Assembly: GCA_020161655.1 (NCBI GenBank)
Contig: JAIUPC010000012.1
Location: forward strand, 496,001-560,000
Source: Pseudomonadota bacterium
GTDB taxonomy: Bacteria > Pseudomonadota > Alphaproteobacteria > Rhodobacterales > Rhodobacteraceae
Direction: 5' to 3'
Length of the DNA: 64,000 nucleotides
The notes beneath the pieces were generated by a model. That model had not been told where the DNA came from and searched no databases. It worked only from the letters and a program-made list of their open reading frames with translations. Within the stretch, counting starts at the first letter, position 1. Each line of letters begins with the position of its first letter. Position numbers and translations under genes: made by a program. Below, piece after piece: positions 1-64,000 of the stretch.

Positions 1-1
1 C

Positions 2-586
2 ACCGGCGGCGCGCTCGCCTTGCAGATCTATGCCGGCGGCGCGCGGTTCTCGGCGGAATCGGTCGTGCCCTCCATCGTCGCCATCGGCATGGCGCGGGAG
101 CTTGGCCCCGTCCTTGGTGGCCTCATGGTCGCCGCCCGCGTCGCCTCCTCCATCGCGGCAGAGATCGGCACGATGAAGGTGACCGAACAGATCGACGCGC
201 TGACGACGCTTTCGACCGAGCCGATGAAATACCTCGTGGCGCCCCGGCTTCTCGCCGCCACCCTCGCCGTGCCGGTCCTTGTCGGCATCGGCGACAGCAT
301 CGGCATCATGGGCGGCTATCTCGTCGGCATCACCCGGCTGGATTTCAACCCCGCGACCTACCTCAAGAACACCCGCGAATTCCTCGAATTCTGGGACGTG
401 GCTTCGGGCCTCTGGAAGGGCGCCGCCTTCGGCTTCATCGTGGCGCTCTGCGGCTGCTACTTCGGCATGAACTCCGCCCGCGGCGCGCAAGGCGTGGGCC
501 GCGCGACGAAGACCGCCGTCGTGACCGCCTCGGTTCTGATCCTCGCCGCGAACTATGTGCTGACGGAGGTCTTCTTCTCCGCATGA
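2..586 (+). CDS. mlaE: MlaE-family ABC transporter permease (5'-truncated by window edge)
   Basis: Inner-membrane permease of the Mla/Ttg2 type, which moves phospholipid or related lipids between inner and outer membrane. The frame is open from base 2, so the start lies outside the window; a TTG at 20 is only an internal codon. The visible part carries the family signature: RELGPVLGGLMVAARV followed by SSIAAEIGTMKVTEQIDAL and a YLVAPRLLA stretch, then hydrophobic segments. It overlaps the ATPase gene by 4 bp (ATGA at 583), so the two are co-translated. The substrate-binding MlaD-type gene is not in view; it may lie upstream. Family assignment is secure; the lipid substrate is inferred. Confidence 0.92.
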   Translation, partial: TGGALALQIYAGGARFSAESVVPSIVAIGMARELGPVLGGLMVAARVASSIAAEIGTMKVTEQIDALTTLSTEPMKYLVAPRLLAATLAVPVLVGIGDSIGIMGGYLVGITRLDFNPATYLKNTREFLEFWDVASGLWKGAAFGFIVALCGCYFGMNSARGAQGVGRATKTAVVTASVLILAANYVLTEVFFSA

Positions 587-1329
587 TCGAGCTTCGCGAC
601 GTCCACAAGGCCTTCGGCCCGAACCATGTCCTGAACGGCGTCAACCTGGCGCTGCCGAAGGGTGAAAGCATGGTCATCATCGGCGGCTCCGGCACGGGGA
701 AGTCGGTGCTTCTGAAATGCGTCCTCGGCCTTGTGACGCCTGACAAGGGGGAAATCCTTGTCGGCGGCGCCCCCGCTGACAAGGGGTCGCGCGACGCCTT
801 CCTGGCCCGCTTCGGGATGCTCTTTCAGGGTGGTGCCTTGTTCGACAGCCTGCCGGTCTGGCAGAACGTCGCCTTTCGGCTCTTGCGCGGCGCGCAGAAG
901 CGACCGAAGGACGAAGCCCGCGCCATCGCCGTGGAAAAACTCCGCCGCGTCGGCCTGAAACCCGCCGTCGCCGACCTTTTCCCGGCCGAGCTTTCGGGCG
1001 GGATGCAAAAGCGTGTCGGCCTCGCCCGCGCCATTGCCGCCGAGCCGGAGATCATCTTCTTCGACGAGCCGACGACCGGCCTCGACCCGATCATGTCGGG
1101 CGTCATCAACGAGCTGATCCGCGAGATCGTGGTCGAGATGGGGGCGACGGCCATGACCATCACCCATGACATGACCTCTGTCCGCGCCATCGCCGACCGG
1201 GTGGCGATGCTTCACGGCGGGGTCATCCGCTGGACCGGCCCGGTTTCCGAAATGGACGCAACGCCAGACCCTTACGTCCAGCAGTTCATCCACGGCCGCG
1301 CCGAAGGGCCGATCGAATCCGTCCGCTGA
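583..1329 (+). CDS. mlaF: MlaF-family ABC transporter ATP-binding protein
   Basis: Cytoplasmic ATPase partner of the preceding permease, 248 aa. Walker A is GGSGTGKSVLLK (about residues 32-43), the ABC signature is LSGGMQKRVGLARA (about 140), and Walker B is EIIFFDEPTTGLDP, followed by the switch histidine in TITHDM. The FDEPTTGLDPIMSGVI run is typical of MlaF/Ttg2A. The start is fixed by the ATGA overlap with the permease stop. No MlaD or MlaC gene follows; instead two unrelated small membrane proteins come next, so this may be a split or minimal Mla cluster. Confidence 0.93.
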   Translation: MIELRDVHKAFGPNHVLNGVNLALPKGESMVIIGGSGTGKSVLLKCVLGLVTPDKGEILVGGAPADKGSRDAFLARFGMLFQGGALFDSLPVWQNVAFRLLRGAQKRPKDEARAIAVEKLRRVGLKPAVADLFPAELSGGMQKRVGLARAIAAEPEIIFFDEPTTGLDPIMSGVINELIREIVVEMGATAMTITHDMTSVRAIADRVAMLHGGVIRWTGPVSEMDATPDPYVQQFIHGRAEGPIESVR

Positions 1330-1432
1330 CCTCGCGGCAATGTGACAGCCGTGGCCCCCCGCCCGACCATCAAGGTTTGACAACCCCGCCGTGTGATCCT
1401 ACCCTCAACAGGCAAGAAGTCGGAGCTTGGAC

Positions 1433-1768
1433 ATGGGTTCAGGAGCGGGATTGTTCCCCGACCTCTTTATCCTCGCGGTCCTTGGTTGCGTGCCGCCCCT
1501 TCTGGGTCTGCTCGCCAGCCGGCGCCGGCTGGTGCGCGCCCGACAAAGCAGCGTAGCGCCGGGGTGGCTCCAAGGCGCCCTGATCGTCTCGGCCGGGGCC
1601 CTCCTTCTCAACCTCACGCTCGTGACCATCAGCGCACTCACCCTGTCCGAAGGCCTCGGCTGGAGCCGGCTTGAAGCGGCGGTTCTGCTGATCGGCTGGA
1701 TCGCGTTCTGGCTCTGGATCGTGGTGATCCTCCTGCCGCGAGAACATCGGCGACGCGAGATCTACTAG
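1433..1768 (+). CDS. small hypothetical membrane protein
   Basis: 111 aa, function unknown. I chose ATG 1433 because GGAG at 1422-1425 lies 7 nt before it; the in-frame TTG at 1427 is too close to that ribosome site. Three hydrophobic segments are visible (about residues 7-25, 45-68 and 78-100), separated by a basic loop rich in Arg and ending in a basic tail HRRREIY. It sits about 100 bp after mlaF and 40 bp before the PqiA-like gene on the same strand. I do not recognise a family. Confidence 0.6.
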   Translation: MGSGAGLFPDLFILAVLGCVPPLLGLLASRRRLVRARQSSVAPGWLQGALIVSAGALLLNLTLVTISALTLSEGLGWSRLEAAVLLIGWIAFWLWIVVILLPREHRRREIY

Positions 1769-1807
1769 CGGCTTGGCAGCAGCATCCTGACCGGTTATCC
1801 CGCACAA

Positions 1808-2242
1808 ATGCTGCGTGCCGCGAACCTCCTGCTCCTCATCCTTCTCCCGGTCGCCTGGTTCGCGCCCCTCCTGCGCGCCGGTCTCCTGCCGTTCTTCGAC
1901 CTCGACGCGATCTCGGTCATCTCGGGCCTCGGCGCGATCTGGGACAAGGACGTTCTCCTCGCCCTCGTCGTCAGCTTCTTCGCGATCGTTGCGCCCTACC
2001 TCAAGACCATCGGCCTCGCCCTGGTGCAGTTCGGCCTCGCACCGCCGCGCCTTCTTCCGGTCATCAGCTTCTTCGGACGCCTCGCCATGGCCGACATCTT
2101 CCTCGTCGCCATCTACATCGTTCTGGCCAAGGGCGTCGGCGTCGGGCGTCTGGAAACCGGCTGGGGGCTTTACCTCTTTACCTTCTGCGTGCTGGCGAGC
2201 CTCGGCCTTTCGGCGCTGGAAAAGCGCCGCGCCGCCTATTGA
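1808..2242 (+). CDS. PqiA-like (paraquat-inducible protein A) single-domain membrane protein
   Basis: 144 aa with four predicted membrane segments. The stretch GRLAMADIFLVAIYIVL followed by a Gly-rich turn and GLYLFTFCVLASLGLSALE matches the conserved second half of the PqiA domain. Classical PqiA has two such domains; this is one. PqiA proteins work with MCE-domain proteins in lipid transport across the envelope, which fits the neighbouring Mla-type genes, but no MCE gene is visible here. Its stop overlaps the stop of the convergent amidase gene by 7 bp. Confidence 0.72.
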   Translation: MLRAANLLLLILLPVAWFAPLLRAGLLPFFDLDAISVISGLGAIWDKDVLLALVVSFFAIVAPYLKTIGLALVQFGLAPPRLLPVISFFGRLAMADIFLVAIYIVLAKGVGVGRLETGWGLYLFTFCVLASLGLSALEKRRAAY

Positions 2243-3456
2243 CGGATGAGCCCCGCCTCCGCCGCATCGGCCACCGCCCAGCCGGTGAGCGCTGCAAGGA
2301 TCGCCGCCTGCATCATCGCCCGCCACTCCGGATCGTCGAGCCGCACCCGGTCGCGCGCCGAGGACAGGAACCCGACTTCAAGCAGCAACGACGGAATGTC
2401 GGGCGATTTCAGCACCGAGAATGCCGCCCCCTGGATCGGGTGGCGATGCATCTTGCCGCCGCGCGCGCCGATCTCCCTGACCAGCGCCTGCGCCAGCCGG
2501 TCGGCGCGCGGCTGCGTCTCGGCCCGCGCCAGATCCATCATCACCGAGGCGAGGACATCGTCCTGCCCGGTCAGGTCGATCCCGGCGAGAAGATCGGCGC
2601 GGTCATGGCGCTCGGCGAGCCGGGCCGAGGCGGCATCGGTCGCCTCTTCGGCCAACGCATAGACCGTGGCCCCTGTCGCCTCGCCTTCCGCCAGCGCATC
2701 GGCATGAAGCGACAGGAAGACATCGGCGCCCGAGGCGCGGGCGATGCTGATCCGGGTTTCAAGCGGCACGAAGACATCCTCTTCCCTGGTCAGGACCACA
2801 TTCATCCCGGCACGGCGCAGGACCTCGGCAAGCTCGCGGGCAAAGGTCTGCATCACCGCCGCCTCGACCTTGCCGCCCGCCTCGGCACCGGGGTCGATTC
2901 CGCCATGACCGGGGTCGACCACCACGACCAGTGGCCGCTCGCCGGTCTGGCGCCGCTTCGGACTGTCGACAATCGCCGCCGCCGGCAGCGACCAGCGCGC
3001 CTCGGGCGCTATCGCTTCGGCGGCAGCCCGCGCAAACTCCTTTTCCGTCGCCGGTAGCAGGCGGACGCCGATCACTGCGCTGCCGCCTTCGGCCACCCGC
3101 TCCTCGGCGCTCTCGATCCGGTAGGGACGGTCAAGCACCGCCACCAGCCGCGACCAGCCCGGCCGGATCGGCCCCCAGCCAAGGTCGGTGACGCCCGCCG
3201 CCCCTTCGATATCGCGCGGACGAAGGGGGCCGAAATCGACCTCGGAGAAATCCATCACGAGGCGCGGCGGCCCTGCCATGAGGAAGGCGCGGTAAGGCAC
3301 CGGCTGGTCAAGCGCCAGGTCAATGGCAATGCCGTCCCCGGCATTGCTCACCCGCGAGGCCGCCGGATCGAGCCGGGCAAGCGCGGTGAGGTCTTGGCCA
3401 TGCAGCGGCAGCGCCGCCGCAATGACCAGCGCAAAGACCATGATAAGGAACCGCAT
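2236..3456 (-). CDS. amiC: N-acetylmuramoyl-L-alanine amidase with AMIN domain
   Basis: Periplasmic zinc amidase, 406 aa, that cuts the bond between MurNAc and the stem peptide during cell separation. A signal peptide (MRFLIMVFALVIAAALPLHG) is followed by an AMIN targeting domain (about 25-115) and an Amidase_3 domain (about 174-395). The domain shows the metal site: VVVDPGHGGIDPG (His), a Glu in the GKVEAAVMQ helix, LSLHADA (His), and the catalytic Glu in LLLEVGFLSS. Length is normal for AmiC-type enzymes. The gene follows the molybdenum-hydroxylase operon on the same strand but is separated by a repeat-rich gap, so it is probably an independent unit. Confidence 0.92.
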   Translation of the reverse strand: MRFLIMVFALVIAAALPLHGQDLTALARLDPAASRVSNAGDGIAIDLALDQPVPYRAFLMAGPPRLVMDFSEVDFGPLRPRDIEGAAGVTDLGWGPIRPGWSRLVAVLDRPYRIESAEERVAEGGSAVIGVRLLPATEKEFARAAAEAIAPEARWSLPAAAIVDSPKRRQTGERPLVVVVDPGHGGIDPGAEAGGKVEAAVMQTFARELAEVLRRAGMNVVLTREEDVFVPLETRISIARASGADVFLSLHADALAEGEATGATVYALAEEATDAASARLAERHDRADLLAGIDLTGQDDVLASVMMDLARAETQPRADRLAQALVREIGARGGKMHRHPIQGAAFSVLKSPDIPSLLLEVGFLSSARDRVRLDDPEWRAMMQAAILAALTGWAVADAAEAGLIRQ

Positions 3457-3520
3457 CGCCCGCCCCGCCTGTTTTTCCGCCCATCATAGGGCGGCAGGGC
3501 GCGGCACGATACTCCCCCTT

Positions 3521-3588
3521 CCTCACTTTCTGTCTCGAAATACTCCGGGGGAATCCCCGCGCATGCGGGGATGGGGGCAGCGCCCCCT
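3521..3588 (-). repeat. dispersed intergenic element plus hairpins after the operon
   Basis: Read leftward, 3551-3521 contains CCCCCGGAGTATTT followed by CAGAAAGTGA, the same pattern as at 26216-26250. It is preceded by a perfect 8-bp hairpin (3553-3560 with 3565-3572, loop GCAT) and by a G5C/GC5 hairpin (3573-3578 with 3582-3587) that reaches the stop codon of the reductase-like gene. It may act as a 3' stabiliser or terminator for the five-gene operon; no clear T-run follows. Confidence 0.55.
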
Positions 3589-5023
3589 ACTTTGCCCGCG
3601 GAATCCGCCGCTCGATCTGGTCGGCGATCTCCTCGACCCGGCGCACCTGCCCCATATGGCCGCCAAGGGCCGCATAGTCCGACAGGCGCAGCGTGAACTC
3701 GATGGGCGCCACCAAGGCCGGCGTTGGCACATAGCCGAAGGCATTGGCCGGCATGTCCATGACATCGGCCATGAAGGTGATGCCGCCGCCGGGCCAGACA
3801 TAGCATTCCGCCCCGCCGCAGGTAACCTTCGTCACCGCCTGCCGCACCGACCGCGTCAGCCTGACCGGGTTCTCCGTCACCCCGGCGCGCAACGACCCGC
3901 CCGCTCCGCCCATGAAGAGTACCGAGGCAACCGAGGGTTCGCAATTCTCGGCGATCCGCTCCACCGACTGCTTCAGCGCCGCCGGCAGTTCCGCCTTCAC
4001 CGGCACCCGGTTCTCGTCGAGCTCGTAGTAGCCCCATTGCTCGCCGGTGGTGGACACCATCAGCAGGCGCAACCCCGCCCGCGCCGGATCGCGCCAGGGG
4101 CCGAGGATCGTCAGCGGGTCCTCGATATTGGTGCCGCCCCAGCCGGTGCCGGGTTCGGCGACACGGAAATAGCGGCCCGGCGTCGACTTGTGGCCGAGGA
4201 TCTTGATGCCCGTCGGCGGCACGTCGAGAAGCTTGCCCGCCTGATGCTCTGACAGAACCCCGGTGATGTGGTCATCCACCACCACCACCTCGTCCACCAG
4301 CCCGTGCCACTGCTTGGCGAACATGCCGATGGTGGCCGAACCGCAGCCGACCCGCATCAGATGTTCCTCGACGCCGTTCACCACCGGCGGCTGGCCGGCC
4401 TGAAGCACCACCTCGGCGCCGCCGTCGATGGTCAACGTCACCGCCTCGCGGTTGCAAAGCCTGAGGAGCGCATCGCAGGTGACGCGGCCTTCCTTCTTCG
4501 AGCCGCCGGTCAGGTGATGAACTCCGCCCAAGGACAGCATCTGCGAGCCATACTCGGCGGTCATCACATGGCCGATGGGTTCGCCATCGACCCGGACGGG
4601 CGCGGCCTCGGGGCCGAGGAAACGGTCGGTGTCGATCTTCACCTTGGCGCCGCAGTAGGAGAAGATCCCCTCGGTGACGACCGTCACCATGTCGACGCCG
4701 TCATGATCCTGCGCCACGATGAAGGGCGCGGGCTTGTAGTCCGGGTAGGTCGTCCCCGCCCCGATGGCGGTGATGATCGGGCGTTCCGATCGCAGGATGT
4801 CGCCGTCCCAGTCGCCGGCATCGCCGTCGAGGAACGGCACCACACGGCCATCTTCCTTCGCCGCCTCAAGGACCGTGAAGGGATCGAGCCTGACGAGCTC
4901 GCCGCCCTCGTTGGCATAGCGGTCGCAGGCGCCCGCGCGGCCATCGGCGATGTAGCACATGACCGGGCAGGCATCGCAGCGGATCTTGCCCTCAAGCCGT
5001 GATTCCACAGTCTGACGGACCAT
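3587..5023 (-). CDS. 6-hydroxynicotinate reductase-like iron-sulfur protein
   Basis: 478 aa. The N-terminus has a Cys cluster, C16-x2-C19-x3-C23 and C33, in IRCDACPVMC...GACDRY, as in ferredoxin-like iron-sulfur sites. The rest resembles proteins annotated as 6-hydroxynicotinate reductase, the ring-reducing enzyme of anaerobic nicotinate breakdown in Eubacterium barkeri; I recognise this from memory of the family. I chose ATG 5023 because AAGGAGG lies 7 nt upstream; a TTG at 5029 is too close to it. It is the last gene of the operon, 2 nt after the molybdopterin subunit stop. The true substrate is unknown; an aerobic organism may use it on a different hydroxylated heterocycle. Confidence 0.72.
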   Translation of the reverse strand: MVRQTVESRLEGKIRCDACPVMCYIADGRAGACDRYANEGGELVRLDPFTVLEAAKEDGRVVPFLDGDAGDWDGDILRSERPIITAIGAGTTYPDYKPAPFIVAQDHDGVDMVTVVTEGIFSYCGAKVKIDTDRFLGPEAAPVRVDGEPIGHVMTAEYGSQMLSLGGVHHLTGGSKKEGRVTCDALLRLCNREAVTLTIDGGAEVVLQAGQPPVVNGVEEHLMRVGCGSATIGMFAKQWHGLVDEVVVVDDHITGVLSEHQAGKLLDVPPTGIKILGHKSTPGRYFRVAEPGTGWGGTNIEDPLTILGPWRDPARAGLRLLMVSTTGEQWGYYELDENRVPVKAELPAALKQSVERIAENCEPSVASVLFMGGAGGSLRAGVTENPVRLTRSVRQAVTKVTCGGAECYVWPGGGITFMADVMDMPANAFGYVPTPALVAPIEFTLRLSDYAALGGHMGQVRRVEEIADQIERRIPRAK

Positions 5024-5025
5024 TC

Positions 5026-7725
5026 TCAAGCCTCCTTCGCGGCACGGATCGCCGCCAGAACCCGGTCCGGCGTCGCCGGAACTCTTGTGATGCGCGCGCC
5101 CGTCGCGTGACGGATCGCCGACAGGATCGCCGGCGCCGTCGGGATCAGCACATGTTCGCCCAGACCCTTGGCGCCGTATGGCCCGTGCGGGTCCGTCACC
5201 TCGACGATAAGCGAGGTTATGGGCGGCACGTCACCGATGGTCGGGATCAGGTAGTCATGCAGGTTGTCGGTGCGGCCGGGGATATACTCCTCCATCAGCG
5301 CAAGGCCGATGCCCTGCGCCACGCCGCCGTGGATCTGGCCTTCGACCAGCATCGGGTTGATCGCCCGGCCGACGTCATGGGCGGCATGGATGCGGGTCAG
5401 CACCACCGTTCCAAGCGTGGTGTCCACGGTCAGCTCCGCCATCTGCGCGGTATAGCCATAGACCGCGTAAGGCACCCCCTGCCCGTTCTTGTCCAGGGGC
5501 AGCGTCGGCGGATCGTAGGTTTCCGCCGCCTCGATGGCGTAATCCATTCCTTCAGCCAGCGGCACATGGTGGCGAATGCCGTCGGGTGCTGTGACGGTCA
5601 GGCCGCCCTCGAACCCGATCACGCCATCCGCGCAATTCGTCAGCCGCAGCACCTCTGCCCGAAGCGCCAGCCCCGTCAACCGCGCCGCGTTCCCCGAAAC
5701 GAAGGTCTGGCGCGAGGCCGAGGTCTTGCCGGCATCCGGCGTCACATCGGTATCGGGGCCGATCAGTTCGACCTTTTCCAGCGGCACGCCAAGGGCTTCG
5801 GCGAAGATCTGGGCGATGACCGTATTGGCCCCCTGCCCGATATCCATCGCCCCCTGATGAAGGACGATGCGGCCATCACCGGTGATCCCGGCCCGGATCG
5901 TCGAGGGGTTGGGAAGCGAGGTATTGCCGCAGCCGTACCAGCCGCAGGCGACGCCGACGCCCTTCCTGAGCGTGCCGCCTTGGGCGTTGAACGCCTCCGC
6001 CGCCTTCACCGCTTCCTCCCATGCGGGCTTCAGTGCCTCAAGGCAGGGTTTGATCCCGACCGCGCCGTCGAATACCTGTCCGGTCGCCGTCGGGATGCCG
6101 TTGTCGAGCGCGTTCAGAAGCCGGAACTCCAGCCGGTCCATCCCGAGGGCAAGGCAGAGGTCGTCAAAGACGCATTCCTGCGCGATCGCCGCCTGCGGCA
6201 CACCGAAGCCGCGGAAGGCGCCCGCCGGAACGCAGTTGGTATGGACCGCCTCGGTCCGCGCCACGTAATCGGCATGCGCATAGGGACCGCTGGCATGGAC
6301 CGGCACCCGGTTCGCCACCGTCGGCCCCCACGAGGCATAGGCGCCGGTGTTGAAGGCGCCGTCGAAGGCGAAGCCCGAAAGCCTGCCCTCCTTCGTCGCC
6401 CCGGCGCGGACCCGCATCTGCGCGGGGTGGCGCTTGGTGGTCGAGGACATGCTGTCGGACCGGCTGTAGACGACCCGCACCGGTCGCTTCAGCCGCATCG
6501 CGGCGAGCGCCACATGTGGTTGCCATGAAAGATCGAGCTTCGATCCGAAGCCGCCGCCCACTGCCGTCGGCAGGATGCGGATCGCCTCTTGCGGCAGGTT
6601 CAGGATCAGCGCGAGCGAGTCGCGGTTCATCTGCGGCGCCTGGGTTCCGCCGATGATCTCGACCCGGCCATTCTCCCAGCGGGCGAACCCGGCCTCCGGC
6701 TCGATATAGGCATGTTCGATGAAGCCGGTCTGGAAGCTGCCTTCCGCCGTCACGAAGGCCGATGCGATGGCCTCCTCGGCCTCGCCCTTCTTGACGAAGC
6801 CCCGGCACATGACGTTTTCGGCGCGCCCCTCGTGCATCTGCCCTGCGGCCCTGGCGGCCTCGGGCGTCAGCGCCTCGGGCTCCGGGTGCCAACTCACCGG
6901 GAAAGCGGACAGGTCGAGCGCCGTCATCCGCGCGGCCGGGCCAATGACCGCCGCCACAGCCTCGCCCCGGAAGCGGGCGGTGCCTTCGGCATAGACTGGC
7001 TGGTCGACAAAGGCCGGGATGACGCCGAAGGCGTTGAGACCCGGCACATCGGCGGCGGTCAGGATCAGGTCCAGCCCCTCGGCCTTGGCATAGGCATCAA
7101 GATCGCCGAATCCGAACCGGGCGAGGTGATGCGGCGAGCGGATCACCCGGAGGACCAGCGCATCCGCTGGCGGAGCATCATCGCCGAAGACCTCGCGCCC
7201 CTCGACCTTCCTCGCGCCGTCGACACGGGCCACCGCCCCGCCGACGCGGCCATCCTGTGGTGCCTCTGCGCCCCGCCAGTCGATCACCGCGTCGATGATC
7301 TTGCGGTAGCCGGTGCAGCGGCAGAGGACGCCGCCCAGCGCATCGCGCACCTGCGGCTCATCCGGTGCGGGATTGGCGCGGAGAAGGGCGGCGGCAGAGA
7401 CGAGCATTCCCGGCGTGCAAATACCGCATTGCGCCGCGCCGTGGCGTTCGAAGGCCTTGGTCAGCTGCGCCACCAGCGGATCGGTGGCATGAAGCCCGGT
7501 CAGGGTTTCGACCGCCTGCCCCTCGGCCAGGGTCGCGGGCGTGATGCAGGCGCAGACCGGCGCACCGCCCAGCAGCACGGTGCAGGCACCGCAATCGCCG
7601 GCGTCGCAGCCGATCTTCACATCGTGGCAGCCAAGATCGCGGCGGAGCACGGTGGCGAGGCGTTCAAGCCCCGCCGCCCCGGCCTCGGCGGGCCTGCCGT
7701 TCAGGGTGAAGGCGATCTTCGTCAT
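5026..7725 (-). CDS. xanthine dehydrogenase-family hydroxylase, fused 2Fe-2S and molybdopterin subunits
   Basis: 899 aa fusion of the small iron-sulfur subunit and the large molybdopterin subunit. Residues 1-140 hold the plant-type 2Fe-2S site (C40, C45, C48, with C58 or C60) and the second 2Fe-2S site (C100-x2-C103, C135-x-C137 in CRCTGY). The molybdenum part (about 170-899) has VGGGFGSK, GAFRGFGVPQ, MDIGQGANT and the catalytic Glu near 857 in GAKGLGEH. Such enzymes hydroxylate aldehydes, purines or N-heterocycles using water. The layout resembles aldehyde oxidoreductase Mop, but here a separate FAD subunit gene overlaps it by 4 bp, giving a complete enzyme. Substrate cannot be read from the sequence. 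Confidence 0.9.
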   Translation of the reverse strand: MTKIAFTLNGRPAEAGAAGLERLATVLRRDLGCHDVKIGCDAGDCGACTVLLGGAPVCACITPATLAEGQAVETLTGLHATDPLVAQLTKAFERHGAAQCGICTPGMLVSAAALLRANPAPDEPQVRDALGGVLCRCTGYRKIIDAVIDWRGAEAPQDGRVGGAVARVDGARKVEGREVFGDDAPPADALVLRVIRSPHHLARFGFGDLDAYAKAEGLDLILTAADVPGLNAFGVIPAFVDQPVYAEGTARFRGEAVAAVIGPAARMTALDLSAFPVSWHPEPEALTPEAARAAGQMHEGRAENVMCRGFVKKGEAEEAIASAFVTAEGSFQTGFIEHAYIEPEAGFARWENGRVEIIGGTQAPQMNRDSLALILNLPQEAIRILPTAVGGGFGSKLDLSWQPHVALAAMRLKRPVRVVYSRSDSMSSTTKRHPAQMRVRAGATKEGRLSGFAFDGAFNTGAYASWGPTVANRVPVHASGPYAHADYVARTEAVHTNCVPAGAFRGFGVPQAAIAQECVFDDLCLALGMDRLEFRLLNALDNGIPTATGQVFDGAVGIKPCLEALKPAWEEAVKAAEAFNAQGGTLRKGVGVACGWYGCGNTSLPNPSTIRAGITGDGRIVLHQGAMDIGQGANTVIAQIFAEALGVPLEKVELIGPDTDVTPDAGKTSASRQTFVSGNAARLTGLALRAEVLRLTNCADGVIGFEGGLTVTAPDGIRHHVPLAEGMDYAIEAAETYDPPTLPLDKNGQGVPYAVYGYTAQMAELTVDTTLGTVVLTRIHAAHDVGRAINPMLVEGQIHGGVAQGIGLALMEEYIPGRTDNLHDYLIPTIGDVPPITSLIVEVTDPHGPYGAKGLGEHVLIPTAPAILSAIRHATGARITRVPATPDRVLAAIRAAKEA

Positions 7726-8552
7726 GCGGTGCCCCCGAGTTCTGTCAGCGCCCGCCGGATCAGCGCCAGCGCCGCCTCGCGCCGGTAGCCGCCCGTCGCG
7801 CGCACATCGTCGATGGGCGTCAGCGCCGCAAGGTGATGCGGCAGGACCGCGCCGGACAGGTCTGACAGCGCCCGCCCCTTCAGCGCCGCTTCGGCTTCGG
7901 GCAGTCGCATCGGCACCGGCGAGGCCGCGCCGACCGCGACCCGCGCGCCGGTGACGATCCGCCCCTCGGTCCAGAGGATCACGGCGACGGAGACGATGGA
8001 GATGACGAGGTAGGCGCGGCTCCCGAGCTTTTCGAATCGCGACACGGCACCGTCGCGATCCGGCAGGTAAAGCGCGGTCACGATTTCCCCTGCGCGAAGT
8101 TCGGTCCGGCGCGGGCCGGTGATGAAACGCCCAAGCGGCATCCGCCGTGTCCCCGCCGCCGAGGCCAGTTCCACCTCCGCCTCCATCGCGACCAGCACCG
8201 GCACGCCATCGGCGGCAGGCGAGGCGTTGCAGATGTTGCCCGCAACGGTGCCGGTATTCTGGATCTGCACCGACCCCACCTGCCGCGCCGCCTGCTTCAG
8301 CGCGTCAAAGAGCGGCGGCAGGTCGGCGCCGACGATATCGGTCCAGGTCGCGCCCGCACCGATCCGCCAGCCTGCGCCTGTCCGCGAGACGCCCCTGAGT
8401 TCGTCGATTGCGGTGAGGTCCATCACGCGCGCCGGGGCCTGCCGGACCCCGAGGGCCGGAAATACATCCGTACCCCCCGCGATCAGCGCTGTGGGTGCCG
8501 CCGCAAGTTCGGCCAGCGCCTCGTCGAGATGCCTTGGCCTGAAAACCGTCAC
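7722..8552 (-). CDS. molybdenum hydroxylase FAD-binding subunit
   Basis: 276 aa FAD_binding_5/CO_deh_flav_C protein, the electron-transfer subunit of the hydroxylase. FAD motifs are LIAGGTDVFPALG near residue 23 and GTVAGNICNASPAAD near 102. It begins with GTG (8552-8550), whose GTGA overlaps the stop of the DUF1185 gene, and ends in an ATGA overlap with the fused FeS/Mo subunit. The three linked overlaps indicate tight translational coupling. Length is usual for this subunit (about 260-300 aa). Confidence 0.9.
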   Translation of the reverse strand: MTVFRPRHLDEALAELAAAPTALIAGGTDVFPALGVRQAPARVMDLTAIDELRGVSRTGAGWRIGAGATWTDIVGADLPPLFDALKQAARQVGSVQIQNTGTVAGNICNASPAADGVPVLVAMEAEVELASAAGTRRMPLGRFITGPRRTELRAGEIVTALYLPDRDGAVSRFEKLGSRAYLVISIVSVAVILWTEGRIVTGARVAVGAASPVPMRLPEAEAALKGRALSDLSGAVLPHHLAALTPIDDVRATGGYRREAALALIRRALTELGGTA

Positions 8553-9136
8553 CGGAGCCCGTCCTTGCCTTCCGCTTCCTGATGCGTCAGCCCGCCGACC
8601 CTTTGCAAAGGCCGGCCGCTGTCGGCCACGGCGACGGCGACGAGGATTTCATCGGCGCGCGGGGCGTCGTTGATGCTGACCTCCATCCCGTCGAAATGCG
8701 ACCGGACATAGGCCGCGTCCTTGTGGCCCAAGGGCACGTCCAGGGGATGCCCCATCGGCCCGCGCTTCTTGTTCGAGGGCACCAGCGCCGCGCCCTTTTC
8801 CACGGCGGCGCGCAGGGGCTTGCCAAGCTTCGGATGCAGGATCGCGGCGGCATGTTCCAGCTCGCCATTCTCCCCCACGAGCGCGGCCTTGCCGTAGCTC
8901 TGCGCCTCGCCAGGCGCGATGCCGAGCGCGGCCACGCATTTCTCGCCCAGAAGCGCCCCCAGTTCCTCGCCGATTTCCATGAGATCGTCGAGATCGGCGA
9001 CATAGCGGCCCGCGAAGGGGTTGGCGATCACTGCGATGGCGGCGGCCCGGCGCGTCGGCGGCGAGACCTTCTGGCCCATCTCGGTCAGAACCTCTTCGAC
9101 CACGGTCACGATCTTGCGGATATTGGCCTTCGTCAT
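8549..9136 (-). CDS. DUF1185 / AA_synth family protein
   Basis: 195 aa cytoplasmic protein beginning MTKANIRKIVTVVEEVL. It matches the Pfam family once called amino acid synthesis (DUF1185), found in alpha- and betaproteobacteria without a settled function. Recognisable stretches are AIAVIANPFAGRY, GEAQSYGKAALVG, and KPLRAAVEKGAALVPSNKK. ATG 9136 is preceded by AAGGAG at 9 nt and overlaps the UPF0280 stop (ATGA). Being locked between UPF0280 and the hydroxylase genes suggests a role in the same pathway, perhaps a ring-product hydrolase or binding protein; that is inference only. Confidence 0.78.
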   Translation of the reverse strand: MTKANIRKIVTVVEEVLTEMGQKVSPPTRRAAAIAVIANPFAGRYVADLDDLMEIGEELGALLGEKCVAALGIAPGEAQSYGKAALVGENGELEHAAAILHPKLGKPLRAAVEKGAALVPSNKKRGPMGHPLDVPLGHKDAAYVRSHFDGMEVSINDAPRADEILVAVAVADSGRPLQRVGGLTHQEAEGKDGLR

Positions 9137-10041
9137 CTTCTGGCTCCTTCCAGCCGGGGAACGGCTTTCGCGGCGAACGGGCCGGCGACGCGCATCTCGC
9201 CTTGCAGGCAGAGGAACGCGCCCCGGATCAGGCCGGCGGCGACCATCGCCCCGGCCACGGCAAGTCCGGCCTCCAGCGCGCGGGCGCGGTCTGCGGCAGT
9301 AAGGGTGGCGACGCCGGTCGTCACCAGACGGTCGCCGAGATCGCTGTCGGGTGCAAGCGCCCGTGCCGACGCCCGCGTCACGGCAGGCGATCCGGGCAGG
9401 TCGACGGCATTGGCGACCATCGTCGCCGCCGCATCGGCGGATGCGGCATCGGCGGCAAGAATCGTGACGGCATCGGCGATGCCAAGCGAATGGCTCCGCC
9501 CGCGCCAGCCGCTGGTGGCGACACCGCCAATGCCATCGGCGGCGGTGAGGTCGATATGGGCCGGGAAGCCGCCCTGCCCCAGATCGGCGACGGCGACACG
9601 CGCCCGCGTGCCGGGGCCGAGGCGGAGCGCGATGTCGCCGCCGTTGTTCACGAGAACCCGCGACAAGGGGGCCGCCGCCCACGCCAAATCGGCGAGATCG
9701 TCGGCCACCGAACCGGCAACCGCCGCCATCGGCGTGATGAAGCGCGCGGCATGGGGCCTGACCGCCGCCATCATCCGCCGCGCGACCGGCCCTTCGGGAT
9801 CGGGACTTGCCGCGCCCACCTCCGACCGGAGAAGCGGAAGCTCGGCCACAAGGCGGTCGAGAAGCCCGGCGAAGGCATTGCGCACCGCCGCTTCGGCAAG
9901 GGCCACGGCGGCACCCTCGCCGGAAAGATCAAGGATGACGTCGATCGGTCCGTGGCGCAGCCGGAGGCGACCCGAGCCGGCGATCCGCCCGGCCACGGCG
10001 CGGTCGGTTCCGGTCATCCGCCCTTGAGCGACAGCCGCCAT
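9133..10041 (-). CDS. UPF0280 (ApbE-superfamily) protein, first gene of the operon
   Basis: 302 aa. It resembles UPF0280 proteins, which are grouped with ApbE, the FAD:protein FMN transferase. Features are RPHAARFITPMAAVAGSVAD followed by VNNGGDIALRL, the stretch that corresponds to the GGD region of ApbE. No signal peptide is visible, unlike classical ApbE. ATG 10041 has GGAGG 4 nt upstream. It opens the five-gene operon and overlaps DUF1185 by 4 bp. A possible role is flavin attachment to the terminal reductase-like protein, whose Eubacterium relative is reported to hold covalent flavin; this is a hypothesis. Confidence 0.78.
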   Translation of the reverse strand: MAAVAQGRMTGTDRAVAGRIAGSGRLRLRHGPIDVILDLSGEGAAVALAEAAVRNAFAGLLDRLVAELPLLRSEVGAASPDPEGPVARRMMAAVRPHAARFITPMAAVAGSVADDLADLAWAAAPLSRVLVNNGGDIALRLGPGTRARVAVADLGQGGFPAHIDLTAADGIGGVATSGWRGRSHSLGIADAVTILAADAASADAAATMVANAVDLPGSPAVTRASARALAPDSDLGDRLVTTGVATLTAADRARALEAGLAVAGAMVAAGLIRGAFLCLQGEMRVAGPFAAKAVPRLEGARR

Positions 10042-10087
10042 CGCCCCTCCCGCGCTACCTTGATGCCACGGGGTGGATTCGGCCTCG

Positions 10088-10113
10088 AAATTTGTTTGTT
10101 GTCAAACAAATTT
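10088..10113. promoter_or_regulatory. candidate MarR operator, perfect 11-bp palindrome
   Basis: AAATTTGTTTG at 10088-10098 is repeated as its exact reverse complement CAAACAAATTT at 10103-10113, with a 4-nt spacer TTGT. It is an AT-rich island in GC-rich DNA and lies in the 190-bp gap between the divergent operon (start 10041) and the MarR gene (start 10232). Paired TTTG/CAAA half-sites fit the dimeric winged-helix binding of MarR proteins. Likely bound by the adjacent MarR protein to control both directions. Confidence 0.72.
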
Positions 10114-10231
10114 TCGCGGCCTTTTCCGGCTTGCCGGCCACCACGCGCCGCAAAGCCGCATTTGGCGCTTGGCGATAGGCCGCCGCAGCGCCTAGGCTGC
10201 GGGAAAGCCGCGCACAAGAGGGACATCAAGA

Positions 10232-10648
10232 GTGGGTGAAACGGACGATTACCGACTGGATCACCAGATCGGCTTCAAGCTACGCGTCGCGAACCAGAAG
10301 CATCTGGAGATTTTCACCGCCGCCATGCCCGACCTGACGCCGCGCCAGTTCGCGGTGATGGCGAAACTTCTCGAACAGGGCCCCTTGTCGCAGAATCACC
10401 TCGGCCGTCAGGTGGCGATGGATGCGGCCACCACGAAGGGCGTGATCGAGCGGCTCCTCCGCAAGGGCTATGTCCGCTCAGTGCCTTCAGGCAACGACCG
10501 CCGCCGTCTGGAAATCTCGCTGACCAGCGAAGGCACTGCCGCAACGCACGAAGCCACCGCCATCGCGCAGGACATCTCGGCCCGCACGGCACGAAACCTG
10601 ACCGAACGCGAGTTGCAAAGGCTTCTCGCCCTGCTCGACAAGCTCTGA
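10232..10648 (+). CDS. MarR-family transcriptional regulator
   Basis: 138 aa winged-helix regulator. The DNA-binding part is visible as TPRQFAVMAKLLEQGPLSQNHLGRQVAMDAATTKGVIERLLRKGYVRS, followed by the wing SGNDRRRLEISLTSEG. It starts with GTG at 10232. It is transcribed away from the hydroxylase operon across a gap that carries a strong palindrome, the usual arrangement for a MarR repressor released by a pathway substrate. It is followed by a tRNA-Leu gene on the other strand. Confidence 0.9.
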   Translation: MGETDDYRLDHQIGFKLRVANQKHLEIFTAAMPDLTPRQFAVMAKLLEQGPLSQNHLGRQVAMDAATTKGVIERLLRKGYVRSVPSGNDRRRLEISLTSEGTAATHEATAIAQDISARTARNLTERELQRLLALLDKL

Positions 10649-10660
10649 AGGGGGTAGGAG

Positions 10661-10747
10661 TGGTGCGGTTGAAAGGACTCGAACCTTCACGGGGGTTAGC
10701 CCACAGCGACCTCAACGCTGCGCGTCTACCAATTCCGCCACAACCGC
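10661..10747 (-). tRNA. tRNA-Leu (anticodon GAG)
   Basis: Cloverleaf read leftward: acceptor GCGGTTG pairs with CAACCGC; the D-arm region reads GGCGGAATTGGTAGACGC, typical of Leu tRNAs; anticodon stem CAGCG/CGCTG encloses TTGAGGT, giving GAG; a long variable arm follows, as expected for a class II tRNA; the T-arm carries GGTTCGAGTCC. The 3' CCA is encoded (complement of 10661-10663). Confidence 0.96.
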
Positions 10748-10895
10748 ACCGGGCCCGGAACATTGCCCCGGGCGAGGTGGGCGCTTCTTAGCCAAAGCCT
10801 TTGGCGATGTGAAGGGGCATTTTTGACCCGCCATCAAAAAGCCTTCCGAATGGATGGGCGGGGCCGCACCTCGCGGGCGCGGCCCCGTTTCACTG

Positions 10896-12245
10896 TCAAT
10901 TTGCGGTGGCCGCCGGGGCTGTCGTTGCCGCCGGCGCGGCCGGCACCTTGAAGGTCGGCAGCGCGGCGGGCACGGCGGAGGCCGCTGCCTCGTCGTCACG
11001 CCCGGCGACGGCATAGGCGGCCTTGCGCACCAGTTCGATCCGCTCCGGCTGGCCGGGCGCGAAGACAGGCGTCGAGCCCTTGGCGGCGGCGTCGACCGCC
11101 ATGCCGTACCAGTCGAAGGCAAGGTCGGTCCGCTTCGCGGCGCCGTAACCCTGCGACAGGTGATGGCCGAGAAGCTCGCCGTAGCCCGCCTCGCCCAAGC
11201 CGGCGAGAAGCAGCGCCGAGGCGACGGCAACGTCCATGTTGTCCCGCGCATAGCCGACCGAGAGGCAGATCTTCGCCGTCGCCGCCAGCTGCGGCGGCGC
11301 CATGCCGGTCCCCAGCGCGAAAGCGCGGGTCTGGGCCAGAACGCCTGGCGCAGGCTCAAGCGACAGGGCCGCCGCTTGGGCCTTCATCGCCGGTGCAAAG
11401 CCGAGGCATTGCTCCGCGATCTCATCCGGCGTCGTGCCGGGCACCTGCGCCGCCATTTCCTCGCCGGTGGCGATGGCATAGCTCCGCGCCAGACAGAACT
11501 GTTCGCCGAGTGCTGCCGAGGCATCGGTCATGTTGGCAACGGTGGTATAGCCGCCGTTGGTCGAGGTCATGAGCGCGATCTTGTTGCAGGCCGAGGCGAG
11601 CGAGGCCTGCTGGGCTGCGGCTCCGCCGAGGAAGGTCGGCAGGCCGGGCTCCGCCGGTGCCGCTTCGGGGGCCGCCGCCTCGACGACCGGGGCGGGCGTC
11701 TGTGGCATCAGCGCCATCTGCCCCGGCTGCTGGACCTGCGGCATCGCCACGCCCGCAGCCTCGTCCCGCCAGGTTACCAGAAGACCGCGCAGACCCAACG
11801 GATTGGCGGCAGCCTGCTGCATGGTCACCGCACCACCGGCGATGGCCCGTTGATAGGAACCGACGAGATGCGTGCGCTCATATTCCGTCAACTGCCCCGT
11901 GGGCGGATAGCCGAGCGTCAGCTGATACTCGGAAATCGCCGCGCGCGACTGCCGGCCCAGCACACCGTCCGGTGCGCCGACCGGATAGCCGAAGTAGTTC
12001 AGCGCCACCTGAGTCTCACGGTTGGCCTCGCGCTGCGCGGAGTTGATGTAGGTTTTCTGCGTCGTCGCCCGTCGCGTTACCGTCTGGCGCTGCCGGTTCT
12101 TGTTCGCCTCGTTGACGATGACCCCGCCGATGATCCCGCCAACAATGCCGCCGACGAGCCCGTCGGAATCCGCTGTCGCCGGCGCCGCCTGACCAAGCAT
12201 GAGCGCCCCTACGATGCAACCTTTCAGAAGCTTTCCCTTCACCAT
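10896..12245 (-). CDS. secreted peptidoglycan-binding-domain protein
   Basis: 449 aa. A signal peptide ending near PATA is followed by a glycine-zipper-like segment (GLVGGIVGGIIGGVIV), then a peptidoglycan-binding-type repeat (TQVALNYFGYPVGAPDGVLG...AISEYQ) at about 75-115. An Ala/Pro-rich linker separates this from an uncharacterised C-terminal region (about 215-430) rich in Ala with paired cysteines. The C-terminus is again Ala/Pro/Thr-rich. AAGGA lies 8 nt before ATG 12245. Probably envelope-associated; exact role unknown. Confidence 0.7.
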   Translation of the reverse strand: MVKGKLLKGCIVGALMLGQAAPATADSDGLVGGIVGGIIGGVIVNEANKNRQRQTVTRRATTQKTYINSAQREANRETQVALNYFGYPVGAPDGVLGRQSRAAISEYQLTLGYPPTGQLTEYERTHLVGSYQRAIAGGAVTMQQAAANPLGLRGLLVTWRDEAAGVAMPQVQQPGQMALMPQTPAPVVEAAAPEAAPAEPGLPTFLGGAAAQQASLASACNKIALMTSTNGGYTTVANMTDASAALGEQFCLARSYAIATGEEMAAQVPGTTPDEIAEQCLGFAPAMKAQAAALSLEPAPGVLAQTRAFALGTGMAPPQLAATAKICLSVGYARDNMDVAVASALLLAGLGEAGYGELLGHHLSQGYGAAKRTDLAFDWYGMAVDAAAKGSTPVFAPGQPERIELVRKAAYAVAGRDDEAAASAVPAALPTFKVPAAPAATTAPAATAN

Positions 12246-12383
12246 GGTTCAGTTCCTTCGATGACTTTGTCCCAATGTCTGCCCGCAGATGTCTTGCCGG
12301 CGATGCTTGCCGATCTGAATAGCCCCAGTCTGGCGCAGCCGCCGGATTCTGCCAATCGGGCTTTTCGGACAGTTTCGGGGGCC

Positions 12384-12707
12384 TCAACGATCATAGATAT
12401 CCCGGTTCATCTGCGCGCTGACGGATTGCAGCGCGGGCTTGGGGACCGGACGCAGCGGCGCGTTTTCAGCCGGTTTGACGTAGTGCGCCCGGTTCATCTG
12501 GGCGACTGACGCCGGAAGCTGACGCATCTCTTGCGGGCGCCGCGGCGGAACGAAGACCGACGGAGCCGCCGCCATCGCGGCATAGCTCGCGCGGTTCATC
12601 TGCGCGACGGGTGCTTGTGGGTCAACCTCGGCTGCCTTCAGGTAGGATGTGAACAAAAGACCTGTACACATGGCGACCGAAGCCGCCGCGATCTGGTAGG
12701 CTCGCAT
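12384..12707 (-). CDS. small secreted protein with three AQMNR repeats
   Basis: 107 aa, unknown function. I chose ATG 12707 because GGAG lies 6 nt upstream; the in-frame ATG at 12719 contains part of that ribosome site. A signal-like hydrophobic start ([19 protein letters not shown]) is followed by three copies of the pattern (V/S)AQMNR(A/D)x[19 protein letters not shown] and SAQMNRDIY, separated by Pro-rich spacers. The last copy forms the C-terminus. It lies directly upstream of, and on the same strand as, the peptidoglycan-binding protein gene. Confidence 0.62.
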
Positions 12708-12899
12708 GACAATCTCCATGAAAAATGGCAGGTGCCGGAAAAGTCGGCAGAACGGAAAGCTGGTAATCGCGAATGGGCCAACTATGACGCTGGGGCAGGC
12801 ACGACGCCAGTCAGGGATTCCTGCCCGCGACGGATCAGCAGCCCTTCCCCGGCAGCGACAGGGCGACTAGATGTGGTCGCGGACAGCGGAACGAGAGAG

Positions 12900-13577
12900 A
12901 TGGTCGAATTCACGCATCTGCCGGGGCTTGCCGGCTACGCGGAAACGCTGGCGGCGATGGAGGCGCGCGTGGCCGCCATCCATGACGGCACGGCGGATGA
13001 GGCGGTCTGGTTTCTGGAACACCCGCCGCTCTACACCGCCGGGACCTCGGCCAAGCCGCAGGACCTGACCGATCCGGAGCGGTTCCCGGTCTTCGCCGCC
13101 GGGCGTGGCGGCCAGTACACCTATCACGGGCCGGGCCAGCGCGTCGTCTACGTGATGCTCGACCTCAACCGCCGCGGCCGCGACGTGCGCCGCTTTGTCG
13201 CCGAACTTGAGGCCTGGATCATCGCCGCGCTGGCGGAATTCAACGTCCGGGGCGAAATGCGCGAGGGCCGCGTCGGCGTCTGGGTGGCGCGACCGGACCG
13301 GCCCGCCCTGCCCGATGGCACCCCGGCCGAGGACAAGATCGCCGCCATCGGCGTCAAGCTTCGCCGCTGGATCAGCTTCCACGGCATCTCGATCAACGTT
13401 GAGCCGGACCTGTCGCATTTCGGCGGCATCGTGCCCTGCGGCATCCGCGAGCATGGCGTGACGAGCCTCGTCGATCTCGGCCTGCCGGTGACGATGGCCG
13501 ATCTCGACGCTGCGCTGATGAAACACTTTGGCGAGGTCTTCGCCGCCGAGGATCAGAAGCTTTCGTTGCCGGGCTGA
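12900..13577 (+). CDS. lipB: lipoyl(octanoyl) transferase
   Basis: 225 aa cytoplasmic enzyme that moves octanoate from acyl carrier protein to lipoyl domains of 2-oxoacid dehydrogenases and the glycine cleavage system. Family motifs are present: [21 protein letters not shown], the catalytic Lys region [16 protein letters not shown] and the catalytic Cys in [14 protein letters not shown]. The ATG at 12900 begins MVEFTHLPG; earlier in-frame codons have no better ribosome site. Its 3' end overlaps the convergent HTH gene by 25 bp. Confidence 0.94.
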
Positions 13578-14371
13578 ATATGCGGCAGGATGTAGCGCGG
13601 CACCTCGTCCCACGGCATGATGCCGGGATGGCGCGCAATCCGCAGCGCCTCGCGGCACCCCGGTTCAAGCTTGATCCAGAGACAGCGGCGGACGCGGCAG
13701 TTGTGGTCGCCGGGATCACGCGCCAGAAAGGTGACGCCAGAGGCGGCGGGCATGTAGCCAAGCTCGACCGGGCGAATGAAGACGAAGGACAGGATCGCCG
13801 AGGGCGGGTTGTGGAAATAGAGCGCCACATAGCCCGTCCGCTGCCTGAGGAGAATGCCGCGGAACTCCCTGTCGCGGCGGGTCTGCTTTTGCAGGTCGAG
13901 GTCGACCTGCTTCGGCTGGAGACCCTTCAGCACCCGTGACGCATTGAGCGTCCGAAGCTGGATCAGCCCGACCTGCGCGGAATCTTTCAGCGACATGGCC
14001 CCGCGCCAGCGCGCATAGAGGCCGTCCGGCAGCTCCCCCGGGTTGTAGAAGTAGGGATGCTCGCTCCGGCAGGAATAGGCGACCGCTTCCTGCATGGCCA
14101 ACACCAGGGGCGAGGACTCGCCCGCCGCGTAAAGCCCCTGGCGCATCAGATTGATCTGGCCGTGCGTGAGGCGGTCGGTGAGGATTCGCGCATCGACCGA
14201 GAAGTAATCGCAGATGTTTTTCAGGGCGTTCGGCTTGGGGAAGGATTCACCTGCAAGGTACCGGCGCAACTGGATCCGGCTGATGCCGAGACCCTCGGCG
14301 ACCTGAGTTTGCGATCCATGAAGCCTGACCAGCAGGCTCAGATTACTGCCAAACACACTCAGTACTGACAT
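13553..14371 (-). CDS. helix-turn-helix transcriptional regulator (XRE-like N-terminus)
   Basis: 272 aa. The N-terminal 60 residues look like an XRE/Cro-type DNA-binding domain: [47 protein letters not shown]. The C-terminal about 200 residues are uncharacterised; a mix of Tyr/Phe-rich strands suggests a sensory or effector domain. Similar proteins occur across Rhodobacterales, but no target is known to me. Its 3' end overlaps lipB; upstream is a 700-bp non-coding gap with leftward hairpins. Confidence 0.72.
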
Positions 14372-14435
14372 CGGAAAAGCCTATCGACAGAATAGACGTC
14401 GACGTTGGATCATACACCAAGGCGCGCATCAAATG

Positions 14436-14472
14436 AACAAAACAATGGGCAGAGTACTTGCGTACTCTGCCC
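14436..14472 (-). terminator. candidate leftward Rho-independent terminator
   Basis: GGGCAGAGTAC (14447-14457) pairs perfectly with GTACTCTGCCC (14462-14472) around a 4-nt loop. Read leftward, the stem is followed by ATTGTTTTGTTC. No leftward gene precedes it, so it may end a small RNA or, alternatively, act as an operator ahead of the HTH gene. Confidence 0.5.
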
Positions 14473-14857
14473 GCCAGTTTCCATCGCGAGTGGTGGCGTG
14501 AGGACGATGGAATTGGGGCCGCTTTCCCGGTCGATGCGTGACTCGTTAAGGCAGCGACTTCTGTTTTATCCTCTCTTCTTCCCGCAAAGCGCGAGAACAT
14601 GAACATCACCGCCAAGCCAGGCGATGACAAAGCGACGCATCCGCCCGGCCCGGACGGAGGGCAAGGAGCCATCCGTCCCGGCGCGACTCGCCGCTGGTTT
14701 CCTTTGACTTGACGCAGGGTCGGTGTTGGCAGTTCCAGAAGGCGTGCCCCCGCGGAGTTCCGTTGGCATCTGCGGATGTAGGATGCTCGGCATGGTGGCA
14801 TTCCCCGACAGCGCGATCAGAGTGATCGCTGCTGGAAGAGATACGCAAGCAACGGAC

Positions 14858-14888
14858 GAAAAAGAAGAACCTGGATTGTTTCAGGTTC
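14858..14888 (-). terminator. second candidate leftward terminator
   Basis: GAACCTG (14867-14873) pairs with CAGGTTC (14882-14888), 8-nt loop. Read leftward, the stem is followed by TTCTTTTTCG. No leftward gene is seen to its right before cycA, so an unannotated leftward transcript starting within 14890-15083 is possible. Confidence 0.45.
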
Positions 14889-15083
14889 GACGAAATTGAG
14901 CCAGCAGGCGCAGACGGCAGGCTCTGGTCTGCCGGGCGAACCGCTTTGCGCAGGGTCGTGCAGGGCAGCCGTCGCGGCGGGGCAATGGCCTTTCTGCGAC
15001 CTTCGATCCACTCGCGTTTCTTGCGGGCTTTCTCTACAACGGGGACGGAACGCGCGACCAGTCCATGAAAGAAGGATGTGGAA

Positions 15084-15500
15084 ATGACCCGTATCATCGT
15101 AGCGGCTGCCGCCGTGATGTCTCTCGCCGCCCCGGCTTTCGCCGCCGGCGATGCCACCAAGGGTGAGGCCGATTTCAAGAAGTGCAAGGCCTGTCACGCG
15201 ATCACCGCCGACGACGGCACCGAGATCCAGAAGGGCGGCAAGACCGGCCCGAACCTTTACGGCGTGGTCGGCCGCGCGGCCGGGGGCGTGGCCGATTTCA
15301 AATACAGCGAAGTGATGACGGAGGCCGGCGCCAAGGGCCTCATCTGGTCCGAGGAAACCCTCGTCAGCTACCTGCCCGATCCGTCGAAGTTCCTTGAGGA
15401 GTTTTCGGGCGACGCCGCGGGCAAGTCGAAGATGACCTTCAAGCTCACCAAGGGCGCCGAAGACATGGCCGCCTACCTCGCTTCGTTGGCGGCGCAGTAG
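15084..15500 (+). CDS. cycA: cytochrome c2 (periplasmic electron carrier)
   Basis: 138 aa, with a signal peptide cleaved after APAFA. Haem is bound covalently at CKACH (C-x2-C-H) and the distal ligand is the Met in KSKMTFKL. The stretch KTGPNLYGVVGRAAGG and EAGAKGLIWSEE are characteristic of the long cytochrome c2 of Rhodobacter-type bacteria. It carries electrons from the bc1 complex to oxidase or photosystem. I chose ATG 15084 (AAGGA 7 nt upstream) over an in-frame GTG at 15078. It lies just before ctaD, a fitting neighbour. Confidence 0.93.
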   Translation: MTRIIVAAAAVMSLAAPAFAAGDATKGEADFKKCKACHAITADDGTEIQKGGKTGPNLYGVVGRAAGGVADFKYSEVMTEAGAKGLIWSEETLVSYLPDPSKFLEEFSGDAAGKSKMTFKLTKGAEDMAAYLASLAAQ

Positions 15501-15639
15501 CCCGCGGCGGCCACTAAAGGTCGATTTCCGGTCAATGGCACCGTTTCCGCGATTGCCCAAGCGGATTTCGCCGACTATTAGAACCATAAGACGCGGCGTG
15601 GGCACCGGCCCCGCGCCGCACAAGTAACGGGAGAAACGC

Positions 15640-17331
15640 ATGGCCGACGCAGCCGTTCATGGCCACGGGGAACATGCCCATCCGGGGTTCTTCACCCGGT
15701 GGTTCATGTCCACCAACCACAAAGACATCGGTATCCTCTATCTGTTCACCGCTGCGGCAGTCGGCTTCATATCGGTCGTCTTCACCGTTTACATGCGGCT
15801 CGAGCTGATGAACCCCGGGGTACAGTACATGTGCATGGAAGGCGCCCGGCTCTTTGCCGACGCGACCCAGCCCTGTACTCCGAACGGCCACCTGTGGAAC
15901 GTGACCATCACCGCCCACGGCATCCTGATGATGTTCTTCGTCGTAATCCCGGCGCTCTTCGGCGGGTTCGGCAACTACTTCATGCCGCTGATGATCGGCG
16001 CGCCGGACATGGCGTTCCCGCGGATGAACAACCTTTCCTACTGGCTCTATGTCGCCGGCACCTCGCTTGCGGTCGCCTCGCTTTTCGCGCCGGGCGGCGG
16101 CACCTGGGGTGACGGCTCGGTCGCCGGCGGCTCGGGCGTGGGTTGGGTTCTCTACCCGCCGCTTTCCTCGAAGGAAGCCGGCTGGTCGATGGACCTCGCG
16201 CTTTTCGCGGTGCACCTCTCGGGTGCCTCCTCGATCCTCGGCGCGATCAACATGATCACGACTTTCCTGAACATGCGCACGCCGGGCATGACGCTGCACA
16301 AGGTGCCGCTCTTCGGCTGGTCGATCTTCGTGACCGCATGGCTCATCCTCCTGTCGCTGCCGGTTCTGGCCGGTGCGATCACCATGCTCATCACCGACCG
16401 CAACTTCGGCACCACGTTCTTCGATCCGGCCGGCGGCGGCGACCCGATCCTTTACCAGCACATCCTGTGGTTCTTCGGTCACCCCGAGGTCTACATCATC
16501 ATCGTGCCGGGCTTCGGGATCATCAGCCACGTCATCTCGACCTTCTCGAGAAAGCCGATCTTCGGCTACCTGCCGATGGTCTACGCGATGGTGGCGATCG
16601 GGGTTCTGGGCTTCGTCGTCTGGGCGCACCACATGTACACCGTGGGCATGAGCCTGACGCAGCAGTCCTACTTCATGCTGGCGACAATGGTGATCGCGGT
16701 GCCCACCGGCATCAAGGTCTTCTCCTGGATCGCGACGATGTGGGGCGGCTCGATCGAGTTCAAGACGCCGATGCTCTGGGCCTTCGGGTTCCTGTTCCTC
16801 TTCACCGTCGGCGGCGTGACCGGCGTGGTGCTGAGCCAGGCGCCGGTGGACCGGGTCTACCACGATACCTACTTTGTCGTGGCGCACTTCCACTACGTGA
16901 TGTCTCTCGGCGCGGTCTTCGCGATCTTCGCCGGGATTTACTACTGGATCGGCAAGATGTCGGGCCGGCAATACCCGGAATGGGCGGGCAAGCTGCACTT
17001 CTGGATGATGTTCATCGGTTCGAACCTCACCTTCTTCCCGCAGCACTTCCTTGGCCGTCAGGGAATGCCGCGCCGCTACATCGACTATCCGGAAGCCTTC
17101 GCGAAATGGAACTACGTCTCGTCGATGGGCGCTTTCCTGTCCTTCGCTTCCTTCGTGTTCTTCATCTTCGTGGTGCTCTACACGCTGCGTGCCGGCAAGC
17201 GCGTGACGGAGAACAACTACTGGAACGAACACGCCGACACGCTGGAATGGACCCTGCCCTGCCCGCCGCCGGAGCATACGTTCGAGACGCTCCCCAAGCA
17301 GTCGGACTGGGACAAGGGCCACGCCCACTGA
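15640..17331 (+). CDS. ctaD: cytochrome c oxidase subunit I (aa3 type)
   Basis: 563 aa integral membrane subunit with twelve expected helices, carrying haem a, haem a3 and CuB. Ligand motifs are TAHGILMMF (haem a), [17 protein letters not shown] (CuB His and the cross-linked Tyr), WAHHMYTVG (CuB His pair) and [14 protein letters not shown] (haem a3/haem a His). The Glu of PEVYI and the K-channel region are intact. The other oxidase genes are not next to it, as in Rhodobacter and Paracoccus where ctaD stands alone. A strong terminator follows. Confidence 0.98.
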
Positions 17332-17348
17332 TCCCGGCGGAATGAAAG

Positions 17349-17377
17349 AAAGGCCCCGGAGAAATCCGGGGCCTTTT
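17349..17377 (+). terminator. Rho-independent terminator after ctaD
   Basis: AAAGGCCCCGGA (17349-17360) pairs perfectly with TCCGGGGCCTTT (17365-17376), loop GAAA, followed by a T. It begins 18 nt after the ctaD stop codon. The A-tract on the left could make it work in both directions. Confidence 0.9.
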
Positions 17378-17427
17378 CAGTTTGTCGAACGCTTTTGATC
17401 CGATGGCCCCCGATGAGAGACCCGGTG

Positions 17428-17913
17428 ATGCCCTATGAGTGGACCGACACGAGCCTGGACGACACAACGCTGAAGCTCTGGCCCCATCGCTCGCTCCCCG
17501 CACGTGGCTTCGTCCTCTTCATCGCCGCGACCTCGCTGATGATGCTGTTGCCGCTTCTGGCGCTCTTGGGCACGCGGCACCTCTGGGTCATCCTGCCCTT
17601 TGCGCTGATCCCGGTCGCCGGCATCTGGTGGGCGGTGCGCCGCAACAACCGCGATGCGGCGCTGACCGAGGTTCTGACCATCGGGCCGGAGAGCATCACA
17701 CTTGTCCGCCGCGCCCCGGAGGGAACGGAGCAGACATGGCAGGCCAATCCCTACTGGACCACCATCCAGCTTTATCCGACCGGCGGGCCGGTCCCAGCCT
17801 ACCTGACGCTGAAGGGTGAGGGTCGCGAAGTGGAACTGGGCGCGTTCCTCTCGGAAGAGGAACGCCGCCGGCTGGCCGATGACCTGCGTCAGCGGCTGGC
17901 GCAGTTGCGTTGA
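17428..17913 (+). CDS. DUF2244 domain membrane protein
   Basis: 161 aa. Two adjacent membrane helices (about 31-52 and 57-73) are followed by a cytoplasmic domain containing LTIGPESITLVRR and ELGAFLSEEERRRLADDLRQRL, the DUF2244 pattern common in Rhodobacterales, often beside oxidase genes. I prefer ATG 17428 (MPYEW...), the usual start for this family, over ATG 17413. It is separated from ctaD by a terminator, so has its own promoter. Function unknown. Confidence 0.82.
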   Translation: MPYEWTDTSLDDTTLKLWPHRSLPARGFVLFIAATSLMMLLPLLALLGTRHLWVILPFALIPVAGIWWAVRRNNRDAALTEVLTIGPESITLVRRAPEGTEQTWQANPYWTTIQLYPTGGPVPAYLTLKGEGREVELGAFLSEEERRRLADDLRQRLAQLR

Positions 17914-17922
17914 GACGCCGAT

Positions 17923-18381
17923 TTAGGCGAGCGTGTCTTTCAGCTTCGACCCGACCGCGGCGAAATCCATCTGGCCGGTGTATTTCGCCTTGAGCGCGGC
18001 CATGACCTTGCCCATGTCGCGGATCGAACTGGCGCCAACCTCGGCAATCGCCTTGGCAAGCGCCGCCTCGACCTCTGCCGCCGAAAGCTGGCGCGGCAGG
18101 AAGCCCTCGATCACCTTGATCTCGGCCTGTTCCTTTTCCGCCAGCTCCAGCCGCCCGCCCTCTTCATAGGCGCGCACGCTTTCCAGCCGCTGCTTCACCA
18201 TGCGGCCGAGGATGGCGAGAATCTCGGCATCGCCGACGGTTCCCTCGCCGCCCTCGCCCCGAAAGGCGATATCCTTGTCCTTGATCGCGGCATTGATCAG
18301 CCGCAGGGTCGACAGCCGGTCCGCCTCGCGCGATTTCATCGCGTCTTTCAGCGCCGCGGCGATCCGTTCTCGCAATGTCAT
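17923..18381 (-). CDS. GatB/YqeY domain protein
   Basis: 152 aa, all helical. It matches the YqeY family: LRERIAAALKDAMKSREADRLSTLRLINAAIKD at the start and IRDMGKVMAALKAKYTGQMDFAAVGSKLKDTL at the end, with the FLPRQLS turn in the middle. The domain is the tRNA-binding tail module of amidotransferase GatB as a free protein; its own role is not settled. Starts at 18393 and 18399 are also open; 18381 gives the family's normal length. It is divergent from carA, a common arrangement in this order. Confidence 0.88.
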   Translation of the reverse strand: MTLRERIAAALKDAMKSREADRLSTLRLINAAIKDKDIAFRGEGGEGTVGDAEILAILGRMVKQRLESVRAYEEGGRLELAEKEQAEIKVIEGFLPRQLSAAEVEAALAKAIAEVGASSIRDMGKVMAALKAKYTGQMDFAAVGSKLKDTLA

Positions 18382-18563
18382 CGGATCGTTCATCCCCATG
18401 AGTTCCGAAGGCCCCACCTTATCCTGAACCAAAACCGGAGACAACCGCGACATTTTCCCGTAAGTCATTGAAATCGCTACGTAAGCCGAATCGTGACCCG
18501 GCCCTTGACCGCGCCGCCCGCCGCCCGTAGTTTCCGCGAGATTTATCACCCGGGAGTCGCGCC

Positions 18564-19727
18564 ATGCCCGCCAGCCACCAGACCTCGGAGAAGCCCACCG
18601 CCTGCCTTGCGCTGGCCGATGGCACGCTCTTTTACGGGAAAGGCTTCGGCGCCGTGGGCGAAACGGTGGCCGAACTCGTATTCAACACCGCGATGACCGG
18701 CTATCAGGAGATCATGACAGACCCCTCCTACGCCGGGCAGGTCGTGACCTTCACCTTCCCCCATGTCGGCAACGTCGGCGTCACACCTGAGGATGACGAG
18801 ACCGCCGAACCCGTCGCCGCCGGCATGGTGGTGAAATGGGACCCGACGGAGCCGTCGAACTGGCGCGCGGCCGAGGATCTGGTGACCTGGCTTGGCAAAC
18901 GCGGCCGGATCGGCATCGGCGGCATCGACACCCGCCGCCTGACCCGCGCCATCCGCCAGCAGGGCGCGCCGCATGTGGCGCTGGCTCATGATCCCGAAGG
19001 GAAATTCGACATCGCCGCCCTTGTCGCCAAGGCCCGGGCCTGGTCCGGCCTTGTCGGCCTCGACCTCGCCAAGGACGTGACCTGCGCGCAAAGCTACCGC
19101 TGGAATGAGACCCGCTGGGCCTGGCCGGACGGCTACGGCAAACGCGAAGGGGCGGGCTTCAAGGTCGTGGCGCTCGACTACGGCGCCAAGCGCAACATCC
19201 TGCGCTGCCTCGCCAGCGTCGGCTGCGATGTGACCGTCCTGCCCGCGACCGCGACGGCGGAAGAGGTGCTGGCGCATGAACCCGAAGGCGTGTTTCTTTC
19301 GAACGGCCCCGGCGATCCGGCGGCGACGGGCGAATATGCGGTGCCGATGATCAAGGGCGTTCTGGCGAAGGATGTGCCGGTCTTCGGCATCTGCCTTGGC
19401 CACCAGATGCTGGCGCTGGCCCTTGGCGCCACGACGATCAAGATGAACCACGGCCACCATGGCGCCAACCATCCGGTGAAGGATCTTGAGACGGGGAAGG
19501 TCGAGATCACCTCGATGAACCACGGCTTCACGGTGGACAGTCAGACCCTGCCGAAAGGCGTGAAAGAGACGCATGTCTCGCTCTTCGACGGATCGAATTG
19601 CGGCATCCGGCTGGAGGACCGCCCGGTCTTTTCGGTGCAGTACCACCCCGAGGCCAGCCCCGGCCCGCAGGACAGCTTCTATCTTTTCGAGCGGTTTGCC
19701 GAGGCGATGCGCGCCCGGCGCGGCTGA
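18564..19727 (+). CDS. carA: carbamoyl-phosphate synthase small subunit
   Basis: 387 aa glutaminase subunit; it supplies ammonia to CarB for carbamoyl phosphate, used in arginine and pyrimidine synthesis. The N-terminal domain has NTAMTGYQEIMTDPSYAGQ; the class I amidotransferase domain has FLSNGPGDPAA, the nucleophile Cys in VFGICLGHQMLAL, and the His/Glu pair in VQYHPEASPGP. Length is normal. carB is not in the window, so the two subunits are encoded apart, as is common in alphaproteobacteria. Confidence 0.97.
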   Translation: MPASHQTSEKPTACLALADGTLFYGKGFGAVGETVAELVFNTAMTGYQEIMTDPSYAGQVVTFTFPHVGNVGVTPEDDETAEPVAAGMVVKWDPTEPSNWRAAEDLVTWLGKRGRIGIGGIDTRRLTRAIRQQGAPHVALAHDPEGKFDIAALVAKARAWSGLVGLDLAKDVTCAQSYRWNETRWAWPDGYGKREGAGFKVVALDYGAKRNILRCLASVGCDVTVLPATATAEEVLAHEPEGVFLSNGPGDPAATGEYAVPMIKGVLAKDVPVFGICLGHQMLALALGATTIKMNHGHHGANHPVKDLETGKVEITSMNHGFTVDSQTLPKGVKETHVSLFDGSNCGIRLEDRPVFSVQYHPEASPGPQDSFYLFERFAEAMRARRG

Positions 19728-19751
19728 AATTTCCTGCCCACCCGGTTACGG

Positions 19752-19767
19752 TTAATCCGCCGTTAAC
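19752..19767. promoter_or_regulatory. CtrA-type binding site
   Basis: TTAA (19752-19755), seven bases, TTAA then C (19763-19767) matches the full alphaproteobacterial CtrA consensus TTAA-N7-TTAAC. It lies 42 bp before the glycosyltransferase start codon and about 25 bp after carA. TTAA is very rare in this GC-rich window, which raises its weight. Confidence 0.6.
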
Positions 19768-19809
19768 CACTAAGTCCGAGGCTCTGGTCAAACGTGCCAG
19801 AGCCCGGAC

Positions 19810-22026
19810 ATGCCGCCGCACCATCTGCGCCTGATCGAGACGACCGCGCCAGCCCTGCCGGGACCGGCCCTGCCATCGGCCCTGAAGGGGCCGGTGTTCC
19901 GGTCCGTTCCTGCGGCGCTGGTCCCGGCGCGGCGCCCCCTCGGCCAGGTCCTTCTCGACATGAAGGCGGTGGAGCCGGGGAACCTTCTGCGCGCGCTGGC
20001 GCTCCGCGACCGTCAGGACATCCGCCTGGGCGAGATCCTCCTGACCCGCGGCTGGGTACGCGAGGCCGACCTGATGGCCGCACTTTGCCAGCAATGGCAG
20101 GCGCGTCAGGTCGATCTTGTCGCGAACCCGCCGGACCCGCGCCTTCTGGACCGGCTCGGCCTTGACTTCTGCCTTCTTCACTCGGTGCTGCCATGGCGGC
20201 AGACCGGTAATGTCACCGTCATCGCGACCGCCTGCCCCGACACCTTCGAGAGGATGCGCGACGCCTTGCCAGGGGGGATTGGCAAGGTAGCCATGGTCCT
20301 CGCCCCCGCCCGCGACATCCAGTTGGCGCTCGTTCGCGCACGCGGGGCGGCGCTGGCGCGGCGCGCAGAGACGCGGGTCGCGCCGGAGGAAAGCTGTCGC
20401 GGGCCGCAAGGCCTCCGCGCCCGCCGGATCGCGACGGCGGGTTTCGCCGGCCTCGCCCTCGCCGCCCTCGCCGCGCCGCGCGCGACGCTTGCGGCGCTGT
20501 CGCTCTGGGCGATCCTCACGCTCGTCGCCACGACCTTCCTGAAGCTGGCCGCTGGCGCCGCGACCGTCCGCGCCGCCCTCGCCCGGCGGCATGGCGGCCC
20601 GCCGCCCGCCCTGCCCGCGAAACTGCCCGTCGTCTCGATGATGGTGCCGCTCTTCCGCGAGGATGACATCGTTCCCCGGCTGATCGAACGGCTCGGGCGG
20701 CTCGATTACCCCAAGGGGTTGCTCGACATCCTCCTTGTGGTGGAAGCGGACGACGTGGCGACCCGGGCCGCGCTTGCCCGTCACCGGCTGCCGCGCTGGA
20801 TGCGGGTGATAGCGGTGCCGGACGGACCCTTGCGCACCAAGCCGAGGGCGCTCAATTTCGCGCTCGATTTCTGCCGGGGCTCCATCGTCGGCGTCTGGGA
20901 CGCCGAGGACAAGCCCGCCCCCGGCCAGATCACCGAAGCGGTGCGCCGCTTTGCTGCCGCGCCCCCGGATGTGGCCTGCCTGCAGGGCATTCTCGATTTC
21001 TACGATGCTCGCCACAACTGGCTGACGCGGTGCTTCACCATCGACTATGCGGTCTGGTTCCGCGCCGTGCTGCCGGGGCTGGCGGAGCTTGGCCTCGTGG
21101 TGCCGCTTGGCGGGACCACGCTTTTCTTCCGGCGCGAGATCCTCGAAGAGCTTGGCGGCTGGGATGCGCATAACGTGACCGAGGATGCCGACCTTGGCTT
21201 GCGTCTGGCCCGCCACGGCTACCGCACGGAACTGATCCGGACGGTGACCGAGGAAGAACCGAACTCCCGCGTACTTGCCTGGCTCCGGCAAAGGTCGCGC
21301 TGGCAGAAGGGCTATGCCATTACCTGGGCCAGCCACATGCGGTCGCCGCGCAGACTCTGGCGCGACCTTGGGCCGAAGCGGTTCTGCGGCGTGCAGGTCA
21401 TCTTCCTCGGCGGGCTGACCGAAGCGATCCTGACGCCGGTCCTGATGTCCTACTGGCTCGTCGTCCTCGGCCTGCCGCATCCGTTTGCCGGAACCCTGCC
21501 GGCTTCGGTCGTCACTGGCGCCGGCTTCCTTTTCCTTGCCTCCGAGGTCGTGACCCTGTCGATCGGCCTCTGGGGCCTCAGCGGGCCGAAGCACCGGCAC
21601 CTGATCCCCTGGTTGCCGCTGATGCATTTCTATGGGCCGCTCGCCTCGCTCTCCTCCTACAAGGCGCTCTGGGAATGGATCACGGCGCCCTTCTACTGGG
21701 ACAAGACCGCGCATGGCGTGGTCAGTATGGCGGAAGAACTGCCGGAGCCTTCGGTGCTGGTCCTGACCGACCCGGTCTGGCTGCCGCCCTCGGTCGTGAC
21801 GCCCTTGTTCCCCACCGGATTGCAGCGGCCACCGCCGGCAGGGCGGCTCCATTTCAGCGCCCTGCCCGCCGACCTTCTGCCCGACCCGCCAACCCTGCCC
21901 GTGGCGCGCCCCGGCCTTCGCCTCGTCACGCCCGCCAAGCCTTCGCCCTACGTCCTCGGCTCAACGATCGCCAATGCTTCGCTGCGCCCCGGCATCGAGT
22001 TTCAGACGAGTTTCGAAGGCTTTTGA
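19810..22026 (+). CDS. family 2 glycosyltransferase with N-terminal MshEN (c-di-GMP-binding type) domain
   Basis: 738 aa inner-membrane protein. Residues 43-95 form two 24-residue MshEN motifs with the exact 5-residue spacer; the second (72-95, RLGEILL...CQQ) is complete, the first lacks the central Gly and final Gln. Two membrane helices follow (about 213-255). The GT-A catalytic domain (about 275-510) carries DAED near 363, TEDADLG near 457 and QRSRWQKG near 495, the processive-type D,D,TED,QxxRW set. At least three more helices follow (about 530-660) and a Pro-rich tail. Probably makes an extracellular polysaccharide under c-di-GMP control. Its 3' end overlaps the convergent GntR gene by 66 bp. 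Confidence 0.86.
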   Translation: MPPHHLRLIETTAPALPGPALPSALKGPVFRSVPAALVPARRPLGQVLLDMKAVEPGNLLRALALRDRQDIRLGEILLTRGWVREADLMAALCQQWQARQVDLVANPPDPRLLDRLGLDFCLLHSVLPWRQTGNVTVIATACPDTFERMRDALPGGIGKVAMVLAPARDIQLALVRARGAALARRAETRVAPEESCRGPQGLRARRIATAGFAGLALAALAAPRATLAALSLWAILTLVATTFLKLAAGAATVRAALARRHGGPPPALPAKLPVVSMMVPLFREDDIVPRLIERLGRLDYPKGLLDILLVVEADDVATRAALARHRLPRWMRVIAVPDGPLRTKPRALNFALDFCRGSIVGVWDAEDKPAPGQITEAVRRFAAAPPDVACLQGILDFYDARHNWLTRCFTIDYAVWFRAVLPGLAELGLVVPLGGTTLFFRREILEELGGWDAHNVTEDADLGLRLARHGYRTELIRTVTEEEPNSRVLAWLRQRSRWQKGYAITWASHMRSPRRLWRDLGPKRFCGVQVIFLGGLTEAILTPVLMSYWLVVLGLPHPFAGTLPASVVTGAGFLFLASEVVTLSIGLWGLSGPKHRHLIPWLPLMHFYGPLASLSSYKALWEWITAPFYWDKTAHGVVSMAEELPEPSVLVLTDPVWLPPSVVTPLFPTGLQRPPPAGRLHFSALPADLLPDPPTLPVARPGLRLVTPAKPSPYVLGSTIANASLRPGIEFQTSFEGF

Positions 22027-22602
22027 GATATGGGCGCGCAGCGCCGCCTGCGCTGCATCGCCGTTCCCCGCCGCGATGGCCTGCACGATGGCGGCATGTT
22101 CGGCCAGCGCCGTCTCGCCCCGCCCCTCGGCGGCGAGCGAGGTCGTCGCCAGAAGCGCCATCGAGCGGTGAACAAGTTCGAGTTGCTGGACAAGGTAACG
22201 GTTGTGCGAGGCGAGATGGATCTGCTTGTGAAAGCGCCGGTTGGCGCGGCTTAGCGCGACCGGGTCGCCAAGATGCGCGCGGTCGGCGTCGATGAGGTCG
22301 GCGAGAACCTTGACCTCTTCGGTGGTGGCATGCTTGGCGGCCAGCCGTGCCGCAAGCCCCTCAAGCTCGGCCCTGACCACGTAAAGCTCCGCAAGCTGGT
22401 TGTGGTCGAGCGAGGCGACGATCAGCGACCGCCCGTCGCGCGCCAGCATTGATTGGGTTTCAAGCCGCTGCAACGCCTCGCGCACCGGGGTGCGCGACAC
22501 GCCGAACCGCTCGGCCAGTTCCGCTTCGACCAACCGATCGCCGGGACGGTAAACCCCATTGTCGATAGCCTCGAGGATCAGCGTATACGCATCCTTTTGC
22601 AT
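21961..22602 (-). CDS. GntR-family regulator, FadR/FCD subfamily
   Basis: 213 aa. The winged helix (about 5-70) contains DRLVEAELAERFGVSRTPVREALQRLE, the GntR signature; the C-terminal FCD effector domain (about 75-205) has the metal-ligand type pattern LSRANRRFHKQIHLASHN and a His near the end (RAHISKAFETRL). ATG 22602 has AAAGGA 5 nt upstream; the frame extends further but without support. Ligand unknown, probably a carboxylate. It overlaps the 3' end of the glycosyltransferase and is divergent from the HAD gene. Confidence 0.9.
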   Translation of the reverse strand: MQKDAYTLILEAIDNGVYRPGDRLVEAELAERFGVSRTPVREALQRLETQSMLARDGRSLIVASLDHNQLAELYVVRAELEGLAARLAAKHATTEEVKVLADLIDADRAHLGDPVALSRANRRFHKQIHLASHNRYLVQQLELVHRSMALLATTSLAAEGRGETALAEHAAIVQAIAAGNGDAAQAALRAHISKAFETRLKLDAGAQRSIGDR

Positions 22603-22707
22603 TCTAGTCCTTTGGTTGCCCTCCCGGCGCGGCGACCCTGCCGCGCCGCGACGCGGAAGGCAAGCAGCCGTTGCACCGGGAAGGCGCGCCGAATAGGGTC
22701 CGGACCC

Positions 22708-23679
22708 ATGAAACGCACCCCCATTCAGGCCGATTTCGCCCATGTGACCACCTGGGTCTTCGACCTCGACAACACGCTTTATCCGCCCGAGGTCCGGCTT
22801 TTCGACCAGATCGAACGGCGCATGACCGCCTATGTCATGCGCAGCCTCGGTATCCCGGCAGAGGCCGCCGACCGGCTTCGCGCCGATTACTGGCGGCTTT
22901 ACGGCACGACGCTCGCCGGCCTCATGCATGAACATGGGCTTGATCCGGTGCCCTACCTTGAGGATGTGCATGACATCTCTTTCGATGCGCTCCGCCCCGA
23001 TGCGGGCCTGATGGAAGCGATCGCCCGCCTGCCCGGCCGGCGCATCGTCTATACCAACGGGTCCGCCCCCTATGCCGAACGTGTTCTTGCCGCCCGCGGC
23101 CTCACGCCCGCCTTCGATGCAATCTACGGCGTCGAACATGCAGATTTCCGGCCGAAACCCGATCAGGCCGCCTTCGAGACGGTCTTTGCCCGCGATGGAA
23201 TCGACCCCGCCCATGGCGCGATGTTCGAGGATGACGCGCGGAACCTCGCGGCGCCGCACCGGATGGGGATGCGCACCATCCTCGTCGGCCCCGAGGCCCA
23301 GCCCGCCCCGCATATCGACCACCATACCGATGATCTCGGCGCCTTTCTTGCCCGTCTCGTGCTATACGGCGCGGCAATTCGCCTGATGGACAGGCGTCAG
23401 GAAGCCTCTATGGAAAGCGACGCGAACAGGAGAACCCCCATGTCCACCTTCACCGGCCTCGACCGGCTGCCCTGGTATTACCGCATCCCGCTTTTCGGCT
23501 GGATCGCCAAGGATGTGATCCACGGCAGCCGCGACAACATCCTCTATTTCCTCGTCATCGTGCTGACCCTGCTGGTGCTGGCGATGAAGACCTGGGGCCT
23601 CGTGGCGCTTGGCCTGACCGCCCTTGCCACGGTGCCGGTGATCTTCACCGTCCTCATCCTCATCACCGTGGGGAAGTGA
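22708..23679 (+). CDS. HAD hydrolase (pyrimidine 5'-nucleotidase type) read through into a small membrane protein
   Basis: Residues 1 to about 215 are a HAD-superfamily phosphatase: VFDLDNTLYPPEVRLFDQI (nucleophile Asp), IVYTNGSAPYAERVL (motif II), YRPKP-like FRPKPDQAAFE (motif III Lys) and MFEDDARNLAAPH (motif IV). This matches the SDT1/pyrimidine 5'-nucleotidase group. Relatives I know of end near here, but in this sequence no stop occurs and the frame continues about 30 residues into a separate-looking membrane protein with its own ribosome site at 23428. Either a real fusion or loss of the stop by a small indel: a TGA lies at 23384 in another frame. Confidence 0.75.
   Translation: MKRTPIQADFAHVTTWVFDLDNTLYPPEVRLFDQIERRMTAYVMRSLGIPAEAADRLRADYWRLYGTTLAGLMHEHGLDPVPYLEDVHDISFDALRPDAGLMEAIARLPGRRIVYTNGSAPYAERVLAARGLTPAFDAIYGVEHADFRPKPDQAAFETVFARDGIDPAHGAMFEDDARNLAAPHRMGMRTILVGPEAQPAPHIDHHTDDLGAFLARLVLYGAAIRLMDRRQEASMESDANRRTPMSTFTGLDRLPWYYRIPLFGWIAKDVIHGSRDNILYFLVIVLTLLVLAMKTWGLVALGLTALATVPVIFTVLILITVGK
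23440..23679 (+). CDS. small two-helix membrane protein (internal start)
   Basis: 79 aa, function unknown. It starts MSTFTGLDRLPWYYRIPLFGWIAKDVIHG and continues with two long hydrophobic segments (about 35-52 and 54-77). AGGAG at 23428-23432 lies 7 nt before ATG 23440, a textbook ribosome site, so it is probably made as a free protein although it sits in frame with the upstream hydrolase. It overlaps the C-terminal part of that longer reading frame. Confidence 0.65.
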   Translation: MSTFTGLDRLPWYYRIPLFGWIAKDVIHGSRDNILYFLVIVLTLLVLAMKTWGLVALGLTALATVPVIFTVLILITVGK

Positions 23680-23755
23680 CCGGCGGGACAGCTTGCCGCT
23701 TGGACCTTCGGCGCGAAAGCCGCTAGACCTGTCCGCGACTGCGGCGGAGGGCGGC

Positions 23756-24955
23756 ATGGCCGAGAGAACCGATATCCTGATTTCCGGCGGCGGTGTCGCC
23801 GGGCTGACTGCGGCGGCGGCCTTCGGCGCGGCGGGCTTCACGGTGATCTGCGTCGACCCCGCCCCGCCCGTGACGGATGCCGGGGCCAATGGCGCAGACA
23901 TGCGCACCACCGCATTCCTCCAGCCCGCGCGGCGGGTGCTTGAGGAGGCCGGCCTCTGGCCCCGCCTCGCGCCCCATGCCGCCGCCCTGAAGATCATGCG
24001 CATCGTCGATGCCGGGGGCGAGGTGCCGGAGCCGCGCCTCGTCAAGGATTTCGACTCGGGCGAGATCGGCGAGGAACCCTTCGGCTGGAACTTCCCGAAC
24101 TGGCTTTTGCGCCGCGAGGGCGTCGCCCGGCTGGCTGAGTTGCCGAACGTCTCCTTCCGCCCCGGCATCGCCACCCGCGCGCTTCTGACCCGTGAGGGCG
24201 AGGCGCGGGTGACGCTGTCCGATGGCGCGCAGGTCGGAGCGAAACTGCTCATCGCCGCCGATGGCCGCGACAGCCCGATGCGGCAGGCGCTCGGGATCAA
24301 CGTCCAGACCACGCGCTACGGCCAGAAGGCGCTGGCCTTTGCGGTGACCCACCCGATCCCGCATGACAATGTCTCGACCGAGGTCCACCGCTCCGGCGGC
24401 CCCTTCACGCTGGTGCCGCTCCCGGACCGCGACGGCCTGCCCTCCTCCGCCGTGGTCTGGATGGAGCGGGGGCCGGAGGTTCTGCGCCTCGCCGCCCTTC
24501 CTGAAGCGGAATTCGAGGCCGAGATGCTGGCGCGCTCCGCCGGCCTCTTCGGCCCGCTGACGCTTGCCACCCGGCGTTCGGTCTGGCCGATCATCAGCCA
24601 GATCGCCGACCGCTTCGATGGCGAGCGGACAGCGCTTCTGGCCGAGGCCGCCCATGTGGTGCCGCCGATCGGGGCGCAGGGGCTGAACATGTCGCTGGCC
24701 GATCTTGCCTGCCTTCTCGACCTATCAAAGGCGGCGCCCGACCGGCTCGGCGACCGCGCCATGCTGACCGCCTATCACCGTCGCCGCTGGCCCGAGGTCC
24801 GGGCGCGGGTGACCGGCATCGACCTTCTGAACCGCACCTCGATGCTTTCCGCCCGCCCGCTCCGGGACCTGCGCGCCTCAGCGCTCAACGCGCTCTATTC
24901 GCTGAAGCCCGTGCGGACCACGCTGATGAGGGCGGGGTTGGGGATGAAGGGGTAG
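23756..24955 (+). CDS. UbiH/UbiF/Coq6-family FAD monooxygenase
   Basis: 399 aa flavoprotein of the ubiquinone-ring hydroxylase family. FAD motifs are the N-terminal ILISGGGVAGLTAAAAF (dinucleotide fold), LLIAADGRDSPMRQALG (DG motif) and ALLAEAAHVVPPIGAQGLNMSLADL (GD-like motif in which the usual Gly-Asp reads Glu-Ala). GGAGG lies about 6 nt before ATG 23756. It probably hydroxylates one ring position in ubiquinone synthesis; which one cannot be told. Its TAG stop is part of a dispersed palindromic repeat. Confidence 0.88.
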   Translation: MAERTDILISGGGVAGLTAAAAFGAAGFTVICVDPAPPVTDAGANGADMRTTAFLQPARRVLEEAGLWPRLAPHAAALKIMRIVDAGGEVPEPRLVKDFDSGEIGEEPFGWNFPNWLLRREGVARLAELPNVSFRPGIATRALLTREGEARVTLSDGAQVGAKLLIAADGRDSPMRQALGINVQTTRYGQKALAFAVTHPIPHDNVSTEVHRSGGPFTLVPLPDRDGLPSSAVVWMERGPEVLRLAALPEAEFEAEMLARSAGLFGPLTLATRRSVWPIISQIADRFDGERTALLAEAAHVVPPIGAQGLNMSLADLACLLDLSKAAPDRLGDRAMLTAYHRRRWPEVRARVTGIDLLNRTSMLSARPLRDLRASALNALYSLKPVRTTLMRAGLGMKG

Positions 24956-24978
24956 GATGGGCAATATTGCCCATCCAC
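24952..24978. repeat. GTAGGATGGGC palindromic repeat, copy 1
   Basis: GGATGGGCAAT (24955-24965) is followed at once by its reverse complement ATTGCCCATCC (24966-24976), a perfect 22-bp palindrome flanked by GTA and AC. The UbiH-family stop codon TAG is inside the element. A near-identical copy is at 28341-28368. Confidence 0.8.
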
Positions 24979-24980
24979 CG

Positions 24981-26108
24981 TCAAAGTGCGGCGTCGAGCG
25001 CGCGGCGGACCCGCATCAGCGTAAGGTCCACGTCATAAAGCTTGTCGAGACCGAATAGCCCGATGCGGAAGCTGCGATAGGCCTCGCCCTCGCCGACCTG
25101 CAAGGGGACCCCCGCCGCGATCTGCACCCCTGCGGCAAGGAACTTCTTGCCGTTCTGGATCTCCGGGTCGTCGGTATAGCTGACGACGACGCCCGGCGCG
25201 GCAAAGCCCTCCGCCGCGACAGAAGCGATGCCGCGTGCGGCGAGTTCCGCCCGGACGCCATTGCCAAGCCGCCATTGCGCCTCGCGCAGACGCTCGAACC
25301 CGTAGTCCTTCGTCTCCTGCATCGTATCGCGGAAGGCGCGGAGCGCGTCCGTCGGCATAGTCGCGTGATAGGCGTGGCCGCCGCCCTCATAGGCCGCCAT
25401 GATCGCCCGCCATTTCTTCAGGTCGAGCGCGAAGCTGGACGATGTGGTCGCCTCCATCCGCTTCAGCGCGGCCTCGGAGAACATCACGAGGCCCGCCGAG
25501 GGCGAGGCGGACCAGCCCTTCTGCGGCGCCGAGATCAGGACATCGACGCCGACAGCCTTCATGTCGACCCAGACGCAACCCGAGGCGATGCAGTCGAGGA
25601 CAAAGAGCGCGCCCGCCTCATGCGCGGCCCGTGCCAGCGCCTTCAGGTAGTCGTCGGGCAGGATCATGCCGCTCGCCGTCTCGACATGCGGGGCGAAGAC
25701 CACATCGGGCTTCACCTCGGCGATCTTGGCCACGACCTCCTCGATCGGCGCCGGCGCGAAGGGCGCCTTCACCTCGTTCCCCGACCGCCGCGCCATGGCA
25801 ACATGGGTTTCGCCGGCAAAGCCGCCCGCCTCGAAGATCTGCGTCCAGCGGTAGGAAAACCAGCCGTTCCGCACGATGAGCGCCCGCGCGCCAGAGGCGA
25901 ACTGCCGCGCTACCGCCTCCATCGCGAAGGTGCCGCCGCCCGGGACCAGGGCCACGGCATCGGCATTGTAGACCTCGCCCAGCATCGCCGAAATGTCGCG
26001 CATCACGCCCTGGAAGGCGGCGCTCATGTGGTTGAGCGAGCGGTCGGTGAAGACCACCGAAAACTCCTCGAGACCGGTCGGATCGACGTTCGGCAACAAT
26101 GCGGGCAT
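24981..26108 (-). CDS. class V PLP aminotransferase (alanine/serine-glyoxylate type)
   Basis: 375 aa. The PLP Lys is in VLISAPQKGWSASPSAG (near residue 195) and the PLP-binding Asp in ALFVLDCIASG. GGTFAMEAVARQF near residue 60 fits the phosphate-cradle region. The family covers alanine-glyoxylate and serine-glyoxylate aminotransferases and related phosphonate enzymes; the exact pair of substrates is not decidable here. I chose ATG 26108, which GGAGG precedes by 5 nt; an ATG at 26120 overlaps that site. The gene follows two Lrp-family regulators on the same strand after a repeat. Confidence 0.86.
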   Translation of the reverse strand: MPALLPNVDPTGLEEFSVVFTDRSLNHMSAAFQGVMRDISAMLGEVYNADAVALVPGGGTFAMEAVARQFASGARALIVRNGWFSYRWTQIFEAGGFAGETHVAMARRSGNEVKAPFAPAPIEEVVAKIAEVKPDVVFAPHVETASGMILPDDYLKALARAAHEAGALFVLDCIASGCVWVDMKAVGVDVLISAPQKGWSASPSAGLVMFSEAALKRMEATTSSSFALDLKKWRAIMAAYEGGGHAYHATMPTDALRAFRDTMQETKDYGFERLREAQWRLGNGVRAELAARGIASVAAEGFAAPGVVVSYTDDPEIQNGKKFLAAGVQIAAGVPLQVGEGEAYRSFRIGLFGLDKLYDVDLTLMRVRRALDAAL

Positions 26109-26215
26109 GACTTCCTCCATCCTTTGCACCGGAGTAGCGCAGCCCCGGGCCGAAGGTAAAGCGGAAGCGGCGGAAGGGGGCTTCCCGCCCCCGCGCGCCC
26201 CGGATTTCATCCGGG

Positions 26216-26250
26216 CCTCCCCCGGGGAGTATTTTTCAGGCAGAAAGTGA
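26216..26250 (+). repeat. dispersed intergenic element (CCCCCGG...GTATTT), copy with CAGAAAGTGA tail
   Basis: CCTCCCCCGGGGAGTATTTT followed by CAGGCAGAAAGTGA lies between the aminotransferase and the Lrp gene, just after a CCCGGAT/ATCCGGG hairpin. It matches the leftward copy at 3521-3551 and, in its first half, copies at 36125 and 61370. Confidence 0.6.
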
Positions 26251-26267
26251 CAGGGCCTCGCGGCGGG

Positions 26268-26726
26268 TCAACCCAGCGGCCCGGCCAGCCGTTCCTCGCT
26301 GAGAAGAACGTTCGCCTCGACATTGCCGATGCCGGGCAGCGTCATGATCCGGCGGCGCAGCACCCGTTCGAAATCGGCGATGTCGCGGGCGGTGACGCGG
26401 AGGCGGTAGTCGTAAAGCCCGAGGACATGCTGCACCACCTGCACCTCGGGGATCGCCGTCACCGCGCGTTCGAAATCCTCAAGGCTGACCCGGCCCTTGG
26501 TGGCGAGCTTGACGCCGAGGAACACGGTGACGCCGAAGCCGAGCTTTTCCGCCGCAAGCTCGATCCGCCGCCCGGCGAGGATGCCCGCCTCTTCCATCCG
26601 CCTGATACGGCGCCATGCGGCAGGCTGGCTGAGGCCGAGCGCACGGCTGATGGCCCCCGCACCTTGGGTTGCGTCGGCGACGAGCGCCTTCAGGATCGCG
26701 CGGTCGGTATCGTCAAGCGCGATCAC
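26268..26726 (-). CDS. Lrp/AsnC-family regulator (distal of a pair)
   Basis: 152 aa. N-terminal helix-turn-helix DDTDRAILKALVADATQGAGAISRALGLSQPAAWRRIRRMEEAGIL is followed by the RAM effector domain (about 65-150) with VQHVLGLYDYRLRVTARDIADFERVL. It starts with GTG at 26726, overlapping the upstream Lrp gene by 4 bp, so the two are co-translated and may form mixed complexes. Confidence 0.92.
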   Translation of the reverse strand: MIALDDTDRAILKALVADATQGAGAISRALGLSQPAAWRRIRRMEEAGILAGRRIELAAEKLGFGVTVFLGVKLATKGRVSLEDFERAVTAIPEVQVVQHVLGLYDYRLRVTARDIADFERVLRRRIMTLPGIGNVEANVLLSEERLAGPLG

Positions 26727-27181
26727 AGCGGCAGGCTTTCGCTGGATTTGATGGTGGAGACCAGCATCAGGCTTTCGATGTCGGCGATATGCGGCAGGGT
26801 CAGGATGCGGTCGCGGTAGATCTCCTGATAGTGCCCCATGTCGCGGGCGATGACGTTGAGGCGCACATCGACGCGGCCAAGGAAGCTCTGGATCTCGATC
26901 ACCTCGGGCACCATGCGGACGGCGGCGAGGAATTCATCGAAGGCGCGCGGGTTGGTCTTGTCGAGGGTGAAGCGCAGGGAAACCTCGACCGCCCAGCCAA
27001 GCGCCCGCCAGTCGATGACCGCATGCTGGCCCTTGAGGATGCCCGCCGCAGTCAGCCGCTCCAGCCGGCGCCAGCAGGTTGCCGCGGTGACGCCCGCCCG
27101 TTCCGCAAGTGCTGCGGTGGCGAGGCCGGGATCGGCCAGAAGCTGGCGCAGGATGCGCCGGTCGGTATCGTCGATCTGCAT
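26723..27181 (-). CDS. Lrp/AsnC-family regulator (proximal of a pair)
   Basis: 152 aa, same architecture as its neighbour but clearly diverged (ILRQLLADPGLATAALAERAGVTAATCWRRLERLTAAGIL; RAM domain with IEIQSFLGRVDVRLNVIARDMGHY). It is divergent from ilvC across 128 bp that is unusually AT-rich, so control of ilvC, and thus branched-chain amino-acid synthesis, is likely. The presence of two equal-length Lrp genes in one operon suggests a duplication or heteromeric regulator. Confidence 0.92.
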   Translation of the reverse strand: MQIDDTDRRILRQLLADPGLATAALAERAGVTAATCWRRLERLTAAGILKGQHAVIDWRALGWAVEVSLRFTLDKTNPRAFDEFLAAVRMVPEVIEIQSFLGRVDVRLNVIARDMGHYQEIYRDRILTLPHIADIESLMLVSTIKSSESLPL

Positions 27182-27205
27182 GAAAATTTCACAACTATGG
27201 TAATC

Positions 27206-27221
27206 AGAGAATGACTTCTCT
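27206..27221. promoter_or_regulatory. inverted repeat between lrp pair and ilvC
   Basis: AGAGAA (27206-27211) and TTCTCT (27216-27221) form a perfect inverted repeat with a 4-nt spacer in the AT-rich divergent promoter. A second, wider pair AATTCG/CGAATT lies at 27234 and 27255. Either could be a Lrp site; the match to a known consensus is poor. Confidence 0.3.
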
Positions 27222-27267
27222 CAGATTGCCCGCAATTCGTCAAATTTTGCACGTCGAATTGGCGTGA

Positions 27268-28332
<1,065 letters not shown>

Positions 28333-28340
28333 TCTGCACT

Positions 28341-28368
28341 GTAGGATGGGCAGTATTGCCCATCCTAC
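28341..28368. repeat. GTAGGATGGGC palindromic repeat, copy 2
   Basis: GTAGGATGGGCA (28341-28352) pairs perfectly with TGCCCATCCTAC (28357-28368) around GTAT. It starts 9 bp after the ilvC stop. Nearly identical to 24952-24978; a related GC-richer form is at 44775. Confidence 0.8.
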
Positions 28369-28440
28369 CCCAACCTCCCCGGGCCTTGCGCCTGAGGCCT
28401 TGCGGATGTTTCATCCGCCAAGGCAACGGGGGGCGATGAC

Positions 28441-29214
28441 ATGGCAACGATGGGCAGGCTCGCGGGGAAGACCGCGATCATTTCCGATGGCGCGACCGGG
28501 ATGGGGGGTGCCGCCTCAAGCCTCTTCGCGGCTGAGGGCGCGAGAGTCGCGATAATCGACCTCAACCTGACCCGCGCCGAAGAGCGCGCGCAGATGATCA
28601 CCGAGGCCGGCGGAATTGCGATCGCGCTCCGCGCCGATGTCTCGAAGGCGGATGAAGTCGCCGCCGCCGTCGCCGCATCAGAAAAGGCCTTCGGTCCGGC
28701 GACCGTGCTTTTCAATCACGCCGGCACCATCGTCATCAAACCCTTCCTCGAAACCACCGAAGAGGATTGGGACGGCCTTCACGCCATCAACGTGAAATCC
28801 ATGTTCCTGATGACCAAGGCCGTCCTGCCGCAGATGATCGCGGCGGGGGGCGGCAGCATCGTCTGCACCTCATCCATCAGCGCCGTCGCCGCCACGCCGA
28901 TGGAAGTGCTCTATTGCACCACGAAAGGCGCCTGCCACCAGTTCGCCCGCGCCATCGCCGTCGAATTCCGCGACCGGGGCATCCGCTGCAACGCCCTCTG
29001 CACCGGTTTCGTGCGCACGCCGCACGGGCTCAGAGAGGTCGCCGACTTGACCCGGCTTGGGGTGGATGTGTCGGAAGAGGGCCTCGCCGCGATGCAGGGC
29101 CGGATCGCCGAACCGGACGAGATGGCGCGCGCGGCGCTCTTCCTCGCCTCGGATGAGTCGAGCTTCGTGAACGGCGCGCATCTTTTCGCCGACAACGGCT
29201 TTACCGCGATCTGA
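28441..29214 (+). CDS. SDR-family oxidoreductase
   Basis: 257 aa short-chain dehydrogenase. Cofactor loop is ISDGATGMGGAAS (a variant of TGxxxGxG), with NHAG at about 96, the active-site Ser in VCTSSISAVAA, and the YCTTK catalytic pair near residue 158. The Asp in IIDLNLTRAEERA suggests NAD+ rather than NADP+. Substrate unknown. It follows ilvC after the repeat and converges on glmM with a 3-bp gap. Confidence 0.88.
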   Translation: MATMGRLAGKTAIISDGATGMGGAASSLFAAEGARVAIIDLNLTRAEERAQMITEAGGIAIALRADVSKADEVAAAVAASEKAFGPATVLFNHAGTIVIKPFLETTEEDWDGLHAINVKSMFLMTKAVLPQMIAAGGGSIVCTSSISAVAATPMEVLYCTTKGACHQFARAIAVEFRDRGIRCNALCTGFVRTPHGLREVADLTRLGVDVSEEGLAAMQGRIAEPDEMARAALFLASDESSFVNGAHLFADNGFTAI

Positions 29215-29217
29215 ACC

Positions 29218-30561
29218 TCAGACCGCCGCCTGAACCGCGCCGACGATATCATCGACGACGCGGGCCAGAAGCGCCTCATCCTCGCATTCGGCCATGACCC
29301 GGATAAGCGGCTCCGTGCCCGACTTACGGATCAGGAGACGGCCCGAACCAGTCAGCCGCGCCTCGGCATCAGCTATCACTTTTCGAACATTATCAGCGTC
29401 AAGCGGCATCGAACCTGCCGAATACCGCACATTCTTCAACATCTGCGGGATCGGGTCGAACTGATGCACCATCTCGGACGCGGGCCGCCCCTCGTCCGCG
29501 AGCGCGGCAAGGAAATGCAGCGCAGCCAGAAGGCCGTCGCCGGTCGTAGCATAGTCGGTCATCACGATATGGCCGGACTGTTCGCCGCCGAGGTTGAAGC
29601 CGCCCTCGCGCATCCGCTCCACCACATAGCGGTCGCCGACGGCGGCGCGTTCCAGCACCAGCCCGCGCCCGGTCAGGAAGCGCTCAAGCCCGAGGTTGGA
29701 CATGACGCTCGCCACCAGCGTCCCCCTGGCGAGCCGCCCCTCGCCTGCCCACCGCGCAGCGAGAAGCGCCATGATCTGGTCGCCGTCGGCCACCTGGCCC
29801 TTTTCGTCGACGATGATCACCCGGTCGGCATCGCCATCAAGGCAGATGCCGACATCGGCGCCATGCGCGACCACCGTCTCGGCGGCAAGCCGGGTGCTGG
29901 TCGAGCCGCATTTTTCGTTGATGTTGGTGCCGGTCGGATTGACGCCGATAGGGATGATCTCGGCCCCCAACTCCCACAGCACCTCCGGCGCGGTCTTGTA
30001 GGCGGCGCCATTGGCGCAGTCGATCACCACCTTCAGCCCGTCGAAGCGCCGGCCTCCGGGCAGCGTCGCCTTGACCCTTTCGTTGTAGCGGAAGCGGCCG
30101 TCGTCGATGCGCTTGGCGCGGCCGATGTTCAGCGCCTGCGCAGGCTCCACGCCCTCCTCGACCAAGGCCTCGATCTCCATCTCGGCCTCGTCGGAAAGCT
30201 TGAAGCCATCGGGGCCGAAGAACTTGATGCCGTTGTCCTGATGCGGGTTGTGGCTGGCGGAGATCATCACCCCGACATCGGCGCGAAGCGAGGTCGTCAG
30301 CATCCCGACCGCAGGCGTCGGCACTGGACCAAGGAGAAAGACGTTCATGCCGGTCGAGGTGAACCCTGCCGTCAGCGCCGTCTCGAACATGTAGCCCGAC
30401 AACCGCGTGTCCTTGCCGATCACCACCCGGTGCGCCGCCGATCCGTCGCGGCGGAAGTACCGCCCCGCCGCCGCGCCAAGTTTCAGCGCCATGTCGGCGG
30501 TCATCGGATAGACATTGGCCGTGCCGCGCACGCCGTCGGTTCCGAAAAGCTTCCTGCTCAT
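29218..30561 (-). CDS. glmM: phosphoglucosamine mutase
   Basis: 447 aa; converts glucosamine-6-phosphate to glucosamine-1-phosphate for UDP-GlcNAc, feeding peptidoglycan and lipopolysaccharide. The start [13 protein letters not shown], the active Ser region [14 protein letters not shown] (Ser about 103), the metal loop [16 protein letters not shown] and the sugar loop GGEQSGHIV are all present, with [12 protein letters not shown] near the end. It overlaps folP by 4 bp (ATGA), forming a folB-folP-glmM operon common in proteobacteria. Confidence 0.97.
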
Positions 30562-31580
30562 GCCTCGTCTCCCAGCGTCACCGCCTGCCAGAGACGGAGC
30601 GCCTGTTTTGCCTCGACCATATCATGAAGGCGGTGAATCTGCACACCCTGCTGCACCCCGGCGAGCGTCACCGCCAGCGTCCCCGGCATCCGCCGGTCCG
30701 CCTGCCCCGCCGCCTCGCCGCCCGCCAGCGCGCCGATGAAGCGCTTCCGCGAGGCGCCGAGAAGGATCGCGCAGCCAGTCTGGTGGAAAAGCGACAGGCC
30801 CCGCAGCAGCGTCAGGTTATGGGCGGCGGTCTTGCCGAAACCGATGCCGGGATCGACGACGATGCGGTCGCGGGCGATGCCGGCGGCCTCGGCCCGGGCG
30901 ATGGCGGCTTCAAGAAAGTCGTAGACGTCAAGGAGGACATCCGCATAGCGCGGGTCTGACTGCATCGTCGCAGGCGTGCCCTGCGCATGCATCAGGCAGA
31001 GCGGAACCCCGGCCTCGGCCGCTTCACGTGCGATCTGAGGATCATGGCTCAAGGCCGCAACATCATTGACGAAACGCGCACCCGCTTCGATCGCGGCACG
31101 AGCCACAGGCGCCTTCCGCGTATCGATGGAGACAGGCACCATCACGCCCGCGCGGCGGAGCGCGCGGATCACCGGCGCGGTGCGGGCGGTCTCGTCCTCC
31201 ACACTGACCTCGGCGGCGCCGGGCCGGGTGCTTTCGCCGCCGATGTCGAGGATATCGGCCCCCGCTTCCGCCATTGCCCTTGCATGGGCAAGTGCCGTCT
31301 CTGGCCGGTCAAAGCGGCCGCCGTCGGAAAAGCTGTCAGGCGTCACGTTCAGGATGCCCATCAGGCGCGGGCGGTCCATGGTCAACCCGGCGATCATGGC
31401 GCGCGGCCGCGACAGGCGCCGCGCGACGGCGGCCGGCAGGCTCGCCACCGGGACCAGCCCGCGCGAACCTTTTCGCGTCAGATGTTCGGCATGGCTGAAC
31501 CAGGCCCAGCCGCCGGCAAGCGGCAGTGCGCCTTCGGGGCGCAGGGCATCGGTCTGGGCAATCGGTCGAAAGTAGTCCAT
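30558..31580 (-). CDS. folP: dihydropteroate synthase
   Basis: 340 aa; joins p-aminobenzoate to dihydropterin pyrophosphate in folate synthesis and is the sulfonamide target. Motifs: [34 protein letters not shown] and [12 protein letters not shown], ending with a GASRKRFIG loop. The N-terminal about 85 residues precede the TIM barrel and are longer than in short FolP proteins; this extension is common in Rhodobacterales. ATG 31580 (AAGGCGG upstream) was preferred to the longer frame. Confidence 0.95.
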
Positions 31581-31624
31581 GCCGCCTTTTGGTCGTGCCG
31601 CGCCGTCTTGGCAAGGGCGCGCCG

Positions 31625-32524
31625 TCAGGCGCGTTCGACCGGCACGCGGCAATCTGCCGGGATTGTGACAGCGCCGTGAGCGACGAGCCTGACCGCCGCC
31701 AACTCTCCGGCCAGCCAGGCGGCGAGCGCCAGCCCGTCTTCGGCGTTCTTCGGGCCATCATGGGCATCGAGCACGATCTTCGACGGTGCCCAGACCACCA
31801 TCTGTCCATGCTTCATCGCCCAGTCTATCTCGGTCCTTGTCGCCACGACGACGCAGCGCGGGTCGCGCGCGGCCAGACGCCAGGCGTTCTGCTCGATCTC
31901 CAACAGGTCGATGCGGCGCTGGGTCGGGGCGTGGCCGGTTGCCGGGCGCACCAGATCGGGCTGGCCGACGGCGAGGATCACCGGTGCGCCCGCCGCCTGA
32001 AGCGCATCGAGTTTCGCCGCAAGATCGGGCGCGTCGATGGTGGCATTGTCGAGATAGGCAATCACCGGGCGCGGCGCTTCCGCCGCAAGATCGGCGGTGT
32101 CGATATCGGCGCGCGAGCGAACAATTTCCACCCCAAGCGCCCCCGGCCCACGATCCAGCTTCTCGACCCGGAGAAAGACCTTGAGGGGTTGCGGCTCGGC
32201 GAGGATGCGGCGCGCGATGCGGTCGGCGAGCGTTTCCAGAAGGTTCAGCCGTTCTGCCGCAAGCTCGGTCGCGATGGCCTCGGTCAGCCGGTCGTAGGAG
32301 AGGATACGGTCGACGTCATCGGTGTCGGTCGCGGGGCGGCGCTGCAATTCGACGACGACGTTGAAGCGCAGCCGCTGCGGATGGCCCCTTTCCTGCTGGA
32401 AGGCGCCGATATCGGCAAGCGCTATATGGTCGCGCAGGCTGATCCGGTCGGGAACAGGGCCGGAGGCAGTCAGGCCCGCCCGCTCTTCCGGGTGGGCAAA
32501 GGCCTGACGGATTTCATCTGACAT
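31625..32524 (-). CDS. folB: dihydroneopterin aldolase with uncharacterised C-terminal domain
   Basis: 299 aa; residues 1 to about 125 are a FolB domain that splits dihydroneopterin to hydroxymethyl-dihydropterin: IALADIGAFQQERGHPQRLRFNVVVEL (catalytic Glu), ILSYDRLTEAI, LLETLADRIA and the Lys in LRVEKLDRGPGALGVEI. A normal FolB ends about there. The remaining about 170 residues (from RPVIAYLDNATIDAPDL) form a second domain that I do not recognise. GGAG lies 6 nt before ATG 32524. It precedes folP by 44 bp. Confidence 0.88.
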   Translation of the reverse strand: MSDEIRQAFAHPEERAGLTASGPVPDRISLRDHIALADIGAFQQERGHPQRLRFNVVVELQRRPATDTDDVDRILSYDRLTEAIATELAAERLNLLETLADRIARRILAEPQPLKVFLRVEKLDRGPGALGVEIVRSRADIDTADLAAEAPRPVIAYLDNATIDAPDLAAKLDALQAAGAPVILAVGQPDLVRPATGHAPTQRRIDLLEIEQNAWRLAARDPRCVVVATRTEIDWAMKHGQMVVWAPSKIVLDAHDGPKNAEDGLALAAWLAGELAAVRLVAHGAVTIPADCRVPVERA

Positions 32525-32618
32525 CGGCATCTCCGCGCGTTCCGCCGCCATCATACGAAGATGCCGCCCGGCCCGGAAGGGCCACGGGCGGCATCCTCTG
32601 TCGCGTCTGCGTCAGGCG

Positions 32619-33305
32619 TCAGTTCATCGCCGAACGGATCGGCGCGCGGTAGAAGATGTGACGACCGATCTGGGCGGTACGCTCGAACTTCCGCGACCAC
32701 GAGGGCCGCACGGCGGGCGTGTGGAAATAGGTGGCGCCATCGGTCAGGTTACGCGGCGCGCCGTCCATCAGCGCCTTCGCGACCTTTGCCGCCGCATCCC
32801 AGGCGCCGCGTTCGCGGACTTTGTCCGAGGCCCCGTCGCAGGTGTAGGAGAACTGGCAACCGCCGCTGCCGCCCTGATTGACGACGCCGCAGATCGACGC
32901 CGGAAACAAGCCGCTGTCGACGCGGTTGAGGATGACTTCACCGACCGAGGCCATGCCCTTGCCGCCTTCGCCGCGCGCCTCGAAGTAAAGCGCTGTGGCG
33001 AGGCACTGGAACTCTGCCCCGCCGGTCGCTGCCGGCTGCGCCGAAAGCCAGGCGGTGTCATAGGTCAGGGGGTCCCCGGCCTTGGTCTTGACACCCCTGA
33101 GAGCGGGCGGCGTGGTCAGCGCCTGTATCCGGGCCGGTGTCACCAGCCCGAGGGCACTCTTTTCCTGACCCAGAAGGGTCGCGATATCGACGCCAAGTGC
33201 GGCGGTCGGATCGTTGGACTGGCTGACCGACATCTCGGCGCGCACAGGTCCGGTGAGGGCGAGAGCCACAAGCGTGGCCCCGGTCCAGCACTTCATAACC
33301 GACAT
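32619..33305 (-). CDS. SleB/CwlJ-type cell wall hydrolase
   Basis: 228 aa exported protein. A signal peptide (cleavage near GPVRAE) leads to a Hydrolase_2 domain (about 95-225) with ALYFEARGEGGKGMASVGEVILNRV, the catalytic Glu in EARGE, and CQFSYTCDGASDK and GATYFHTPAVRPSWS. It probably cuts glycan strands during growth. It is a single gene between folB and the PPDK-like gene. Confidence 0.88.
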   Translation of the reverse strand: MSVMKCWTGATLVALALTGPVRAEMSVSQSNDPTAALGVDIATLLGQEKSALGLVTPARIQALTTPPALRGVKTKAGDPLTYDTAWLSAQPAATGGAEFQCLATALYFEARGEGGKGMASVGEVILNRVDSGLFPASICGVVNQGGSGGCQFSYTCDGASDKVRERGAWDAAAKVAKALMDGAPRNLTDGATYFHTPAVRPSWSRKFERTAQIGRHIFYRAPIRSAMN

Positions 33306-33505
33306 TCTTCATTCCCGAATTGCTTCGTCGAGCCACAGCCCCCAAGGCTTTGACGGGGTGGGAGATAGACGAGGTTTCGGGGGGCTGTCTAGCCTCGTGG
33401 CATTTTTGCCACATCAAACCAGCAATTTTAAGCCGACAATTCTTGGTTGAAAATCATCGACTTGCCGCAGTGCAGCGAAGCATTTTTCCGGCAAGCGCCC
33501 GAAAT

Positions 33506-36049
33506 TCAGGCGTTTTCCGGGTTCGGTCGAGGATCGAGAAGTGCAAATTGCGCGGCGGCCAGACGCGCCACCGGAACCCGAAATGGCGAGCAGGAGACGT
33601 AGTCGAACCCGGATTTTCTGCAAAATGCGATCGAAGTCGGGTTTCCACCATGTTCACCACAGACGGAAAGTGTAAGATCAGGTCTGGTTCTGCGCCCTCG
33701 CGCACTGCCGATGAGCAAAAATTCGCCGACGCCCTCTTCGTCGAGGACGTGGAACGGGTCTTCGGGGAAGACCGCCTTCTGCACATAGTCGCCCATGAAG
33801 CGCCCGGCATCGTCGCGCGAGAGGCCATAGGTCATCTGCGTCAGGTCGTTTGTACCGAAGGAAAGGAAGGCCGCGTGATGGGCAATCTCGCCGGCCCTGA
33901 GCGCCGCGCGCGGGGTTTCGACCATGACGCCGAGCTTGTAGTCGAAGTCCATCCCGGAGGCGGTGCGGACCGCTGCCGCCACCCCGTCGATGCTGGTCTT
34001 GACGATCTCGACCTCGCGCTTGGCCGAGACGAGCGGGATCATGATCTCCGGCACGATGCGGATGCCGCGCCGCTGCACATCGACCGTGGCCTCGAAGATC
34101 GCGCGGGCCTGCATCTCGTAGATTTCCGGCATGGTGATGCCGAGGCGGACCCCGCGCATCCCGAGCATCGGGTTGAATTCCGACAGCGCCTCGACCCGGC
34201 GGATAACCTCGCTCTGCGGCCGGTCGAGCGCCTCGGCCAGCTCGCGCATCCCCTCGCGGTCATGCGGCAGGAACTCATGCAGGGGCGGGTCGAAAAGCCG
34301 GATGCAGACCGGCAGGCCGGCCATGATGTCGAAAAGCGCACCGAAATCCGCGCGCTGCATCGGCAAAAGCCGGTCGAGCGCGACCTTCCGATCCTTCTGG
34401 GTGTCGGCGAAGATCATCTCGCGCATCACCGTCAGGCGGTCTTCGTCGAAGAACATGTGTTCGGTGCGGCACAGGCCGATGCCTTCCGCCTCGAACATCC
34501 GGGCGGTGCGGGCATCGTCGGGCGTATCGGCATTGGCGCGCACGCCGATGTCGCGGACATTGTCGGCCCAGTGAAGGAGCGTGCGGAACCATTCGTCGAG
34601 CGCGGGTTCCAGCATCTCGGCGGCGCCGGCGAGGATCTCGCCATTGGTGCCGTCGACGGTGATGACGTCGCCCTCGCCGAAACTGCGGCCGTCGCGGGTG
34701 GTAAAGGTCCGGTCGCGCTGGTTCAGGCTGATGTCTGAGGCGCCGACGATGCAGGGAAGGCCAAGGCCGCGGGCGATCACCGCCGCGTGGCTGGTCATGC
34801 CGCCACGTTCCGTCAGGACGGCGACGGCGGCATGCATGCCACGGATATCCTCGGGCGCGGTTTCGCGGCGGACGAGGATGCAGCGTTCGTCGCGCGCAGC
34901 AGAGGCTTGCGCGGCGGCGGCGGTAAAGACGATCCGGCCCGAGGCAGCGCCGGGGCTGGCGGCGATGCCCTTCGCGACCCGGTCACGGGGGCCGCGCGGG
35001 TCGATCTGGTAGTGGAGAAGATCGGAAAGCGCGCGCGGCTCCACCCTCAGGATCGCCTCGTCACGGCTGATGATGCCTTCGTTGGCCATCGTCACCGCGA
35101 CCCGGACGGAGGCGCGCGAAGAACGCTGCACCCGAACCGCGTCGATCACGTAGAGCGTGCCGTTCTCAAGCGCGAATTCGACCTGCATCTCCTCGCGCAG
35201 CCGCGTCCGGCAATTGGCGCAGTGCTTCTGGAGTTCCGCGAACACCTCGGGTGCCGCTTCTTCCAGCGAATGGCCGCGCTTGTCCTTGACGAGGTAGAGC
35301 GTCTCCTCGGCCTTGCGGTTGGCCGGGTTGTGGCCCCGGAACCGTCCGGTGACCTGGGCCGCACCAGTGACGTTTTCAATGAGCTGGATCGTTCCCTGCC
35401 CCGAAAGACCCGGCCCGAAGGGCTGCGCCATTTCCTGCACGACAAGCCCAAGCTCGGCATCCGCCGGCGCGCCCTTCGCCTCGCGCAAGAGCCGCGCCGT
35501 TGTGCCTTCCCAGGCGCGGGCCATGGAGCGCAGGACCTCGGCCAGTTGCTGCGCGGCCGACTGCGGGAATTCCTCGTCCATCTCCGCCTCATAGGCGGCA
35601 AGGACCGCCGCCAGCGCTTCGGACGAAGGCTCAGCCGTGAACATGTCGGGGTCTAGGCGCGCGACGTTGATCGCATAGGCTTGCACGAAGCTGAGATACA
35701 TGGCATCGGCCAGGGCCTTGCCGTGGCGGTCGCGAATCTCGGCGTGTTTCCGGGCGTTCATGCCGACATTGAGGACCGTCGTCGGCCCGCCCCAGTCGGG
35801 GTTCGCCGGCGAGGGCCGGATCGAGACGAGGGCGCCCTGGAAGAAGGCGGCGAGGCGTTCCGTATCGGGCATCTGCCCCGCGGCGATGGCGCGAACGGTG
35901 TCGGCGGGAAGCGCCATGGTCGGCGGAACTGGAAGTTCGAGGCGGACCAGCCGTTGCAGGCATTTCGCGCGCCAGCCGTGGCGTGTGGGATCAATCGCCG
36001 CGGAGGGCGAGATTTCGGTGAAGGCGCTGAAATCGGCGTGTTTCTGCAC
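33506..36049 (-). CDS. PPDK-family protein with decayed ATP-binding domain
   Basis: 847 aa. The phosphohistidine domain (LTERGGMTSHAAVIARGLGLPC, His421) and the PEP/pyruvate barrel (EGIGLCRTEHMF, CGEHGGNP with Cys797, YVSCSPFRVPVARLAAAQ) are intact, as in pyruvate, phosphate dikinase. The N-terminal ATP-grasp part is not: the GGKGxxLAEM loop is HGWRAKCLQRLV, the SMPGMMDT loop is gone (PANPDWGGPTTVLN), and the QTRxGKRT segment reads DAVRVQRSS. It may use a different phosphate donor, act only as a PEP-binding partner, or be regulatory. I leave the symbol blank because ppdK function is doubtful. Confidence 0.82.
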   Translation of the reverse strand: MQKHADFSAFTEISPSAAIDPTRHGWRAKCLQRLVRLELPVPPTMALPADTVRAIAAGQMPDTERLAAFFQGALVSIRPSPANPDWGGPTTVLNVGMNARKHAEIRDRHGKALADAMYLSFVQAYAINVARLDPDMFTAEPSSEALAAVLAAYEAEMDEEFPQSAAQQLAEVLRSMARAWEGTTARLLREAKGAPADAELGLVVQEMAQPFGPGLSGQGTIQLIENVTGAAQVTGRFRGHNPANRKAEETLYLVKDKRGHSLEEAAPEVFAELQKHCANCRTRLREEMQVEFALENGTLYVIDAVRVQRSSRASVRVAVTMANEGIISRDEAILRVEPRALSDLLHYQIDPRGPRDRVAKGIAASPGAASGRIVFTAAAAQASAARDERCILVRRETAPEDIRGMHAAVAVLTERGGMTSHAAVIARGLGLPCIVGASDISLNQRDRTFTTRDGRSFGEGDVITVDGTNGEILAGAAEMLEPALDEWFRTLLHWADNVRDIGVRANADTPDDARTARMFEAEGIGLCRTEHMFFDEDRLTVMREMIFADTQKDRKVALDRLLPMQRADFGALFDIMAGLPVCIRLFDPPLHEFLPHDREGMRELAEALDRPQSEVIRRVEALSEFNPMLGMRGVRLGITMPEIYEMQARAIFEATVDVQRRGIRIVPEIMIPLVSAKREVEIVKTSIDGVAAAVRTASGMDFDYKLGVMVETPRAALRAGEIAHHAAFLSFGTNDLTQMTYGLSRDDAGRFMGDYVQKAVFPEDPFHVLDEEGVGEFLLIGSARGRRTRPDLTLSVCGEHGGNPTSIAFCRKSGFDYVSCSPFRVPVARLAAAQFALLDPRPNPENA

Positions 36050-36124
36050 TGCGGCAACCTGTGAGTCGGCGGCAGGATACGCGGTTCACGTCACTTGTCC
36101 AGCGGCGGGGGCGCCGCCCCCGCA

Positions 36125-36153
36125 CCCCCGGGGGTATTTTGACAACGAAGAAG
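36125..36153 (+). repeat. dispersed intergenic element, copy with ACGAAGAAG tail
   Basis: CCCCCGGGGGTATTTT followed by GACAACGAAGAAG lies between the PPDK-like gene and glyS, ending 4 bp before the glyS stop codon. The tail ACGAAGAAG is shared with the copy at 61370-61394. A GGGGGC/GCCCCC hairpin sits just before it. Confidence 0.6.
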
Positions 36154-36156
36154 CCG

Positions 36157-38406
36157 TCAGCCTTCGAGTTTGGTGAGGTCGGCGACCGAAAGGCAGATCT
36201 GGCGAATGCGGCTGAGGAGGTTCAGGCGGTTGCGGCGGACGATCTGGTTGTCGCTGTTGACCTGCACCGCGCCGAAGAAGGCGTCGATGGGCGCGCGCAG
36301 CGCAGCCATGGCCGACATGGCGGTGGCGAAGTCTTCCGCCTGCATCGCCGGGGCGATGGCGGATTCGGCCTTGTCGAGGGCGGCGAAGAGGGCGCGTTCG
36401 GTCTCGTCCTCGGCAAACTTCGGGTCAGCGCCGAAGGAATATTCGACGCCGTCCTTTGCTTCGGCCTGGGTGAGGATGTTGTTGGCGCGCTTGAAGCCTT
36501 GCAGGAGGTTGGTGCCGTCATCGGTTTTCAGGAAGGCGGCCAGCGCCTCGGCGCGTTTGACGAGGAGGGTGAGGTCGTCGTTCCCCGGCATGGCGAGGCA
36601 GGCGTCGATGACGTCGTGGCGGATGCCCTGATCCTTGAGGTGGACCTTCAGGCGGTCGTGGAAGAAGGCGAGGAGGTCTGTGCCTTTCCTAATGCCGAGG
36701 GTTGCGAGGCCTTGCGCTAGGTTTTGCGTGCTGGCCTGTTCAGAGCGCGATGCAATCAACTCATTGACCATTTGAGATATCTCAGATCGCCTATCTGAAA
36801 AATCAGCCAACGCCCCTATGTCTTCTACAACTTTCTCAAACTCCGCTCGCTGTCCTTTCAGATATTGATCAAGCGACGTGGTGACTGTCCGCAGAGCAAA
36901 AATGTTCAAAAGGGAAATTCTGGTACTATTCCCCAACACCAACCGGATCACCCCCAACGCCGCCCTCCGCAGCGCAAACGGGTCCTTGCTCCCGGTCGGT
37001 TTCTCGTCGATCGCCCAAAACCCCGTCAGCGTGTCGATCTTGTCGGCCAGCGCCACGGCGACGGAGACCGGCTCCGACGGCACCTCATCGGAGGGGCCGA
37101 GCGGCTGGTAGTGGGCCTTGCAGGCATTGGCGACGGCATCGGGCAGGCCTGCCGCCTTGGCGTAGTAGACGCCCATGGTGCCTTGCAACTCGGGAAACTC
37201 GCCGACCATCGCCGATTGCAGGTCGGCCTTGGCGACCCGTGCGGCTTCGGCGGCGAGGTCGGGGGAGGCGTCGACCAAGGGGGCGATCTCGCGGGCGAGC
37301 GCCTCGATGCGCTGGATGCGGTCGGCCTGGCTCCCGAGCTTGTTGTGGAAGGTGACGTTGGCGAGGCCGGCGGCCATGCCCTCCATTCCCGTCTGCGCGA
37401 CGGTGCGGAGGTCGTTTTCCCAGAAGAACTTTGCGTCGGAAAGCCGCGCCGACAGCACCTTCTGGTTGCCCTTCAGGATGGTGGCGCCGTGATCCGCCGT
37501 CACGGTATTGGCGACGGTCAGGAAGCCCTCAATCCGCCCGGTCTTGGGGTTCCGGGCGGAAAAGAACTTCTGGTGTTCCTTCATCGAAGTTTGCAGGACC
37601 TCGGGCGGCAGGCCGAGGAAGCTTTCGCCGATCTTGCCCATCAGCACCACCGGCCATTCGACCAGCCCGGCGACCTCGGTCAGAAGGCCCTTGTCTTCGA
37701 CCACCTCAAGCCCGGCTGCGAAGGCGGCATTCTGGGCGTCGTTCCAGATGTGGCCGGCACGTTCCTCAGGGTCGAGCATGACGAAGGCGCGTTTCAGCTT
37801 CGCCGCGTAGTCGTCGAAGGAGGTGACGGTGAATGCGTCGGGGGCAAGGAAACGGTGGCCGCGCGTCTGGTTGCCGGCCTCGATGCCGTCGATGGTCACG
37901 GGGACGACCTCGGCCCCATGTTCGTCGGTCAGGAGGCAGAGGATCGAATGCAGGGGCCGTACCCAGCGAAGTGACCCCGCGCCCCAGCACATCGACTTCG
38001 GCCAGGGGAAATTGCGGATCGTCGCTTCAAGCACCTCGGCGATGATCGCCGGGGCCTTGCGGCCCGGTTTCTCGATGACGGCGAAGTAAACCTGCCCCTT
38101 CTTGTCGTCGCGCTTTTCCAGCTGGTCGAGCGTCAGGCCGGTGGAGCGCAAAAACCCCTGCAAGGCGGCCTCGGGCGCGGTCGTCGCCGGGCCTTTCCGT
38201 TCCTCGCGCACGGGCCGGCTTTCCGCCGTCAGGCCTTCAATGGCGAGCGTCAGGCGGCGCGGGGTGGAGAGCGCATGGGCGCCGGAATAGGTCAGCCCGC
38301 CCTCGACCAGCCCGTCGGTGACGAGTTTCTTCAGATCCTCGCGCGCCCTGCCCTGCATCCTTGCCGGGATTTCCTCGGAGAAGAGTTCGATGAGGAGATC
38401 GGGCAT
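36157..38406 (-). CDS. glyS: glycyl-tRNA synthetase beta subunit
   Basis: 749 aa; with GlyQ it forms the tetrameric glycyl-tRNA synthetase. The start PDLLIELFSEEIPARMQGRAREDLKKLV and the blocks FLGLPPEVLQTSMKEHQKFF, MEGMAAGLANVTFHNKLGSQADRI and SKDPFALRRAALGVIRLVLGN are diagnostic. The part encoded at about 36718-36945 (from NSTRISLLNIFALRT to QNLAQGLATLG) is AT-rich with unlike codon use and interrupts the usual join to DLLAFFHDRLKVHLKDQGIRHDV. ATG 38406 follows directly after the TAA of the small gene upstream. Confidence 0.96.
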   Translation of the reverse strand: MPDLLIELFSEEIPARMQGRAREDLKKLVTDGLVEGGLTYSGAHALSTPRRLTLAIEGLTAESRPVREERKGPATTAPEAALQGFLRSTGLTLDQLEKRDDKKGQVYFAVIEKPGRKAPAIIAEVLEATIRNFPWPKSMCWGAGSLRWVRPLHSILCLLTDEHGAEVVPVTIDGIEAGNQTRGHRFLAPDAFTVTSFDDYAAKLKRAFVMLDPEERAGHIWNDAQNAAFAAGLEVVEDKGLLTEVAGLVEWPVVLMGKIGESFLGLPPEVLQTSMKEHQKFFSARNPKTGRIEGFLTVANTVTADHGATILKGNQKVLSARLSDAKFFWENDLRTVAQTGMEGMAAGLANVTFHNKLGSQADRIQRIEALAREIAPLVDASPDLAAEAARVAKADLQSAMVGEFPELQGTMGVYYAKAAGLPDAVANACKAHYQPLGPSDEVPSEPVSVAVALADKIDTLTGFWAIDEKPTGSKDPFALRRAALGVIRLVLGNSTRISLLNIFALRTVTTSLDQYLKGQRAEFEKVVEDIGALADFSDRRSEISQMVNELIASRSEQASTQNLAQGLATLGIRKGTDLLAFFHDRLKVHLKDQGIRHDVIDACLAMPGNDDLTLLVKRAEALAAFLKTDDGTNLLQGFKRANNILTQAEAKDGVEYSFGADPKFAEDETERALFAALDKAESAIAPAMQAEDFATAMSAMAALRAPIDAFFGAVQVNSDNQIVRRNRLNLLSRIRQICLSVADLTKLEG

Positions 38407-38880
38407 TTACTTCTCCGCGCTTTCGTTCGGCTGCTGCCAGGCGAAGGCCCGGCCATCGGGATAGACGGCGACGACGCGGTCCACGCCGGGGGAAATGTTC
38501 TTTTCCGACAGGAAGGCGACGGCCTTGCCGGTGGCGAGGTCCTCGGTCAGCCGGCCGGAATCGAAACAGGTGAACCAGGACGGCGCGTTGAGCGGCGTGG
38601 GCTTCGGGTAGATCGCATAGGTCTCGCTCAGCACGGCAAGCGACGTCGGAGTATTGAAGCAGCCGCGGAACCGCAAGGGCGAGCTGTCGGCGTCGATGCC
38701 GTCGAAACTGTCGGTCAGCATCGGCTCGGCCCTGCCTTCAAGGTCGGTGATGCGGATCACCGCTTCGGCCGAAGCAGCCTCCACCGGCCGATAATAAGCG
38801 TATTCCTGGGCGTAATAGACCACGGCCCCGACGATGAGCGCTGGTATCACGATGAACCCTGCAACAAGCTTGCCATTCAC
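38407..38880 (-). CDS. small membrane-anchored protein between glyQ and glyS (DUF6446-like)
   Basis: 157 aa. One N-terminal membrane anchor (about 6-24, [19 protein letters not shown]) precedes a periplasmic domain with two Cys (RGCFNTP, WFTCFDS), possibly a disulfide. I associate it with DUF6446, a family of Rhodobacterales proteins, from memory. It overlaps glyQ by 4 bp and abuts glyS, so is co-translated with both subunits, but no link to translation is known. Confidence 0.72.
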
Positions 38881-39797
38881 GCTGCGACCCCGCCCGCTTC
38901 AGTGGTGACGAAGGCGTCGGCGCATTTCTTCGCAAGCGCGCGGACCCGGCCGATATAGGCCTGCCGTTCGGTGACGGAAATCACGCCACGCGCGTCGAGA
39001 AGGTTGAAGATATGCGAGGCCTTGATGCACTGGTCATAGGCCGGATGCGCCATGATGATGGCGCGGCCCGCCTTGTCTGTCGCAGGTGCGGCAAGGATGC
39101 GTTCGCATTCCGCCTCGGCGTCCTTGAAATGCTGGAAGAGCATCTCGGTATCGGCCTGATCGAAGTTCCAGCGCGAGTATTCCTGTTCGGTCTGGCGGAA
39201 GATATCGCCGTAGCTCAAGGGGATCGGCGCGGACGGATCGTTGAAGGGCATGTCCATCACGTGGTCGATGCCGAGGACATACATGGCCAGACGCTCCAGC
39301 CCGTAGGTCAGTTCACCCGAGACTGGGTGGCAGTCATGGCCGCCGACCTGCTGGAAGTAGGTGAACTGGCTCACCTCCATGCCGTCGCACCAGACCTCCC
39401 ACCCGAGGCCCCATGCGCCGAGCGTCGGGCTTTCCCAGTCATCCTCGACAAAGCGGATGTCGTGGAGGTTCGCGTCGATGCCGATGGCGGCGAGGCTGCC
39501 CAGATAAAGCGCCTGAAGGTCGGGCGGCGAGGGTTTGATCAGCACCTGATACTGGTAGTAGTGCTGCAAGCGGTTCGGGTTTTCGCCGTAGCGCCCGTCG
39601 GTCGGGCGGCGCGAGGGCTGGACATAGGCGGCAGCCCAGGGACGCGAGCCAAGCGCGCGGAGCGTGGTGGCCGGGTGAAAGGTCCCCGCGCCGACCTCCA
39701 TGTCATAGGGTTGCAGGATGGCGCAGCCCTTTTCCGCCCAGTAGGTCTGGAGGCGCAGGATGATCTCCTGGAAGGAACGGGGCTGGATCGTGGTCAT
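38877..39797 (-). CDS. glyQ: glycyl-tRNA synthetase alpha subunit
   Basis: 306 aa catalytic class II subunit. Diagnostic blocks: [40 protein letters not shown] (motif 1/2 region), [28 protein letters not shown] and [29 protein letters not shown] (motif 3). Length matches bacterial GlyQ. It is first in a glyQ-small membrane protein-glyS operon. Confidence 0.98.
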
Positions 39798-39952
39798 GGC
39801 GCGCCTGTGATGGACCCGGAAAGCGCGTTCTCAATAGGCAACAGGCCGGACAGGGTCAATCGGCGCCGGGGCGTTTGTGGCGTGACGCCGCCGCCCAGCC
39901 TGTTAGTTTCCGGGTCGGATTCGCGACGATCGGTAACAGGAAGGCTTTGGAC

Positions 39953-41710
39953 ATGCGTTTGGCGGTGCTTTTGGGGGGAATCGTTCTCTGGCTCATGGGG
40001 GCGGTTGCGGCACTGGCACAAGAGGCCTGGGTCCAGATCGAAGCGCGCCCGACCCTGGCCGAGGCCGAGGAACGCGCCCGCGCCTATGCGAGCCTTTTTC
40101 CGAATGTCGTCGGCTATTCGCTCGACTCGGGCTGGTACGCCATCGCGCTTGGCCCGTATTCGCGCGATGCTGCCTCGGTCCAGCTCAGCCTTCTGAGGGG
40201 GGAAGGCCTGATCCCGAATGACAGCTATCTCGCCGAAGCCGATCATTTCGGAAGCCAGTTCTGGCCGGTCGGCGGCGCGGCTTCCGCCCCTGCCCCGGTG
40301 ACGGAACCCGCGCCCGAGGCGGTGCTGCCCGAAGTTGCGGAGCCAGAGGCGGAAACCGTCCTCCTCGCCCCGATCCCCGACGAGACGCCGGAGGAGGCGC
40401 GCGCCTCCGAGGCGGCGCTTACCCCCGAGACGCGCAAGGAGCTTCAGGAGGCGTTGCAATGGTTCGGCCAGTACAAGGGTGCCATCGACGGCGCTTTCGG
40501 CGCCGGAACCCGCCGCAGCATGGCCGCATGGCAGATGTCGGAAGGGCTTGAGGGCACCGGCATCCTGACCACCGCCCAGCGCGGCAAGCTTCTGGACGGA
40601 TTCCGCACTGAGCGGGACGCCATCGGCCTCACGCCGGTCAGCGAGGAAGAGGCGGCCATCGAGATCACGCTGCCGCTGTCGCTCGTGGAGTTCGACCGCT
40701 ACCAGCCGCCCTTCGCCCAGTACCGCGAGATGGCCGGTTCCGGCTACCGGGTGCTCCTGATCTCCCAGCCGGGCGATCAGGCGAGGCTCTCCGGTCTTTT
40801 CGACCTGATGCAGACGCTGGAGATCGTCCCGGTCGAAGGGGAACGCCAGCTCAACCGCAACGCCTTCCTTCTGACCGGGGCGAATGCCGTCTCGGCCTCT
40901 TACACGATGGCCGAACTCAGGGGCGGCTTCATCAAGGGCTTCACCCTTGTCTGGCCCGTCGCCGACGCCGCCCGCGCGGCCAAGGTGCTCGACGCGATGA
41001 AGGCGAGCTTCCGGCCCTTCGGCGACCACGCCCTTGACGATTCCCTTGGTGAGCCGATGGCAGTCAGCCGCGGCGACCTCGTCGCCGGGCTTCAGGTCCG
41101 CAAGCCGATCATCTCGCGCTCGGGCTTCTATGTCGACGGCACCGGCCGGGTCGCCACCACGCCCGAGGTTCTGAAGAACTGTGGCCGCATCACCATCGAC
41201 GGCGGGATCGAGATGACCGTCGCCGCCGAAGATGCGGCGGGCGGCGTGGCAATCCTCGCGCCCGCGTCGGCTCTCGCGCCCCTCGGCGTCGCGGCGCTCC
41301 GCCAGACCACCACCGCCTCTGGCGGTGAGATCGCCGTCGCCGGCTATTCCTACCCCGACACCCTGACCGAGCCGGTCCTGACCTTCGGCACCCTCGCCGA
41401 TACCAAGGATCTTGACGGCAACGCCGCGCGCGAACGGCTGCAACTCAAGGCGCTTGAGGGGGACGCGGGCGGGCCGGTCATTGATGCGACGGGCCGGGTG
41501 ATCGGGATGCTTCTGCCCCGTGTTGCGGAAGAAGGCCGCGTCCTTCCCGACGACGTGAGCTTTGCCGCCGACGCCGGGGTCATCCTCCGCGCCCTTGGCA
41601 GCGAGGCCACCGCCGACGCCCCGCAAGGCGCCGCCCCGGGCGCCATGGCCGCCGAGGACATCGCCCGGATCGGCCGCGACATGACGGTGCAAGTGTCCTG
41701 CTGGGAGTGA
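39953..41710 (+). CDS. exported SPOR/peptidoglycan-binding protein with inactive trypsin-like domain
   Basis: 585 aa. A signal peptide (ending near AALAQ) is followed by a SPOR-like region (about 24-85: WVQIEARPTLAEAEERARAYASLF), a Pro/Glu linker, a peptidoglycan-binding repeat (about 165-215: LQWFGQYKGAIDGAFGAGTRRSMAAWQ) and a trypsin-like fold (about 380-560). Catalytic residues are lost: the usual AHVV is PEVL (near 403) and GDSGGP is GDAGGP (near 503). So it is probably a binding or scaffold protein in the cell wall. ATG 39953 follows AAGG; the gene is divergent from glyQ. Confidence 0.8.
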   Translation: MRLAVLLGGIVLWLMGAVAALAQEAWVQIEARPTLAEAEERARAYASLFPNVVGYSLDSGWYAIALGPYSRDAASVQLSLLRGEGLIPNDSYLAEADHFGSQFWPVGGAASAPAPVTEPAPEAVLPEVAEPEAETVLLAPIPDETPEEARASEAALTPETRKELQEALQWFGQYKGAIDGAFGAGTRRSMAAWQMSEGLEGTGILTTAQRGKLLDGFRTERDAIGLTPVSEEEAAIEITLPLSLVEFDRYQPPFAQYREMAGSGYRVLLISQPGDQARLSGLFDLMQTLEIVPVEGERQLNRNAFLLTGANAVSASYTMAELRGGFIKGFTLVWPVADAARAAKVLDAMKASFRPFGDHALDDSLGEPMAVSRGDLVAGLQVRKPIISRSGFYVDGTGRVATTPEVLKNCGRITIDGGIEMTVAAEDAAGGVAILAPASALAPLGVAALRQTTTASGGEIAVAGYSYPDTLTEPVLTFGTLADTKDLDGNAARERLQLKALEGDAGGPVIDATGRVIGMLLPRVAEEGRVLPDDVSFAADAGVILRALGSEATADAPQGAAPGAMAAEDIARIGRDMTVQVSCWE

Positions 41711-41716
41711 CGGCCC

Positions 41717-43165
41717 TCACACCCGCCAGAAGCGCGGCAGGAAGATCACCAGCACGACGAGCAGTTCGAGCCGCCCGAGCAGCATCGCGAAGATCAATAT
41801 CCACTTCGCGCTGTCATTGAGCGGCGCGAAGTTGCCCGCCGGCCCGATGATCTCGCCAAAGCCCGGCCCGATATTCGCCAGCGCCGTGGCCGCCCCCGAA
41901 AGGGCGGTCACGAAATCAAGCCCCGTCAGGCCGAGCGAGGCCGTCGTCAGGCCAAGCGTCACGACGAAGATGCCGAGGAAGGCCATGACCGAGTTCAGCA
42001 CCTCAAGACTGACCGTCCGCCCCTCGTAACGGGCGGAAAAGACGCCATCCGGCAAGTGGATGCGCCGGATCTGCGCCTTGACCGCCGCGAAAAGGAGCTG
42101 GTAGCGGAAGATCTTCACCGAACAGCAGGTCGACCCGGCGCACCCGCCGATCAGCCCGACGAAGAACAAGAGCACCACCGGGAACGAACCCCAGCGCTGG
42201 TAGTCGACGCTGGCGTAGCCGGTGCCGGTGATGATCGAGGTGATGTTGAACAGCGCCTCGCGGAAGGCGCTTTCAAGCTGGTCGTTGTTTTCAAGGATGC
42301 GGTAGGCGGTGATGATCGCCACCAGCACCGCGATGACCTTCAGGAACGCCTGCACCTGGCTGTCGCGGAAAATCGGGCGGGCGGAACCGGCGGCGATCTG
42401 GACATAGCGGACGAACGGCAGGCTCGCGAGGACCATGAAGACCGAGGCGACATATTCCGGCGCCCCCTGATAGACCCCGAAAGAGGCGTCCGAGGTCGAA
42501 AAGCCGCCCGTCGACATCGTGGTCAGCGCATGGTTCAGCGCCTCGAACCCGCTCATCCCGACGGTGACATAGGCGATGTGGCAGGCAAGCGTCAGGCCGA
42601 CGTAGATCCCGGCGATCCGCGCGGCGATCTCGGCCGCGCGCGGCAGCACCTTGCCGCCGGTGTCGAAGGCCTCAGACCGGAAGATCTGCATCCCCCCGAC
42701 CCTGAGTTCGGGCAAAAAGACCATGGCGACGATGATGATGCCGATGCCGCCGAACCATTGCAGCATCGACCGCCAGAGAAGCAGCCCCTTCGGCAACTCT
42801 TCCAGCCTGGCAAAGACCGTGGCCCCGGTGGTGGTCATGCCCGACATCGCCTCGAACACCGCGTCCACGGTGCGCGCCGAGGTGGCGCCAAGAACAAAGG
42901 GCACAGCGCCAAAGAGCGGCAGCGCCACCCACACGAGCGTTGCCAGAAGGAAGGTCTGTTGCAGCGTCAGCCGGTCGCGCACGCCATTGGCACAGGCCAG
43001 CGCCAGCAAGGTCCCGACACCGCCGGCGATCAGCGCGCTGACCCCGAAGACCTGCCAGTGGAGATTGCCGTACGCATGGTCCACCGCCAGTGGAATGGTC
43101 ATCGACGCCCCGAGCATCGCCGACAGCAAACCAATGACATAACCAACGGGCCGCAAATCCTGCAT
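41717..43165 (-). CDS. trkH: TrkH-family potassium uptake protein (copy 1)
   Basis: 482 aa membrane protein forming the K+ pore of the Trk system. Selectivity-filter loops are visible as AMSGMTTTGATVF, MSTGGFST, SIITGTGYAS and ANIGPGF, one per pseudo-repeat. The middle has the typical FLPELRVGGMQIFRSE stretch. No trkA is next to it. Together with the following gene it forms a tandem of equal length (482 aa each). Confidence 0.94.
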   Translation of the reverse strand: MQDLRPVGYVIGLLSAMLGASMTIPLAVDHAYGNLHWQVFGVSALIAGGVGTLLALACANGVRDRLTLQQTFLLATLVWVALPLFGAVPFVLGATSARTVDAVFEAMSGMTTTGATVFARLEELPKGLLLWRSMLQWFGGIGIIIVAMVFLPELRVGGMQIFRSEAFDTGGKVLPRAAEIAARIAGIYVGLTLACHIAYVTVGMSGFEALNHALTTMSTGGFSTSDASFGVYQGAPEYVASVFMVLASLPFVRYVQIAAGSARPIFRDSQVQAFLKVIAVLVAIITAYRILENNDQLESAFREALFNITSIITGTGYASVDYQRWGSFPVVLLFFVGLIGGCAGSTCCSVKIFRYQLLFAAVKAQIRRIHLPDGVFSARYEGRTVSLEVLNSVMAFLGIFVVTLGLTTASLGLTGLDFVTALSGAATALANIGPGFGEIIGPAGNFAPLNDSAKWILIFAMLLGRLELLVVLVIFLPRFWRV

Positions 43166-43216
43166 GGGTCAGCGTTCGCGTGCCAGGCACGGGCTGTCAA
43201 GCCACGCGGCCACCCG

Positions 43217-44665
43217 TCAGCCGCGCCAGAACTGCGGCAAAAGCAGGATCAGCACGGCGAGAAGGCCGAGCCGGCCCATGATCATGGTGAAGATCAGCAC
43301 CCATTTCGCGCTTTCGGGGAAATCCACGAAGGTTCCGGTCCTGACGACCATCGGCCCGAAGCCGAAGCCGATATTGCCGATCGAGGTCCAGATCGCGAAG
43401 AAGGCGGATTCGATGTCGATGCCGTGGAAGGTCAGCATCAGGCTCAGAAGCCCGATGAGGAAGATGTAGGACGTCAGATGGAGGATGATCGGCCCGACGA
43501 TATCATCCGCCACCGTCCGCCCGTCATAGCGCACAGGCTCAAGCCGGTGCGGCGAATGGAGAAGCCTGATCCGCGCCCGGATCGCCGCGAAGGCGACCTG
43601 CACCCGGAAGACGCTGAGCGCGCCGGAGCTTGAGGAGGTGCAGCCGCCGATCATGCCGACGCAAGCCGCAACGACCACCGCGAAAGGCCCCCAGGACGAC
43701 ACGTCATCCGAGAAAAAGCCGGTGCCCGAGAAGATCGACACGAGGTTGAAGAGCGATGAGCGGACGACCTCTTCCGCCGGGTCGTCGCCGGTCATCAGCC
43801 GGTAGACCGACACGGCAGCGACCGCGACGAAGATCCACAGAAGATAGGCCCGGATCTGCACGTCCTGCAGCAGGGGCGCAGCACTGCCGGTCGCCAGCTG
43901 CATGAAGCGGATATAGGGCAGGCTACCAAGGATCATGAAGAAGGCGCCGGCATATTCGGACGGCCCCACATACTTGCCGAAGGAAGCATCGGCCGGGGAG
44001 AACCCGCCCGTCGCGATCGAGGCCATGGCATTGACCACGGCATCAAGGCCGGACATGCCGAGCCAGAGGTAAGTCAGCGCGCAGACAATCGTCAGCCCGA
44101 CATAGACCGCGAGCAGCCCGCGCGCGATGTCGACCGCCCTGGGCAGCGTCTTGCCCAGCGTGTCGAAGCCTTGGGCGCGAAAAAACTGCATGCCGCCGAC
44201 CCTCAGATGCGGCAGGAAGATCATGGCAAGGAAGGCGATCCCGATGCCGCCCATCCAGTTCAGCATCCCGCGCCAGAGGTTGATCCCCGCCGGGAAGTCG
44301 TCAAGCCCGACGAAGACGGTGGAGCCGGTGGTGGTGATGCCCGACACCGCCTCGAAATAGGCATCGGTGAAAGACGCCTCCGGCCCGCCGAGCATCAGGG
44401 GCAGGCAACCGAAAAGCGGCAGGATCACCCAGATGAGAAAGGTCAGGAGAAAGGCCTGGCGCATGTTCATCGTGCCGGTCACCGAACTCCGGCAGGCGAG
44501 CGCGGTCAGCCCGCCGGTCAGCGTGGAAAAGAGTGCCGAGGCGAAGAAGGCATGGGCGTTGCCATTGCCAAGCACATAGTCAAGCGCCATCGGCACGAGC
44601 ATGCTGAAACCCAGCACCGTGACCAGAAGGCCCATTACATAGCCGACAGGACGGAAGTCGAACAT
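43217..44665 (-). CDS. trkH: TrkH-family potassium uptake protein (copy 2)
   Basis: 482 aa paralogue of the downstream gene. Filter loops: AVSGITTTGSTVF, IATGGFSP, SIFSGTGFFS and GNIGFGF; the conserved FLPHLRVGGMQFFRAQGFDT matches copy 1. I chose ATG 44665 (MFDFRPVGYVMG), which aligns with MQDLRPVGYVIG of copy 1; the open frame extends upstream without support. The 51-bp gap suggests co-transcription. Different filter residues may tune ion choice or regulation. Confidence 0.93.
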   Translation of the reverse strand: MFDFRPVGYVMGLLVTVLGFSMLVPMALDYVLGNGNAHAFFASALFSTLTGGLTALACRSSVTGTMNMRQAFLLTFLIWVILPLFGCLPLMLGGPEASFTDAYFEAVSGITTTGSTVFVGLDDFPAGINLWRGMLNWMGGIGIAFLAMIFLPHLRVGGMQFFRAQGFDTLGKTLPRAVDIARGLLAVYVGLTIVCALTYLWLGMSGLDAVVNAMASIATGGFSPADASFGKYVGPSEYAGAFFMILGSLPYIRFMQLATGSAAPLLQDVQIRAYLLWIFVAVAAVSVYRLMTGDDPAEEVVRSSLFNLVSIFSGTGFFSDDVSSWGPFAVVVAACVGMIGGCTSSSSGALSVFRVQVAFAAIRARIRLLHSPHRLEPVRYDGRTVADDIVGPIILHLTSYIFLIGLLSLMLTFHGIDIESAFFAIWTSIGNIGFGFGPMVVRTGTFVDFPESAKWVLIFTMIMGRLGLLAVLILLLPQFWRG

Positions 44666-44774
44666 GGCGGGCGCGAGTTGGCTCAGGCGCGGGGCGGAAG
44701 TCAAGCGGCGGCGTGGAGGCGGCGTCGCGACGGGGTGGCGACCGTGGTTGCCGGGGCGCATGGTGTGGGGGCGT

Positions 44775-44797
44775 AGGGCGGGGTTCTACCCCGCCCT
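44775..44797. terminator. strong hairpin after nrdJ (GTAGGGCGGGG type)
   Basis: AGGGCGGGGT (44775-44784) pairs with ACCCCGCCCT (44788-44797), loop TCT, preceded by GT. It lies 100 bp past the nrdJ stop and before trkH copy 2. There is no T-run, so it is probably a hairpin repeat related to the GTAGGATGGGC elements that also limits read-through. Confidence 0.5.
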
Positions 44798-44896
44798 TGA
44801 GGAACGGTCAGGAGAGTCAGGGTGAAGCCAGACCAAGGCCGCTACTACGGCTCGTTGAGGTTCTCCACGAAGACGCGGTCACCCGCTACGCCCCCC

Positions 44897-47800
44897 TCAG
44901 CTGCACCCGCTCGTGCCGCCGCAGGTGTTGCACTTCATGCAGGTGCCGTTCCGGACCAGCGTGTAGTTGCCGCATTCGCCGCAGGCCTCGCCCTCGTAGC
45001 CCTGCATCTTGGCCTTGGTGCGGGCGTCCATCGTCACCGTGCCGGTGGCGAGCGCCGTGGCCCCGACCGCGAACGCCGCCTGTGCCGTCGCCGGCACCAG
45101 CGTGTTCAAGGCCGCAATCGGATCGCCCGAAAGCGCGACCGCGCCGACACCGCCCTGCAGGACGATCAGTTCCTGCGGCAGGCGCTTGCGCATGTAGCCG
45201 GTCGAGGCGACCTGCTTCAGCACCTCTAGCGATTTCGACGCTGCCCGGTCGCTCGGCTCGGCCACGTTGGTCTGGCGTTCGTCGGCACTTCCGAGGTCGT
45301 CGAACGAAGCCCCTTTCGGCACGACATGGGCAAGGTCGGTGCGATCAAGGTAGCTCACCGCCAGTTCGCGGAAGATGTAGTCGAGGATCGAGGTCGCCGA
45401 CTTGATCGAGTCGTTGCCCTGCACCATGCCCGCAGGCTCGAATTTGGTGAAGGTGAAGGCATCGACGAATTCCTCAAGCGGAACACCGTATTGCAGGCCG
45501 ACGCTCACCGCGATTGCGAAGTTGTTCATCATCGCCCGGAAGCCAGCGCCTTCCTTGTGCATGTCGATGAAGATCTCGCCGAGCGCGCCGTCCTTGTATT
45601 CGCCGGTGCGCAGGTAGACCTTGTGGCCGCCGACGATAGCCTTCTGGGTATAGCCCTTGCGCCGTTCGGGCAGCTTCTCGCGGTGGGAGCGGATGATCTC
45701 CTTGGCGATGACCTTCTCGACGATCTTCTCGGCCAGAACCATGGCCTTTTCCTGGTTCGACCCCGAGGCGAGGATCTCTTCCGCCTCCTCGTCATCCTCG
45801 ACCAGCGCCGCCGCCAGCGGTTGCGACAGCTTGGAGCCGTCGCGGTAGAGCGCGTTGGCCTTGATGCCAAGGCTCCAGCTCAGCTCGTAAGCCGCGAGGG
45901 TTTCCTCGATCGTGGCGTTGTTGGGCATGTTGATGGTCTTGGAGATGGCGCCCGAGATGAAGCTTTGGGCCGCCGCCATCATGGTGATGTGGCTTTCCAC
46001 CGACAGGAACCGCTTGCCGGTCTTGCCGCAGGGGTTGGCGCAGTCGAAGACGGCGTAGTGCGCCGGCTTCAGGAAGGGCGCTCCTTCCAGCGTCATCGTC
46101 CCGCAGACATGGTCGTTGGCCGCGTCCACTTGCGCCTTGGTGAAGCCGAGGTGACGGAGGAGGTCGAAGGTCGGGTCGGCGAGCTTTTCCGCCGGGATAC
46201 CAAGGGTTTCGCGGCAGAAGCTTTCACCCAGCGTCCACTGGTTGAAGACGAAGCGGATGTCGAAGGCCGAAGGCAGCGCCGCCTCGATCTTGTCGAGTTC
46301 CGCCTGGCCGAAACCGTGGCCGATCAGCGAGGTGTGGTTGATGCCGGGGCAGTTGCCCAAGCTGGCGTGGCCGACAGCATAGGCGATGATCTCTTCGATC
46401 TGCGCCGAACCGTAGCCGAGCGTGGCGAGCGCCGCCGGAACCGAACGGTTGATGATCTTGAAGTAGCCGCCACCGGCCAGCTTCTTGAACTTCACCAGCG
46501 CGAAGTCCGGCTCGATCCCCGTCGTGTCGCAGTCCATCACGAGACCGATGGTGCCGGTCGGCGCGATCACCGTGGACTGGGCATTGCGGTAGCCGTGCTT
46601 TTCACCCAAGGCCAGCGCCTCGTCCCAGGCGGATTTCGCAAGGGCGACAAGGGATTGGTCGGGGCAGTTCACCTGATCGAGCGGCACCGGCTTCACGTCC
46701 AGCGCCTCGTAACCCTCGCTGCGGCCATAGGCAGCGTTGCGGTGGTTGCGGATGACGCGGAGCATGTGGCCGGCGTTCTTGGCATAGCCGGGGAACGGCC
46801 CCAGTTCCGATGCCATCTCGGCCGAGGTCGCATAGCTGACGCCGGTCATGATCGCGGTCAGCGCGCCGCAAAGGGCGCGGCCCTCGTCGCTGTCGTAGCC
46901 AAGGCCCATGTTCATCAGAAGGCCGCCGATATTGGCGTAGCCAAGGCCGAGGGTGCGGAAGTCATAGGACCGCTGGGCGATTTCCTTCGACGGGAACTGC
47001 GCCATCAGGACCGAGATTTCCAGCGTCACGGTCCAGAGCCTCGTGGCGTGGACATAGCCTTCGGCGTCGAACTTGCCGTCCTTGTAGAGCGTCAGAAGGT
47101 TCATCGACGCAAGGTTGCAGGCGGTGTCGTCAAGGAACATGTATTCCGAGCAGGGGTTGGAGCCCCGGATCGCCCCATCCTCGGGGCAGGTGTGCCAGGC
47201 GTTCACCGTGTCATGGAACTGGATGCCGGGATCGGCGCAGGCCCAGGCAGCGTGGCCGACCTGTGCCCAGAGGTCGCGGGCCTTGATGGTCTTGGCGATC
47301 TTGCCGTCTGTGCGGCGGATCAGCTCCCAGTCGGCATCGTCCTTGACGGCCTTCAGGAAGGCATCGGTGACGCGGACCGAGTTGTTGGAGTTCTGGCCGG
47401 AGACGGAGGCATAGGCTTCCGAATCCCAGTCGGTGTCATAGGTCGGGAATTCGATCGAGGCGTAGCCCTGCTTGGCATAGTCGAGCACGCGCTTGACGTA
47501 GGTTTCCGGGATCGCCGCCTTCTTGGCGCCGCGGATCGCGGCCTTGAGCGCCACGTTCTTCACCGGATCGACGGCATCTTCCGAAGACCCGTCCCAGGCG
47601 CGGATCGCCGCGAAAATCTCGTTGAGCTGCCGCTCATGCATCTTCGAGCCGGCGACGAGGCTGGCGACCTTCTGTTCCTCGATGACCTTCCAGTTGATGA
47701 AGGCCTCGATATCGGGGTGATCCATGTCGCAGATCACCATCTTGGCCGCGCGGCGCGTGGTGCCGCCCGACTTGATGGCACCCGCCGCGCGGTCGCCGAT

Positions 47801-48577
47801 CTTCAGGAACCCCATCAGGCCAGAGGATTTGCCGCCGCCTGACAGTTTCTCGCCCTCGCCGCGAAGCGAGGAGAAGTTGGTGCCGGTGCCGGAACCGTAT
47901 TTGAAAAGCCGCGCCTCGCGGACCCAGAGGTCCATGATGCCGCCTTCGTTCACGAGGTCGTCGGAGACGGACTGGATGAAGCAGGCATGGGGCTGCGGAT
48001 GTTCGTAGGCGCTTTCGGACTTCACCAGCTTGCCGGTGACGTGATCGACGTAGAAGTGCCCCTGCGCCGGGCCGTCGACACCGTAGGCCCAGTGCAGGCC
48101 AGTGTTGAACCACTGCGGCGAGTTCGGCGCGGCCATCTGTTCGGCCAGCATGAAGCGCATCTCGTCATAATAGGCCTGCGCATCGGCCTCGGTGGAGAAG
48201 TAGCCGCCCTTCCAGCCCCAATAGGCCCATGCCCCGGCGAGGCGGTCGAAGACCTGCTTGGCCGAGGTTTCGCCGGTGTAGCGGTCGGCGGCCGGAAGAG
48301 CCTCCAGCGCCTTTTCATCGGGGACGGAGCGCCAGAGGAATTCCGGCACGCCCTTTTCCTTGACGGCTTTCAGCCGCGCCGGAACGCCCGCCTTGCGGAA
48401 ATACTTCTGGGCGAGGACGTCGGAGGCCACCTGGCTCCAGCTCTCCGGAACCTCGACCGCCTCGATGCGGAAGACGATCTTGCCATCCGGGTTGCGGATT
48501 TCCGAGGTGGTCGTCGAAAAGACGATCCCTGCATAGGCATCCTGACCAGATTGCGTGAATTTCCGTTCGATCTTCAT
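44897..48577 (-). CDS. nrdJ: adenosylcobalamin-dependent (class II) ribonucleotide reductase
   Basis: 1226 aa; reduces ribonucleotides to deoxyribonucleotides using B12, with or without oxygen. Active-site blocks are [69 protein letters not shown] and [22 protein letters not shown]. The C-terminal zinc-type tail ends in CGECGNY...[17 protein letters not shown] 48577 has AAGGA 8 nt upstream and was preferred to ATG 48586. The promoter region holds a NrdR-like box. No class I genes are in view. Confidence 0.97.
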
Positions 48578-49053
48578 CTGCCCCATCCTTTTGCTGTGCC
48601 GCGCGCCCTTCGCGGGGCGTCTTGCGGCTATGGCGCCAGCGGGGCAGCAGCGGGCGCACGTCATCACATCGCGGCGGATGCGCCCGCCGCGTCACGGCCG
48701 CTGATTGACGCGGCCTGTGTATGTGATTGTGTCCCCGTCGAACCGGCCACTAGATATTGTGGCTTCTCCGTCAGCCCATACAAACTGACGTATGTTCACG
48801 GGAGAGGTCAACAGATTTTTGAGGTTTTGCACAGGAGATTTCGGTTGACCGCCCCGAAGGGTTGCGCATGGGGCACAGGGCCTTTGATTCAGCCTCTGCG
48901 GCGGTCGATTGCCGCCAATGCAGGAAGTCGTTTGGGCAGGGCAGTTTGGCGGATTTTCTTGAGCGGGAACTTGAATTTATCACCGGGCGCACACCGGAAC
49001 GCGATAGCCCGCAAACCGCAAAGGCGGTTTGGTGTGACCCAAGGATGGGAAAC
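48578..49053. other. 476-bp gap between nrdJ and tRNA-Pro
   Basis: No convincing gene. It holds the nrdJ promoter (leftward) with NrdR-like boxes at 48717-48762 and, further right, a stretch of AT-rich sequence (48780-48990). Open frames across it run into the tRNA and lack ribosome sites. Confidence 0.5.
48717..48762 (-). promoter_or_regulatory. candidate pair of NrdR boxes upstream of nrdJ
   Basis: CCACTAGATATTGTGG (48747-48762) resembles the NrdR consensus (ACAC-A/T-ATATA-T/A-GTGT). A weaker match, GTGTATGTGATTGTGT (48717-48732), lies three helical turns away (30 bp), the paired spacing expected for NrdR. They are 140-185 bp before the nrdJ start. Confidence 0.5.
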
Positions 49054-49130
49054 TGGTCGGGGCGAGAAGATTCGAACTTCCGACCTACGGTACCCAAAAC
49101 CGTCGCGCTACCAGGCTGCGCTACGCCCCG
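49054..49130 (-). tRNA. tRNA-Pro (anticodon TGG)
   Basis: Read leftward: acceptor CGGGGCG pairs with CGCCCCG; D-arm GCGCAGCCTGGTAGCGC; anticodon stem ACGGT/ACCGT encloses TTTGGGT, giving TGG; T-arm AAGTTCGAATCTT. Encoded 3' CCA corresponds to 49054-49056. Confidence 0.96.
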
Positions 49131-49171
49131 ACGCGGTTGTCTCTAGCGGGTGTCGCGGCGCAGGAAAAGCC

Positions 49172-49648
49172 CTAAGGTTGCCCACAGGGCCAGACAGCAC
49201 CCTCCTGCGCGATCCGGGGATGGCGCATCTCTGCCCCCTCGCCCAGACCCAGGCGCGCCGCGAGCCCGCCCTTGATCTCTAGCACCATGAGGGTTTCCGG
49301 CGGGCCGGGAATCGGCGTCAGGTCGCCGGGAACCGCCCCGGCATGGACCCCGTTCACCCGGCCGTCGGCGCCGATGAACACCATGTCGAGCGGTATGAGC
49401 GTGTTCTTCATCCAGAACGACACCGACTGCGGGCGGTCGTAGATGAAGAGCATCCCGGCGCTTGCCGAAAGCGACTCGCGAAACATCAGCCCCTGTGCGC
49501 GCTCGGCGTTGTCGTCGGCGATCTCGACCGCGAATCGGACGCCCCCCCCCGACCAGCGGAACTCTGCCTGATCTTCGGTGCATGCCGCCGCCGCCGGCCC
49601 GGCCAGCAACATCGACAGGACGAGCCCATGAAGCAACCGGCGGCTCAC
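49172..49648 (-). CDS. DUF192 exported protein
   Basis: 158 aa with a signal peptide (cleaved near AAAAC). The DUF192 core is visible: ERAQGLMFRESLSASAGMLFIYDRPQSVSFWMKNTLIPLDMVFIGADGRV and LEIKGGLAARLGLGEGAEM. Family function is unknown. It begins with GTG at 49648, overlapping the cold-shock gene stop (GTGA), so the two are co-translated, an association common in Rhodobacterales. Confidence 0.9.
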   Translation of the reverse strand: MSRRLLHGLVLSMLLAGPAAAACTEDQAEFRWSGGGVRFAVEIADDNAERAQGLMFRESLSASAGMLFIYDRPQSVSFWMKNTLIPLDMVFIGADGRVNGVHAGAVPGDLTPIPGPPETLMVLEIKGGLAARLGLGEGAEMRHPRIAQEGAVWPCGQP

Positions 49649-50178
49649 TTATGTTCCCGGTGTGCCGCATCCCAGGACGCAACCTGCGCCGCCATGCGGC
49701 CACGTTTTCCCTCGATCACCCTGAGGCAGACCGCCTCGCCGGGCTGAAGGTCGGCGAAGCCAGACCGGCGCAAGACCTCGATATGGATGAAGATGTCCTC
49801 GGGCCGACCGTAGGCATTGGCAAAGCCAAAGCCCTTGACCTTGTCGAACCACTTCACCCGCGCCGGCTCCAGCGGCAGTGCGGCGATCGTGGCGGCATCG
49901 CTGTCGCCGAGATCCTCGATCGGGGCGATGTCTTCCATCTCGGGCGGCAGTATCTCAAGGACCTCGACCGCCTGCGCGCCGCGCTGGGTCTGCTGCACGA
50001 TCACCCGGATGCGCGCATTATCCGCCACGGAGCCTTGTCCGAAGTTCCGCAAGACATTGGCGTGAAGAAGAATATCCCCGCCGCCCTGCTCGGCGACGAT
50101 GAACCCGAAGCCTTTGGCCGGGTCGAACCATTTCACGCGCCCAATGAGTTCGTGCTGGTTCGGTTGTTGTTCTGTCAT
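49645..50178 (-). CDS. two-domain cold-shock protein
   Basis: 177 aa with two CspA-like domains: GRVKWFDPAKGFGFIVAEQGGGDILLHANVL (about 13-75) and ARVKWFDKVKGFGFANAYGRPEDIFIHIEVLR (about 105-170), each with the RNP1-like KGFGF motif; the second RNP2 is DIFIHIEVL. A linker rich in Asp/Glu joins them. It probably binds single-stranded nucleic acid. I chose ATG 50178 (MTEQQPNQHE); the longer frame is unlikely. Confidence 0.9.
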   Translation of the reverse strand: MTEQQPNQHELIGRVKWFDPAKGFGFIVAEQGGGDILLHANVLRNFGQGSVADNARIRVIVQQTQRGAQAVEVLEILPPEMEDIAPIEDLGDSDAATIAALPLEPARVKWFDKVKGFGFANAYGRPEDIFIHIEVLRRSGFADLQPGEAVCLRVIEGKRGRMAAQVASWDAAHREHK

Positions 50179-50285
50179 AGTCACGTATTCCCATCCGCAC
50201 AGCCGGCCATCAAGACCGAGGGCATGAACGGTTGCATCCTTGATCGGGTTGCAGCCGCTTAAACCACACCCGATTGAACTCATAC

Positions 50286-50891
50286 TCAGGGGTACAGGCG
50301 CGTCACGGTCCACTCATCGTCAACCGTTTCTCGCCGCCACTGGAACCTGTCGTGCAGCCGGAATGCCCCATCTGCCCAGAACTCGATTTCCACTGGTCTC
50401 AACCTTATTCCTCCCCAGAAGGAAGGACGTCTAGGCGCCGAACCCTGCGCCGCAGTAACCTTCGCAACATCGGCAAGCAGCTTTGCGCGCGACGTCAACG
50501 GTTCAGATTGACGCGACGCCCAAGCCCCGAGTCTGCTCTGAAGGGAACGCGACGAGAAGTAGGCGTCGGCCTGGCTTCCGTCTTCCCTACTCGTCACACC
50601 ACGCACACGGATCTGCCGTCGAAGACTCTTCCAGTGTACCACGAAGGCAGCCACACCCGCTGCCTCAATCTCACGCGCCTTCACCGATCCGTAATTGGTG
50701 TAAAAGAGAAACGCATCATCCTCAATCTCTTTCAACAGAACCATCCGGGCATTCGGCATGCCCTTTTGGTCAGTTGTCGCAAGGGCAATGGCGTTGGGGT
50801 CGTTGATCTCGGTCTTTTCAGCTTCCGCAAGCCAGGCGCGCGCGATGGCAAAGGGGTCTGCGCCCGCAAAAATCCCGCTCCGTTCAAGCAT
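50286..50891 (-). CDS. pdxH: pyridoxamine 5'-phosphate oxidase
   Basis: 201 aa FMN enzyme that makes pyridoxal phosphate. Motifs: [31 protein letters not shown] (FMN binding), [35 protein letters not shown] and [25 protein letters not shown], ending WTVTRLYP. Length is normal. Its DNA is visibly less GC-rich than its neighbours. It is divergent from fabI. Confidence 0.95.
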
Positions 50892-51067
50892 TTCCGTCTT
50901 CTCCCTCCGCGCGCGTCGATTGAAGGTCTACCCCCCAACTCGCGCCACGGTTACTCCCCGTCCGGCCCCTTGACAACGGCAGGGGCCGCGATCCGGTCCA
51001 CTTGATGCCATCAGGAACTTCGCCTAATGCTTCGGCAATTGATACGAAAGCACAGGCGGGGACAGAT

Positions 51068-51898
51068 ATGGCAACCAAATTAATGGCGGGCAAGCGCGGC
51101 CTCATCATGGGGCTCGCGAATGACAAGTCGATCGCCTGGGGGATTGCCAAGGCGCTGGCCGATCAGGGGGCGGAGATTGCGCTCTCCTACCAGGGCGAGG
51201 CGCTGAAGAAGCGGGTGGAGCCTTTGGCCGCAGAAATCGGTGCGACCGAGATCGTCGAATGCGATGTGGCGAGCGCGGAGTCGCTCGACGAGCTTTTCGC
51301 CCATCTGAAGAAGGTCTGGGGCAAGCTTGACTTCCTCGTCCATGCCATTGGTTTTTCGGACAAAAACGAACTTCGCGGGCGCTATGTCGAAACCTCGCTG
51401 GCGAACTTCCGCATGACGATGGACATCTCCGTCTACTCCTTCACCGCGGTTTGCCAGCGCGCGGCGGGGATGATGCCGGATGGCGGCTCGCTTCTGACGC
51501 TGACCTATTACGGCGCCGAAAGGGTCATGCCGCATTACAACGTCATGGGCGTGGCCAAGGCCGCGCTTGAAGCTTCGGTGCGCTACATCGCCGAAGACCT
51601 CGGCAAGGACGGCATCCGCTGCAACGCCATCTCCGCCGGCCCGATCAAGACGCTCGCCGCCTCGGGCATCGGCGATTTCCGCTACATCCTGAAGTGGAAC
51701 GAGCTGAATTCACCGCTCCGCCGCAACGTGAGCCAGAGCGACGTCGGCAAATCCGCGCTCTATCTTCTGTCCGACCTCGGCTCGGGCGTGACGGGTGAGG
51801 TTCACCACGTCGATTGCGGCTATCATATCGTCGGCATGAAGGCCGTCGACGCGCCGGACATCGACGCGGTGACGGGGCGCAACGGCAAGGAAAGCTGA
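51068..51898 (+). CDS. fabI: enoyl-ACP reductase (NADH), FabI type
   Basis: 276 aa; last reduction step of fatty-acid elongation. It has the FabI form of the SDR fold: [42 protein letters not shown], and the Tyr-x6-Tyr...Lys set in [18 protein letters not shown], then [23 protein letters not shown] 51068 ([11 protein letters not shown]) is the family's usual start; a frame opening at 51002 is not supported. gpt follows after 1 bp. Confidence 0.96.
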
Positions 51899-51899
51899 A

Positions 51900-52403
51900 A
51901 TGAACGATAGGCTGCCCCACGAGAAGGGGTTTCACGTCTCCTGGGACCAGATTCACCGCGACAGCCGGGCGCTGGCCTGGCGGCTTGACGGGCGCGGCCC
52001 GGAAGACGGCGCCTGGCGCGCTATCGTCGCAATCACCCGGGGCGGCCTCGTCCCGGCGATGATCGTCAGCCGCGAGCTTGACGTCCGGGTGATCGACACG
52101 ATCAGCGTGAAAAGCTACGCGCATCAGAACCGCAGCGAAGCCAGGGTCACGAAAAGCCCGCAGGCCGAGCTGATGGGCGATGGCGAGGGCATCCTTGTCA
52201 TCGACGACCTCGTCGATACCGGCAAGACGCTGGAACTGGTGCGGAAGCTCTATCCGAAGGCGCATTTCGCCACGGTCTATGCCAAGCCCTCGGGTCGGCC
52301 GATGGTCGATACCTATATCACCGAGGTCAGCCAGGACACCTGGATCTTCTTCCCCTGGGACATGGCGCTGCAATATGTCCAGCCGTTCCGGGGCGCGGAC
52401 TGA
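51900..52403 (+). CDS. gpt: xanthine-guanine phosphoribosyltransferase
   Basis: 167 aa purine salvage enzyme that makes XMP or GMP from free base and PRPP. The PRPP site is [18 protein letters not shown] and the base site [19 protein letters not shown]. The [16 protein letters not shown] loop is typical of Gpt. It starts 1 bp after the fabI stop, so is co-translated. Confidence 0.94.
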
Positions 52404-52468
52404 GGCGCTGACTTGCGCCCCCGGCGCCCGGCGCTACAGTCGCGCCGACCAGACCCGGGAGACACGAC

Positions 52469-53647
52469 ATGACCCTGCCGCTGACGCCTTCCATGGCCGC
52501 GACCGAAGCCCCCCCCGTGATGGAGGCGCGGCGCTGGCTCGATGGCGTCGTGTTTCCGCCGGAGCGCCCCCTCATCAACGTCAGCCAGGCCGCACCGATG
52601 GAGGTGCCGCCACTGGCGCTCAGGGAAGCGCTGGCCGAAGCCGCGCTGAACGACCCTGCCGCCCACCTTTACGGCCCGGTCCTTGGCCTGCCCGCCCTCA
52701 GGGCCGAGATCGCATCGCAATGGTCCGGCATCTATGGCGGCGAGATCGGGGCCGGTGAGGTTGCGATCACCCAAGGGTGCAACCAGGCCTTCTGCGCGAT
52801 AATGTCCACGATGGCCGCAGCGGGGGATGAGGTGATCCTGCCAACCCCATGGTATTTCAACCACAAAATGTGGTTCGACATGCAGGGCATCACGACCGTG
52901 CCCCTGACCACGGGCGCCGGGCTGATCCCCGATGCCGCTGCCGCCGAAGGCCTCATCACGCCCCGCACCAGGGCCATCGTCCTTGTCACCCCGAACAATC
53001 CGGGCGGGGTCGAATATTCTGCCGCAACCGTCCGCGCCTTCTATGAACTCGCTGAGCGGCGCGGCATCGCGCTGATCCTGGATGAGACCTACCGCGATTT
53101 CGACAGCCGCACCGGTGCGCCGCACGACCTTTTCGCCGATCCCGACTGGCGCGGCACGCTTGTCCATCTCTATTCCTTCTCCAAGGCCTTCCGGCTGACC
53201 GGCCACCGGGTCGGCGCGATCATCGCTGATCAGGCGCGGCTGGCCGAGGTCGAGAAATTCCTCGACACCGTCGCCATCTGCCCCGGCCAGCTCGGCCAGA
53301 TCGGCGCGCTCTGGGGGCTGAGAAACCTCGGCCAGTGGGTCGCCGGCGAGCGCGACGAAATCCTTGCCCGCCGCAGGGCACTGGAGGCCGGGTTCGCCAG
53401 CCTGCCCGGCTGGCGGCTGATGGGTTGCGGCGCCTTCTTCGCCTATGCCGAACATCCCTTCGACCTCACCTCCCCCGATCTTGCGAAACGGCTGGTGGCC
53501 GAAGCGGGCATCCTTCTTCTCCCCGGCACGATGTTCCGGCCCGACGACGACCCACGTGGTGCGCGCGAAGTCCGCATCGCCTTTGCCAACATCGGCGTCA
53601 CCGGTATCGGGGAAATGATCGACCGGCTTGCTGCGTTTCGGGTCTGA
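52469..53647 (+). CDS. class I/II PLP aminotransferase
   Basis: 392 aa fold type I enzyme. PLP Lys is in HLYSFSKAFRLTGHRVG (near 238); the Asn and Asp/Tyr ligands are in VTPNNPGGVEYS and ALILDETYRDF. The early TQGCNQAFCAIMSTMAAAGDEVILPTPWYFNH segment shows the phosphate-binding region. The substrate cannot be told; relatives act on aspartate, aromatic or branched amino acids. It follows gpt by 65 bp. Confidence 0.87.
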   Translation: MTLPLTPSMAATEAPPVMEARRWLDGVVFPPERPLINVSQAAPMEVPPLALREALAEAALNDPAAHLYGPVLGLPALRAEIASQWSGIYGGEIGAGEVAITQGCNQAFCAIMSTMAAAGDEVILPTPWYFNHKMWFDMQGITTVPLTTGAGLIPDAAAAEGLITPRTRAIVLVTPNNPGGVEYSAATVRAFYELAERRGIALILDETYRDFDSRTGAPHDLFADPDWRGTLVHLYSFSKAFRLTGHRVGAIIADQARLAEVEKFLDTVAICPGQLGQIGALWGLRNLGQWVAGERDEILARRRALEAGFASLPGWRLMGCGAFFAYAEHPFDLTSPDLAKRLVAEAGILLLPGTMFRPDDDPRGAREVRIAFANIGVTGIGEMIDRLAAFRV

Positions 53648-53724
53648 GCCGGCAAGCGGCCTTGCCCAGACCCTTCTCGTGACCTAAACACCCATAAACT
53701 CGGCCCCCCGGGAGGGAACCAGAC

Positions 53725-55578
53725 ATGTCGACCCCGCTCCGCAGCAAGAAACGCGGAAACACCCTCATCTGGGCTTTGATGGCGATGCTGATGCTCGGGC
53801 TCGTCGGCTTCGGGACCGACAACTTCGGCGGATCGACCCAGTCGATCGGCAGCGTCGGCAAAAAGGACATCGACCTCAGGGACTATGCCCGCGCCGTCCA
53901 GCGCGAGATGCAGGCGACCTCGGCCCAGATGGGCCAACCGGTGAACTTCGCGATGGCCCAGCAGCTTGGCATCGACCAGAGCGTGCTGGCGCGCCTTCTG
54001 GCCTCGGCGGCACTTGAGGGCGAGGCCGACCGGCTTGGCCTGTCCGTCGGCGACGGCGCGGTGCGTGACCGACTCGCCTCTTTCACCGCCTTCAACGGCC
54101 TCGACGGCAAGTTCGACCGCGAGGCCTACAAGCTGGCGCTACAGCGCGAGGGGATGACGGAGGGCGATTTCGAAGGCAAGCTGCGCAACGAGGCGGCGCG
54201 GACGATCCTGCAAAGTGCCGCCCTCGGCGCCACCACCTCGCCCGCGATCCTCGATGACCGGATCACCGCCTGGGCCACCGAAACGCGGGACTTCACCCTT
54301 GCCGAACTGATCCCCTCCGACCTGCCGGCGCCGGTTGCCGCCCCCACCGAGGATCAGATCAAGGCCTATTACGAAGCCCAGCCTCAGCCCTATACGAAGC
54401 CCGAGACGCGGCGCATCACCTATGTCTGGCTCTCGCCCGAAATGCTTGCCGACAAGGTCCAGCTTGACGAGGCGGCGCTCCGCAAGAGCTATGAAGATCG
54501 CATCAAGGAATTCGTGACACCGGAACGCCGGCTGGTCGAAAAGCTCGTCTATCCCGACATGGCCGCTGCCGAAGCTGCGAAGACGCGGCTCGACAAGGGT
54601 GAGGTCGATTTCGCCGGGCTGGCCAAGGAGCGCGGGCTGGAGCTTGCGGATTTGGACCTTGGCGAAGTGTCGAAGGAAGACCTCGGGCCTGCGGGCGATG
54701 CTGTCTTCGCGCTGACCGCGCCTGGCATCGCCGGCCCCATCGACACCGACCTCGGCCCCGCCCTCTTCGCGATGAACGGCATCCTCGATGCGCAGGAGGT
54801 TACCTTCGAGGAAGCGCGCGAGGATCTGTCCTCCGAAGCGCAGTTCGATCAGGCGCGGCGGATGATCGCGGAAGAGAACGACACGCTTCAGGACCTTCTG
54901 GCCAGCGGCGCCACGCTTGAGGATGTCACCAAGGAAAGCGACATGCAGCTTTTCACCATCGAGTTCGACGCGACGACGCAGGACGGCATCGCCGCCTATG
55001 CGCCCTTCCGCGATGCCGCGCTGAAAGCGAAGGAAGGTGATTTCCCGGCCCTCACCGCGCTTGACGACGGCGGGGTCTTTGCCCTCAGGCTCGACGGGAT
55101 CGACCCGCCGGCGCTGAGGCCGCTCGACGAGGTGCGCGATCAGGTGGTGGCCGACTGGGCGAAGGCCGAGACTCTGGCGGCACTTGGCCGGCTCGCGACC
55201 GAGACTGCCGGGAAATTTTCCGATCCCACCCTTCTTGAATCCTCGGGCCTCGTGACCACCCGCTATGACGATTTCGCACGGGGCGGCTTCATCGACGGGG
55301 CGCCGCCGGAAGTGGCGGAGAAGGTTTTCGTGATGGAACCCGGCAAGACGGCTGTGGTCGAGGCGGCGGGGCAGGTCTTTCTCCTCGGCCTGCGCCAGGT
55401 GAACGCCGCCGATCTGGCAACGCCCGAAGTGCAGCAGTTCCACAAGCAGGTGGATGAACAGCTGTCGCAGGCTCTGTCGCAGGACATGTTCCAGCTCTTC
55501 ACCCAGACCATCGAGACCCGCGCGGGCATCCAGCTCGATCAGGCGGCGATTGCTGCCGTCAACGCGCAACTGAACTGA
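53725..55578 (+). CDS. ppiD: PpiD-like periplasmic peptidyl-prolyl isomerase
   Basis: 617 aa. One N-terminal membrane anchor (about 13-33) leads to a SurA_N-type chaperone region (about 38-210) and a parvulin/rotamase-like domain (about 240-365), then a helical C-terminal part. It assists folding of proteins leaving the Sec channel. GGAGGGAACC precedes ATG 53725. Only 4 bp separate its stop from trpE, so trpE is probably read from the ppiD promoter as well as any own signal. Confidence 0.88.
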   Translation: MSTPLRSKKRGNTLIWALMAMLMLGLVGFGTDNFGGSTQSIGSVGKKDIDLRDYARAVQREMQATSAQMGQPVNFAMAQQLGIDQSVLARLLASAALEGEADRLGLSVGDGAVRDRLASFTAFNGLDGKFDREAYKLALQREGMTEGDFEGKLRNEAARTILQSAALGATTSPAILDDRITAWATETRDFTLAELIPSDLPAPVAAPTEDQIKAYYEAQPQPYTKPETRRITYVWLSPEMLADKVQLDEAALRKSYEDRIKEFVTPERRLVEKLVYPDMAAAEAAKTRLDKGEVDFAGLAKERGLELADLDLGEVSKEDLGPAGDAVFALTAPGIAGPIDTDLGPALFAMNGILDAQEVTFEEAREDLSSEAQFDQARRMIAEENDTLQDLLASGATLEDVTKESDMQLFTIEFDATTQDGIAAYAPFRDAALKAKEGDFPALTALDDGGVFALRLDGIDPPALRPLDEVRDQVVADWAKAETLAALGRLATETAGKFSDPTLLESSGLVTTRYDDFARGGFIDGAPPEVAEKVFVMEPGKTAVVEAAGQVFLLGLRQVNAADLATPEVQQFHKQVDEQLSQALSQDMFQLFTQTIETRAGIQLDQAAIAAVNAQLN

Positions 55579-55582
55579 GGCC

Positions 55583-57094
55583 ATGTCGCTGACCCCTTCC
55601 TTCGCAGACTTCGAGGCCGGCTGGGCCGCGGGTCACAACCAGCTGGTCTACACAAGGCTCGCCGCCGATCTAGACACGCCGGTTTCGCTGATGCTGAAGC
55701 TCGCCGGAGCCCAGCCGATGAGCTTCATGCTGGAATCGGTGACGGGCGGCGAAGTGCGCGGTCGATATTCGGTCATCGGCATGAAGCCCGACGTGATCTG
55801 GGATTGCCGGGGCACCGAAAGCCGGATCAACCGGCAAGCGCGGTTCGATGCCGAGGCGTTCGAGTCCCTGCCCGGCCATCCGTTCGAGACGCTTCGCGCC
55901 CTCATCGCCGAAAGCCGGATGGAGATGCCCGAGGGTATCCCCGCCATCGCGGCGGGGCTCTTCGGCTATCTCGGCTATGACATGATCCGGCTGGTTGAAC
56001 ATCTGCCGAACGTCAGGCCCGACCCGATCGGCGTGCCGGATGCGGTGCTGATGCGGCCCACCATTGTCGCTGTCCTTGACGGCGTGAAGGGCGAGGTGAC
56101 GGTCTGTTCGCCCGCCTGGGCCAATTCCGGCCTTTCGGCCCGCGCCGCCTATGCCCAGGCGGCCGAGCGGGTGATGGACGCGGTGCGCGACCTGGATCGC
56201 CAGCCGGCGGGCGATGGCCGCTCGCTCGGCGATGTTACCCATCTCGGCGAGCTTCGGTCGAACTTCACGCCCGAGGGCTATCGCGCGGCGGTGGAGAAGG
56301 CCAAGGACTACATCCGCGCCGGCGACATCTTCCAGGTGGTGCCGTCGCAGCGTTGGACGGCCGATTTCACCCTGCCGCCCTTCGCGCTTTACCGGTCGCT
56401 CCGGCGCACCAACCCGTCGCCGTTTCTCACCTTCTTCAACCTCGGCGGGTTCCACATCGTCGGTGCCTCGCCTGAAATCCTTGTGCGGCTCCGGGCCGGC
56501 GAGGTCACGATCCGCCCCATCGCCGGCACCCGTCCGCGCGGGCTTACCCCTGAGGACGACAAGGCCCATGAGGCCGATCTTCTGTCCGACAAGAAGGAAC
56601 TGGCGGAGCATCTGATGCTTCTCGACCTTGGCCGCAACGATGTGGGCCGGGTGGCGAAGGTCGGCACCGTGCGCCCGACCGAAAAGTTCATCATCGAGCG
56701 CTATTCCCACGTCATGCACATCGTCTCGAACGTGGTCGGAGAGATCCGCGACGATCAGGATGCGCTGTCGGCCCTTCTCGCCGGCCTGCCAGCCGGAACC
56801 GTCTCCGGCGCGCCAAAAGTCCGGGCGATGGAGATCATCGACGAGCTGGAGCCGGAAAAGCGCGGCATCTATGGCGGCGGCGTCGGCTATTTCGCCGCCA
56901 ACGGCGAGATGGACATGTGCATCGCGCTTCGGACCGCCGTGGTGAAGGACGACAAGCTTTATATTCAGGCCGGGGGCGGTGTCGTCTACGACAGCGACCC
57001 TGAATCCGAGCTTCAGGAAACCATCAACAAGTCGAAGGCGCTGAAGATGGCGGCGGAGAATGCCGGCCTCTTCGTCGGGCGCGGCAACAGCTGA
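55583..57094 (+). CDS. trpE: anthranilate synthase component I
   Basis: 503 aa; with TrpG turns chorismate and glutamine into anthranilate. Blocks: PVSLMLKLAGAQPMSFMLESVTGGEVRGRYS (Trp-feedback site region), AKDYIRAGDIFQVVPSQRW, TIRPIAGTRPRGLTPEDD, LLDLGRNDVGRVAKVGTV and LPAGTVSGAPKVRAMEIIDELEP. Length is normal. It starts 4 bp after ppiD; I see no obvious leader peptide or attenuator in that space. Confidence 0.97.
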   Translation: MSLTPSFADFEAGWAAGHNQLVYTRLAADLDTPVSLMLKLAGAQPMSFMLESVTGGEVRGRYSVIGMKPDVIWDCRGTESRINRQARFDAEAFESLPGHPFETLRALIAESRMEMPEGIPAIAAGLFGYLGYDMIRLVEHLPNVRPDPIGVPDAVLMRPTIVAVLDGVKGEVTVCSPAWANSGLSARAAYAQAAERVMDAVRDLDRQPAGDGRSLGDVTHLGELRSNFTPEGYRAAVEKAKDYIRAGDIFQVVPSQRWTADFTLPPFALYRSLRRTNPSPFLTFFNLGGFHIVGASPEILVRLRAGEVTIRPIAGTRPRGLTPEDDKAHEADLLSDKKELAEHLMLLDLGRNDVGRVAKVGTVRPTEKFIIERYSHVMHIVSNVVGEIRDDQDALSALLAGLPAGTVSGAPKVRAMEIIDELEPEKRGIYGGGVGYFAANGEMDMCIALRTAVVKDDKLYIQAGGGVVYDSDPESELQETINKSKALKMAAENAGLFVGRGNS

Positions 57095-57110
57095 CCCGCA
57101 GGCCCGCCCC

Positions 57111-59000
57111 TCAAGGGGCGAGCACTGCCGACAGCGGGCCGATCACCGCCACTTTCTCACCCGCCTCGATCCAGCCCCTGAGGGCCGCGACCGTCTCGGG
57201 GGAGGCCTTGCCGAGGATCACGATACTGCCGCCCCGCGCCGCGTCGAAGGCCGCGCGGTCAAGAAGGCGCTTCATCGCCGCCTCGTCCTGCCCCTCTTCA
57301 TCAAGCAACCGGGCAATGCCGGCATAGGCGACCCCGGCCCGTTCCGCTGCCTGCCGCCCCGGATTGAGGCCGCGCACGGCGGTGACAAGCCCCCTGCCCT
57401 CGGTCGCCAGCAAGGAAGCGATATGCTGGGCGGCGCGCCGGTCGCTGTTCAGGGCCGACCCCGGCCCGGCGACGAGTGCGACGGATTCGGGCAAGGTCTG
57501 GACATAGCCCTGATAGCTCACCTCAAGATCGCTGGGCGTGGCACCCTCGGGCATCGCCGGCGCGAGGATCGCGACCTCATCGCCCGAAAGCCGGTAGGTC
57601 TGGGCCAGCACCGCGACGCCGGGCTTTTCGGGATCGAGCGCGATGGTCACCGGCGCGCCGATGGCGGCGACCGCCTCGGCGTCGGCTGCTGCACCTGAGC
57701 CATCGTCGGTCAGGACGACGGCGATGATCGGCTTGCCCTCGGGATTGTCGAAGGCGGCGCCGAACCGGGCGACGGCGGTATCCGGCGCGACTTCCGCCGC
57801 CTCTGCCGGGTCGGCGGCGTCGGGCGCCGGCGCCGGTTCAACCACGCCGATGCGCGGCAGGCGGTTGACCTGCACGCCGGGCACCTTCTGCGTGAAACCT
57901 ACTTCCGGACCCGAGGCGGCACCGATGGGCGGCTGTGGCGCCACGTCGATGATGATGGGTCCGTTCCCGGTCGCGTTCCCGGCCCCCGGCGAGATGATGC
58001 GCGGCTTGATCGCGGCAGAGGCGCCCTCGTCGGGTGCCGGCACGATGGCCTCACCGGTTTCAGGCTGGGCCTCCGGCGCGGGCGTGATGATCTGCGGCAG
58101 CGGCGCTGCGATCTCGGCCTCCGGCTCCGGCACGGATTCCTCGGCCACCTCGGGGGCTGGTTCCGGCTGAGGCTCAGGGGCCGCTTCCGGTGCGGGCGCT
58201 GGCTGAGCCTCCGCGGTCGGCTGCGGTGCAGGCTCGGCGGTCGCCGCGGTCTCTGTCTCCGGTGCTGCCGGCGCAAGATCAGGCAGGACGGCTTCGCCGG
58301 GCGGCGGCACCGGCACGGCGGTGTCGCCCGCCGGAGCCTCGGCAATGGCTTCCGGCTGCGGCGCCGGTTCGGCGATGGCGGCGGGCGCGCTCGCCGGGCT
58401 TTCCGGCGGCGCGGCAGGCAGAAGTTCGGTCAATGCCGGGCCGGTATCGGCTGAGGGGGCGACGACTGCCGGCGCAGCGCTGGCGGCGGGTGCTGGCTGC
58501 GGCGCCGGCAGGACCGGGGTTTCTTCCGGCTTGGCGCGGTTGAACTCCGACCCGGCCGGAACCTCCACCACCGGGGTTTCAGGCTGCGGCGCGACAGAGG
58601 CGGTTTCCGTTTCAGGCGCGGGCGCTTCCGGTGCGGGCGCTGGAGCGGTTGCGGCGGGGGCTGGTTCCGGTTCATCAGTCGGCGCGGGTTCCGCGCTCGC
58701 AATGGGCGCTTCGGCACCGGGAGCTTCTGCGGCGGGTGCCACTGGCTCCGGCGCGGGCTCGACCGTCTCTGCGGCAACCTCTTCCGCAGGCGCAGGCTGC
58801 GGCGCCTCCACCGGTGCTTCTTCAGCCGGCACCGGGGCCGGCGTGATCGGCACGGCCTCCGCCGTTTCCGGCGCGGGCGGCGCCAGCGGCGCCACCGGCG
58901 GCATCATCAGCGAAAGCGCGGACACGCTCACGCTTGAAAACAGCGCTCCGGCGAGCAAGCCGACTACATAACCTCTGCCCACGTCTGCCTCCGACGCCAT
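57111..59000 (-). CDS. yibQ: YibQ divergent polysaccharide deacetylase family protein
   Basis: 629 aa. An N-terminal membrane anchor (about 10-33) is followed by a 370-residue linker made largely of Pro, Ala and Glu, then the YibQ/PF04748 domain (about 415-625: PIIAVVLTDDGSGAAADAEAVAAIGAPVTIALDPEKP). Long low-complexity linker length makes it far longer than typical YibQ. It stands on the opposite strand between trpE and trpG; in Rhodobacter sphaeroides a yibQ gene is likewise reported between them. I chose ATG 59000; ribosome site is weak. Confidence 0.84.
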   Translation of the reverse strand: MASEADVGRGYVVGLLAGALFSSVSVSALSLMMPPVAPLAPPAPETAEAVPITPAPVPAEEAPVEAPQPAPAEEVAAETVEPAPEPVAPAAEAPGAEAPIASAEPAPTDEPEPAPAATAPAPAPEAPAPETETASVAPQPETPVVEVPAGSEFNRAKPEETPVLPAPQPAPAASAAPAVVAPSADTGPALTELLPAAPPESPASAPAAIAEPAPQPEAIAEAPAGDTAVPVPPPGEAVLPDLAPAAPETETAATAEPAPQPTAEAQPAPAPEAAPEPQPEPAPEVAEESVPEPEAEIAAPLPQIITPAPEAQPETGEAIVPAPDEGASAAIKPRIISPGAGNATGNGPIIIDVAPQPPIGAASGPEVGFTQKVPGVQVNRLPRIGVVEPAPAPDAADPAEAAEVAPDTAVARFGAAFDNPEGKPIIAVVLTDDGSGAAADAEAVAAIGAPVTIALDPEKPGVAVLAQTYRLSGDEVAILAPAMPEGATPSDLEVSYQGYVQTLPESVALVAGPGSALNSDRRAAQHIASLLATEGRGLVTAVRGLNPGRQAAERAGVAYAGIARLLDEEGQDEAAMKRLLDRAAFDAARGGSIVILGKASPETVAALRGWIEAGEKVAVIGPLSAVLAP

Positions 59001-59116
59001 ATCCTTGTTTTGCCCGCATCCTGCCTTGACCCGGCGGCGCGGCTCTGCCCATGTATAGCCCGACATTCAGGCGTATTCATCCCCCGATTGCGCCTGCCCA
59101 TGACGAAGGCCCGAAG

Positions 59117-59710
59117 ATGCTGCTTCTGATCGACAATTACGACAGCTTTACCTACAACCTCGTCCACTATTTCGGCGAGCTTGGGGCCGATGTCGTGGTG
59201 CGCCGCAACGATGCCCTGGACGTGCAGGAGGCGATGGCGATGAACCCCGCCGCGATCATCCTGTCGCCCGGCCCCTGCACCCCGAACGAGGCGGGCATCT
59301 GCCTTGCACTGACCGAAGCCGCCGCCGAGACGCGGACGCCGCTTCTTGGCGTCTGTCTTGGTCATCAGACCATTGGCCAGGCATTTGGCGGCGACGTGAT
59401 CCGCTGCCATGAGATCGTGCATGGCAAGATGGGGACGATGCTCCATGCCGGAAAGGGCGTCTTCGCCGGCCTGCCCTCGCCCTTCCTCGCCACGCGCTAT
59501 CATTCGCTGATCGTCAACCGCGCGACCTTGCCCGAGAGCCTGGAAGTCACCGCGTGGCTTGAGGATGGCACGATCATGGGCCTCAGGCACCGCGACCTGC
59601 CGATCGAGGGCGTGCAGTTCCACCCCGAATCCATCGCCTCCGAACATGGCCACCAGATGCTGCGGAATTTCCTGACGGGCGCGAAGGTGCCGCTGACGGT
59701 GCCGGCATGA
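59117..59710 (+). CDS. trpG: anthranilate synthase component II (glutamine amidotransferase)
   Basis: 197 aa, class I amidotransferase. [22 protein letters not shown] is the diagnostic start; the nucleophile Cys is in [17 protein letters not shown], and the His/Glu pair in [18 protein letters not shown] lies 9 nt before ATG 59117. It overlaps trpD by 4 bp. It needs its own promoter because yibQ lies head to head with it. Confidence 0.97.
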
Positions 59711-60726
59711 CCATTGCCGACATCCGGCCCCTGATCGGCATCGCCGCCGACCGGCCCCTGACCCGGGCCGAGGCGGAAGCCGCCTTCGAGGCGCTTTTCG
59801 AAGGGGCCGCGACGCCGTCACAGATGGGCGGCCTCCTGATGGCGCTCAGGACTCGCGGCGAGACGGTGGAAGAGATTGCCGCCGCCGCCCGCGTGATGCG
59901 GTCGAAATGCAATGCGGTGAAGGCGCCGGCGGGGGCGATGGACATCGTCGGCACCGGCGGCGACGGCAAGGGCACGCTCAACATCTCCACCGCGACGGCC
60001 TTTGTCGTGGCGGGCGCCGGCGTGCCGGTCGCCAAGCACGGCAACCGCAACCTTTCGTCGAAATCCGGCGCGGCGGATGCACTGACCCAGCTTGGCATAA
60101 ACGTGATGGTCGGCCCGGAAGCCGTTGAAGCGGCACTGGAAAGTTGCGGCATCGCCTTCATGATGGCGCCGATGCATCACCCCGCGATCCGCCATGTCAT
60201 GCCGACGCGGTCGGAGCTTGGGACGCGGACCGTCTTCAACCTTCTCGGCCCGCTGACAAACCCCGCCGGGGTGAAGCGGCAGTTGACGGGCGCCTTCGCC
60301 CGCGCCTGGATCAGGCCGATGGCCGAGACGCTGGCAGCACTCGGATCGGAGCGCGCATGGCTCGTCCATGGCGGCGACGGCACGGATGAGATTTCCATCG
60401 CCGGCGTGACGCATGTGGCCGCCCTTGAGGGTGGTGTCGTGCGCGAGTTCGACCTCCATCCGGAAGAGGCCGGCCTGCCGGTCCATCCCTTCGAGGCGGT
60501 CCTTGGCGGCACGCCGGAGGAAAACACCGTGGCGCTCCGCGCGCTGCTGGCCGGGGCAACGGGTGCCTACCGCGATGCCGTCTGCCTGAATGCGGCGGCG
60601 GCACTGGTGATCGCCGGCAAGGCCACGGACTTGAAGGACGGCGTAGCGCAAGCGCGGGAAAGCATCGACAGAGGTAGGGCGGCGGAAAAGGTCGCGGCTC
60701 TGGCCCGTGCCGTTCCCTTGCAATGA
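59707..60726 (+). CDS. trpD: anthranilate phosphoribosyltransferase
   Basis: 339 aa; adds phosphoribose to anthranilate. Motifs: [34 protein letters not shown] (PRPP loop), [30 protein letters not shown] and [14 protein letters not shown]. Overlaps trpG (ATGA) and ung (4 bp, ATGA), so the run trpG-trpD-ung is translationally linked. Confidence 0.97.
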
Positions 60727-61361
60727 TCCGCGAAGGCTGGTCCGGTCTGCCCTTCTTCGCGAAGGATTGGCCGGGCATCGAGGCGCAGCTGGCGGCGGAA
60801 CCAGGCCCGGTCTATCCGCCCAAGGACCGCATCTTCGCCGCGCTCGATATCTGCCCGCCCGAGGCGGTGCGCGTGGTGATCCTCGGCCAAGACCCCTACC
60901 ACACCAAAGGCAAGGCCGACGGGCTGGCCTTCTCGATCCCGTCGGGGTTTCCCGGCAGGCTCGACAGTCTTGGCAATATCTTCAAGGAGTTGCAGGCCGA
61001 TCTTGGCGTGACGCGCACGCGGACCGACCTTGACGACTGGGCGCGGCAGGGCGTGCTCTTGCTCAACACCGCGCTGACGGTGCGCGAGGGCGAGGCGCAG
61101 TCCCACAAGAAGATCGGCTGGGAGAAGCTTGTTGCCGAAGTGCTGGCAGAGATCGACCGAAGCCCCCGCGCCTGCCTTCTCTGGGGCGGCCCGGCGCAGA
61201 AACTCGGGTCGCGGCATCTGACCAACCCCGGCCATCTGAGGGTCGAGACGGCACACCCCTCGCCGCTGTCCGGCCATCGCGGCTTCTTCGGCTCGCGCCC
61301 CTTCAGCCGGGTGAACGGCTGGCTGGTGGCGCAAGGCGGGACGCCGATCGACTGGGGCTAA
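60723..61361 (+). CDS. ung: uracil-DNA glycosylase (family 1)
   Basis: 212 aa; removes uracil from DNA in base-excision repair. Active-site motifs are [20 protein letters not shown] (catalytic Asp), the LLLNTALTV pocket and the [16 protein letters not shown] minor-groove loop. Starts with ATG inside the last codons of trpD. It splits trpD from trpC, an unusual place for a repair gene; the coupling suggests it shares the trp transcript. Confidence 0.96.
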
Positions 61362-61369
61362 GGGCGGAA

Positions 61370-61394
61370 GTGGGTATTTGGGCAACGAAGAAGC
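61370..61394 (+). repeat. dispersed intergenic element, ACGAAGAAG tail, second copy
   Basis: GTGGGTATTT, then GGGCAACGAAGAAG lies between ung and trpC. The tail matches 36140-36153; the leading CCCCCGG half is degraded here. It breaks the close packing of the operon. Confidence 0.5.
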
Positions 61395-61434
61395 AGGGGC
61401 TTTTCCGGGCGGGATGCGAAGGGTAAGACGGGGC

Positions 61435-62232
61435 ATGGATATTCTCGAGAAGATCAAGGCCTACAAGCTGGACGAGATCGCCGCCGCCAAGCACGCGCGG
61501 CCTTTGGCAGAGGTCGAGGCGGCGGCACGTGCGGCCGGGCCAGCGCGCGGTTTCGACGCTGCGCTGGCGCGGGCTGAGGCGACTGGCTACGGGCTGATTG
61601 CGGAGATCAAGAAGGCTTCACCTTCCAAAGGTTTGATCCGGGCGGATTTCGATCCGCCGGCGCTGGCGCGGGCCTATGAGGTCGGTGGCGCCACCTGCTT
61701 GTCGGTCCTGACCGATGCGCCGTCCTTTCAGGGCGCGTTGGAGTTCCTGACGGCGGCGCGGGGGGCCGTGGCCATTCCGGCGCTGAGGAAGGATTTCCTC
61801 TACGACACCTATCAGGTCGCCGAAGCGCGGGCTTGGGGCGCGGATTGCATCCTCATCATCATGGCCTCGGTCGACGACGCCTTGGCGGCCGAGCTTGAAG
61901 CGGCGGCGCGAGACTGGGGCATGGATGCGCTGATCGAGGTGCATGACGAGGGCGAAATGGAGCGGGCGCTCAGGCTTTCCTCGCCGCTCATCGGCGTGAA
62001 CAACCGCAATCTCAAGACCTTCGAGGTCACGCTTGAGACGACGCGGAGGCTGGCGCCGATGCTGCCGAAGGGCCGGCGACTGGTCTGTGAGAGCGGGCTT
62101 TTCACGCCGGCGGACCTTGCCGAGATGGCGGCTTGCGGCGCGCGGTCCTTCCTCATCGGCGAAAGCCTGATGCGGCAGGCGGATGTCGCGGCAGCGACGC
62201 GGGCGATCCTTGCCGATCCGGTTGGAGTCTAG
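61435..62232 (+). CDS. trpC: indole-3-glycerol phosphate synthase
   Basis: 265 aa TIM-barrel enzyme that closes the indole ring. Motifs: [82 protein letters not shown] and [13 protein letters not shown] chose ATG 61435 ([15 protein letters not shown]), the usual TrpC start; the ribosome site is weak. moaC follows after 3 bp. Confidence 0.96.
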
Positions 62233-62235
62233 GCC

Positions 62236-62709
62236 ATGCCTCTGACGCATTTCGACGATCAGGGCCGGGCGCATATGGTCGATGTCTCCGACAAGGCGGT
62301 GACCGACCGTGTGGCGGTGGCCGAGGCTCAGGTCGTGATGAAGGCGGAGACGCTGGCGCTGGTGACGGAAGGCCGGGCGAAGAAGGGCGATGTTCTGGGC
62401 GTGGCGCGGCTTGCGGGGATCATGGCGGCGAAGCGGACCTCGGACCTGATCCCGCTCTGTCATCCCCTGCCGATCACCAAGGTTGCGATTGAACTGATCC
62501 CCGATGCGGTGCTTCCCGGCGTGCGGATTGAGGCGACGGTCAAGACCACCGGCCAGACCGGGGTCGAAATGGAGGCGCTGACGGCTGCCTCGGTCGCGGC
62601 GCTGACGGTCTATGACATGCTGAAGGCCGCCGAAAAGTCGATGCGCATCGAAGGCTTGCGCGTCGTCCTGAAAGATGGCGGAAAATCAGGTCGCTACGAG
62701 GCGGAGTGA
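62236..62709 (+). CDS. moaC: cyclic pyranopterin monophosphate synthase
   Basis: 157 aa; with MoaA makes cPMP, the first molybdopterin precursor. Diagnostic stretches: [49 protein letters not shown] and [29 protein letters not shown]. Close spacing to trpC suggests joint transcription. Its product supplies the cofactor needed by the hydroxylase at 3.6-10 kb. Confidence 0.97.
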
Positions 62710-62716
62710 AACTACC

Positions 62717-63901
62717 ATGCTGACCGTCGACGAGGCGCTTTCGAAGCTTTTCGCCCTTTGCCCCAAACTTGAAGTGGAAACTGTGCCGCTTCGCCGGGCG
62801 GCGGGCCGGGTGCTGGCGGCGGATGCCGTGGCGCGCCTCACGCAGCCGCCCTTCGCCGCCTCGGCGATGGACGGCTATGCGATCCGCGAGGCCGATCATT
62901 CCACGGGCGCGAGGCTCTCGGTCATCGGCGAGGCGGCGGCGGGACGGGGTTTTGCCGGGACCGTCGGCCCGGGCCAGGCGGTGCGCATCTTCACCGGCGC
63001 GCCGGTGCCGGGAGGTGCCGAACGTGTGGTCTTGCAGGAGGATGTGACGCGCGAAGGCGACACGATGACCCTTGGCGACAGGCTTGAGGCCGGCGCCAAC
63101 ATCCGTCCCGCCGGGCAGGATTTCCGCGTGGGCGACCGGCTGACGGCGCCGAAGCGCCTCAGGCCCGCCGACCTTGGCCTCATCGCCGCGATGAATGTCG
63201 CGGAACTGACTGTCACCCGCCGCCCCGTGGTGGCGCTGATCGCCACGGGGGATGAGCTGGTGATGCCGGGCGAGGCGCCGGGGCCAGACCAGATCGTCGC
63301 CTCGAACAGTTTTGCGCTGGCCGCGATGGCCGAGGCAGAGGGCGCCGAAGTGCGGCTTTTGCCGATTGCCCGCGATACGGAAGCGAGCCTGCGCTACACC
63401 CTGTCGCTCGCCGCCGATGCCGACATGATCGTGACCATCGGCGGCGCTTCGGTCGGGGACCATGACATCGTCGGCAGGGTCGCGGGTGATCTTGGGCTGG
63501 AACGCGCCTTCTGGCGCATCGCCATGCGCCCGGGCAAGCCGCTGATGGCGGGACGTCTGGCTGGATCGGTGATGCTTGGACTGCCGGGAAACCCGGTTTC
63601 ATCAATTGTTTGCGGCCATCTCTTCATGCTGCCGATGATCCGCGCGATGCAGGGCCTGCCGGCCCGCGCCGCGCCGCGTCAAAGGGCTCGGCTCGGCCAA
63701 CCGGTCGCCGCCAACGGCCCACGTGAGCATTACATGCGGGCGAGGTTGCGGCCCGGCGCCGGGTTGCCGGAAATCGTTCCGTTCGAGCGGCAGGACAGCG
63801 CGCTCCTCTCGATTCTGACCGAGGCCGATGCGCTTCTGGTCCGGCCCATTGGCGACGGCCCCCGCGTGGCGGGCGATGAGGTCGAGTATATCGCGATCTG
63901 A
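62717..63901 (+). CDS. moeA: molybdopterin molybdenumtransferase
   Basis: 394 aa; inserts molybdate into adenylylated molybdopterin. Blocks: PPFAASAMDGYAIREAD, IFTGAPVPGGAERVVLQEDV, VALIATGDELVMPGE, MIVTIGGASVGDHDIV and RPGKPLMAGRLAGSVMLGLPGNPVSSIV. ATG 62717 follows GGAG at 62703-62706; 7 bp after moaC. The order moaC-moeA then lexA is a known Rhodobacterales arrangement. Confidence 0.97.
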   Translation: MLTVDEALSKLFALCPKLEVETVPLRRAAGRVLAADAVARLTQPPFAASAMDGYAIREADHSTGARLSVIGEAAAGRGFAGTVGPGQAVRIFTGAPVPGGAERVVLQEDVTREGDTMTLGDRLEAGANIRPAGQDFRVGDRLTAPKRLRPADLGLIAAMNVAELTVTRRPVVALIATGDELVMPGEAPGPDQIVASNSFALAAMAEAEGAEVRLLPIARDTEASLRYTLSLAADADMIVTIGGASVGDHDIVGRVAGDLGLERAFWRIAMRPGKPLMAGRLAGSVMLGLPGNPVSSIVCGHLFMLPMIRAMQGLPARAAPRQRARLGQPVAANGPREHYMRARLRPGAGLPEIVPFERQDSALLSILTEADALLVRPIGDGPRVAGDEVEYIAI

Positions 63902-63933
63902 CAGGCCGATTGCGCGAGAACCTGCGCAAGTGT

Positions 63934-63962
63934 TTGACACAAATCGGGAACGCGGCTAGAAC
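63934..63962 (+). promoter_or_regulatory. sigma-70 promoter of the gene beyond the right edge (probably lexA)
   Basis: TTGACA (63934-63939), a 17-bp spacer, then TAGAAC (63957-63962) as a -10 element. It lies 33 bp after moeA. AGGAA at 63992-63996 would suit a start codon just outside the window. Confidence 0.6.
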
Positions 63963-63973
63963 ATGTCAGGAAC
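63948..63973 (+). promoter_or_regulatory. triple GAAC SOS (LexA) operator
   Basis: GAAC occurs at 63948, 63959 and 63970, each separated by exactly 7 bases, forming two overlapping GAAC-N7-GAAC boxes (the reverse reading of the alphaproteobacterial GTTC-N7-GTTC LexA site). The box overlaps the -10 element, so LexA binding would block this promoter. Confidence 0.75.
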
Positions 63974-64000
63974 AGTCCGCAACCCGGCATGAGGAAAACA

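Follow-up and report, generated by a model that had tools for sequence, protein, structure and literature searches.

A conserved gene unit in a Rhodobacteraceae genome pairs a fused molybdenum hydroxylase with a 6-hydroxynicotinate-reductase-type protein and probably serves nicotinate breakdown

A five-gene operon with a divergent MarR-family gene, in an alphaproteobacterium of the Rhodobacteraceae, joins a molybdenum (Mo) hydroxylase and an iron-sulfur protein of the 6-hydroxynicotinate-reductase type (RED) in one conserved unit. We consider it very probable that the unit belongs to a route comprising the uptake of nicotinate, its hydroxylation at C6 by an FAD subunit and a fused FeS/Mo subunit, reduction of the resulting 6-hydroxynicotinate, ring opening, and conversion to glutarate. 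The unit lies in the window, by which we mean the whole 64,000-nucleotide stretch of DNA analysed, and consists of the following features.

3587..5029, minus strand: 6-hydroxynicotinate-reductase-type iron-sulfur protein (RED), a 480-aa open reading frame
5026..7725, minus strand: fused [2Fe-2S]/molybdopterin subunit of a xanthine-dehydrogenase-family hydroxylase (Fer2_2, MoCoBD_1, MoCoBD_2)
7722..8552, minus strand: hydroxylase FAD subunit, GTG start (FAD_binding_5 and CO_deh_flav_C)
8549..9136, minus strand: DUF1185/AA_synth protein of subtype b (PF06684)
9133..10041, minus strand: UPF0280 protein with an ApbE-like fold (NF003322, above cutoff)
10088..10113, no strand: operator-like perfect inverted repeat, 11-bp arms and 4-bp spacer, between the UPF0280 and MarR genes
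10232..10648, plus strand: divergent MarR-family regulator (MarR, 44.5 bits against a cutoff of 24.6)

Transcribed in the order UPF0280, DUF1185/AA_synth, FAD subunit, fused FeS/Mo subunit and reductase-like protein, the five minus-strand genes overlap by four bases at all four junctions (with the listed starts), and no internal stop interrupts any frame of the unit; the operon and divergent MarR gene proposed in an earlier note on this DNA are thus real. The RED start is TTG as listed, though translation may truly begin a little further downstream. Nor is the arrangement mere chance, since UPF0280 lies within 7.5 kb of RED in 96 of 101 loci, so that the gene set is kept together across genomes, a point that the earlier note had marked for checking. 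Within the window's genus, RED was found in 21 of 22 genomes.

RED is 89% identical to its counterpart in Defluviimonas salinarum (locus L058) and 71–75% identical to reductases of Bradyrhizobium and Afipia, and the homologue in Bradyrhizobiaceae strain SG-6C is reported to share 42% identity with the Eubacterium barkeri enzyme (available part of PMC3511419); on these grounds we regard RED as probably of the 6-hydroxynicotinate-reductase type. Whether it might instead come from an unrelated family is a question that homology alone answers, pointing to the 6-hydroxynicotinate-reductase family. No Pfam or NCBIfam model matched RED at E ≤ 0.001, no PDB relative was found by sequence or by profile, and an AlphaFold model built from 28 rows was poor (pLDDT 55). 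An N-terminal CxxCxxxC...C pattern is present in 21 of 21 aligned rows, the window's included, and eight cysteines are invariant in all 101 rows of a larger alignment.

The hydroxylase has the traits of the xanthine dehydrogenase family of Mo hydroxylases, namely two [2Fe-2S] motifs, MoCo domains, a GxGE glutamate and an FAD subunit. The FeS cysteines and this glutamate (E857, which we take to be the catalytic one) are conserved in 61 of 61 full-length fused-subunit rows, including the window's own copy. The nicotinate dehydrogenase FAD subunit 3hrd_C stands fourth on the list of PDB relatives of the FAD subunit, and the top-scoring solved relatives of the fused subunit are aldehyde oxidoreductases, above nicotinate dehydrogenase. 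On the RED tree there are two changes of hydroxylase type, between fused and NicB-like forms, and five changes of ring-opener type (seven rows lacking a hydroxylase label were not counted as a separate state). With the similarity of RED to the Bradyrhizobium and Afipia reductases and a conserved Mo-hydroxylase partner, hydroxylation followed by reductive dearomatisation, as first suggested, is the best reading of the unit.

The earlier note also held that no transporter or downstream hydrolase was present; none was recognised adjoining the unit, yet the genome has both, at a distance of 63 kb along the contig that carries the unit, where an enamidase-type amidohydrolase (G000:C6:435083-436258), 74% identical to that of a Bradyrhizobium locus (L126), stands beside an ABC operon. 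The label "enamidase" was given by family and position rather than from a comparison with the enzyme of E. barkeri. In D. salinarum the ABC and enamidase operon adjoins RED in convergent orientation, and its genes are 71–92% identical to those of the window genome's operon at G000:C6:428-436 kb. Among loci with a NicB-like hydroxylase, 12 of 30 hold RED, UPF0280, DUF1185, a Liv-type ABC system, MarR, an enamidase and a ferredoxin-NADP reductase all together within the retrieved stretch. Away from the unit's contig, the genome also encodes proteins homologous to succinate-glutarate CoA-transferase (62%) and to an acyl-CoA dehydrogenase, which we read as glutaryl-CoA dehydrogenase (83%); genes of both kinds serve lysine breakdown as well.

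In the pathway that we propose, the FAD and fused subunits would convert nicotinate to 6-hydroxynicotinate, which RED would reduce to 1,4,5,6-tetrahydro-6-oxonicotinate, probably with electrons from ferredoxin. The distant enamidase-type amidohydrolase, encoded behind the ABC uptake system, would open the ring, and the C5 skeleton left would become a semialdehyde, then glutarate and glutaryl-CoA. UPF0280 is predicted to mature RED, its likeliest task being to handle or attach the flavin, and DUF1185-b would work just after ring opening, perhaps aiding a semialdehyde dehydrogenase in the manner of its homologue TgnF. Bound to the palindrome that separates the divergent genes, MarR would keep the operon repressed until a compound of the pathway binds the protein. 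A repeat as good as that at 10088-10113 arose in 9 of 5000 simulations of the gap under a first-order Markov model and occurs in 5 of 336 bins of 190 bp across the window; the D. salinarum locus, whose divergent MarR is 70% identical to the window's, has a similar TTTG-N4-CAAA palindrome with one mismatch at the equivalent position. From the divergent MarR gene and the operator-like palindrome we infer that the operon may be substrate-inducible.

The same enzymes might act on another N-heterocyclic carboxylate, such as picolinate, demethylated trigonelline or a related ring, with nicotinate the substrate only of the NicB-like Bradyrhizobium clusters. We judge this unlikely, although it would suit a hydroxylase whose type is unlike that of Bradyrhizobium and whose best-scoring solved relatives are those given above, as well as the finding that a close enamidase occurs in only 18 of the 44 RED genomes, is absent from the other 26, and that 14 of 100 loci have HyuA-like genes in the neighbourhood of RED. 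Against it, a close enamidase and DUF1185-b are both encoded in the window's own genome, whose RED and enamidase are as near to the Bradyrhizobium proteins as described, and fused and NicB-like hydroxylases are found around the same reductase family.

Less probable still is that the unit is homABCDER, the operon for homarine (N-methylpicolinate) breakdown. This operon, reportedly described in Nat Microbiol in 2026 in a paper that PMC13390433 cites, is said to comprise five genes and a regulator and to occur in Rhodobacterales, a size and distribution that would agree with the unit, and is also said to be known from SAR11, an organism with small genomes. The product of homarine breakdown is N-methylglutamate, however, which has one carbon fewer than hydroxylation, reduction and hydrolysis would leave, and all RED genomes of the class sample (44 of 289) measure at least 2.5 Mb, whereas SAR11 genomes are small. 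In the literature, the cluster built on this core serves nicotinate degradation (available part of PMC3511419), and because of this and the carbon count we keep homarine only as a weak rival; a role for Mgd in its breakdown is stated in the part of PMC13390433 at hand. That the unit encodes a non-catabolic molybdoenzyme, one oxidising aldehydes or purines for instance, whose FeS partner is unrelated, is highly improbable, for although the fused subunit scores best against the NCBIfam models for Se-dependent xanthine dehydrogenase and aldehyde oxidoreductase, it misses them widely (515 against 830 and 487 against 1100 bits), and conservation extends to the partner genes and to the distant enamidase operon.

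Within the nicotinate route, UPF0280 may be a maturation factor of RED resembling flavin transferases, since it occurs in the same genomes as RED (44 and 44 of 289, 21 and 21 of 299) and has the fold of ApbE flavin transferases without the catalytic His. The protein scores 328 bits against NF003322 (cutoff 290), and in a fold search with its predicted model (pLDDT 90.9) all 39 PDB matches at E ≤ 0.001 were UPF0280 or ApbE/Ftp/FmnB chains. Like the ApbE/Ftp transferases (PF02424) it has C-terminal GGD, TSG and ADxxAT motifs; it differs from them in matching neither PF02424 nor any other Pfam family at E ≤ 0.001, in having a gap in the profile alignment where the His-bearing ApbE loop would stand, and in its apparent partner, RED. 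D203 (ADxAAT) and S177 (TSG) are invariant in 25 of 25 rows and align with the ApbE motifs, the Asp and Ser of the triad being assigned by motif only; the ApbE catalytic triad is named in the available part of PMC12052999. When the 21-row RED alignment was scanned by eye for an ApbE-type Thr/Ser flavinylation motif, no canonical one was recognised, and the best candidate, the Thr of the conserved stretch CGSAT, gives way to Ala in 3 of 21 rows and is hence not conserved.

The window's DUF1185 protein matches PF06684 (E=2.3e-74) and the structure 2qtp of Ruegeria (Silicibacter) pomeroyi SPO0826 (E=1.5e-91) and falls in subtype b on the tree; it may also bear a likeness to RidA-type imine deaminases. 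DUF1185-b and the close enamidase have an identical distribution (19 of 289 genomes), both being present without RED in a single recorded genome (G082), and DUF1185-b is kept (71–78%) in 8 of 8 loci with a NicB-like hydroxylase and HyuA/HyuB-like genes. DUF1185 crystal structures, which show a fold like that of Bacillus chorismate mutase, have existed since 2010, and a part in the metabolism of amino acids was suggested for the family (PMC2954203). The fold had given the idea that DUF1185 might be the ring-opening hydrolase, which we set aside, as subtype b accompanies the enamidase and persists beside the HyuA/HyuB-like genes. These two facts fit better with a step just after ring opening, as does the report that TgnF of Acinetobacter baylyi stimulates TgnE-dependent oxidation of succinic semialdehyde in trigonelline breakdown, so that DUF1185-b perhaps acts by analogy with TgnF; for HcdD of Pseudomonas mandelii, another DUF1185 protein, a helper effect could not be observed (available part of PMC7913881). 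TgnF and HcdD resemble the window's protein as DUF1185-type members of catabolic clusters, and differ from it in their substrates and associated enzymes.

A broader and tentative proposal, which may well fail, is that UPF0280 is a His-less, probably cytosolic ApbE relative that supplies 6-hydroxynicotinate-type reductases with their flavin, by attachment or loading, that DUF1185-b is a TgnF-like, cofactor-free helper acting on the semialdehyde or enamine after ring opening, and that RED with both forms an exchangeable ring-reduction module, combined with either a fused or a NicB-like Mo hydroxylase and with either an enamidase or HyuA/HyuB-like proteins as ring opener. As such a module would take different hydroxylases and ring openers, for some of the 26 genomes that carry RED but no close enamidase the N-heterocycle degraded may be one other than nicotinate. 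A literature search whose scope mostly excluded subscription journals and preprints met hydroxynicotinate reductase in two papers, PMC12472160 being one, and returned no work combining any two of hydroxynicotinate reductase, UPF0280, DUF1185 or AA_synth, and none of its matches for DUF1185/PF06684 mentions UPF0280.

Among known systems, the nicotinate fermentation of Eubacterium barkeri, reportedly set out by Alhapel in 2006 and cited in PMC3511419, is said to use a hydroxylase, a 6-hydroxynicotinate reductase and an enamidase, which would be common to both organisms; it differs in being anaerobic, in its dehydrogenase of several subunits (the 3hrd chains) and in its downstream route. That the pathway is undescribed, as was first suggested, or known only from fermenters is not supported: the reductive route itself is published, having later been reported in aerobic Azorhizobium caulinodans, and its cluster is shown in Azorhizobium, Bradyrhizobium japonicum, Rhodopseudomonas palustris and strain SG-6C, the last of which degrades both nicotinate and 6-hydroxynicotinate (available part of PMC3511419). 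What is new here is the hydroxylase, which differs in type from that of Bradyrhizobium around the same reductase, together with the genome match of UPF0280 to RED and that of DUF1185-b to the enamidase. The route for vitamin B3 known from rhizobia-like bacteria would thereby extend to many Rhodobacterales, with a different hydroxylase, and co-occurrence offers each little-understood protein a testable role, tied to the reductase for UPF0280 and to the ring opener for DUF1185-b. According to the same part of PMC3511419, the Bradyrhizobiaceae and Azorhizobium cluster has genes for the first three steps of nicotinate breakdown, together with an ABC transporter and a pair of proteins whose function was unknown in 2012; judging from the Bradyrhizobium loci, this pair would be UPF0280 and DUF1185. 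That cluster, also of respiring alphaproteobacteria, thus shares with ours the reductase, the enzyme of the enamidase step, an ABC transporter and two further conserved proteins, but it has a NicB-like hydroxylase with cytochrome c domains where the window has the FAD and fused FeS/Mo subunits, its gene order is not that of the window, and in our genome the enamidase is split off with another ABC operon, of the oligopeptide type as judged by eye.

The five-gene unit runs on the minus strand from UPF0280 to RED, the 6-hydroxynicotinate-reductase-type iron-sulfur protein, and is flanked by a divergent MarR gene.

The five-gene unit and the adjoining intergenic gap in the window
10041-9133, minus strand: UPF0280 gene, open frame
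9136-8549, minus strand: DUF1185 gene (PF06684)
8552-7722, minus strand: FAD subunit gene, xanthine-dehydrogenase family
7725-5026, minus strand: fused FeS/Mo subunit gene, xanthine-dehydrogenase family
5029-3587, minus strand: RED gene, open frame
10232-10648, opposite direction to the five-gene unit: MarR gene
10088-10113: perfect inverted repeat (11-bp arms, 4-bp spacer) in the 190-bp gap between the divergent UPF0280 and MarR genes

Every frame is open and, given the chosen starts (one GTG, one TTG), every junction has a 4-base overlap. The compact operon described in the earlier note is real and well conserved. UPF0280 and RED are no more than 7.5 kb apart in 96 of 101 loci (the best 80 of at least 588 RED-related stretches in a scan of named-species genomes, 20 chosen by place, and the window's own). 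When the gap was simulated 5000 times with a first-order Markov model, 9 runs gave a repeat as good as the real one; with the window cut into 336 bins of 190 bp, 5 bins contain one. The nearest relative, Defluviimonas salinarum, has a comparable palindrome with one mismatch in the same place, and the core TTTG-N4-CAAA is common to both; a search demanding perfect 10-bp arms found the window's repeat in no other locus, and several loci of the Bradyrhizobium group have different palindromes at other places.

Of 289 alphaproteobacterial genomes sampled, 44 have RED at E<=1e-10. It was also found in 21 of 299 sampled across the phylum and in 21 of the 22 genomes of the window's genus. The best 80 relatives, a selection biased towards the closest, include many Rhodobacterales, Rhizobium, Bradyrhizobium and Afipia, and also the gammaproteobacterial Granulosicoccus. 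RED matched no family model in Pfam or NCBIfam and no PDB chain; it has eight cysteines that never vary across the 101 rows, which would suffice for two [4Fe-4S] clusters. In one single-contig genome (G028:C1:2969805-2971204) the match is divided over two adjacent frames, either by a frameshift or as a two-gene form. The hydroxylase retains its FeS cysteines and the GxGE glutamate in all 61 full-length rows, and since its Mo and FAD subunits fall below every NCBIfam cutoff, family models do not reveal the substrate.

Among 100 relatives' loci, some of them shortened by contig ends, RED is accompanied by an amidohydrolase (53), a ferredoxin-NADP reductase (30), a Rieske protein (17), HyuA-like (14) and HyuB-like (12) candidate ring openers, an acyl-CoA dehydrogenase (5), a succinate-glutarate CoA-transferase (3), a Liv-type ABC transporter and, in a few, a ferredoxin; the names are best NCBIfam matches, all under the curated cutoffs in the rows displayed, with ferredoxin, PncB and ABC types named by eye and the acyl-CoA dehydrogenase so read as glutaryl-CoA dehydrogenase. 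The family and position of the amidohydrolase, together with the published cluster, suggest an enamidase. The neighbouring hydroxylase is of the window's fused type in 63 loci and has a NicB-like large subunit in 30, a representative of which carries C-terminal cytochrome c domains. In 14 loci (including L087, L094, L097 and L102) a gene that by eye resembles nicotinate phosphoribosyltransferase lies near the cluster, which would fit nicotinate as the substrate.

The earlier note saw neither transporter nor downstream hydrolase, and both turn up elsewhere in the same genome. An amidohydrolase 74% identical to that of the relative locus L126 is encoded on RED's contig at a distance of 63 kb (G000:C6:435083-436258). 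It closes a gene run that, with types assigned by eye, comprises an M24-type peptidase, two permeases and two ATPases; one further upstream protein, recognised through homology to D. salinarum, could be a substrate-binding protein. In D. salinarum the matching run (71-92% identity per gene) is oriented convergently to RED, with about 115 bases between their ends, and the window therefore shows half of a split locus. A second DUF1185 gene (G000:C21:249218-249799; 47%, subtype a), less than 20 kb from Liv-type ABC genes, may be a third dispersed part of the locus. Homologues of the CoA-transferase (62%) and acyl-CoA dehydrogenase (83%) lie on other contigs and may equally belong to lysine breakdown. 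Near the enamidase operon of the window's genome stands a Rieske-type oxygenase gene (by eye; L140:15261-16388). Its product differs from the Rieske protein of the 17 relatives' loci, which, speculatively, could N-demethylate trigonelline.

In a quick RED tree with 101 rows, the window and D. salinarum form a pair (100%) in a region mostly of fused hydroxylase and enamidase, the window being labelled for enamidase on the strength of its distant amidohydrolase. Hydroxylase type requires two changes (94 rows labelled, 7 omitted) and ring opener five (68 labelled, 33 omitted). Eight Rhizobium-group loci combine NicB-like hydroxylase with HyuA/HyuB-like genes and have no enamidase within about 10 kb; six RED-UPF0280 loci without a NicB-like gene (L044, L045, L049 and L052 with HyuA and HyuB, L056 and L057 with HyuA) have no close enamidase within the fetched stretch. 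In the class sample the close enamidase is absent from 26 of the 44 genomes with RED, so the RED module may serve other rings there.

The window's operon most likely belongs to a variant of the aerobic reductive nicotinate pathway already published, one that uses a different hydroxylase and has its locus split. The earlier note saw a candidate for an undescribed pathway; that respiring alphaproteobacteria dearomatise nicotinate reductively is already known from PMC3511419, which takes the route via tetrahydro-6-oxonicotinate and glutarate. Twelve NicB-type loci among those fetched hold the complete gene set with UPF0280 and DUF1185, which would be the two unknown proteins of the published cluster. 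The novelty lies in partner assignments for these two.

DUF1185 falls into clades a and b on a quick tree (98% SH-aLRT, with the program's long-branch warning). The window's subtype b, at >=71% identity to the window's own copy, occupies the same 19 of 289 genomes as the close amidohydrolase (>=70%), 18 with RED and one (G082) without; at a laxer 60% cut DUF1185-b occurs in 22, of which G195, G080 and G104 lack the close amidohydrolase. A distant amidohydrolase (41-43%) adjoins more distant DUF1185 genes in G060:C7, G202:C292 and G210:C1, possibly a second pathway of this pairing. PMC7913881 reports that the DUF1185 homologue TgnF stimulates the oxidation of succinic semialdehyde when Acinetobacter breaks down trigonelline, an effect that was not seen with HcdD. 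By analogy DUF1185 could act on the aldehyde left once the ring is opened; its reaction in the window's pathway is a guess.

UPF0280, which scores above the NCBIfam NF003322 cutoff, was found in exactly the RED genomes (44 and 44 of 289; 21 and 21 of 299), giving 61 distinct positive genomes, four common to both samples, and none discordant. Its AlphaFold model (25 rows; pLDDT 90.9) matches 2o34, itself UPF0280, and then the flavin transferases ApbE, Ftp and FmnB; the 39 matches at E<=0.001 all belong to these groups, and their TM-scores to the query lie around 0.3-0.5. The Eubacterium barkeri reductase reportedly carries a covalently bound flavin (Alhapel 2006). Together with the likeness of UPF0280 to ApbE, this leads to the proposal that UPF0280 matures the flavin of RED. 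Two ordinary ApbE genes are also present in the window's genome. Against an ApbE profile of 10 aligned proteins, from 12 loci fetched, the GGD, TSG and ADxxAT motifs align (probability 60, E 8.7e-5). The conserved active-site residues of ApbE are Ser, His and Asp, and replacing the His decreased the activity of the Vibrio enzyme, according to PMC12052999; UPF0280 has counterparts of the Ser and Asp by motif, whereas the His-bearing loop of ApbE has none. UPF0280 is not filed here as ApbE, though it may be ApbE-like in action.
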